DNA of 32,451 nt from Aquificaceae bacterium (lineage in GTDB: Bacteria > Aquificota > Aquificia > Aquificales > Aquificaceae), in contig JANWWY010000016.1 of the NCBI GenBank assembly GCA_025057455.1, positions 1-32,451 on the forward strand, read 5' to 3'. Below the pieces are notes generated by a model that was given only the letters and a program-made list of their open reading frames with translations, was not told where the DNA came from and searched no databases. The translations under genes were made by a program, and so were the position numbers. Below, in pieces: positions 1 through 32,451 of this stretch; position 1 is the stretch's first letter; each line of letters opens with the position of its first letter.

Positions 1-134
1 TGCCTAAAGGTGCGTCAACGGTTATAGAAGACCATCTTACTGTAGAAGCTCAACTTCCAGAATCCTTGATAAGAAGTCTTATTGGGTTTATGTTTAAATA
101 CAGATGCTGGAGGATAAAAAGATTCTTGGAATGA
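1..134 (+). CDS. 3' end of an unidentified protein gene (partial)
   Basis: An open frame enters from the left edge (codons from base 3) and ends at TGA 132-134, giving 43 visible C-terminal residues. They read as a beta-strand-like stretch followed by a Leu/Arg/Lys-rich amphipathic helix (from about LPESLIRSL to the end). This is vaguely like the last strand and long C-terminal helix of SRPBCC/START-fold proteins, but the fragment is too short to assign. The stop overlaps the ATG at 131 of the next gene as ATGA, the junction style used throughout this window, which supports the frame being real. Family assignment is a guess. Confidence 0.4.
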   Translation, partial: PKGASTVIEDHLTVEAQLPESLIRSLIGFMFKYRCWRIKRFLE

Positions 135-571
135 AGCCAGACGAGCTTGCCTTTTCTGGCACCATAATACTGCCTCTTGGTGGCTTTCACTACGCCTTTG
201 GGCTTTTGGGTGGTCTTCTGCTCCTTCTTGGTGTTTGGAGTTTGTTGGATAGGCACTCTCTCGGTGAGCTCAAAAAGACCTTTGGAGTGGGGCTTTTGAT
301 GGCTATACTTGGTGGTTTTTGGGCTAGGTATGTTCTTGACAGCTACGGTTTTGAAATAAAGAGGCTCTTGCTTACAGCTCTCATTTCTGGTTTGGGTTTG
401 TATCTTCAGGCAAGGGTGTATGCCACTCTGTCAAGGGTTGAGAAAAAGGAGCTTCTTGAGTTGGGTGGTATTCTTCTGGTTGTAGGGTCTGCAACCTTTT
501 GGTTTTTTATAGGCTTTTTGCCTCTTGCTCTTGGAGTTCTCCTCATAGCCTACTCTTTCTGGAGGTGGTAA
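131..571 (+). CDS. small integral membrane protein, DUF996-like
   Basis: About 146 residues, nearly all hydrophobic, with four or five predicted membrane segments: a Gly/Leu-rich first pair near residues 10-45, a helix near 55-75, another near 80-100 and a C-terminal pair from about 110 on. No charged catalytic motif, metal site or signal peptidase site is seen. The Gly-Leu-rich helices separated by short charged loops resemble the uncharacterised DUF996 membrane family of archaea and deep-branching bacteria; this is from memory. The start at 131 is preferred because it overlaps the upstream stop as ATGA. An in-frame ATG at 104 would add nine residues but has no ribosome binding site. The next gene follows one base after the stop, so the two are probably co-transcribed. 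Function unknown. Confidence 0.75.
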   Translation: MKPDELAFSGTIILPLGGFHYAFGLLGGLLLLLGVWSLLDRHSLGELKKTFGVGLLMAILGGFWARYVLDSYGFEIKRLLLTALISGLGLYLQARVYATLSRVEKKELLELGGILLVVGSATFWFFIGFLPLALGVLLIAYSFWRW

Positions 572-572
572 C

Positions 573-1076
573 GTGAAAGAGCTTTTTATAAAAATCCTCG
601 CTCTCTTCGGTTTAGCACAGGCTGGAAGCCCCTTGCAAGAAGGACAGCCCGCCTACCCTTTTAGCCTCAAAAATCACGAAGGCAAAGTGGTAAACCTTTC
701 AGAACACAGAGGGAGATGGGTAGTTCTTTACTTCTACCCCAAGGCGGACACACCAGGATGCACCACTCAGGCAAAGGAGTACACTCGTCTAATGCCCGAG
801 TTTGAGAGGCTCAAAGTTAAGGTCTTTGGCATAAGCACAGACACCGTGGAAAGCATAAAAAGGTTCAGGGAAAAGTATAATCTCTCCGTAGAGTTTCTTT
901 CTGACCCGAAGGGTAGCGTGGCAAAGGCTTACGGCGTTACCCTTATAGCGGGCTTTTGTTCAAGGGATACGGTCTTAGTGAACCCGGACCTAAAAGTAGA
1001 AAAGGTTTACAGAGGTGTAGACCCTTCAGCGGACCCTCAAAGGGTTTTAGATTACATAAAAAACAAAGCAAAATAA
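573..1076 (+). CDS. bcp: peroxiredoxin, Bcp/PrxQ family, possibly exported
   Basis: A 167-residue thiol peroxidase that would reduce H2O2 and organic hydroperoxides. The Bcp/PrxQ signature is clear: YFYPKADTPGCTTQ places the peroxidatic cysteine at Cys63, and the fold continues through GISTDTVES and the SDPKGSVAKAYGV segment. Two oddities are visible. The resolving cysteine normally five residues after the first (CTxEAC) is a lysine; the only other cysteine is Cys129, near the strand that precedes the C-terminal helix, so resolution is either 1-Cys or uses Cys129. Residues 1-17 (Lys-rich start, hydrophobic IKILALFGLAQA) look like a short signal peptide, suggesting a periplasmic enzyme. The start is GTG, seven bases after a GGAGG (561-565) lying in the end of the upstream gene, so translation is probably coupled. 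Confidence 0.9.
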   Translation: MKELFIKILALFGLAQAGSPLQEGQPAYPFSLKNHEGKVVNLSEHRGRWVVLYFYPKADTPGCTTQAKEYTRLMPEFERLKVKVFGISTDTVESIKRFREKYNLSVEFLSDPKGSVAKAYGVTLIAGFCSRDTVLVNPDLKVEKVYRGVDPSADPQRVLDYIKNKAK

Positions 1077-1081
1077 CAGGC

Positions 1082-1118
1082 TTGAAATTAACAAGGTTAA
1101 GATAACATACTTAAACCT
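1082..1118 (+). promoter_or_regulatory. candidate copA promoter with overlapping palindromic operator
   Basis: The 42 bases before copA hold TTGAAA (1082-1087), a plausible -35, and CATACT (1106-1111), a weak -10 at 18-base spacing. Between them is a perfect inverted repeat TTAAC-AAG-GTTAA (1088-1100). A palindrome in the -35/-10 spacer is where a metal-responsive repressor or MerR-type activator would bind; the sequence is not one I recognise as a CueR, CsoR or CopY box. No ribosome binding site precedes the ATG, and the predicted transcript would begin at or next to it. Confidence 0.35.
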
Positions 1119-3128
1119 ATGCGTGTAAGCCTTAGGGTTTCTGGAATGACCTGCGTAAACTGCGCAAGAGCCATTGAAATAAGTCTCAAAAAGTTAAGAG
1201 GTGTGGAAGAGGTAAAGGTCTCCTTTGAACTGGGAAGGGTTTGGGTTGAATTCAACGAAGACCTTCTTGATGTGGAACAGATAAGGAGAGTTGTTGAATC
1301 TTTAGGCTACAGGGTAGAGGATGTAAAAGGAAAAAGCAGGAGCTTTGAGGTTCTGTTATTTTGCTGGTCTTTTAGTCTCGTCTTGATGCTTCTCATGCTC
1401 TGGCATAGCCCCATGAGCCTTTACCTTCAGGCTTTACTTTCTGCTACTGTTCAGATATTTGGTGGCTATGGTTTCTATGTAGGTGGCTACAGGGCTTTAA
1501 GGGCAGGCGTGGGAAACATGGACCTTCTTGTAGCTCTCGGAAGCACATCAGCCCTCTTTTACAGCCTTCTTTGCCTTATGTCTTTTCTTCCCGGTGAGCC
1601 TATTTTTGAAACGTCTGCCTTCCTTATTACCTTTATAAGGACTGGTAAGTTTCTGGAAGAGTGGGTAAAGGCTAAAGCCCTAAAGGGTCTTCGTGAGCTT
1701 TTTTCCATGCAAACACTCAAGGTGAGGGTTCTGAAAGGACAAAGAGAAGAGGAAAAATCCCCCCAGGAGGTGTTTGTTGGGGATGTGATACTCTTAAGAG
1801 CTGGTGATATGGTGCCTATGGACTGCAAGCTCTTGGAGGGTTCCCTGGAAGTGGACGAATCGCTCATAACGGGTGAAAGCCTTCCCATAAAGAAGTCTGT
1901 AGGAGATAGGCTAACATCGGGCAGTCTTGTTGTCTCTGGCTATGCAAGGGCGAAGGTGGAAAAGACCTTTGGTAGCAGTTATGCAAACCTTTTGGTAAGA
2001 CTGGTGGAGGAGTCCCTCAGCAAGAGGCCAAGGGTGCAACGTTTTGCGGACAAGTTTTCCCACTACTTCGTTCAAGCGGTTCTTCTTTTCTCCATCCTCG
2101 TCTTCTTTCTTTGGTATGCAGAAACGGGTAACCTCCAGTTAGCCATAAACTTTTCCCTTGCGGTGCTTGTAGTATCCTGTCCCTGTGCCTTTGGTATTGC
2201 AGTACCTTTGGCTTTGACTCTGGGGCTTTTCAGGATGCAGAGGAGGGGTCTAGTAGTTAAAAACCCTTCCGCCATAGAGGTGGATGTGGACATTCTTCTG
2301 ATGGATAAAACTGGCACCCTAACGGAGGGCAAGCCAAAACTTGTAGACTACAGGTTGGAGGATGATAGGGCACTTGCCATAGTGTGTAGTATGGTTCAGG
2401 CTTCCAACCATCCCTATTCCCTTGCCCTCAGAGATTTTTGCAGTCAGAGGGGTTTCGTAGGTAAGGTTATGGAGGGTTGTAGGGAAGAAGTAGGCGTAGG
2501 TTTGCTGTGCGGTGAGTACAAACTTGGAAGGTCTGAAGAGGGTCAGGTGGCTCTCTACAGAAATGGTTCAAAGCTGGCTGAGTTCTTCTTTGAAGACCTC
2601 ATAAAGGAAGACGCAAAAGAAACCCTTCAGTTTCTGAAGTCTAAGGGCATAAAGGTTATTATGCTTACGGGGGATAGAGAAAAAAGGGCAGAAGTTATAG
2701 CAAGGGAGCTAAGCATAGATGAATTTATCGCAGGTGCAAAGCCAGAGGATAAGCTAAGAAAAGTAAGAGAGCTAAAGGAAAAGGGCTACAGGGTTGGCGT
2801 GGTGGGGGATGGTATAAACGACGCTCCCGCCATGGCTGAAGCTGACCTGTCCTTTGCAGTAGGCTCTGGCACCGACATGGCAAAGAGGGCTGGCGATGTA
2901 GTGCTTCTAAAGGGTATTGGTGGGCTTGTGGACTTTTTTGAGGAGAAAAAAAGAACCATGAGAAGGATAAAGCAAAACCTCTTCTGGGCTTTTCTGTACA
3001 ACATACTCCTTATACCTATAGCATCAGGACTGTTTTATACAGAAGGCATATATTTAAAGCCAGAGATGGCTGGTCTTATGATGGCACTTTCTTCCTTGAG
3101 TGTGGTCTTGAATTCTGTAAGGAAATAG
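1119..3128 (+). CDS. copA: Cu(I)-translocating P1B-type ATPase (CopA)
   Basis: A 669-residue heavy-metal P-type ATPase that would pump Cu(I) out of the cytoplasm. It has one N-terminal metal-binding HMA domain (GMTCVNCARAIE, Cys12 and Cys15), then two membrane helices that precede TM pairs, the actuator loop ending in TGES, the ion-channel CPC motif (SCPCAFGIAVPLAL), the phosphorylation site DKTGTLTEG, the HP motif (SNHPYSLAL) and the GDGINDAPAMAEAD hinge. The last two helices carry FLYN and MALSSLSVVLNS, the Asn/Tyr and Met/Ser residues that define the Cu(I) subclass rather than Zn/Cd pumps. Length is slightly short for the family (commonly 700-800), consistent with a single HMA domain. It follows the peroxiredoxin by 42 bases, which hold a candidate promoter and palindrome. 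The end of this gene contains the rpsP promoter. Confidence 0.95.
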   Translation: MRVSLRVSGMTCVNCARAIEISLKKLRGVEEVKVSFELGRVWVEFNEDLLDVEQIRRVVESLGYRVEDVKGKSRSFEVLLFCWSFSLVLMLLMLWHSPMSLYLQALLSATVQIFGGYGFYVGGYRALRAGVGNMDLLVALGSTSALFYSLLCLMSFLPGEPIFETSAFLITFIRTGKFLEEWVKAKALKGLRELFSMQTLKVRVLKGQREEEKSPQEVFVGDVILLRAGDMVPMDCKLLEGSLEVDESLITGESLPIKKSVGDRLTSGSLVVSGYARAKVEKTFGSSYANLLVRLVEESLSKRPRVQRFADKFSHYFVQAVLLFSILVFFLWYAETGNLQLAINFSLAVLVVSCPCAFGIAVPLALTLGLFRMQRRGLVVKNPSAIEVDVDILLMDKTGTLTEGKPKLVDYRLEDDRALAIVCSMVQASNHPYSLALRDFCSQRGFVGKVMEGCREEVGVGLLCGEYKLGRSEEGQVALYRNGSKLAEFFFEDLIKEDAKETLQFLKSKGIKVIMLTGDREKRAEVIARELSIDEFIAGAKPEDKLRKVRELKEKGYRVGVVGDGINDAPAMAEADLSFAVGSGTDMAKRAGDVVLLKGIGGLVDFFEEKKRTMRRIKQNLFWAFLYNILLIPIASGLFYTEGIYLKPEMAGLMMALSSLSVVLNSVRK

Positions 3129-3136
3129 TGTATAAT
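3108..3136 (+). promoter_or_regulatory. sigma-70 promoter for rpsP-khpA
   Basis: TTGAAT (3108-3113) and a perfect TATAAT (3131-3136) are separated by exactly 17 bases. The -35 lies inside the 3' end of copA. Transcription would start near 3143, giving a leader of about 20 bases with the ribosome binding site CAGGAGGT just before the rpsP ATG. Confidence 0.8.
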
Positions 3137-3163
3137 AGGCAAATTGTTACGCAGGAGGTTAAT

Positions 3164-3403
3164 ATGGCACTGAGGATAAGGGTTTCCAGATACGGAAGAA
3201 GGCATCATCCCATATACAGGGTTGTGGTGGCAGACGCAAAAGCTCCGAGGGATGGTAAGGTGGTAGATGTGATAGCCACGTACGACCCTGTAAACAAAAG
3301 ACTCATTGAATTAAAGGAAGAAAAACTAAAGGATTGGCTCCAGAAGGGAGCGGAATTAACCGATAGGGCAAAAGCCATACTCAAAAACGCAAAAATACTC
3401 TAA
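3164..3403 (+). CDS. rpsP: 30S ribosomal protein S16
   Basis: A 79-residue protein with the diagnostic S16 opening MALRIRVSRYGRRHHPIYRVVVAD followed by the AYDPV-like ATYDPVNK motif; it binds 16S rRNA in the body of the small subunit during early assembly. The open frame extends upstream to 3128, but the ATG at 3164 is chosen because it gives the conserved S16 N-terminus and is preceded by AGGAGG at 3153-3158. The upstream codons would overlap the -10 element. The pairing with a downstream KH protein gene is the widely conserved rpsP-khpA order. Confidence 0.96.
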   Translation: MALRIRVSRYGRRHHPIYRVVVADAKAPRDGKVVDVIATYDPVNKRLIELKEEKLKDWLQKGAELTDRAKAILKNAKIL

Positions 3404-3416
3404 CAGGAGGTAGACC

Positions 3417-3656
3417 ATGAGCCAGCTTAGGGACATCGTTGAAATCACCGCTAAATCCCTCGTAGACAACCCAGAAAAGGTAAATGTGCAAGAAATCGAG
3501 GGAGAAAAAACCGTCGTAATTGAACTAAGAGTAGACAAGGCAGACCTTGGCAAGGTTATAGGCAGGGGTGGTCGCATAGCCAGGTCTTTAAGAACCATAC
3601 TTGCATCCATGGGAAGGAAGATAAACAAAAGGGTTGTTCTTGAAATTCTTGAGTAG
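3417..3656 (+). CDS. khpA: KH-domain RNA-binding protein KhpA (YlqC family)
   Basis: A 79-residue single KH-domain protein. The RNA-contacting GxxG loop is GRGG in KVIGRGGRIARSLR, preceded by the strand VVIELRVDKADLG. Length and arrangement match the KhpA/YlqC/YlxQ-neighbour family, small RNA chaperones that in other bacteria pair with KhpB and influence cell division and translation. It starts 13 bases after rpsP with a strong AGGAGG (3408-3413) and is almost certainly in the same transcript. No partner KhpB or rimM/trmD genes follow here, unlike the usual rpsP operon; metK with its own promoter comes next. Confidence 0.93.
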   Translation: MSQLRDIVEITAKSLVDNPEKVNVQEIEGEKTVVIELRVDKADLGKVIGRGGRIARSLRTILASMGRKINKRVVLEILE

Positions 3657-3658
3657 GT

Positions 3659-3664
3659 TATAAT
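3659..3664 (+). promoter_or_regulatory. TATAAT -10 element of metK, candidate leaderless start
   Basis: A perfect TATAAT immediately overlaps the end of khpA (the stop is 3654-3656). The best -35 candidates are TTCTTG at 16-base spacing or TTGTTC at 19, both weak. Transcription would begin at about 3671-3673, on or next to the first in-frame ATG of metK at 3673, so the mRNA may lack a leader. No SAM riboswitch could fit. Confidence 0.5.
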
Positions 3665-3672
3665 AGACCTCC

Positions 3673-4806
3673 ATGGGAAGGACCATAAAGATGGCCGAGT
3701 CCCCCATGGAGGGGCATCCAGATAAGCTGGCGGACCTCATAGCGGACGCTCTCTTGGACGAGTTTTTGAGGAAGGACCCTTACAGTAGAGTTTCCCTTGA
3801 AATATTACTCCTCTCCGGTATGACCTTTGTGGCGGGTCATGTTTCGACGGAGAGCTACGTAGACATACCGGGCATAGTTAGGAAGACTATAAAGGAGACA
3901 GGCTACAGTAGAGCGGAGCACGGATTTGATGCGGATTCCTCCGCAGTAATAACCTCCATAGAGGAGCAAAGCCCAGACATAGTTTTAGGTATATCCTCCG
4001 AGGGTGCTGGCGATACGGCCACAGTGGTTGGTTATGCCTGCACCGACACGCCCAACTACATGCCTCTACCCATAAGCCTCGCACATTCTCTATCTCAAAG
4101 GATTTCAGAGCTGAGAAAGTCTGGAAAAGCTCCTTTTTTGCGTCCCGATGGTAAGGTTTTGGTAACTGTAATCTATGAAGATGGTAAACCTCTTTTTGTA
4201 AAGGACATTATCATCTTTTGTCAGCATGACCCAGAGATACCCTTGGAAAAGCTCAGAGACTTTGTAGTAGAAGAAGCGGTGAAAAAGGTTGTTCCTCAGG
4301 ATTTTATACAGATGGAAACAAAGATGCTGGTTAACCCTTCTGGTAGGTTTGTGTTGGGGGGGCCTGCAGCCGATGCGGGTCAAACGGGCAGGAAGATAGT
4401 CTCCGATGCCTACGGTGATGTAGCATACTCTGGTGGAAGTGCCTTCTCCGGCAAAGACCCTACAAAGACCGACAGGACAGCCTCCTACATGGCTCGCATG
4501 ATGGCAAAGCATGTGGTTGCTAGCGGTCTTGCCCAAAGGTGTATGGTTCAGATGGCCTACGCCTTTGGCATGAGTGAGGTTATAGCCTTTGATGTGGAGA
4601 CCTACAACACGGAGAAGGTGGACAAAGAGAGGATAAAGTCAAGACTTCTTGAGGTGTTTCCCACAAACCCCAAGAAGATGATAGACTTTCTTGACCTCAG
4701 AAAGCCCATATACAAGCAAACCGCCTGCTACGGACACTTTGGAAAGGAAAACCTGCCGTGGGAGAAGCTAAGCAAGCTTGAGGAGTTTTTAGACCTCAAG
4801 CAGTAA
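3673..4806 (+). CDS. metK: S-adenosylmethionine synthetase (methionine adenosyltransferase), divergent form
   Basis: A 377-residue enzyme that makes S-adenosylmethionine from ATP and methionine. Landmarks of bacterial MetK are present: AESPMEGHPDKLAD near the N-terminus (catalytic His/Asp), GGPAADAGQTGRKIVSDAYG, the AFSGKDPTKTDR ATP/phosphate segment and the C-terminal YKQTACYGHFGKENLPWEK. Several positions nearly invariant in the E. coli-type enzyme differ: GAGDQG reads GAGDTA, the GGPMGD motif is GGPAAD and the ARHGGGAF turn is AYSGGSAF, so this belongs to a divergent branch. Two starts are possible: ATG 3673, which keeps the first beta strand but has no ribosome binding site and sits 8 bases after a -10, and ATG 3691, preceded by GGAAGGA. 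The 3' end overlaps the convergent hisZ by 18 bases. Confidence 0.94.
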   Translation: MGRTIKMAESPMEGHPDKLADLIADALLDEFLRKDPYSRVSLEILLLSGMTFVAGHVSTESYVDIPGIVRKTIKETGYSRAEHGFDADSSAVITSIEEQSPDIVLGISSEGAGDTATVVGYACTDTPNYMPLPISLAHSLSQRISELRKSGKAPFLRPDGKVLVTVIYEDGKPLFVKDIIIFCQHDPEIPLEKLRDFVVEEAVKKVVPQDFIQMETKMLVNPSGRFVLGGPAADAGQTGRKIVSDAYGDVAYSGGSAFSGKDPTKTDRTASYMARMMAKHVVASGLAQRCMVQMAYAFGMSEVIAFDVETYNTEKVDKERIKSRLLEVFPTNPKKMIDFLDLRKPIYKQTACYGHFGKENLPWEKLSKLEEFLDLKQ

Positions 4807-5640
4807 ATCGAGGTATACCGCTCCGCCGAAGGCACAGAGGTCTTTTCCTAAGCTCTTATAAAGTCCGTCGTACCTTCCGCCCCCGGCGATAGGCTGACCT
4901 ACCTTAGGATGGAAAAATTCAAACACAAGCCCCGTATAGTAATCCTTAGGTCTTATCTCAGAGAGGTCAAAGAGAACCCTTATACCCTCTAACCTTTCCG
5001 CTACTTCCCTGAGCCTCTGACAATAAGCTGAGAATTCAGGATACTTCCTCTCAAAGCTTTGTAGCACATCAAAACCGCCGTAGGCAAGAAGTAGGTCTTT
5101 GAGAGGCTCTACTGAAGACAGAGTGGAAAAGTTTTTCTGGAGTATGGCCTGCCTGTATTCATGTCCGTACCTTAATAAGAGCTCTTCCACTATAGCCACA
5201 TGACCTAGGCTGAGGGTCAAGTCTTGAAAACCGCATGCTCTTAAATATTCCGCTATAGACTTAAGAACTTCAACCTCAGCTTCTACGGAAGGGTCACCTA
5301 AAAGCTCTACGCCCACCTGATAGCTTTCCAAATTCCCACCTGGTGAGAAGACATTGCCCCAGTAGAAGACTCTCAGGGGTAGGCTCATATTTCTTTGGAG
5401 GCTCAGGAAGCGAGCTATGCTCACCGTCCAATCCCTTCTAAGGCATAGAAGACTATCGTCCTGAAGACTACCCACCACAAAGGGGTTTTCTCCATAAAAC
5501 TCCCTATCGTAAACCTCCAAGGAGGGCAAAACTATAAATCTATAGTCCTTGAAAACCTCGCAAGCTTTCAGAAAAAGCCCCTTTAGCCTCTCAGAGTCTT
5601 CAAAGTTAAAAAACCTCTCCTGGGGTGGAATTACCTTCAT
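4789..5640 (-). CDS. hisZ: ATP phosphoribosyltransferase regulatory subunit HisZ
   Basis: A 283-residue class II aminoacyl-tRNA synthetase-like protein resembling the HisRS catalytic core without an anticodon-binding domain. Visible are the PxxE-like motif 1 region (FIVLPSLEVYD), the motif 2-like LRRDWTVSIARFLS and the histidyl-binding-like YYTGLVFEFF followed by GGGRYDGL, which is shared by HisRS and HisZ. HisZ does not charge tRNA; it is the regulatory partner of the short form of HisG in the first step of histidine synthesis and mediates histidine feedback. It is shorter than typical HisZ (around 320-400), having lost the C-terminal part. It is last in the tRNA-macro-pabB-hisZ unit, 11 bases after pabB, and its end overlaps metK convergently. 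No terminator is visible between them. Confidence 0.88.
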   Translation of the reverse strand: MKVIPPQERFFNFEDSERLKGLFLKACEVFKDYRFIVLPSLEVYDREFYGENPFVVGSLQDDSLLCLRRDWTVSIARFLSLQRNMSLPLRVFYWGNVFSPGGNLESYQVGVELLGDPSVEAEVEVLKSIAEYLRACGFQDLTLSLGHVAIVEELLLRYGHEYRQAILQKNFSTLSSVEPLKDLLLAYGGFDVLQSFERKYPEFSAYCQRLREVAERLEGIRVLFDLSEIRPKDYYTGLVFEFFHPKVGQPIAGGGRYDGLYKSLGKDLCAFGGAVYLDLLLEV

Positions 5641-5651
5641 CTACAGCTATT

Positions 5652-6680
5652 TTAAGCCATCAGAGTCTCGCAGAAGGCTTTTGTTTTAAGAAGCACTTCC
5701 CGCCACTCTTTTTCTGGAAGAGAATCCCAAACAATACCCGCACCCGCATAATAAGAAAGCTTATTTCCAGAGCCTATGGCGGTTCTGATAAGAACACAAA
5801 GGGTAAAATCCCCACCGAATACAAAACCCGCACATCCACAATAGTAATCCCTAGGGTGAGGCTCCAAAAGGTCTATAAGTTCTACAGCCTTCCTCTTGGG
5901 GGCACCTACCACAGAAGCTGGAGGAAATGTTGCCATAAGTATGTTTTTTACGTTTTCCTCAGTTTGTGCCGATACCGTGGAATGCATCTGAAAGAGGGTT
6001 CTAAACTCTTCTACACTAAAGAGTTCTTCAACTTTTACACTACACCGCAAAGCAACCCTTGAAAGGTCGTTTCTTACCATGTCAGTTATCATTAGGTTCT
6101 CCGCTCTATCCTTTTGACTTTTTAGTAGCTCCTCCCTTGATTGGGCGGTTCCCTTTATTGGCTTGCTTACTACTTTCTTTCCTCTTTTTTCCAGGAAAAG
6201 CTCCATGGAACCACAAACAAGATAAAAATCCTCAAGGTCAAGAAAGAAGGCATAAGGCACAGGTTGGCTCTTGTAATACCTAAGAAAAAGGTCTATGGGC
6301 TTGCCACTCATTTCAAAATCAAACTTGCAAGTCAGATTCAACTGATAAATCGTCCCTTCAGCTATAAACTCTTTTACCTTTTTCACTGCTTCTGTATAGT
6401 TTTTCTCGTCAAAGGAAGAGGAAAGGAGCCTTAAGTTTAGGCTATCTTCGTGCTTAACAAAAGGTGAAGGCTCATCAAGCTCCAAAAATACCAACCTTGG
6501 ATATTCAGAAGCTTTTACTTTTATGCCAAGGGTCTGACTGGAAAACCCGTAGGAGATTAAAAGAAAGCCAAAGTCCACATGCTCCAAGTCTTCCAGCGAT
6601 TCAAACTTATGGAGCCTTCTTATCCTCGCTTCCCAGAGCCCGTCTTTGTCAAACCAAGAGCCAGAGAAGACAAGCCTCAT
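5652..6680 (-). CDS. pabB: aminodeoxychorismate synthase component I (PabB), short form
   Basis: A 342-residue chorismate-utilising enzyme that would convert chorismate plus ammonia to 4-amino-4-deoxychorismate for folate synthesis. The C-terminal chorismate-binding core is intact: KPIKGTAQS with the catalytic-region lysine, the KDRAENLMITDMVRNDLSRV signature, the GAPKRKAVELID loop and the closing YYAGAGIVWDSLPEKEW. The PIKGT motif is typical of PabB, whereas anthranilate synthase TrpE usually has PIAGT. The protein is about 100 residues shorter than E. coli PabB; the N-terminal TrpE-N region is cut down. The start codon directly abuts the stop of the macrodomain gene (TGAATG), so translation is coupled. 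The glutaminase subunit PabA and PabC are not in the window. Confidence 0.9.
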   Translation of the reverse strand: MRLVFSGSWFDKDGLWEARIRRLHKFESLEDLEHVDFGFLLISYGFSSQTLGIKVKASEYPRLVFLELDEPSPFVKHEDSLNLRLLSSSFDEKNYTEAVKKVKEFIAEGTIYQLNLTCKFDFEMSGKPIDLFLRYYKSQPVPYAFFLDLEDFYLVCGSMELFLEKRGKKVVSKPIKGTAQSREELLKSQKDRAENLMITDMVRNDLSRVALRCSVKVEELFSVEEFRTLFQMHSTVSAQTEENVKNILMATFPPASVVGAPKRKAVELIDLLEPHPRDYYCGCAGFVFGGDFTLCVLIRTAIGSGNKLSYYAGAGIVWDSLPEKEWREVLLKTKAFCETLMA

Positions 6681-7169
6681 TCAAAGATGCCTTTTCCACT
6701 CCTCCACCATCCTCTGGTCTATGTCTACCAAGACCACCCTCTTTAAACTCTTGGGTTGAAAACCCCTTATCTCCTCCAAAATCACTTTTGCGGACACTTC
6801 AAAGGGAAGCTTTCCCACGCCCGTTCCCATGCCCGGCATGGCTATGCTTTCAAATCCGATACCGTCCGCAAGCTCAAGGGAGGCTCTGACCGCTTTTCTG
6901 ACCTTTTCTTCAGTGGTCTCCATTGCAGGCTCTTCCATGGTTGGAGCATGAATTACTCCTTTAAACTTTAGCCTTCCTGCGGTGGTTAGCACCGCACTGC
7001 CAACCTCTATGGGCGCTTTTGCCATAGCTTCCTTCTCTATCTCTTCCCCTCCCGCTCTCTTTATTACGCCCGCTACACCACCGCCCATAAGACCTAAAGA
7101 GTTTGCCGGGTTTACAATGACATCCACATCCACCTCTAAGATGCTTCCGCAAAGAACCTCTATCTTCAT
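6681..7169 (-). CDS. macrodomain protein (ADP-ribose-binding/deacylating)
   Basis: A 162-residue stand-alone macrodomain. It shows the family signatures: VDVIVNPANSLGLMGGGVAGVIKRAGG (ligand-binding Asn plus the Gly-rich loop) near residues 15-41 and the second phosphate loop MPGMGTGVGKLP near 112-123. Proteins of this type bind ADP-ribose and may hydrolyse ADP-ribose 1''-phosphate or remove ADP-ribose or O-acetyl groups. The substrate cannot be told from sequence. It starts nine bases after the mature end of tRNA-Arg on the same strand with no visible ribosome binding site and abuts pabB, so it probably depends on the tRNA promoter. ADP-ribose 1''-phosphate is a by-product of some eukaryotic tRNA splicing, but there is no evidence this neighbour relationship is functional here. 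Confidence 0.9.
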   Translation of the reverse strand: MKIEVLCGSILEVDVDVIVNPANSLGLMGGGVAGVIKRAGGEEIEKEAMAKAPIEVGSAVLTTAGRLKFKGVIHAPTMEEPAMETTEEKVRKAVRASLELADGIGFESIAMPGMGTGVGKLPFEVSAKVILEEIRGFQPKSLKRVVLVDIDQRMVEEWKRHL

Positions 7170-7178
7170 GCTTTAAAG

Positions 7179-7252
7179 CGTCCCCGGGAGGATTCGAACC
7201 TCCGACCTCGAGATTAGGAATCTCGCGCTCTGTCCTTCTGAGCTACGGGGAC
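7179..7252 (-). tRNA. tRNA-Arg (anticodon CCT)
   Basis: Read on the minus strand the cloverleaf is complete: acceptor GTCCCCG/CGGGGAC (7 bp), D stem GCTC/GAGC, anticodon stem CGAGA/TCTCG with loop TTCCTAA, five-base variable region, and T arm GGAGG-TTCGAAT-CCTCC. The anticodon CCT reads AGG, a codon used very heavily in all genes here. The discriminator base is G (7179) and the 3' CCA is not encoded. A promoter lies directly upstream and a protein gene begins nine bases downstream, so the tRNA is the head of a mixed tRNA/mRNA transcript that must be cut by processing enzymes. Confidence 0.97.
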
Positions 7253-7261
7253 TAAAAGATA

Positions 7262-7290
7262 ATTATAGAGCCTCTCATGAGCCAACGCAA
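7262..7290 (-). promoter_or_regulatory. sigma-70 promoter of the tRNA-Arg operon
   Basis: On the minus strand TTGCGT (7290-7285) and a perfect TATAAT (7267-7262) are spaced by 17 bases. The predicted start near 7255 leaves only about two or three bases before the mature tRNA 5' end at 7252. Confidence 0.75.
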
Positions 7291-7291
7291 C

Positions 7292-7358
7292 TTAGATTAA
7301 CCTTGAGCCCATAGCCCTCGGCTTTTGAAAGGCGAGCTAAAAGTGTGAGGTAATCTAA
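7292..7358 (+). repeat. inverted repeat in the tRNA-Arg/pheT divergent gap
   Basis: TTAGATTA (7292-7299) and TAATCTAA (7351-7358) are perfect reverse complements flanking 51 bases, extendable by CC/GG with one bulged base. The interior contains a smaller CTCG...CGAG pairing around 7317-7336. It may be a folded 5' leader of pheT or a bound site between two divergent promoters. No Phe-rich leader peptide is seen; a short ATG frame at 7278 encodes only seven residues. Confidence 0.35.
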
Positions 7359-7383
7359 CAATCCTATGCTACCATATTTCTTT

Positions 7384-9687
7384 ATGAGAATTCCCTTTTC
7401 TTGGCTTTTTGAGTTTGTGGATGTAGAGCATGTTGACCCTTTCGTTCTGGCTGAGGAGCTTACCCTTAAGAGTGTGGAAGCCTCTGTGAGCAGATGGGAT
7501 TTTAATTTGGATGGCGTGGTTTTTGCAAAGGTTGTGGAAAAAAGACATCATCCCACAAAAAAACTCTTCGTATACAAGGCTCAGGCTGGTGAGGGTTTAT
7601 ACCTTCAGGTGGTCTCTGCGGACGAAAACATAAAGGAAGGTGACGGTGTTCTTCTTGCACTTCCCAACGCAAGAGTTGGTGAAGCCTGCATAACGGAGAG
7701 AAGCTTTGACGGCGTAGTTTCTCAGGGTATGTTTCTGTCCGCAAAGGAGCTTGGTTTGGAAGACAAACAGGAAGGCGTGCTTACCATAGGAGAAAACATA
7801 AAGATAGGCACCTCTGCCTACGACCTTCTTGGGTTTGGTGAGTATATCTTGGAAATAGAGCCTACACCCAACAGGGGAGACCTCCTTTCTATAAAAGGTC
7901 TTGCAAGGGAAATATCCGCACTGCTAAGGCTTAAGAGGAAGGAAAGAGTATACCCACAATACGAGGATTTTGGGCATTTGGACATAAGGCTTGAATCCGT
8001 AGACTGCAAGAGATACAGAGGTGCCATAATAGAAGGCATAAGCGTAAAGCCCTCACCTCTTTGGCTAAGGAAAAGGCTATGGCAGTGTGGCATAAAGACA
8101 GTAAACAACATAGTGGACATAACCAACTACGTAATGCTTTTGGAAGGTCAGCCTCTTCATGCCTTTGACCTTAGCAAGATAAAACTACCTCTCGTTGTAA
8201 GGGATGCAAAAAGCGGAGAAAGTCTGAAGACCTTGATGGGAACAGAAAAGAGTCTTAGCCCCGTCAACCTGCTAATTGCGGATGGGGAAAAGCCCTTGGC
8301 TTTGGCTGGTGTTGTAGGTGGTCTTGAGAGCTCTGTAGAGGAGCAAACCCAATCCATCCTGCTTGAGTCCGCTTACTTTGACCCCTACAGGGTTAGGAAG
8401 TCTGCAAGGTCTCTGGGAATTCAGACGGACAGCTCCTATAGGTTTGAAAGGAACGTGGACATTCAAGGGGTAAAGACCGCACAAAACTTAGCCATTGATT
8501 TAATCCTAAAACTCTCCGGTGGAAAACTAACAGCCCTGAGGGACGTGTATCCAGAACATTACCAGCCCAGGAGGATATTCCTCACTATTGAAAAGTTTAA
8601 AAGGTATTCGGGGAAAGACTTTGACAGGAATTTTATCTCCGATATCCTTAATAGGCTTGAAATTCCTTACGAGCTTCAAAGATGCGGCGTGGAGGTTTAT
8701 GTGCCACCTCACAGGAGCTTTGATATGCAGAGGGATGTGGACCTAATAGAAGAGCTCCTTAGAATTATGGGATACTCCAACCTTCAAAGCACACCCCTAA
8801 AGGTTATAGCCAGAGCTTCTGAAGTAGAGGGTATTGAAGACAAGGTAAGGGATTTTATGGTGGGAAGAGGCTTTTCAGAGGTTATTACCTTTTCCTTTGA
8901 AGACTTAGAGCTGTACGAGTCTCTTTCCTTGCCCTTACCACAGGTGCAAGTGGTAAACCCCCTAAACAAATCTCAGCGCTTTTTGAGAACTTCTCTGTTG
9001 CCCTCCCTTCTTAGGGTATGCATAGACAACACGAGAAACTACGAATATAGCATGGCTATTTTTGAGATAGGAAAAGTCTTTTTAGAGGAAGAGGAAACAA
9101 GACTTGGCTTTCTCATGACAGGCTACAGAAGGCTATTCCCAGAAGAGGAGTATTCTCCATACGATGCCATGTCTTTACTTCAAGACCTTCTCAGAGCTTA
9201 TGCACAGGAGTATACTTCCGCATCCTCTGACTTTGGCTTTTTGCATCCAAACCTTCAAAGAGCCTTTTTTGTAGAGAATGAACTGGTTGCCTTCTTTGGC
9301 GTTCTGAACCCAGAAGTTCAGAAAGGTCTTAGTATAAGACATAGGGTTATACTAGGTGAGGTTAACTTGAATAGGCTAAGGGAAAAGAGGAGTCTTTATA
9401 GACCCTACTCCACATTTCCGCCCGTCGTTAGGGATATAAGCCTGTTTATGGACAAAGAAAGGGATGTGGATAAATTAATATCCTATATCAAAAGTAAGGA
9501 GCTTGTGGAAAGCGTGAAGGTCTTTAGCTTGTATACGGACCCAAGGCTTGGGGAAGGCAAGAAGAGCGTGAGCTTCAGGCTTACCTTTAGAAGTAAGGAA
9601 GGAACCCTTTCTGACGAAAGGGTAAATACCTTAATGAATGAGCTTTTAAAGGAATTGGAAGAGAAGTTTGGAGCAAGGCTAAGATAA
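7384..9687 (+). CDS. pheT: phenylalanyl-tRNA synthetase beta subunit
   Basis: A 767-residue subunit of the heterotetrameric enzyme that charges tRNA-Phe. Domains in order: the PheT N-terminal segment MRIPFSWLFEFVD, an EMAP-like OB-fold tRNA-binding domain (about residues 40-150, with VVSADENIKEGD and LPNARVG), the B3/B4 editing domain (about 200-370, with VNNIVDITNYVMLLEGQPLHAFD), B5 (about 400-470), the catalytic-like core, and the C-terminal ferredoxin-fold anticodon-binding domain (FPPVVRDISLFMD to the end). The ATG at 7384 is chosen over 7366 because it gives the family's usual N-terminus. No ribosome binding site is present; TACCAT 8 bases upstream could be a -10 for a leaderless start, though no good -35 fits. 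The alpha subunit gene pheS is not adjacent; 6S RNA follows two bases after the stop. Confidence 0.95.
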   Translation: MRIPFSWLFEFVDVEHVDPFVLAEELTLKSVEASVSRWDFNLDGVVFAKVVEKRHHPTKKLFVYKAQAGEGLYLQVVSADENIKEGDGVLLALPNARVGEACITERSFDGVVSQGMFLSAKELGLEDKQEGVLTIGENIKIGTSAYDLLGFGEYILEIEPTPNRGDLLSIKGLAREISALLRLKRKERVYPQYEDFGHLDIRLESVDCKRYRGAIIEGISVKPSPLWLRKRLWQCGIKTVNNIVDITNYVMLLEGQPLHAFDLSKIKLPLVVRDAKSGESLKTLMGTEKSLSPVNLLIADGEKPLALAGVVGGLESSVEEQTQSILLESAYFDPYRVRKSARSLGIQTDSSYRFERNVDIQGVKTAQNLAIDLILKLSGGKLTALRDVYPEHYQPRRIFLTIEKFKRYSGKDFDRNFISDILNRLEIPYELQRCGVEVYVPPHRSFDMQRDVDLIEELLRIMGYSNLQSTPLKVIARASEVEGIEDKVRDFMVGRGFSEVITFSFEDLELYESLSLPLPQVQVVNPLNKSQRFLRTSLLPSLLRVCIDNTRNYEYSMAIFEIGKVFLEEEETRLGFLMTGYRRLFPEEEYSPYDAMSLLQDLLRAYAQEYTSASSDFGFLHPNLQRAFFVENELVAFFGVLNPEVQKGLSIRHRVILGEVNLNRLREKRSLYRPYSTFPPVVRDISLFMDKERDVDKLISYIKSKELVESVKVFSLYTDPRLGEGKKSVSFRLTFRSKEGTLSDERVNTLMNELLKELEEKFGARLR

Positions 9688-9688
9688 A

Positions 9689-9850
9689 GCCTGCCCTGTG
9701 CGTGGTAGAGGAGTTTATATTGGGGTCCACATGGTGAGGCATTAGGGAGCCCGCTCTCCGGAAAAGCCAGGAAGGCTCTCCGGGAGGGCACCCACCTTTG
9801 TTCTTTTGGGGCCCACCGAAGACTCCTTAATCCACGGCATGGGCGGGTAC
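9689..9850 (+). ncRNA. ssrS: 6S RNA
   Basis: The 200-base gap between pheT and the 5-formyl-THF cyclo-ligase gene folds as a 6S RNA. The ends 9689-9705 and 9832-9848 form a long closing stem with one bulge on each side and several G-U pairs. AGGAGT (9709-9714) pairs with ACTCCT (9822-9827). The apical part pairs CTC-T-CCGG with CCGGGAG and closes with the GCC-AGGAA-GGC hairpin, leaving a large central bubble that mimics open promoter DNA and would bind housekeeping RNA polymerase. 6S RNA lies directly upstream of the same cyclo-ligase gene (ygfA) in many proteobacteria, which supports the call. A weak promoter TTGGAA-19-TAAGAT (9655-9685) lies at the end of pheT. Exact ends are estimates. Confidence 0.88.
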
Positions 9851-9864
9851 ATTTCTTGCCTTCC

Positions 9865-9881
9865 CCTCCTGAAGAAGGAGG
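9865..9881 (+). promoter_or_regulatory. hairpin occluding the ribosome binding site of the cyclo-ligase gene
   Basis: CCTCCT (9865-9870) pairs perfectly with AGGAGG (9876-9881) across a GAAGA loop. AAGGAGG is the ribosome binding site of the gene starting at 9888 (six-base spacing), so the site is held in a GC-rich stem. CCTCCT is also the anti-Shine-Dalgarno core itself. It could be a translational switch, a thermometer, or the 3' boundary hairpin of 6S RNA. There is no U-tract after it, so it is not a standard terminator. Confidence 0.55.
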
Positions 9882-9887
9882 CGGAAG

Positions 9888-10457
9888 ATGAGGCTGAAAG
9901 AAAAAAAGGACCTTAGAAAGGTTTACATAAAAAAGAGGGAAGGACTTTCAGAGGAGGAGAGGAATAGACTATCTTCTGCCATTGTAAAAAGGCTTCTTAA
10001 CCTTCAAGACTTACAAAAGGCAATGCGTGTGCTACTCTTTTGCCCACATAGGGGTGAACCAGACATAACACCCCTCTTTTCCTGGGTCCATCAAAGGGGT
10101 AAGACTCTTCTACTACCCAAGGTGGTGGGGGGGGACATAAAAGTCATAAGGGTTGAGGAAAGTTCTGACCTTAGCCCGGGTGCCTACTGCATTCCCGAGC
10201 CAGCAGGGGGGGAGGAAATAGACCCGAGCCATGTGGATTTTTCCCTTATACCCGGAGTCCTGTTTGATAGGGAGGGCTACCGCATAGGCTTTGGGAAGGG
10301 ATACTACGATAGACTTCTTCCCAAACTTGGGGGAGTTAAAGTAGGTGTATGCTACCAGTTTCAGGTAGTGGAGGAGGTGCCAAGGGATAGCTGGGATGTG
10401 CCCGTAGACTTACTGGTCACGGAAGAAAAAATCTACAAAGGAGGTAAGGAAATATGA
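9888..10457 (+). CDS. ygfA: 5-formyltetrahydrofolate cyclo-ligase
   Basis: A 189-residue enzyme that uses ATP to convert 5-formyl-THF to 5,10-methenyl-THF. The family landmarks are the basic N-terminal helix (RLKEKKDLRKVYIKKREGLS), FCPHRGEPDITPLF, LIPGVLFDREGYRIGFGKGYYDRLL (substrate and ATP site) and the closing PRDSWDVPVDLLVTEE. The start at 9888 is fixed by AAGGAGG at 9875-9881. It sits directly after 6S RNA, the same order as E. coli ssrS-ygfA, where both are co-transcribed. It overlaps rny by four bases (ATGA). Confidence 0.95.
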   Translation: MRLKEKKDLRKVYIKKREGLSEEERNRLSSAIVKRLLNLQDLQKAMRVLLFCPHRGEPDITPLFSWVHQRGKTLLLPKVVGGDIKVIRVEESSDLSPGAYCIPEPAGGEEIDPSHVDFSLIPGVLFDREGYRIGFGKGYYDRLLPKLGGVKVGVCYQFQVVEEVPRDSWDVPVDLLVTEEKIYKGGKEI

Positions 10458-12187
10458 GCGTGGAAGTAATTCTTATAGTAGGCTTATTGGCTCTTGGGCT
10501 TGGTGCGTTGGTAGTTTTTTTAGTCTCTAAAAAGGGTAAAGAGACCTTAGCACCAGAGGCTAGCATAAACCTTGAGGAAAAAAGAAGAGAAGCGGAGGAG
10601 ATAATACTGAAGGCAAGGCAGGAAGCTCAAGAACTTCTAAGAAAAGCTCAAGAAGAAGCAAAGGAGGTCAGACTAAGTGCGGAAAAGGAAGCTGAGAAAA
10701 TAGTCAAATTGGCTCAGGAAGAAGCGGATAGGTTGAGGGCAACTCTAAAGGAGGAAACTGAAAAGCTCAGGCAAGACTTTGAAAAGAAGAGCAAAGAAAT
10801 AGAAGATTACATAGCGGAAAGAAAGCAGGAAGTCCAAAAATTGGAACAATCCCTACATCAAAGGGAATCAAACCTGGAAAGAAGGGTCCAGGCATTAGAG
10901 AGAAGGGAAGAGGAACTCTACAGGAGGGAGAGGGAAATAAGGGAAATGGAAAGGCAAATAGACCAGGCACAGAGAGACCTTCAAGTTAGGTTGAGAGAGC
11001 TGGAAGAAAAGGAAAAGGATTTAGAATCTTTAAGACACAGGGAACTCCTTGAACTTCAGAGAATAGCCTCTATGACCCTTGAAGAGGCAAGGGGAGAACT
11101 ACTCAAAAGGGCAGAAGAAGAAGCAAAGATGGAAGCTATAAGGATTACTAAACGCATAGAGGAAGAGGCAAGAGAGAGGGCTGAGTTTGAGGCAAAGAAG
11201 ATAATAACTACCGCAGTTCAGAGGCTTTCACCAGAAATAGCCATAAACTACACAACCACAACCTTAGAGCTCCCAAGCAACGAGTTTAAGGGAAGAATAA
11301 TAGGAAGAGAGGGAAGAAACATAAGAACCTTTGAGCTTCTCACTGGAGTTGACCTTATTATAGACGATACGCCAGACGTGGTTACCATTTCCTCCTTTGA
11401 TCCTATGAGAAGAGAGCTTGCCAAAGAAGCCTTAGAGAGACTTATACAGGATGGAAGGATACACCCCGCACGCATTGAAGAAGTGGTTGCGGAAGTCAAA
11501 AAAGACATGGACGAGAAGATAAGAAAGATGGGGGAGGAAACATGCATGGAACTTGGTCTTTATGACATCAATCCTGGGCTGTACTACTACATAGGAAAGC
11601 TCTACTACAGGACCAGCTACTCTCAGAATGTTCTACTTCATTCCAAGGAGGTTGCCTATTTGGCGGGGCTTATGGCAGAAGAGCTCGGGCTTGATGCCAA
11701 GATGGCAAGAAGGGCAGGTCTGCTTCATGATGTGGGAAAGGCAGTTTCCCACGAGCTTGGTGGTTCACACACGGATATTGGCATAGAGCTCTGCAAAAGG
11801 TACGGCGAGCCAGACCCAGTTTTGAACGCCATAAAAGCCCATCACAACGAAGAACCTGTTAGGTATCCAGAAGTTGCCCTCGTGTGCGCTGCGGATGCCC
11901 TCTCTGCGGCAAGACCTGGAGCAAGAAGGGAAAGCTTGGAAGCTTACATAAAAAGGTTAGAAAAGTTAGAAGAGATAGTAAAATCCTTCAAGGGGGTGCA
12001 GAATGCATACGCCGTGCAGGCAGGTAGGGAGGTCAGAGTCATAGTAAACCCAGAGGAGATAGGCGACGAGGAAGCCTACATGCTTTCCAAGAACATAGCC
12101 CGTAAAATAGAAGAAGAAATGCAGTTTCCAGGTCAGATAAAGGTTGTGGTAATAAGAGAGACAAGACATGTGGAATACGCCAAATGA
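10454..12187 (+). CDS. rny: ribonuclease Y
   Basis: A 577-residue membrane-anchored endoribonuclease that starts mRNA decay. Order: one N-terminal membrane helix (about residues 3-24), a long Glu/Lys/Arg-rich coiled coil (about 40-225), a KH domain with the loop GRIIGREGRNIRTFE (about 278-292) and an HD domain whose metal-binding pair is His425-Asp426 in LLHDVGKA, followed by SHTDIGIEL and AHHNEEP. Length and order match the family exactly (about 520-580). The start overlaps the stop of the cyclo-ligase gene as ATGA. The last 20 bases overlap mutS. RNase Y is the expected main decay enzyme in organisms lacking RNase E; whether RNase E exists here cannot be seen. Confidence 0.96.
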   Translation: MSVEVILIVGLLALGLGALVVFLVSKKGKETLAPEASINLEEKRREAEEIILKARQEAQELLRKAQEEAKEVRLSAEKEAEKIVKLAQEEADRLRATLKEETEKLRQDFEKKSKEIEDYIAERKQEVQKLEQSLHQRESNLERRVQALERREEELYRREREIREMERQIDQAQRDLQVRLRELEEKEKDLESLRHRELLELQRIASMTLEEARGELLKRAEEEAKMEAIRITKRIEEEARERAEFEAKKIITTAVQRLSPEIAINYTTTTLELPSNEFKGRIIGREGRNIRTFELLTGVDLIIDDTPDVVTISSFDPMRRELAKEALERLIQDGRIHPARIEEVVAEVKKDMDEKIRKMGEETCMELGLYDINPGLYYYIGKLYYRTSYSQNVLLHSKEVAYLAGLMAEELGLDAKMARRAGLLHDVGKAVSHELGGSHTDIGIELCKRYGEPDPVLNAIKAHHNEEPVRYPEVALVCAADALSAARPGARRESLEAYIKRLEKLEEIVKSFKGVQNAYAVQAGREVRVIVNPEEIGDEEAYMLSKNIARKIEEEMQFPGQIKVVVIRETRHVEYAK

Positions 12188-14708
12188 AGACCTTACCCCT
12201 ATGCTCTCCCAGTACCACCACTTCAAAAGGCAGTATGCGGACTGCCTTCTTTTTTTCAGGCTGGGAGACTTTTATGAGCTTTTTTACGAGGATGCGCAGG
12301 TAGGCTCTAAAGAGCTTGGTCTTGTGCTAACCTCAAGGCCTGCGGGGAAGGGCAAAGAGAGAATACCCATGTGCGGAGTTCCCTACCACTCCGCCAGCTC
12401 TTACATATCAAGACTCATCTCAAAGGGCTACAAGATAGCCATATGCGAACAGCTACAGGACGCCTCGGAGGCAAAGGGGCTCGTAAAGAGGGATGTGATT
12501 AGAGTTATAACGCCTGGCACCTACTTTGAAAAGGAGTCCTGCGGTCTAGCCAGCGTGGTAAAGGATGGTAGCATATACCTCTGTGCTTATCTGAACCCAT
12601 CAACGGGTGAATTTGTGGGAGGTTGTTTTGACTTAAAGGGTGCAAAGGAGTTTTTGCTAAAATTCTCGCCTAAGGAGCTCCTTATCCCAAAAGGTCTTCA
12701 GCTTGAGATAAAGGAATATGTCTTTTTTACTAACAGCTTAGAAGAGGAGTATTTTCAGGAAGGTTTAAAGGTGCTCATGCGGGATATGAAGATTTACAGC
12801 CCGCTGGGTCTTGGCTTCCAGAGGGAGGAAGACCTTCTACCCTTTGGTGGTCTATATTTGTATTTGAAGCAAACTCAAAAGTCTTTCCTGCCCTTTGTGG
12901 GCAAGCCTAAGCCTTACGTGGATGAGGGTTATGTGCGCATAGACTACAGGACCGCAAAAGGTCTTGAGCTCTTAGAGTCTTACGATGGTTCGGAGGAATA
13001 CTCCCTTTTTGGTGTTATAAACAAAACGCTGACTGGAATGGGAAGAAGAAGGCTTAGGTTTCACCTGCTACATCCTTTCAGAGAAAAGGCTACCATAGAG
13101 AGGATTCAGGAAGCGGTAGAAGAGCTGATAAAGGAGGGGGAGCTCCTAAAAAGCACAAGGGAGAACCTAAAAAACACGCCAGACATGGAAAGGCTAATAA
13201 GCAGGATAAGCGGTGGGCTTTCTACGCCTAGAGACTTTTTGCACATAAGAAAGGCTATAGAGTCCACAGAAGCCATAAGGGAAGCTCTCGCAACCGCGAA
13301 GTCAGAAACTCTTAGGGAAATACACCAAAAGCTTATAAGCCTTAGAGATTTAGGGGAAGACATACAGAGAACCTTGGTGGACGACCCACCCATACACCTG
13401 AAAGAGGGAGGTCTTATAAAAGATGGAGTAAACCAGGAGCTTGACCGCCTGAGGTATTACAGAGATAACGCACAGAGGCTCATACAAGATTACGAACAAA
13501 GGCTTAGGGAAGAGACGGGTATTCAAAGTCTTAAGATAGGCTTTAACCGTGTAATGGGCTATTACATAGAGGTGACAAAGCCCAACCTAAAATACGTGCC
13601 AGAATACTTTAGAAGGCGTCAAACCCTTTCCAACGCAGAAAGATTTACCACGCAACAGCTTCAGGAGCTTGAAGACAAAATACTTTCAGCTCAGACGAAG
13701 ATAAACCACTTAGAGTACGAGCTTTTTCTCTCTTTAAGAGAGAGGGTTCTCAGTAGAATAGAAGAGCTCGCAGAAAACGCAAGGCTCTTAGGCTTTTTGG
13801 ATTACCTTCAGTCTCTTGCCACTGTAGCCTTAGAAAAGGGCTGGACAAGGCCAAAAATAGTAGAGGATAAGGTCCTATACATAAAGGAAGGAAGACACCC
13901 AGTTATAGAACAGTTTGTAAAGACATATTGTCCCAACGACACCAACATGGACGAGGAGAACCTTCTTTTCATAATAACTGGTCCCAACATGGCGGGAAAG
14001 TCCAGCTACATAAGACAGGTGGCTATTTTGACCCTTCTGGCGCACATGGGTTCTTTCATTCCGTGCCAGTCTGCGACCGTAGGTCTTGTGTCTTCCATAC
14101 ACACCCGCATAGGCTCTGGTGATGCGCTTGCTATGGGTGTATCCACCTTTATGAACGAGATGTTAGAAGTGTCAAGCATTCTAAGCAATGCGGATTCAAA
14201 AAGCCTTATAGTGCTTGACGAAGTTGGAAGGGGCACATCCACCTACGATGGTATAGCCATAAGCAAAGCCATAGTGGAGTATATCCTGGAGCGCATAAGG
14301 GCAAGGACCTTGGTTGCCACGCACTTTTTGGAACTTACAGACATAAACAAGAGGAGCGTAAAAAACTACCATATGGCAGTAAACAAGGAGGGCAACGACA
14401 TAAACTTTTTATACCTGCTAAAACCCGGAAGGGCGGAGGGAAGTTTTGGCATAAGGGTAGCTCAAATGGCAGGCTTGCCACAGGAGCTCATACAAAGAGC
14501 TGAGGAAATTTTACGGGAGCTTCAAAGCTCAAAAAGCCTACCACTTTTAGAAAGGGTTTACAGGGATAGCCTTCAGGAAGAAGAAAAGGAGCTCCTTGAG
14601 GAGCTTCTTCACACCGACATAGCAAACCTGACACCCCTTCAAGCCCTTTTAAAGTTGGCACATGTAAAGGAAAGACTGATGAGCTTAAGGAGAAATGATA
14701 AAATATAG
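12168..14708 (+). CDS. mutS: DNA mismatch repair protein MutS
   Basis: An 846-residue mismatch-recognition ATPase. The mismatch-wedging Phe-X-Glu motif is in LGDFYELFYEDA (about residues 32-43), so this is true MutS1, not the recombination-type MutS2. The connector and lever regions follow, with the clamp near EETGIQSLKIGFNRVMGYYIEVTK. The ATPase core has Walker A GPNMAGKSS (605-613), the ST motif and Walker B LIVLDEVGRGTSTYDG (about 680-695), then the helix-turn-helix dimer region ending near VAQMAGLPQELIQRAEEILREL. The start at 12168 overlaps rny but preserves the usual DLTPMLSQY segment; ATG 12201 would remove it. The C-terminal tail is short. The partner mutL is not in the window. Confidence 0.96.
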   Translation: MWNTPNEDLTPMLSQYHHFKRQYADCLLFFRLGDFYELFYEDAQVGSKELGLVLTSRPAGKGKERIPMCGVPYHSASSYISRLISKGYKIAICEQLQDASEAKGLVKRDVIRVITPGTYFEKESCGLASVVKDGSIYLCAYLNPSTGEFVGGCFDLKGAKEFLLKFSPKELLIPKGLQLEIKEYVFFTNSLEEEYFQEGLKVLMRDMKIYSPLGLGFQREEDLLPFGGLYLYLKQTQKSFLPFVGKPKPYVDEGYVRIDYRTAKGLELLESYDGSEEYSLFGVINKTLTGMGRRRLRFHLLHPFREKATIERIQEAVEELIKEGELLKSTRENLKNTPDMERLISRISGGLSTPRDFLHIRKAIESTEAIREALATAKSETLREIHQKLISLRDLGEDIQRTLVDDPPIHLKEGGLIKDGVNQELDRLRYYRDNAQRLIQDYEQRLREETGIQSLKIGFNRVMGYYIEVTKPNLKYVPEYFRRRQTLSNAERFTTQQLQELEDKILSAQTKINHLEYELFLSLRERVLSRIEELAENARLLGFLDYLQSLATVALEKGWTRPKIVEDKVLYIKEGRHPVIEQFVKTYCPNDTNMDEENLLFIITGPNMAGKSSYIRQVAILTLLAHMGSFIPCQSATVGLVSSIHTRIGSGDALAMGVSTFMNEMLEVSSILSNADSKSLIVLDEVGRGTSTYDGIAISKAIVEYILERIRARTLVATHFLELTDINKRSVKNYHMAVNKEGNDINFLYLLKPGRAEGSFGIRVAQMAGLPQELIQRAEEILRELQSSKSLPLLERVYRDSLQEEEKELLEELLHTDIANLTPLQALLKLAHVKERLMSLRRNDKI

Positions 14709-14714
14709 AGTTTA

Positions 14715-16307
14715 ATGAAAAAAGTTCTCATACTCGGGAGCGGACCCAACAGGATTGGTCAGGGCATTGAGTTTGACTACGCTTGCGTGCATGCGGTCTT
14801 CGCCCTAAAGGAAGAAGGCATAAAGACTATTATGATAAACTGCAATCCCGAGACAGTTTCTACCGACTACGATACTGCGGATGTGCTCTACTTTGAGCCT
14901 GTTGTCTTAGAAAACGTATTGGAGGTAATCAGAAGGGAAAAGCCCGACGGTGTATTTCTGCAGTTTGGTGGGCAAACACCCCTGAAGCTATCCCTTCATC
15001 TTAAAAGGCTTGGCATAAACATATTAGGCACGCCACCCGAAAGCATAGACATGGCAGAGGACAGGGAGCTTTTCAGACAGCTAATAGGTAAGTTAGGCTT
15101 AAAACAGCCCCAGAGCGGAACCGCAAGAACTAAAGAGGAGGCTATAGAGGTTGCGGAGGAAATAGGCTATCCAGTGCTGGTAAGACCCTCCTACGTGCTG
15201 GGGGGTAGGGCTATGAGGATTATTTACGACGGGGAAGAGCTCTTGCAATACCTTGAAGAGGCAGTAAGCGTAAGCTACCAAAGACCCATACTCATAGACA
15301 AGTACCTTTCAGACAGCGTAGAGGTGGATGTGGATGCCATAGGTGATGGGGAGGACTATCTTATAGGTGCGGTTATGGAGCACATAGAAGAGGCGGGCGT
15401 CCACTCTGGAGACAGTGCCGCAAGCATTCCACCCTACACACTGCCGTTGGAGGTGGTGGAAGAAATAAAGAGGCAGTCCAGGCTAATAGCAAAAGAGCTA
15501 AGGGTAAAAGGTCTTGTGAACTTTCAGTTTGCGGTAAAAGAAGGTGAGGTTTATGTGCTTGAGGTGAACCCAAGGGCTTCGAGAACTGTCCCCTTTGTGA
15601 GCAAAACCATAGGATACCCCCTTGCTAAGCTCTCCGCTCTTGTGGGCGTGGGGAAAAGTCTAAGGGAACTCGTGCCAGAAGTCTTTGAAAGGATACAGAA
15701 GGGTTCAGCTCACTTTGCCAGCGACTTTATGCCGGCGGACAAAAGGATTTATTCGGTTAAAGAGGTGGTATTTCCTTGGAACAGGTTTCCGGAGGAAGAC
15801 CCTGTGCTTGGTCCAGAGATGAGGAGCACAGGTGAGGTTATGGGAGTTGCGGAATGCTTTGGACTTGCCTACTATAAAGCACAGCTGGCTGCGGGCAACA
15901 GACTTCCCCTAAAGGGCAAGGTTTTTATAAGCGTGGCAGACAGGGACAAACCTAAGATAGTCCAGCTGGTGAGAGGCTTTTTGGAGCTTTCCTTTGAAGT
16001 CTATTGCACTAGCGGAACCTACAGGTTTTTAAAGGAGGCGGGTTTGGAAGTAAAGCATGTGCTTAAGGTTTCCGAGGGAAGACCCAACATAGTGGACATG
16101 GTTAAAAACCAGGAGATAGGCCTTATTATAAATACGCCCACAGGAAGAAAGGAAAGGAGCGATGCCTACCAAATAAGAAGGTCCGCAGTCCAGTACGGTA
16201 TCCCCTACACCACCACCGTAAGGGGAGGATACGCTATGTTAGAAGCCATAAAAAGTTACATAGAGCATGGTGGAAGAATAAAGGTTTACGCACTACAGGA
16301 CTTATGA
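14715..16307 (+). CDS. carB2: carbamoyl-phosphate synthase large subunit, C-terminal half (split CarB)
   Basis: A 530-residue protein equal to the second half of standard CarB (about 1070 residues). It begins with the second biotin-carboxylase-like repeat (KKVLILGSGPNRIGQGIEFDYACVHA), contains the ATP-grasp segment (RPSYVLGGRAMRIIYD, HIEEAGVHSGDSAASIPP, VLEVNPRASRTVPFVSK) and ends with the MGS-like allosteric domain (about residue 390 onward, KGKVFISVADRDKP). This half phosphorylates carbamate with the second ATP. The N-terminal half, which makes carboxy-phosphate and takes ammonia from CarA, must be encoded elsewhere as carB1. Split carB is known in Aquifex aeolicus and methanogens. The start is intact, so this is not a truncation by the window. 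It lies six bases after mutS and overlaps the next gene as ATGA. Confidence 0.95.
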   Translation: MKKVLILGSGPNRIGQGIEFDYACVHAVFALKEEGIKTIMINCNPETVSTDYDTADVLYFEPVVLENVLEVIRREKPDGVFLQFGGQTPLKLSLHLKRLGINILGTPPESIDMAEDRELFRQLIGKLGLKQPQSGTARTKEEAIEVAEEIGYPVLVRPSYVLGGRAMRIIYDGEELLQYLEEAVSVSYQRPILIDKYLSDSVEVDVDAIGDGEDYLIGAVMEHIEEAGVHSGDSAASIPPYTLPLEVVEEIKRQSRLIAKELRVKGLVNFQFAVKEGEVYVLEVNPRASRTVPFVSKTIGYPLAKLSALVGVGKSLRELVPEVFERIQKGSAHFASDFMPADKRIYSVKEVVFPWNRFPEEDPVLGPEMRSTGEVMGVAECFGLAYYKAQLAAGNRLPLKGKVFISVADRDKPKIVQLVRGFLELSFEVYCTSGTYRFLKEAGLEVKHVLKVSEGRPNIVDMVKNQEIGLIINTPTGRKERSDAYQIRRSAVQYGIPYTTTVRGGYAMLEAIKSYIEHGGRIKVYALQDL

Positions 16308-16828
16308 AAATAGTGCTAACTGGTGAGCCAGGCATAGGAAAGACCACACTCATAAAAAAACTCGTTGGAGCACTCAAGGATAAGGTTATAGGTTTCTGGA
16401 CGGAAGAGGTCAGAGACGCTAAAACCAAAAAGCGTATTGGCTTTAAGATATTGACCACTGAAGGTAAAGGGCTTCTTTTTTCCAGCAAGACCTTCACCTC
16501 AAAATATCTCGTTGGCTCCTACGGCGTAAACGTGCAGAGATTTGAAAGCCTTGCCTTACCAATATTAGAAAGGGCGATTAGAGAAGATAAGATAGTGGTT
16601 ATTGACGAGGTGGGGAAGATGGAGCTTTTCTCAAAACCCTTTAGAGAGCTGGTTACAAGACTAATAAGGGACCCAAGAAAGGACATGGTCATCACAATAC
16701 CTATAAGAGATGTGAACCCATTGGTGGCAGAAATTAGAAGGCTGAGGGATGGCGTACTTTTGGAAGTTACAAAGGAAAACAGAAACGACCTTTTAGGGGA
16801 AATTTTAGAGCTTCTTGACAGGTCATAA
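16304..16828 (+). CDS. THEP1-family nucleoside-triphosphatase
   Basis: A 174-residue P-loop NTPase: Walker A GEPGIGKTTL (residues 7-16), the GFWTEEVRD segment where THEP1 proteins have GFxTxExR, and Walker B VVIDEVGKMELFS (about 98-110), which is highly characteristic of the family. The Aquifex aeolicus homologue has been shown to hydrolyse nucleoside triphosphates slowly; the biological substrate is not established and a nucleotide or nucleic-acid kinase role has been suggested. Its start overlaps carB2 (ATGA), so the two are co-translated. Its 3' end contains the promoter of the next gene. Confidence 0.92.
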   Translation: MKIVLTGEPGIGKTTLIKKLVGALKDKVIGFWTEEVRDAKTKKRIGFKILTTEGKGLLFSSKTFTSKYLVGSYGVNVQRFESLALPILERAIREDKIVVIDEVGKMELFSKPFRELVTRLIRDPRKDMVITIPIRDVNPLVAEIRRLRDGVLLEVTKENRNDLLGEILELLDRS

Positions 16829-16844
16829 ACCTATAGGGTATAGT
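16815..16844 (+). promoter_or_regulatory. strong sigma-70 promoter for the Lys-rich secreted protein
   Basis: A perfect TTGACA (16815-16820) and TATAGT (16839-16844) lie 18 bases apart, the -35 inside the end of the THEP1 gene. Transcription would start near 16851, followed by the ribosome binding site AAAGGAGG at 16864-16871. It is the best consensus match in the window along with the rpsP promoter. Confidence 0.75.
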
Positions 16845-16876
16845 TTTTCCTGCCCACAGGGCAAAGGAGGTTTAAC

Positions 16877-17155
16877 ATGAGAAAATTCATGCTTTTATTA
16901 GGTGCGGTATCTCTCCTTAGCCTTTCCGTGCCCGTAGATTTATCTCTTGCCTATTCCAACACCAAAAAGCAAGTGGTGCAGGGAAAAGCTAAGCAGAGTA
17001 AAAAAGCCTATACTAAGAAATCCAACAAAAAGTATACAAAAGCCAAAAAAAAGGTGACATACAAAAAGCCTCGTTACGCAAGTAACATAAATCAGCCCAG
17101 TGAAGGGGAACTCCTAAAGCTGGAGGGAATGATTAAGGACCTTAATGAACAGTGA
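16877..17155 (+). CDS. small secreted Lys-rich protein of unknown function
   Basis: A 92-residue protein that I do not recognise. Residues 1-26 are a clear signal peptide (MRKF, then a Leu/Val/Ser-rich core, cleavage likely after SLA or SLAYS). The mature part is extremely basic and low-complexity: residues about 29-68 are largely Lys with Tyr, Thr and Ser in loosely repeated KK-x-YTKK units, and then it turns into an acidic amphipathic helix at the end (SEGELLKLEGMIKDLNEQ). No cysteine, lipobox or membrane helix is present in the mature part. Such a tail would bind a polyanion such as DNA, polyphosphate or LPS. The gene has its own strong promoter and an AAAGGAGG ribosome site five bases before the ATG, implying high expression. 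It overlaps the LOG-family gene by 11 bases. Confidence 0.82.
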   Translation: MRKFMLLLGAVSLLSLSVPVDLSLAYSNTKKQVVQGKAKQSKKAYTKKSNKKYTKAKKKVTYKKPRYASNINQPSEGELLKLEGMIKDLNEQ

Positions 17156-17894
17156 AGAACTGAGAATCATAGAAGAGTTAAAAATACGTCAGGGTGATAC
17201 TTGGCGAGTGCTCAAGATTATGAGTGAGTTTGTACAGGGTTTTGATGCCTTATCCTCTGTGGGACCTGCCATAACCTTTTTTGGGAGCTCAAGGCTAAAG
17301 GAAGAGGACCACTATTACAAGATGGCTTACAGAACTGCCTTCACCTTGGGCAAGCTGGGTTTTCACATAGTAACGGGCGGTGGACCTGGCATAATGGAAG
17401 CTGCCAACAGAGGAGGAAAGGATGCAGGGACGCTCTCGGTGGGGCTAAACATACAAATACCCACAGAACAAATCCCGAACCCCTATCAAAACCTTTCCCT
17501 AAACTTTGATTATTTCTTTGTGAGAAAAGTTATGCTCCTTAGATACTCAACAGCCTATCTAATATTTCCCGGTGGGTTTGGAACTCTGGATGAGCTCTTT
17601 GAGGCTCTTACCCTCATACAAACGGGCAAAAGCCCAGCTTTTCCCATCATACTCTTCGGCAGAGAATACTGGGCTAAGCTTTTGGACTTTATGCACAAAA
17701 CAATGGCAGACCATGGTACCATTGATAAGTCGGACCTGGAGCTTCTCTCCATATGCGACAGCCCAGAAGAGGCAGTGGACTTGATTCTCAGAGAGATGAA
17801 AAAGATGTATCAGAGACTCAAAGAAAGGGGGGAGTACAGTCAGATGCTGAGTAGGTTGGAAGTTATTCTAAATAATGCGGGGGTTTTGCGATGA
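17145..17894 (+). CDS. LOG-family Rossmann-fold protein (TIGR00730-like)
   Basis: A 249-residue member of the family once labelled 'lysine decarboxylase' and now known in several cases to hydrolyse cytokinin-type or ordinary nucleoside 5'-monophosphates to the base and ribose 5-phosphate. The motifs are the GGGPGIMEAANRGG loop (about residues 79-92) and PGGFGTLDELFE (about 143-154), both with the active-site residues. It has an extra N-terminal helix and a C-terminal helical tail (about residue 210 onward) relative to the shortest LOG proteins. The start overlaps the upstream small gene, and its stop overlaps sbcD as ATGA. The substrate here is unknown; a nucleotide-salvage or damaged-nucleotide role is only inference. 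Confidence 0.87.
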   Translation: MNSEELRIIEELKIRQGDTWRVLKIMSEFVQGFDALSSVGPAITFFGSSRLKEEDHYYKMAYRTAFTLGKLGFHIVTGGGPGIMEAANRGGKDAGTLSVGLNIQIPTEQIPNPYQNLSLNFDYFFVRKVMLLRYSTAYLIFPGGFGTLDELFEALTLIQTGKSPAFPIILFGREYWAKLLDFMHKTMADHGTIDKSDLELLSICDSPEEAVDLILREMKKMYQRLKERGEYSQMLSRLEVILNNAGVLR

Positions 17895-19039
17895 GGATAC
17901 TTCACATATCAGACCTTCATGCCGGTAAAAGACTTTACGACCGCATAAGCAGGTTAGAAGACCTTATATATGCTCTCGAGCAGGTAAAGACCATATGCAA
18001 GGAAGAAAGTGTGGAAATAGTCCTTATTGCGGGTGACATCTTTGACAAGAGAAACCCAGATTACGAGTCTCAAAATGTAATAATGGAATTTCTTACCGAG
18101 CTAAACGCCCTTGAAGTTCACACCCTTCTCATAGCGGGAAACCACGACAGCTACGATTTTATGAAGATATACAAAAACCTAAGAAAGCTGGCAAAAATCC
18201 ACGTTTTTGACAGACCAGCAAAAGACCCCGCTGAGGCGATTTTTCATTACAAAGACCTTAAGGTTGCCTGTCTACCCTATCCCGATGAAAGGGTAATCAC
18301 TCACTTCCATGAAGAGAGGGAAAGAAGCTACGCAGATAAGGTAGCCAAATACATGAAAGCTCTGGCAAGGGAAGTGGAGGACGCCAGATATAAGATTCTA
18401 ATGGCTCATCTGATGCTGGACAAGGCACAGATAGCAGGCAGTGAACTACCCTCAAGCGTTAGCCCCTATTACTCTGTTAGGACTGATGCCATACCAGAGA
18501 CATTTAGCTATGTGGCTCTGGGTCATGTACACAAAAACCAAAAAGTTGAAGGTGCTGTTCCTAAAGTCTATTATTCAGGAAGCCCTTATCAGATAGACTT
18601 CTCTGAAAAGGGCACGGACAAGTTTTTAAACTTGCTCGTTCTTGAGGATGGTCTCGTGCGTGTTGAAAGGATAAGGCTTGACCTAAAAAGACAACTGGTA
18701 GAAATAACCATAAAGGAAACGGACAATATTCAAGCTGTGCTTAAGCCAGCGGCAGAGAAAAATGTGCTGGTAAAGGTGTGCCTTCAGGTTAGGATGGGGG
18801 ACCCTTACTACAACATAAAGAGGGACCTTGTTTCTAAGCTCTTGGGGGAGAAGTTGGCAAAGCTGGACATAGAACCTATAGGGAATAGCCAGCCACTGGA
18901 AACGAAAGGAAACAGCTTTGACCTCGTAGAGCTTTACGGTGAATTCTACAGAGAAAAGTATCGCTCTGAGCCTCCGGAGGAGCTAAGGGCTACATTGAAA
19001 AGGCTTATAGACAAGGTTGGGATAGAACACCATAGCTAA
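17891..19039 (+). CDS. sbcD: SbcD/Mre11-type DNA nuclease
   Basis: A 382-residue calcineurin-like phosphoesterase, nuclease subunit of the SbcCD (Mre11-Rad50) complex that trims hairpins and blocked DNA ends. Metal-binding motifs in order: HISDLHAGK (Asp8, His10), IAGDIFDK, IAGNHDSYDF and ALGHVHKNQ. The C-terminal region beyond about residue 270 is the capping/SbcC-binding part. It starts by ATGA overlap with the LOG-family gene and is followed 15 bases later by sbcC, the canonical partner order. Confidence 0.95.
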   Translation: MRILHISDLHAGKRLYDRISRLEDLIYALEQVKTICKEESVEIVLIAGDIFDKRNPDYESQNVIMEFLTELNALEVHTLLIAGNHDSYDFMKIYKNLRKLAKIHVFDRPAKDPAEAIFHYKDLKVACLPYPDERVITHFHEERERSYADKVAKYMKALAREVEDARYKILMAHLMLDKAQIAGSELPSSVSPYYSVRTDAIPETFSYVALGHVHKNQKVEGAVPKVYYSGSPYQIDFSEKGTDKFLNLLVLEDGLVRVERIRLDLKRQLVEITIKETDNIQAVLKPAAEKNVLVKVCLQVRMGDPYYNIKRDLVSKLLGEKLAKLDIEPIGNSQPLETKGNSFDLVELYGEFYREKYRSEPPEELRATLKRLIDKVGIEHHS

Positions 19040-19054
19040 GGTAGAGGGTAAACC

Positions 19055-22000
19055 ATGAGACCCATAAGGCTCGAGCTTGAGAACTTTGGAGTTTACAGGG
19101 GTAGACATTCCATTGACTTATCCCCCCTGAATTTTTTTGTGATAAAGGGGAGGACGGGAGCAGGAAAGTCTACCCTCATAGACGCCATATGCTATGCTCT
19201 GTATGGCACTGTGCCGCGATATGGTGATGAAAAAGCCCACAAACATCTAATATCAAGAGGACAAAAGTCCATGTACGTTTCTCTGGAGTTTTCCGTAAGG
19301 GATAAAATCTACAGGATAGAAAGATACTACAGGCTGGAAAAGAAAAAGGGCATTTCTGAGTTTAGGTTTTATGAGGATGGCAAGCCCAAAGGTTTTAGGG
19401 AAGAGGAAATAAAAAAATACCTTAGGGATTTACTTAGGCTTGACTACAAGACCTTTACCAAAGTTATACTACTGCCACAAAACCAGTTTGACCGCTTTTT
19501 GAAGCCAGAAAGCCCTAAGGAAAGAAGAGAAATACTCAACTCCCTACTTGGCTTTTCTGGTGTTTTTTCAGCTCTAAAGGAGTTTATAAGGGACGAATAC
19601 AAAAATCTTCAGAATAGCATACTCACAATACAGCAAAGACTTTCACAGCTTTCCCATGCAAATCCGCAAAAATTGGATACCTTGGAAAAAGAGCTCCAAA
19701 GGCTTCAGAAAGAATACGAAGAGCTATCTCAAAGGCAAAAGGAACTAAGAGAAGTTTTAGCAATGTGCAAAGAAAGGGATAATGTTAGTGAAGAGCTCAC
19801 AAGTGTGGAGAAGGCTATAGAAAACTTCAAGGGTATGGAGAGCGAGATAGAAGGTAAGAAGAGAAGGCTTGAGCTTGCTCTGGAGCTTTTGACCTATATT
19901 CCTAAAGTAGAACAGTACGAGCAAATAGAGAGAAAGGAAAGAGAAAGCCTGTCGGAGAAGAAAAACATAGAGTTGGAGCTGAAAAAGTATTTAGAAGAAA
20001 GGACAGTTGTAGAGGAAGAATTCAAGAAAGTTGAAGAAGAATACAACAAGCTGGGAGAATACGACGAGAAAAAACTTGAGCTTAATAATGTCCTCAAACA
20101 CATAGAAGAATACTGGCAAACCCTAAAGGAAAAAGACCACATAGCCCAGCAGGTGGAGAGAACGAGAAAGGATATCTTAGAAGAGTTGAAAAGGGAGGAA
20201 GAATGCAAGCAAAGGCTTGCAAAGGGAATGGAGTTAACAAAGGAAGTTCAAGAAAAAATAAGGGCTTACGAAGACTCTGGAATAGAAGAAAAAATAAGAG
20301 AGGTGGAGAGGAAAAAGGAACAGCTTAAAAGACTAAAGAGTCTTAGAGAAGAAAAAGGGAAAAAGGAGGTTGAGCTTGCTCGCATTACAGAAGAATTAAA
20401 TAAGTTGGAAAAAGACTTGGGAGTGCTCTCTAAAAAGGTGGAAGAAAACAGGAGGAAAACCGAGGAAACAGAAAAGAGCATAGAAGAGCTAAAGGTTGTC
20501 CTCTCGCAGGAAGGTAGTCTTCTTCAGGAAAATGAAAGGTTGAAAGTCCTTCTTTCAAAGGCAAAGGAAAGGGAGGAGCTGGTGGAGAGAAGAATAAAAC
20601 TTGAAAACCAGAAGGAAAACCTACTCAATAGTCTTAAAAGGATAGAGGAAGAGATAGAGAAGGAGAGAACAAGAGGTTTTGAAATATACGCCCTTGAAAT
20701 AAGGGCAAGCCTAAAGCGAGGGGATACTTGCCCAGTCTGCGGTGGCAAAATAGAGGAAGAACATCACGCAGAGATTGAGGAAGACCTCCAGTCTGTACTT
20801 CAAAGACAAAAGCAGTTGCAGAAGGAAAGGGAAGAGCTTAAAGAACGGATAACCATGTTGGAAACTCAAATCCTTTCTATCATTGAAAGAGAGAACAAAC
20901 TAAAAGAAGAGTTGGGGGATGCAAGTTTAGACCAATTGGAGATGAAACTGAAGGAAATACTCCATGGTCTGGAACACATAGAAAGGAGCAGGGAGCTATA
21001 TCAGCAAAAGGAAAAGGAACTGGCAAACCAAAGAAAAGAGTATGAAAAACTCTTAAAAGAACTTGAGAACTTAAGAATAAAGCACGCTGAGACTGCCCAA
21101 AAACAGCTTTCAACAAAGCATAATCTTGAAAACCTTGAAGAGGAAGAGCGGAATCTTTTGAACCTTTTGGGAGGGGATGAGAGAAAAGTCCTTGAAGAGA
21201 TAAACCTCGTGGAGGAGGCATACAGAGATTTGAAAGAACTGAGGGAAAAGGAAAGAAAATACACGCAAAGACTACAAGAAATCCAGAAAGAGCTGTCTGA
21301 AATTGAAAAGAGAATAGCACAGTTAGAACAAAAAGAAAAATCCCTCCATTCTCAGATGGCAGACCTACAGGTCAAAATAGATAGCCTGAGGAAAAGTATA
21401 GCTCAAGAAGTAGGTGAAGAACCTACGAAGGCCTTGGAAATAAGGCTTAGAGAAGAACTGACACAGCTCTCTCAGAAGATTGAAAACATTAGAGAAAACT
21501 ACAAACGCATACGTGAATACCTTGAAAGGATAAGAAACGAAGAAGCAGGCTTGCTCTCAAGAATGCAGAGTATAGAGAAGCTTCTTGACGACCTTCAATC
21601 TCAGAAAAACTCCATGGCAGTGGAACTCTACGAGCTTATAAAGAGGTTTGGGAGCTTTGAAGAGGTAAGGAAACATACCTTAACTGAGCAAGAAATAGAG
21701 GGTCTAAGGAAAGAAATAGAGAATTTTGAAAGGGAATACCACAGCCTACAGAAAAGACACCAGGAGGTCAAAGAAAAGCTTTCTAAACTGGCGAACCTTC
21801 CTAAAACCGGGGAAATTTCTCGCAGTTTAGAGGAAGTAGAAAAGTCAATTCATCAAAACAGAGAGCTCTACGGAAGTCTTCAAAAGGATATAGAACAGCT
21901 CAAAAAAGACCTTAAGGAAAGGCAAGAGCTTGAGCAAAGACTTGGCAAGCTGGAGGCTGAGTTTTTCCTTTATGGCAGGCTTAGGGAGGACCTTACCGAC

Positions 22001-22450
22001 GACCAGTTTCCCGAGTATGTGAGCCAACTCATGCTGAGCAGGATAGTAGAGAGGGGAAGCTACTACCTGTTTAAGTTTACCGGTGGTCAGTTTGTCTTTG
22101 ATGTGGTAGATGGAGACCTACACGTGTTAGACCATAGTACTGGACATGACCGAATAGTCTCAAGCCTTAGCGGTGGTGAGACTTTTTTGGCAAGCCTGTC
22201 CCTTGCCTTTGCTGTGGCTGACATACTATCTCAGAATGCACCCTTGGAAAGTCTTTTCATAGACGAGGGTTTTGGCTCCTTAGACAGAGAAACAAGAGAG
22301 TCTCTGTCGGAGTTTTTTGACCTCATAAAACAGTCAACGGATAGAATGGTAGGCATTATAACCCATGTAGAGGACATAGCGGACAAGTTTAGCCAACGCA
22401 TTGAAGTGGAAAAAAAAGGTAGCTCTGCCACAGTAAAGGTTATATATTGA
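19055..22450 (+). CDS. sbcC: SbcC/Rad50-type SMC-like ATPase
   Basis: A 1131-residue ABC/SMC-type ATPase partner of SbcD. The N-terminal head has Walker A GRTGAGKST (residues 32-40) and the Q-loop-like LLPQNQFDRFLKP. A very long Glu/Lys/Arg coiled coil follows, broken in the middle by the zinc hook CPVC (Cys559-Cys562) that joins two molecules. The C-terminal head carries the ABC signature SSLSGGETFLASLSLAFA and Walker B LESLFIDEGFGSLD, then the His switch in ITHVEDIADKF. It is slightly longer than E. coli SbcC (1048). A short AGAGGG ribosome site precedes the ATG. Together with SbcD it would process double-strand breaks and palindromes. Confidence 0.95.
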   Translation: MRPIRLELENFGVYRGRHSIDLSPLNFFVIKGRTGAGKSTLIDAICYALYGTVPRYGDEKAHKHLISRGQKSMYVSLEFSVRDKIYRIERYYRLEKKKGISEFRFYEDGKPKGFREEEIKKYLRDLLRLDYKTFTKVILLPQNQFDRFLKPESPKERREILNSLLGFSGVFSALKEFIRDEYKNLQNSILTIQQRLSQLSHANPQKLDTLEKELQRLQKEYEELSQRQKELREVLAMCKERDNVSEELTSVEKAIENFKGMESEIEGKKRRLELALELLTYIPKVEQYEQIERKERESLSEKKNIELELKKYLEERTVVEEEFKKVEEEYNKLGEYDEKKLELNNVLKHIEEYWQTLKEKDHIAQQVERTRKDILEELKREEECKQRLAKGMELTKEVQEKIRAYEDSGIEEKIREVERKKEQLKRLKSLREEKGKKEVELARITEELNKLEKDLGVLSKKVEENRRKTEETEKSIEELKVVLSQEGSLLQENERLKVLLSKAKEREELVERRIKLENQKENLLNSLKRIEEEIEKERTRGFEIYALEIRASLKRGDTCPVCGGKIEEEHHAEIEEDLQSVLQRQKQLQKEREELKERITMLETQILSIIERENKLKEELGDASLDQLEMKLKEILHGLEHIERSRELYQQKEKELANQRKEYEKLLKELENLRIKHAETAQKQLSTKHNLENLEEEERNLLNLLGGDERKVLEEINLVEEAYRDLKELREKERKYTQRLQEIQKELSEIEKRIAQLEQKEKSLHSQMADLQVKIDSLRKSIAQEVGEEPTKALEIRLREELTQLSQKIENIRENYKRIREYLERIRNEEAGLLSRMQSIEKLLDDLQSQKNSMAVELYELIKRFGSFEEVRKHTLTEQEIEGLRKEIENFEREYHSLQKRHQEVKEKLSKLANLPKTGEISRSLEEVEKSIHQNRELYGSLQKDIEQLKKDLKERQELEQRLGKLEAEFFLYGRLREDLTDDQFPEYVSQLMLSRIVERGSYYLFKFTGGQFVFDVVDGDLHVLDHSTGHDRIVSSLSGGETFLASLSLAFAVADILSQNAPLESLFIDEGFGSLDRETRESLSEFFDLIKQSTDRMVGIITHVEDIADKFSQRIEVEKKGSSATVKVIY

Positions 22451-22492
22451 AAGAAACGTGGTAGGATTAAGTCAAAACTCAAGAGAAAGACC

Positions 22493-23785
22493 ATGAAAAC
22501 TTTATTACTAATACTTTTGGAGGTGTTTTTTATGACCGCATTAGCCCTTGCAGGAGAGCTTAGAAGCTACAAGCTCCCCAACGGAGCAAAGTTGGTGATA
22601 AACAGGAGGGAGGACACGGAGGCGGTAGCCCTACACGTATGGTTTAAGGTTGGGTCTATATACGAAGACTATCAGCAAAAGGGTATGGCTCATTTTCTGG
22701 AACACATGCTCTTTAACGGCTCAGAAAAGTACCCTTACGGTCAGATAGACTACATCGTAGAAGGTCTTGGTGGAAACTTAAACGCAGGCACCTCAAAGGA
22801 GTACACCTTCTATCACATCACCATAGCCAGACCCTATTGGAAACAAGCTCTTGAAGTGTTATACCAGCTCACTCAAAAACCCCTTCTCTTAGAGGAGATG
22901 GTAGAAAAGGAAAAGCCCATAGTCATAGAGGAGCTAAGGCGTGGGAAGGACAATCCCACCACAGTCCTTTGGGAGGAGTTTGAAAAGCTCTTCTACAAAG
23001 TATCACCTTACAGGCATCCCATAATAGGCTACGAAGAAACCATAAGAAACTTCACAAGAGAAATGCTTCTTGAATTTTACAGAAACTTTTATCAGCCAAG
23101 AAACATGTTCATCGTGATCGTCGGCAACGTGGAGCCCGAAGAGGTTAGAGAAGAGGTCCTTAAAACCTTTGGCAAAGAAGAAGGCAAGCAAGTTCCGAAG
23201 GTTCAAATACTTCCAGAGCCAGAGCAGTTGGAAAACAGGACAAAGACCATAAAAGACCCAAGAGTGGAAAAAACCTACTGGCTCGTAGGTTGGAGGGCAC
23301 CCGCCATAGGAACAAAGGAATACTACGCCCTTGTTGTTTTAGACCAGATATTGGGCAACGGAAGGACTTCTCTATTCTACAGGGAACTAAGAGAAAAGGG
23401 TCTTGTCTACAGCGTATCAACGGGCGACTTTGGAAGACCTAAAGACAACCTGTTTTTTGTGTACGCAACCCTTGACCAAGAAAAGCTTCCACAGGTAAAG
23501 GAAAAGACCTTTGAGCTAATGAGGTCTCTAAGAGAAAAGCTCACACACGAAGAGGTGCAGAAGGCAAAGGAAAGGCTCATAAACTCAGAAGCCTTTGCCC
23601 TCGAAAGGGTTGAAAGGGATGCCTATTATATAGGCTACTCTCTAACTGTAGTGGGAATGTTAGACTACTACAAGTACTTTGAAAACAACATAAGGAGCGT
23701 AAGGAAAGAAGATGTCATCAGGGTGCTTGAAAACTACCTTCTAAACAAGCCTTACAGCGAAATCGTAATGGTGCCCCAAAAATGA
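22493..23785 (+). CDS. exported M16 zinc peptidase (active subunit)
   Basis: A 430-residue insulinase/pitrilysin-family protease. The inverted zinc motif HxxEH is His67-Phe-Leu-Glu70-His71 and the third ligand is Glu147, exactly 76 residues later, as in characterised M16 enzymes. The two-lobed structure is complete, with the second lobe containing the RELREKGLVYSVS motif. Residues 1-20 look like a signal peptide (MKTLLLILLEVFFMTALALA), so it would act in the periplasm, though a glutamate in the hydrophobic core is unusual. An in-frame ATG at 22532 is preceded by a strong GGAGG (22519-22523, eight-base spacing), whereas ATG 22493 has only a weak site. The shorter start would give a cytoplasmic protein. 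It overlaps the second M16 gene by ATGA, and the two probably form a heterodimer. Confidence 0.92.
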   Translation: MKTLLLILLEVFFMTALALAGELRSYKLPNGAKLVINRREDTEAVALHVWFKVGSIYEDYQQKGMAHFLEHMLFNGSEKYPYGQIDYIVEGLGGNLNAGTSKEYTFYHITIARPYWKQALEVLYQLTQKPLLLEEMVEKEKPIVIEELRRGKDNPTTVLWEEFEKLFYKVSPYRHPIIGYEETIRNFTREMLLEFYRNFYQPRNMFIVIVGNVEPEEVREEVLKTFGKEEGKQVPKVQILPEPEQLENRTKTIKDPRVEKTYWLVGWRAPAIGTKEYYALVVLDQILGNGRTSLFYRELREKGLVYSVSTGDFGRPKDNLFFVYATLDQEKLPQVKEKTFELMRSLREKLTHEEVQKAKERLINSEAFALERVERDAYYIGYSLTVVGMLDYYKYFENNIRSVRKEDVIRVLENYLLNKPYSEIVMVPQK

Positions 23786-25035
23786 AGTATATAATACTCT
23801 TGCTTTTTTTTCTAAGCCTTTCTTTTGGGGGTGCAAAGGTGGAAGAGCATACGCTTTCAAATGGCATAAAGCTCATAATAAAGGAGACGAAAGGAAAGGG
23901 TATAGTCTCTGGTGTAATTTTCATAAAGTCTGGCACGCACGGAGAGGACAAAAGGGGGCTTACAAGCCTCACCGCTTCCTTGCTTACCAAGGGAACAAAG
24001 AGTTTTGACTCATACCAGATAGCCAGCACCTTTGAGGATTACGGTGGAAGTATTTATGCTTCAGTCGCAGACGACTACGTGGAGATAGGCTTTTCTACGA
24101 AGGTGGAAGGACTCCATAAAGCCCTTGCGGTGATGAAGAGCATTCTAACGGAACCCCTTTTCTCTGAGCAAGACCTTGAGAGGGAGAAGAGAAATACATT
24201 ACAAGCCATAAGGTCAAGGAGGGAAAGGGGACACGAGCTTGCCATGGACCACCTTAGAGGGCTTACCTACAGAGGTTCCAATTACGAGGTGGGACCTTTG
24301 GGTCTTGAAGAGGATGTAAAGGAAATAAAGAGAGAAGACCTTCTTAAAAGGTGGCAAGAGATATTAAAGGCTGAAAACATAGTTGTGAGCCTTGTGGGGG
24401 ATTTTGACAAGGAAAGTATTATGGGGGAGCTAAGAAAAGCCTTTGAGGGTCTTCCGGGGGGAAGGTACGAACTTAGGATAAAGGATGTGCCAATGGAGAA
24501 AGACCTTTTGGAGAGGGTTAAAAGACCTGGCTCTCAGGCTACGGTGCTTTGTGCCTTTGATGCACCACCCTTTTTGAGTGAAGAATACTTTGCCTTCAAA
24601 GTTTTGGATGCCCTGCTGGGTGATGGTATGACATCAAAACTCTTCAAGGAGCTTAGGGAAAAAAAGGGCTATGCCTACGCGGTCTATTCCACCTATCCCA
24701 CGCGTCTTTCTTCACCAAGGCTTATAGCCTACATAGGCACTTCACCGGAAAAAAAGGAGGATGCCCTCGGAGACCTGATTAAAGTGGTAAAAAATGTAGA
24801 GATTACGCCTGAAGATGTTGAGCTGGCTAAGAACAAAATAGTGGGAGACTTTCTCCTTGCCCATCAGACAAGGCTCAGACAAGCTTGGTACCTTGGATTT
24901 TTTGAGATTATGGGCTTTGGCTGGAGGATGGACGAAGAGTATCCAGAAAGGATAAGGTCTGTAAGCTTGGAGCAGGTCAAAAAGATGAGGGAGAAATACC
25001 TTAAAATACATCATTGCACAGTGGTGGAACCGTGA
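23782..25035 (+). CDS. exported M16-family protein lacking the zinc site (partner subunit)
   Basis: A 417-residue M16 homologue. Where the active subunit has MAHFLEHMLFNG, this one has LTSLTASLLTKG: all three residues of HxxEH are replaced (Ser, Ala, Ser), so it cannot bind catalytic zinc. The second lobe (KELREKKGYAYAVYSTY) is conserved and, by analogy with mitochondrial processing peptidase and bacterial two-gene M16 systems, would supply substrate-binding Arg/Tyr residues. Residues 1-17 are a clean signal peptide (MKYIILLLFFLSLSFGG). Direct ATGA overlap with the active subunit gene argues for equimolar synthesis. Not a pseudogene: the frame is complete and conserved features away from the zinc site are intact. 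Confidence 0.9.
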   Translation: MKYIILLLFFLSLSFGGAKVEEHTLSNGIKLIIKETKGKGIVSGVIFIKSGTHGEDKRGLTSLTASLLTKGTKSFDSYQIASTFEDYGGSIYASVADDYVEIGFSTKVEGLHKALAVMKSILTEPLFSEQDLEREKRNTLQAIRSRRERGHELAMDHLRGLTYRGSNYEVGPLGLEEDVKEIKREDLLKRWQEILKAENIVVSLVGDFDKESIMGELRKAFEGLPGGRYELRIKDVPMEKDLLERVKRPGSQATVLCAFDAPPFLSEEYFAFKVLDALLGDGMTSKLFKELREKKGYAYAVYSTYPTRLSSPRLIAYIGTSPEKKEDALGDLIKVVKNVEITPEDVELAKNKIVGDFLLAHQTRLRQAWYLGFFEIMGFGWRMDEEYPERIRSVSLEQVKKMREKYLKIHHCTVVEP

Positions 25036-25334
25036 TGGCGGATTTTACAAAGGCAGGACTTGACAGAGGAGACCTTGAAAAGGAGCTTGAGCATACGCTA
25101 ATCTCTGCCAAAATGATTTACAGGACATACAGCGCTACCATTGAAGACCTTACAAAGGAGGAGCTTGAGCACGACCTAAAGGAATACTCAGACCAGATTA
25201 GCAGGTTTATAATACCCTTGGTAAAGAGAGCGGAGGGAACAAGAAACAAGAGACTTGTGGACTTGGCTTACGAGATAAGGTATACCTATGAAAGGCTCGT
25301 ACAGCTTATAAAGCAGAGGATAGAAGAGCTTTGA
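25035..25334 (+). CDS. small all-helical protein of unknown function
   Basis: A 99-residue protein I do not recognise. It is predicted to be almost entirely alpha-helical: DLEKELEHTLISAKMIYRTY, then a Glu/Lys-rich helix, then SRFIIPLVKRAEGT and a long C-terminal helix ending in QLIKQRIEEL. No signal peptide, membrane helix, cysteine or nucleic-acid-binding motif is visible. The ATG at 25035 shares its A with the stop TGA of the upstream M16 gene (TGATG), so translation is coupled. The open frame could be extended to a TTG at 25014, which is less likely. Its 3' end overlaps the convergent fliA-like gene by 29 bases. Being last in the sbcDC-M16 run gives no functional clue. Confidence 0.75.
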   Translation: MADFTKAGLDRGDLEKELEHTLISAKMIYRTYSATIEDLTKEELEHDLKEYSDQISRFIIPLVKRAEGTRNKRLVDLAYEIRYTYERLVQLIKQRIEEL

Positions 25335-25995
25335 GCTTTTCTATGGCGGAAGCCTTTATCTGAGAAACCCTTGCCATAGAAACTCCCAACAGCTTTGCCA
25401 CTTCCTTTAGGGGAATATCCTCATAGTAGAGGAGCTGGAGGACCAACTTTTCTCTCTCGTCGAGCTTTTCTATGGCCTTTAGGAGCTTTTCTCTAAGGTC
25501 GCTCTTTATTACTGTCTCTTCAGGTCCTTCCTCTTTGCTTTCAAACAGCTCCTCGTAGCTTCTGCCTTCCTGAAACATTTCGTCAAGGCTAAGAAGGTAG
25601 GAAAAGCTAATAGCTTGAAGCTCTTCCGTTAGTTTTTCTTGGCTTACCCCTAAGAACTGTGCCAACTCCTCGTCGCTTGCCTCCTTCCCCTTCTCCATGC
25701 TTAACCTTTCCATAGCTTGCCTTATGGTTTTCTCCCTAGACCTTAAGTTTCTGCTTGCAAAGTCTAAGCTTCTCAAATAGTCATACATGGCACCCCTTAT
25801 TCGCAATTTTAAGTAAGCTGTTGGGTTTCTGCTCTTGTCAAGCTTTGGCAGGGCCTCTATGAGTGCCAATATGCCATAACCTATAAGGTCGTTCACATCC
25901 ACAGAAGGAGGAAGGTGTCTGTGTATGCGATAGGCTGTCTGTCTAATAAGGGGTAGATAGGACAGTACTAAATCCTTCTGTTCCTCTGAGGTCAT
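25306..25995 (-). CDS. fliA: FliA-like RNA polymerase sigma factor (sigma-28 group)
   Basis: A 229-residue group 3 sigma factor lacking region 1. Region 2 begins LVLSYLPLIRQTAYRIHRHLPPSVDVNDLIGYGILALIEAL, close to the FliA consensus, and continues with RIRGAMYDYLRS (region 2.4 start). Region 3 is EKGKEASDEELAQFLGVSQEKL, and region 4 has LDEREKLVLQLLYYEDIPLKEVAKLLGVSMARVSQIKASAIEKLK, where the SxARVSQI helix is typical of sigma-28. In flagellated bacteria FliA transcribes late flagellar, pilin and chemotaxis genes. Here it is the last gene of a type II secretion operon and no flagellar gene is visible. The ATG at 25995 gives the usual FliA N-terminus; a GTG at 26016 overlapping the upstream gene would add seven residues. 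Neither has a clear ribosome site. Confidence 0.85.
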   Translation of the reverse strand: MTSEEQKDLVLSYLPLIRQTAYRIHRHLPPSVDVNDLIGYGILALIEALPKLDKSRNPTAYLKLRIRGAMYDYLRSLDFASRNLRSREKTIRQAMERLSMEKGKEASDEELAQFLGVSQEKLTEELQAISFSYLLSLDEMFQEGRSYEELFESKEEGPEETVIKSDLREKLLKAIEKLDEREKLVLQLLYYEDIPLKEVAKLLGVSMARVSQIKASAIEKLKALLSSAL

Positions 25996-26005
25996 TATGA
26001 ATATT

Positions 26006-26497
26006 TTAGCCAGCACCGTAGGATGTAAGCAAAGGATATAGGAAATTAAACCACAGAAGATTACTCAAAAGGTGTAAAAGAGAAACAAAAACCAAAGAAC
26101 CTGTCCTTTGGTAAACCACACCAAACAGGAGGGATGGGAAAAAGGTAAGCACAGACCAAAGGTCGCCGTAAAGTATTACGTGAGGAAGAGTAAAAAGCAC
26201 AGATGTAAACAAAAGTGAAAATTTACTCATTAGATAGGCTCTAAAGAAGGTCTCCTCCGCAAGAGCTTGCAGGGCAAGATTTAAGAAGTTGTTAGGGTAG
26301 AGATAATACAGGAACGGCAGAGAAAAAAGGGAAAGATTCCAGGGGCTTTTTATGCCAAGTCTTTCCAAGGGTATAAAGGCAAGAGGGAGAAACAGTATTA
26401 TGGGACTGAGATTGGGAAAGCCCAAAAATCTGTGGCTCAGAAGGCTTAGAATCAAGAGTCCATAGAGGACAAGCTCAGTATATTTTCTTATAAACAA
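26006..26497 (-). CDS. CPBP-family glutamic-type intramembrane protease
   Basis: A 163-residue very hydrophobic protein with about five or six membrane segments. All CPBP (Abi/Rce1) catalytic motifs are intact: EETFFR (Glu81, Glu82, Arg86), LPHVILYG (His106) and HLLSN (His142, Asn146). The family includes CAAX processing enzymes and the bacterial sorting proteases (myxosortase-type) that cleave C-terminal Cys-containing tags. At 163 residues it is a minimal version, as are many sorting-type members. It overlaps gspK by 23 bases and is followed by the fliA-like gene, so it is embedded in the type II secretion operon. Its likely substrate is the tagged protease encoded at 30316-32187, but this is inference. 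Confidence 0.88.
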   Translation of the reverse strand: MFIRKYTELVLYGLLILSLLSHRFLGFPNLSPIILFLPLAFIPLERLGIKSPWNLSLFSLPFLYYLYPNNFLNLALQALAEETFFRAYLMSKFSLLFTSVLFTLPHVILYGDLWSVLTFFPSLLFGVVYQRTGSLVFVSLLHLLSNLLWFNFLYPLLTSYGAG

Positions 26498-27323
26498 ACC
26501 TGCCTGCCTCCCTGTCGTATATGGCAGAAAAGCTTACGTTGTATCCGCCCGTCTTTAAGTCCATAACTATGTGAAAAAATCTACTCTTGGTGTCTATGTA
26601 GTTTCTGACCTTGTAGAGCATGTCAAAGGTAAAGCCCTCAACGAGGACCAAATCCTCTGGCTTTCTGAAGGGTTCTTTTGTTCTTCTTTCCACGATTTTC
26701 GTGGCTAAGGCTTGGTCTATCCTGTTATCAAGAAGCATAAGAACCGTAGGGGGTGCTGTGTTTACGTTTACCTTTCCAGAAGAAAAGGTAGTGCTTACGC
26801 TCCAAAGCCCTGGATAGAAGGTCTCGCCTACGTTTTTTCCCTGTAGGTCCTCCGGTTTAAAACCTACGTAAAGGAGCTCCTCCTTTGAGTGGAGGGGTGC
26901 ACGCTTTATGGGATACTGACTATCAAAGGAGCCATCCTTCTTGCCTATCCATATGAGAAGCCTTTCAAGATACTGACTTTCTATCCTAAGGTAAGAAAAG
27001 ATATTTCTGAAAAGTTCTAAGTCTTCCCCAGCCCTGTTAAGGTTTATAAACCTATCTTCGTCGTATATGCTTATGGTGAGCTCGCCCCTCTCTGTTTTAA
27101 AGCCTATGGGATAGGCCCATCTTTCGCCAAGGTGGTCTACGGTAGGGTCATCGGACCTTATTATGGCTATCGCTAAGGGAAGGGCGGACTTAAACACGTA
27201 AAGAGCCTGAGTTCTCGCATATACCTGCTCCACTGCCCTTTGCGTGCTTCTTACTGCGGTATAGAGGTCAAGCACCATAGTGCTGGCACTTAAGAAAAGA
27301 AACAAAGCCAAAACTACAGTCAT
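26475..27323 (-). CDS. gspK: GspK-like minor pseudopilin of the type II secretion system
   Basis: A 282-residue protein with a hydrophobic N-terminal helix (residues 2-20) and a large periplasmic domain. GspK traits are the GELTISIYDEDRFINLNRAGED segment, the two SAM-like helical regions and the hallmark GKVNVNTAPPTVLMLL, followed by FRKPEDLVLVEGFT. GspK caps the pseudopilus tip with GspI and GspJ. An oddity: there is no prepilin leader. Translation begins directly in the hydrophobic helix (MTVVLALFLFLS), with no positively charged leader and no Gly before the cleavage point, and the in-frame upstream codons contain no start. It overlaps gspM by ATGA and the CPBP gene by 23 bases. Confidence in the family is good, in processing low. 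Confidence 0.85.
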   Translation of the reverse strand: MTVVLALFLFLSASTMVLDLYTAVRSTQRAVEQVYARTQALYVFKSALPLAIAIIRSDDPTVDHLGERWAYPIGFKTERGELTISIYDEDRFINLNRAGEDLELFRNIFSYLRIESQYLERLLIWIGKKDGSFDSQYPIKRAPLHSKEELLYVGFKPEDLQGKNVGETFYPGLWSVSTTFSSGKVNVNTAPPTVLMLLDNRIDQALATKIVERRTKEPFRKPEDLVLVEGFTFDMLYKVRNYIDTKSRFFHIVMDLKTGGYNVSFSAIYDREAGRFVYKKIY

Positions 27324-27712
27324 CTTATTCTCATATCCACCTCGTACAGCCCCTGACCTGTGTTGTCAACCCCTGTAAACTTAAGAATTTCCACGCCAGA
27401 GCTCTCCAAAGAGTATATAAACTTTGGTACGTTCTCTCCCCTTAGGTTTCTCGCCCTTACCTCGTAGCCTACATCCACCTGCTTGAAAGAGACAAAGTCA
27501 GCACCCACCTCTGAAAGCTTCAGTCTTACGAAGTTCTCGTCTATGTTTGCCTTCTGCCTTGTATGATAATTTTTCAGAAGAAGCATAACCTCCTTATGCA
27601 GTAAGTATTCCAAATAGTAGGCATCCCTAAGTCTATAGTATCTTTCAAGTAGAAAAGCCAAAAGGACTAAGCTCAAAAGCAAGAGGACAAAGTTCACCCT
27701 TCTTACGCTCAT
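27320..27712 (-). CDS. gspM: GspM-like inner-membrane platform protein
   Basis: A 130-residue bitopic protein: short basic N-terminus (MSVRR), a membrane helix (about residues 6-22), a helical linker and a C-terminal ferredoxin-like domain (VSFKQVDVGYEVRARN...GVEILKFTG...LYEVDMRIR). This is the layout of GspM/EpsM and, more distantly, PilO. The assignment rests on this topology and on its place between gspL and gspK rather than on a strict motif. It would stabilise GspL and link the ATPase to the pseudopilus. It overlaps both neighbours by ATGA. Confidence 0.75.
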   Translation of the reverse strand: MSVRRVNFVLLLLSLVLLAFLLERYYRLRDAYYLEYLLHKEVMLLLKNYHTRQKANIDENFVRLKLSEVGADFVSFKQVDVGYEVRARNLRGENVPKFIYSLESSGVEILKFTGVDNTGQGLYEVDMRIR

Positions 27713-28863
27713 GGCAGTCTAATCTCAAATTCTACGCTACCGGCTGGTGTCTCTTTGGTAGATTGTAGCTTTAGACCTTCTAAGGTCTTCCTGTCTGCCT
27801 CACCCTTTACGCTGAGCCTTCCGTCCGCATACTCAAAGCGGTAGAGCTTCATGCCTGGCTTTAGGCTTTCCTGAGCTTTTACAAAAAGCTTCGTGAGCCT
27901 GTATTCTTCCCCCGTGGAAACCTTTGCCCTAACCTGTTGATGCAATGAAACTATAGGTTCTCTTGGAAATAACTTTTTAAACTCTGTCCTTTGAAGCTCT
28001 CTCAGCTCTTGCGTAGAGTAGAGCCTTTGCATGGCAAGAAGGCTAACAAAAAAGGCCACCGCAATACCAACACCAGAAAAGGCTATCTTTCTTAGGTCCT
28101 CCTGAGATAACTCCCTCCTTGTGAAATCTGGGTAGGGATTTTTCAGAACCTCCCTTAGGCACGCACCAAGGCACACCGCATACTCTGGCTCACAGTAAGT
28201 TAGAGGTATAACTTGGGGGAAAAGTCCTTCCAAGCCCTTTAGCCTAGAACCACCACCCGTAAGAAGCACTTTCCTCTCTTCAAAGCTATAACCTGAAAGC
28301 TCGAGAATTTCCTCTACCGATGCCTTGACCTCCGCCAAGCTTAGACCTTCGCTCTTCTTTAGTTTTTCAGCCTCCTCCAGACTCAAGCTCTTAGCCTCGC
28401 ATACCCTCTGAGTTATGTAATCACCTCCCCTTAGCACGACCCTGAAAGATTTTAGAAGCCCCCCCTCCACCTCAACAAAAACCGTTTTCCTCCTTCCCCA
28501 GTCTATGGCAAAGCCATTGTTAGAATACAGGCTAAAAAGTCTTGCAAGGGCAAAAGGCTCAAGCTCAACAAACTCACAGCGGTTAAAGTTCCTGTAGAGG
28601 GCGAGATATAACCTATCGTCCACATAGCCAACATCATACCTGCTTTCTGGAAACTTTTCCCTTGCGTAGGCTTTCAAGGTTTGAACTGTGGACTTTCTCT
28701 CATGCTTTTTATACCTCTCCGTCCTTATAAAACACCTATCTGAAGGCACCACGCACAGGATTTTGCCCCTTTTTGAAGATACATGCCAGTTTTTTGAAAT
28801 TGGACTGTATTCAAGGCTAAAAAGCTTTTCCCCTTCCTTGGCTGTTATAACCCTTCTTAGCAT
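27709..28863 (-). CDS. gspL: GspL-like actin-fold platform protein
   Basis: A 384-residue protein with a cytoplasmic actin-like domain (about 1-245), including a PilM/GspL-type phosphate-loop region (FAIDWGRRKTVFVEVEGG) and the adenosine-type loop VLLTGGGSRLKGLEGLF near residues 200-216. A membrane helix follows (about 258-277, FSGVGIAVAFFVSLLAMQ), and a periplasmic ferredoxin-like domain ends at residue 384. This is the GspL layout: the cytoplasmic part binds GspE and the periplasmic part binds GspM. The start abuts the gspE stop (TGAATG). PilM plus PilN fused would look alike; the following gspM and gspK favour type II secretion. Confidence 0.82.
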   Translation of the reverse strand: MLRRVITAKEGEKLFSLEYSPISKNWHVSSKRGKILCVVPSDRCFIRTERYKKHERKSTVQTLKAYAREKFPESRYDVGYVDDRLYLALYRNFNRCEFVELEPFALARLFSLYSNNGFAIDWGRRKTVFVEVEGGLLKSFRVVLRGGDYITQRVCEAKSLSLEEAEKLKKSEGLSLAEVKASVEEILELSGYSFEERKVLLTGGGSRLKGLEGLFPQVIPLTYCEPEYAVCLGACLREVLKNPYPDFTRRELSQEDLRKIAFSGVGIAVAFFVSLLAMQRLYSTQELRELQRTEFKKLFPREPIVSLHQQVRAKVSTGEEYRLTKLFVKAQESLKPGMKLYRFEYADGRLSVKGEADRKTLEGLKLQSTKETPAGSVEFEIRLP

Positions 28864-30273
28864 TCACCCCTCCACCTTTACCGCCCTTACTACTTCTTCA
28901 AGGGTGGTTATGCCTGCTAAAGCCTTCCTTATGCCATCTTCCAGCATGCTCTTAAAACCCCTTGACCTGGCAAAGTTTCTCAGCTCTACCGCATCCTGAG
29001 TCCTGAGTATTACCTTTTTAAATTCTTCGTCCACTTCCAGGACTTCGTATATGCCCGTCCTTCCCCTGTAGCCCGTTCCCATGCAATGCTCGCAACCTTT
29101 CCCCTTGTAGAGGGTGCAGTCCTCTTGCAAACCAAACTCCAAAAGCTCTTCCTTTGAAGGTCTGTATTCCTCTTTGCAATGAGGGCATACTTTCCTTACA
29201 AGCCTTTGTGCCACCACACCATCAAGAGCTGAAGCAATGAGAAAAGGCTCAATACCTAAGTCAAAGAGCCTTGTTATGGCGGAAGTTGCGTCGTTTGTAT
29301 GAAGGGTAGAGAGAACGAGATGTCCCGTCAGGGCAGACTGAACCGCTATTTCTGCCGTCTCCGGGTCTCTTATCTCCCCCACCATTATCACGTCTGGGTC
29401 TTGTCTTAGCACTGCTCTTAGCCCTGCGGCAAAGGTAAGACCTACCTTTGGATTTACCTGAATTTGGCTTACGCCTTCAATTTGGTATTCTGGTGGGTCT
29501 TCTATGGTTATGATGTTCCTCGTAGGCGTCTTTATCTCCAGAATCATTGCGTAGAGGGTGGTGCTTTTCCCCGCACCCGTAGGACCCGTTGCCAGCACTA
29601 TACCGTAGGGCTTGCGAGAAAGCCTTCTTAGCTTTATAAGGTCTTCCTCCCAAAGTCCGAGGTCTTCAAGCCTTAAGAGTCTTCCTCCTTTCTCCAAGAG
29701 CCTCAAAACGACCCTTTCACTGAAAACTGTGGGCACAACAGAAACTCTTATGTCCAAGTGCCTTGCTCCCACCTTGACCGCTATCTTACCATCTTGAGGA
29801 ATTCTCCTCTCCGCCACATTAAGGCTTGCCAGCACCTTTATGCGCAAAACCACCTGTTCATGGAGGGATGTAGGGATGTGCGTATACTCGTGGAGAACAC
29901 CATCCAGCCTGATTCTTACCGTTGACTGACTCTCATAAGGTTCTATATGAACATCGGAGGCACCCGAGTTAACAGCTTTTATGAGCACTTGATTTACAAA
30001 GCTAACCGCAGGGCTTGTTTCTTCCTCGTATAGTATATCTTTGACTTCTCTTTCTTCAAACTCCCCTTCTATTCTTACCTCTTCCTGTGCAAGCACCTCT
30101 TGCAGTTTTTGAGCAAACTCCTCTTCTGGCAAAAACACTGGAATGATTTCCTTACCAGTACCAAACCTAAGCTCTTCAAGGGTAAGAGGGTCCACATTCC
30201 TTGGTGCAAGCACCTTTATGTAGCCGTCCCCCTCTTCCAGCGGCACAAGACGGTAGGTTTTTAGGAGGTCCAT
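28864..30273 (-). CDS. gspE: type II secretion ATPase GspE
   Basis: A 469-residue hexameric ATPase that powers pseudopilus assembly. The N-terminal part is short (a GspE-N-like domain up to about residue 90); then come the conserved SDVHIEPYE segment, Walker A GPTGAGKSTT (about 229-238), the Asp box, Walker B QDPDVIMVGEIRDPETA and the His box GHLVLSTLHTNDA. A zinc-binding pair of CxxC motifs (CPHC near 360, CEHC near 392) precedes GTGYRGRTGIYEVLEV. PilB would look similar; gspL, gspM and gspK after it decide for GspE. The other components (gspC, D, F, G, H, I, J, prepilin peptidase) are not in the window. It heads the operon. The 8-base gap between a TAAAAT -10 candidate and the ATG, with no ribosome site, suggests a leaderless start. 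Confidence 0.93.
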   Translation of the reverse strand: MDLLKTYRLVPLEEGDGYIKVLAPRNVDPLTLEELRFGTGKEIIPVFLPEEEFAQKLQEVLAQEEVRIEGEFEEREVKDILYEEETSPAVSFVNQVLIKAVNSGASDVHIEPYESQSTVRIRLDGVLHEYTHIPTSLHEQVVLRIKVLASLNVAERRIPQDGKIAVKVGARHLDIRVSVVPTVFSERVVLRLLEKGGRLLRLEDLGLWEEDLIKLRRLSRKPYGIVLATGPTGAGKSTTLYAMILEIKTPTRNIITIEDPPEYQIEGVSQIQVNPKVGLTFAAGLRAVLRQDPDVIMVGEIRDPETAEIAVQSALTGHLVLSTLHTNDATSAITRLFDLGIEPFLIASALDGVVAQRLVRKVCPHCKEEYRPSKEELLEFGLQEDCTLYKGKGCEHCMGTGYRGRTGIYEVLEVDEEFKKVILRTQDAVELRNFARSRGFKSMLEDGIRKALAGITTLEEVVRAVKVEG

Positions 30274-30315
30274 GGGTTAAAATTTTATCAATTTTGGTAC
30301 ATGAGGGTATAAACA
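30274..30315. promoter_or_regulatory. 42-base divergent control region between gspE and the S8 protease
   Basis: This tiny gap must hold both promoters, or they extend into the genes. For gspE (minus strand) TAAAAT lies at 30287-30282; overlapping it, ATTGATAA (30292-30285) matches 5 of 8 bases of the sigma-28 -10 GCCGATAA, with a poor -35. For the protease (plus strand) TTATCA-17-TATAAA (30285-30313) looks like a promoter, but its start would fall after the ATG, so it probably is not the one used. A GAGGG ribosome site (30303-30307) precedes that ATG by eight bases. Overlap of the two sets of elements suggests mutual interference or joint control. Confidence 0.35.
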
Positions 30316-32187
30316 ATGTTGAACTTTGTATATGTCCTCGTTCTTCTTTTAGGCTTTTCTTTGGCTGACGAAGTAAAGGTGCTAACCAAGGACGGAAAAG
30401 TTAAGGTGGTTAAAGAAAATACCTTATTCCAGCTCAAGTCCCAAGTCCTATACTGGGAAAAGCCTAAACCTCTCAAGCTTTACGATAGCATACTCAGAGG
30501 ATACTCTATAGGATTTCACATAACATCCCCTACCACCTTGAGCATACCCGTACAGCAGGGTCAGATTATAGACCTTTTTGATATAAACGCCAACGCCACA
30601 ACATCAGGGCAATGTAGCATTACAGCAAGCACAACAGAGGGAGGGAGGAGACTTAGCTGTGGCGCCGGAAGTTTAACAATCAACCTATCCTCAAGCAACG
30701 GTAGGTTGATACTGTCATCTTACACTCATCCGCTGAGTCTACTGCCAAACTCTTACTACTTGGGAACCGGTGCGAGCCTGAGCGGTAGGACGGGAAGGGG
30801 CGTGTACGTGGCGGTGGTGGACTCGGGCATAGACCTTTGCCATCCACTTTTTAGGGATAGAGTGGCCTTCTTCTATGATGCGGTTGCAGGCAGAGAAATG
30901 GACAAAAACGCAATAAGGGAAGCAGTTAGCAGTGGACAATGCGACCAGGATTTTGGAGGTCATGGCACTGCGGTGGCTGGCGTGGTAGCAAGCATAGCCC
31001 CAGAAGCGGAACTAATAGTAGTAAGAGTGGTAGCCAGCAACGAAGAAGTCACAGATACTTCAGTAATAAGGGCAATAGAATACCTAAAGAACAAAAGAAG
31101 AACGACCGGAAGACCTATGGTCATTAACCTATCCCTTGGAAACAATTATGGTCCTGGTGATGGCACAAGCCTTTTAAACTTAGCCATAGAACAAGCTCTG
31201 AGTAGCGGTATGTTGGTGGTGGCATCAGCCGGCAACGAGGGGGACAAGCCAGTAAGGGGCGTAATAGAAAACGCAACTTCCGCAAATGTCCAATTAAACC
31301 TTTCAGGCGGTATACCCATAGAGGTTTGGTACGGTAGAAGCTCTGCCTACGAAATAAAGCTCTGCGACAGCTTTGGAAGATGCGCAATTTCAACCACAGA
31401 AAGCTACACATCCACGCTACCGTGTGTTTCTCAAATTCAACGCGCTCTATATCCACCCAACGGGAAGTATGTGGTAGACATAGACCACAATTGCAATGGG
31501 ATATACAACCTTAGAATACAGCTCATATCGGGCCAGCCATCCAGAGCGGACTTGTTCGCAGGACTTACACCCAATGCTTTCATGAACTACACGGTACCAG
31601 ACGGTAAGGGTGGATATCTCTACACTATTGCAAACCCGGCGGACGGTAGAGGGGTTATAGCGGTAGGCTCCTTTACTTCAAGACCTCTCACTCCAAACTC
31701 AAAAGCCTTCACAGATCTTGGACTCTTGGCCTACTTTTCCTCAAGGGGTCCAACAGTAGATGGAAGGATAAAGCCAGACATAACCGCAGGTGGATATTAT
31801 GTATATACTGCGGTGGAGGGTTCGGGCTACGGATACATAGCGGGCACATCCTTTTCCGCACCAGTGGTTGCGGGGATGTTATCCCTGTTGTTAGAAGCAA
31901 ACCCAAACTTAGATGTTTACGAAGCAAGAAACTTGCTGTGCAGAATGGCCATCAGAGATTCGGCGGTAGGAGATATCCCTAATAACTTTTTCGGTTGTGG
32001 TAAAGCTCACATGGCTGACATAAGCACAGTTCAACAGCCTCCAGCACAACAAGAAAGTGGTGGCGGTGGAGGTTGCCAAGTAGGTGGACCAGCATATGCG
32101 TGGACCTACGCCTTAGTATTGGTTTTTGTCCTTTTAAGAAGGTTAACAAACCTTAAGGGAGATGGAAAAGGTAGACATATTAGTTAA
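30316..32187 (+). CDS. secreted subtilisin-family (S8) serine protease with C-terminal sorting tag
   Basis: A 623-residue protease. Residues 1-17 are a signal peptide (LNFVYVLVLLLGFSLAD). An N-terminal pro-like beta-rich region runs to about 150. The catalytic triad is Asp169 (VDSGID), His216 (GGHGTAVAG) and Ser512 (GTSFSAPVVAG), with oxyanion Asn307 (SAGNEG), so it should be active. About 200 residues separate Asn307 and Ser512, far more than in subtilisin, because a beta-rich domain with several Cys is inserted (about 325-450). The tail is the odd part: a Gln/Pro linker, five Gly, Cys587, a membrane helix (593-607), Arg608-Arg609 and about 14 more residues. The gene is divergent from the type II secretion operon and overlaps the next gene by 26 bases. 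Substrates are unknown. Confidence 0.93.
   Translation: MLNFVYVLVLLLGFSLADEVKVLTKDGKVKVVKENTLFQLKSQVLYWEKPKPLKLYDSILRGYSIGFHITSPTTLSIPVQQGQIIDLFDINANATTSGQCSITASTTEGGRRLSCGAGSLTINLSSSNGRLILSSYTHPLSLLPNSYYLGTGASLSGRTGRGVYVAVVDSGIDLCHPLFRDRVAFFYDAVAGREMDKNAIREAVSSGQCDQDFGGHGTAVAGVVASIAPEAELIVVRVVASNEEVTDTSVIRAIEYLKNKRRTTGRPMVINLSLGNNYGPGDGTSLLNLAIEQALSSGMLVVASAGNEGDKPVRGVIENATSANVQLNLSGGIPIEVWYGRSSAYEIKLCDSFGRCAISTTESYTSTLPCVSQIQRALYPPNGKYVVDIDHNCNGIYNLRIQLISGQPSRADLFAGLTPNAFMNYTVPDGKGGYLYTIANPADGRGVIAVGSFTSRPLTPNSKAFTDLGLLAYFSSRGPTVDGRIKPDITAGGYYVYTAVEGSGYGYIAGTSFSAPVVAGMLSLLLEANPNLDVYEARNLLCRMAIRDSAVGDIPNNFFGCGKAHMADISTVQQPPAQQESGGGGGCQVGGPAYAWTYALVLVFVLLRRLTNLKGDGKGRHIS
32059..32142 (+). other. 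coding segment for a Gly5-Cys/transmembrane/Arg-Arg C-terminal tag
   Basis: Codons 582-609 of the S8 protease encode GGGGG-C-QVGGPA, a 15-residue hydrophobic helix and RR. This is the layout of three-part C-terminal sorting tags with a single Cys (MYXO-CTERM, Synergist-CTERM, JDVT-CTERM kinds, from memory), which CPBP-type proteases are thought to cleave. It does not match PEP-CTERM or LPXTG. I cannot say which class, if any, it belongs to. Confidence 0.6.
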
Positions 32188-32451
32188 TGCCACCTTTATT
32201 CATGAGAAGCCTACGGGTCTTGGTGTATACACTAGGGAACTAACTGAAACCCTTATCGCAAGAGGAAGGGGCGTAAAAGCGATAGCACCGGAGTTTTACT
32301 GTAGAGAAAACCCTCAAATACCGACCATAAAAGCACCAAACTTTATCGCACCGGGAAAAGGTTTTATTAATAACGTAAGTAGGATAATTTGGCTTCAATT
32401 CAAACTATCTAAAATTCTAAAAAAGTATGGACAGATTGCGCTTTTTTCAAC
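32162..32451 (+). CDS. glycosyltransferase, GT4-like N-terminus (partial, runs off the window)
   Basis: An open frame from ATG 32162 continues to the window end (96 complete codons). The opening EKVDILVNATFIHEKPTGLGVYTRELTETL has the loop and helix typical of the acceptor-binding domain of GT-B family 4 enzymes (G-[IL]-G-x-Y-x-x-x-L). The following IARGRGVKAIAPEFY and IWLQFKLSKILKKYG fit the same fold. The donor-binding domain with the EX7E motif is outside the window. It would add sugars to a lipid-linked glycan, LPS or glycoprotein. The ATG lies inside the last codons of the protease gene, so translation is coupled. It has an AAGGGAG immediately before the ATG, closer than ideal. Confidence 0.82.
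   Translation, partial: MEKVDILVNATFIHEKPTGLGVYTRELTETLIARGRGVKAIAPEFYCRENPQIPTIKAPNFIAPGKGFINNVSRIIWLQFKLSKILKKYGQIALFS

Follow-up and report, generated by a model that had tools for sequence, protein, structure and literature searches.

A candidate myxosortase-type, cysteine-tailed sorting system linked to type II secretion genes in the Aquificales

A pathway proposed for Myxococcus leads from Sec export, through lipidation of a cysteine and cleavage by a myxosortase, to the cell surface by way of the type II secretion system (T2SS) (PMC11980579). The cleavage of TraA by MrtX, its dependence on cysteine and the dependence on the T2SS are experimental; the lipidation of the cysteine is proposed, perhaps by an Lgt-like enzyme, with Lgt as the named candidate (PMC11980579). 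The GlyGly-CTERM proteins of Vibrio also rely on the T2SS, paired with another protease, and in that system the Ig fold of VesB works as a T2SS signal (PMC13393428).

Here, we describe a locus from an Aquificaceae bacterium, lying in a stretch of 32,451 nucleotides that was analysed as a whole (the window), which probably represents the Aquificales form of a myxosortase-type, Cys-tailed C-terminal sorting system tied to the T2SS. An earlier note had read the cluster as an Aquificales counterpart of this kind, with a CPBP protease and the T2SS, and the reading holds in outline, on the strength of tails found throughout the order and of their co-occurrence with the enzyme.

Anatomy of the locus

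The genes gspE, gspL, the gene in the gspM position and gspK are contiguous or overlapping, and the CPBP gene is the last of the run (Table 1). The coordinates, which abut or overlap, agree with the earlier placing of the CPBP gene inside an overlapping gspE-L-M-K operon. The scores of GspK (90.3 bits against an NCBIfam cut-off of 130) and GspE (599.8 against 630) both fall short, yet these families are the best matches; the protein in the M position has no family match in NCBIfam or Pfam, so that the name GspM is given by position and synteny only. GspD is present in the same genome (472 bits, cut-off 351), as is Lgt, and the genome thus holds GspD, GspE and GspK/L/M, the last in operon order and with M assigned by position.

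Table 1. Features of the locus, with positions in the window
Feature	Position	Strand	Basis
CPBP-family glutamic intramembrane protease, myxosortase-like	26006..26497	-	Mrt_core, Rce1-like, residues, AF2
gspK-like T2SS minor pseudopilin	26475..27323	-	NCBIfam T2SS_GspK 90.3 bits, Pfam T2SSK
gspM-position T2SS gene	27320..27712	-	position, size, conserved synteny
gspL-like actin-fold T2SS gene	27709..28863	-	Pfam FtsA above cut-off, weak PilM similarity, position
gspE T2SS ATPase	28864..30273	-	TIGR02533 599.8 bits (cut-off 630), T2SSE 447 bits
secreted S8 (subtilisin-like) protease, presumed substrate, signal peptide MLNFVYVLVLLLGFSLA	30316..32187	+	Peptidase_S8 158 bits (Pfam)
C-terminal sorting tail SGGGGGC-QVGGPAYAWTYALVLVFVLL-RR (Gly-rich, Cys587, helix, basic)	32056..32154	+	tail profiles A1, A2

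The CPBP open reading frame has a TTG start and encodes 163 residues, overlapping gspK upstream and a FliA-type sigma-factor gene downstream. Residues 81, 82, 106, 142 and 146 are E, E, H, H and N, the full catalytic set (E81/E82, H106, H142/N146) that had been assigned to these positions before; the EE/R, H and H-N residues of the myxosortase family are thereby present, and all five are invariant in 19 of 19 diverse Aquificales orthologues (alignment A3). The AlphaFold2 model of the protein has a mean pLDDT of 94.2. A Foldseek search of this model against the PDB returned nothing significant, the best hit (E 0.7) being SpdC, which we take to be a CPBP-fold protein. The overlapping sigma-factor gene is of FliA/WhiG type (window 25306-26016), and two tandem M16 peptidase-like genes, named by eye (window 22493-25035), are conserved next to the locus in the genus.

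Diverging from gspE over a gap of 42 bases, the S8 protease has 623 residues, keeps the motifs VDSGID168, GGHGTA214, SAGNEG304 and GTSFSAP510, and terminates in SGGGGGC587-QVGGPAYAWTYALVLVFVLLRR and then a short basic stretch. This anatomy is as described earlier, namely a subtilisin-like protease 42 bases from the operon that ends in Gly5-Cys587, a helix and Arg-Arg.

The cysteine tail across the order

The tail was sought with profiles in 112 genomes of the order (threshold E<=1e-3), divided by the names in the scan into Aquificaceae (including Hydrogenobacter and Thermocrinis) and Hydrogenothermaceae (including Sulfurihydrogenibium and Persephonella). The window tail was itself used in building A1 and A2, so its own score holds by construction and its relatives provide the test. 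The searches found the tail on dozens of diverse exported proteins, one to about nine per genome. From 60 fetched regions, 57 distinct C-terminal tails of the Gly-rich, Cys, helix and basic type were read, and their passengers are unrelated: S8 proteases, SBBP/DUF7948 propellers, beta-helix and PKD proteins and VesB-like Ig-domain proteins. A simple hydrophobicity rule assigns a signal-like N terminus to 44 of the 52 complete tailed proteins. Two tailed proteins (L159 and L201) carry a HYDIN/VesB-like Ig domain (PF22544). In one relative (G027), three identical tails lie close to the ends of contigs C13, C52 and C53 (L144-L146), which suggests that a tailed surface protein is present there in several copies and interrupts the assembly.

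The tail profile search of the window's own genome found no second tailed protein. One candidate there, C28:4008, was taken as a chance match (53% identity over 19 residues); it lies inside a region read from sequence as pyruvate dehydrogenase genes. The earlier note had called for a search of this kind and held that a tail unique to one protein would count against its reading. Uniqueness stands within this genome and fails across the order, where the same tail is found on many other proteins, and it is these order-wide data that answer the uniqueness in the genome itself.

When compared with the curated models, the window tail scores 16.3-16.8 bits with MYXO-CTERM (TIGR03901, cut-off 20) and matches neither the JDVT-CTERM model (cut-off 27) nor the Synerg-CTERM model TIGR04564. 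Among the relatives, the G027 tail passes MYXO-CTERM (25.6 bits) and one other passes TIGR04564 (23.9 bits, cut-off 22.5); other tails of the order pass none of the curated CTERM cut-offs. The scores of the tails depend on a short model. The tail falls in the cysteine-bearing group of CTERM signals (MYXO, Synerg and JDVT), with this copy below all curated cut-offs. The earlier note could not place it.

Every S8 homologue of the order with a readable C-terminal region keeps the Cys tail and, since these homologues were gathered by whole-protein similarity rather than by the tail, this is more than chance. The cysteine is invariant in S8 homologues of the two families, a claim limited to these homologues because the A2 set was partly chosen by a G-C pattern. 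In the homologue of G011 the tail is followed by an extension, and in that of G060 (L056, G060:C35) the frame stops directly after GGGC and a stretch resembling a helix lies in a different frame.

The CPBP enzyme, its distribution and its gene linkage

The NCBIfam model that ranks first for the CPBP protein is Mrt_core (NF040914; 54.7 bits against a cut-off of 100, which is reached in none of the 112 genomes), followed by MrtP, MrtJ, MrtS, MrtC, MrtX and MrtZ, all under their cut-offs. These seven families are myxosortase, JDVT or Synerg enzymes, and the first CPBP family outside them scores 23 bits; the Pfam Rce1-like match is 43.7 bits (cut-off 22.4). The window protein scores 42.4 bits with MrtS (cut-off 130), which is the best NCBIfam match for two Hydrogenothermaceae enzymes (75.8 and 73.3 bits). 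A tree of 86 CPBP cores, with rows from one motif-seeded scan and a short alignment, separates the Aquificales enzymes (100/94) from MrtJ-type rows found in other phyla and sets them nearer the myxobacterial rows than MrtJ; one distant gammaproteobacterial row, whose branch is very long, is intermingled with the Aquificales ones. Filing the enzyme as MrtJ was rejected, given a score under the cut-off (46.1 against 75) and the separate branch. The Aquificales enzyme appears, from these comparisons, to be related to the myxosortase of myxobacteria, and in this phylum it goes unrecognised by the present family models.

Elsewhere, MrtJ-type CPBP genes adjoin a large Cys-tailed protein at seven loci (L320, L323, L328, L332, L338, L341 and L343), of which L320 and L323 exceed the MrtJ cut-off. 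PMC11980579 names beta- and gammaproteobacteria, and the present records, from Nitrospira and Campylobacterota, lie outside these groups.

The window CPBP query and the Mrt_core model retrieve an identical 76 of the 112 genomes, and the enzyme is normally the sole such protein in its genome. Tail and enzyme occur together in 59 genomes, with 4 having the tail only, 17 the enzyme only and 32 neither (Fisher p 1.6e-11, with kinship ignored). For genomes at least 90% complete the corresponding counts are 46, 2, 11 and 13 (p 2.5e-6), and at genus level they are 16, 0, 2 and 4 (p 0.002), a count in which kinship between genomes weighs less but still plays a part. The phylogenetic profile suggested earlier thereby places a CPBP gene in 59 of the 63 tail-bearing genomes, which is the co-occurrence with Cys-containing CTERM proteins that characterises the myxosortase family. 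GspK is associated with the tail to a similar degree (58 both, 5 tail only, 15 GspK only and 34 neither). In G045 (99% complete) the tail is present and neither CPBP nor GspK was found; in G073 (96% complete) tails and T2SS are present and CPBP was not found, nor was the gene flanking the enzyme that served to mark the locus.

The distribution also bears on whether the genome's rhomboid protease might process the tail, as in the GlyGly-CTERM/rhombosortase pairing, and the CPBP protein have some other role. The genome does have one rhomboid gene, but its product is not a rhombosortase (16.3 bits against a cut-off of 84), and none was found in this genome. Furthermore, rhomboids persist in the tail-less G036, G037, G038, G051 and G057, none was found in the tail-bearing G010, G016 and G068, and the tail is associated far less closely with the rhomboid (odds 6.5) than with the enzyme (odds 27.8). 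We consider this reading extremely improbable, and a rhomboid was rejected as the sorting enzyme on model score and distribution.

Enzyme and secretion system are also tied by gene order. In 18 genomes of genera g1, g4, g6 and g8 (G000, G025-G029, G035, G039-G043, G046, G048, G052, G053, G055 and G056), the enzyme gene begins where gspK ends, and in G104, a member of the sister family, it lies within a gsp locus; in genera other than g1, g4, g6, g8 and g21, no enzyme gene was seen at such a locus. The gene for the tailed S8 protease diverges from gspE in G000, G035 (where the copy leaves the contig end before the tail), G040 and G046, and in G043 it lies directly upstream of gspE, in tandem. 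The enzyme adjoins the tailed S8 protease in G055, G082, G088, G092 and G104. Record RFFP01000034.1 (L281), titled 'Acidobacteria bacterium isolate J001', is equal in length (18588) to G040:C12, a contig with the gene order of Aquificaceae, and the title looks wrong.

The components are also lost together: in the complete genomes G036 and G037, one shared junction stands in place of gspELMK and of the enzyme's first 38 residues, and neither GspK nor a tail at E<=1e-3 was found in either. The sigma-factor gene still adjoins the CPBP gene in both, despite the loss of the remaining gsp operon.

A position after gspK in the operon would also suit a CPBP protein that serves T2SS assembly or another substrate, with the tail as an ordinary, unprocessed membrane anchor, and G097 and G099 carry the enzyme where neither GspK nor a clear tail was found. 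In several Hydrogenothermaceae, however, the enzyme lies outside the gsp loci and beside the tailed protease, and the conservation of GGGC would be unexpected for a simple anchor; we judge this alternative to be very unlikely.

Proposed mechanism and comparison with known systems

We tentatively propose the following route. The S8 protease would leave the cytoplasm by Sec, via its N-terminal signal peptide, and its C-terminal helix would keep it in the inner membrane, where Cys587 and the Gly-rich linker would face the periplasm and RR the cytoplasm. Cys587 would probably be lipidated first, by a separate acyltransferase, and the CPBP enzyme would then cut inside the GGGGGC motif or immediately behind it. 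The T2SS of the same operon would take the protein across the outer membrane, and its lipid would anchor it to the cell surface. That the CPBP enzyme processes the tail we regard as likely; we are less confident of lipid anchoring.

The enzyme might instead cut the tail with no lipid added, freeing the protease into the periplasm or, via the T2SS, into the medium. No system-specific acyltransferase is seen near the locus, the cysteine precedes the helix, which is the inverse of a lipobox, and Vibrio VesB is released by alternative GlpG cutting (PMC13393428). Plain cutting would not obviously need a cysteine, however, and the cysteine is invariant in the S8 homologues; moreover, cleavage by MrtX depends on conserved cysteines (PMC11980579). 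We consider release of this kind unlikely, and processing together with lipidation remains the reading that we favour.

These observations extend Cys-dependent C-terminal sorting, in the form proposed here, to a deep-branching thermophilic phylum, and operon membership together with co-loss provides genome-level evidence for a link between CPBP protease and T2SS that has so far rested on Myxococcus. It is conceivable, if rather doubtful, that the myxosortase-like protease of the Aquificaceae is a dedicated accessory of the T2SS, with cutting and hand-over coupled genetically and perhaps physically, and that the tail forms a class distinct from MYXO, JDVT, Synerg and CGP. Since the enzyme is small and thermophilic and has one candidate substrate here, the two would make a tractable pair in vitro for the cut site and the lipidation of the cysteine.

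The locus displays individual features of several described systems. With MYXO-CTERM and MrtX, MrtC and MrtP of the Myxococcota it shares a CPBP glutamic protease, a Gly-rich Cys tail with helix and Arg, a T2SS and signal peptides on the substrates. Unlike the myxosortases, the Aquificales enzyme is short, remains at 54.7 of the 100 bits of Mrt_core and is encoded in the gsp operon; the tailed proteins number one to about nine per genome rather than dozens, and the window tail reaches 16.3 of 20 bits on TIGR03901. As in JDVT-CTERM/MrtJ, a small CPBP protein lies close to a single tailed protein, but the window tail lacks an FDP-like motif after the cysteine and the enzyme stays under the MrtJ cut-off (46.1/75). 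The similarity to Synerg-CTERM/MrtS lies in the two Hydrogenothermaceae enzymes that match MrtS best and in the relative's tail that passes TIGR04564, although the enzymes are below the MrtS cut-off and the window tail is not matched. GlyGly-CTERM/rhombosortase of Vibrio differs in its unrelated enzyme class and in the cysteine that is invariant here among S8 homologues, and it is nevertheless similar in the tripartite tail on secreted serine proteases, in T2SS export and, for some tailed Aquificales proteins, in an Ig domain like that of VesB.
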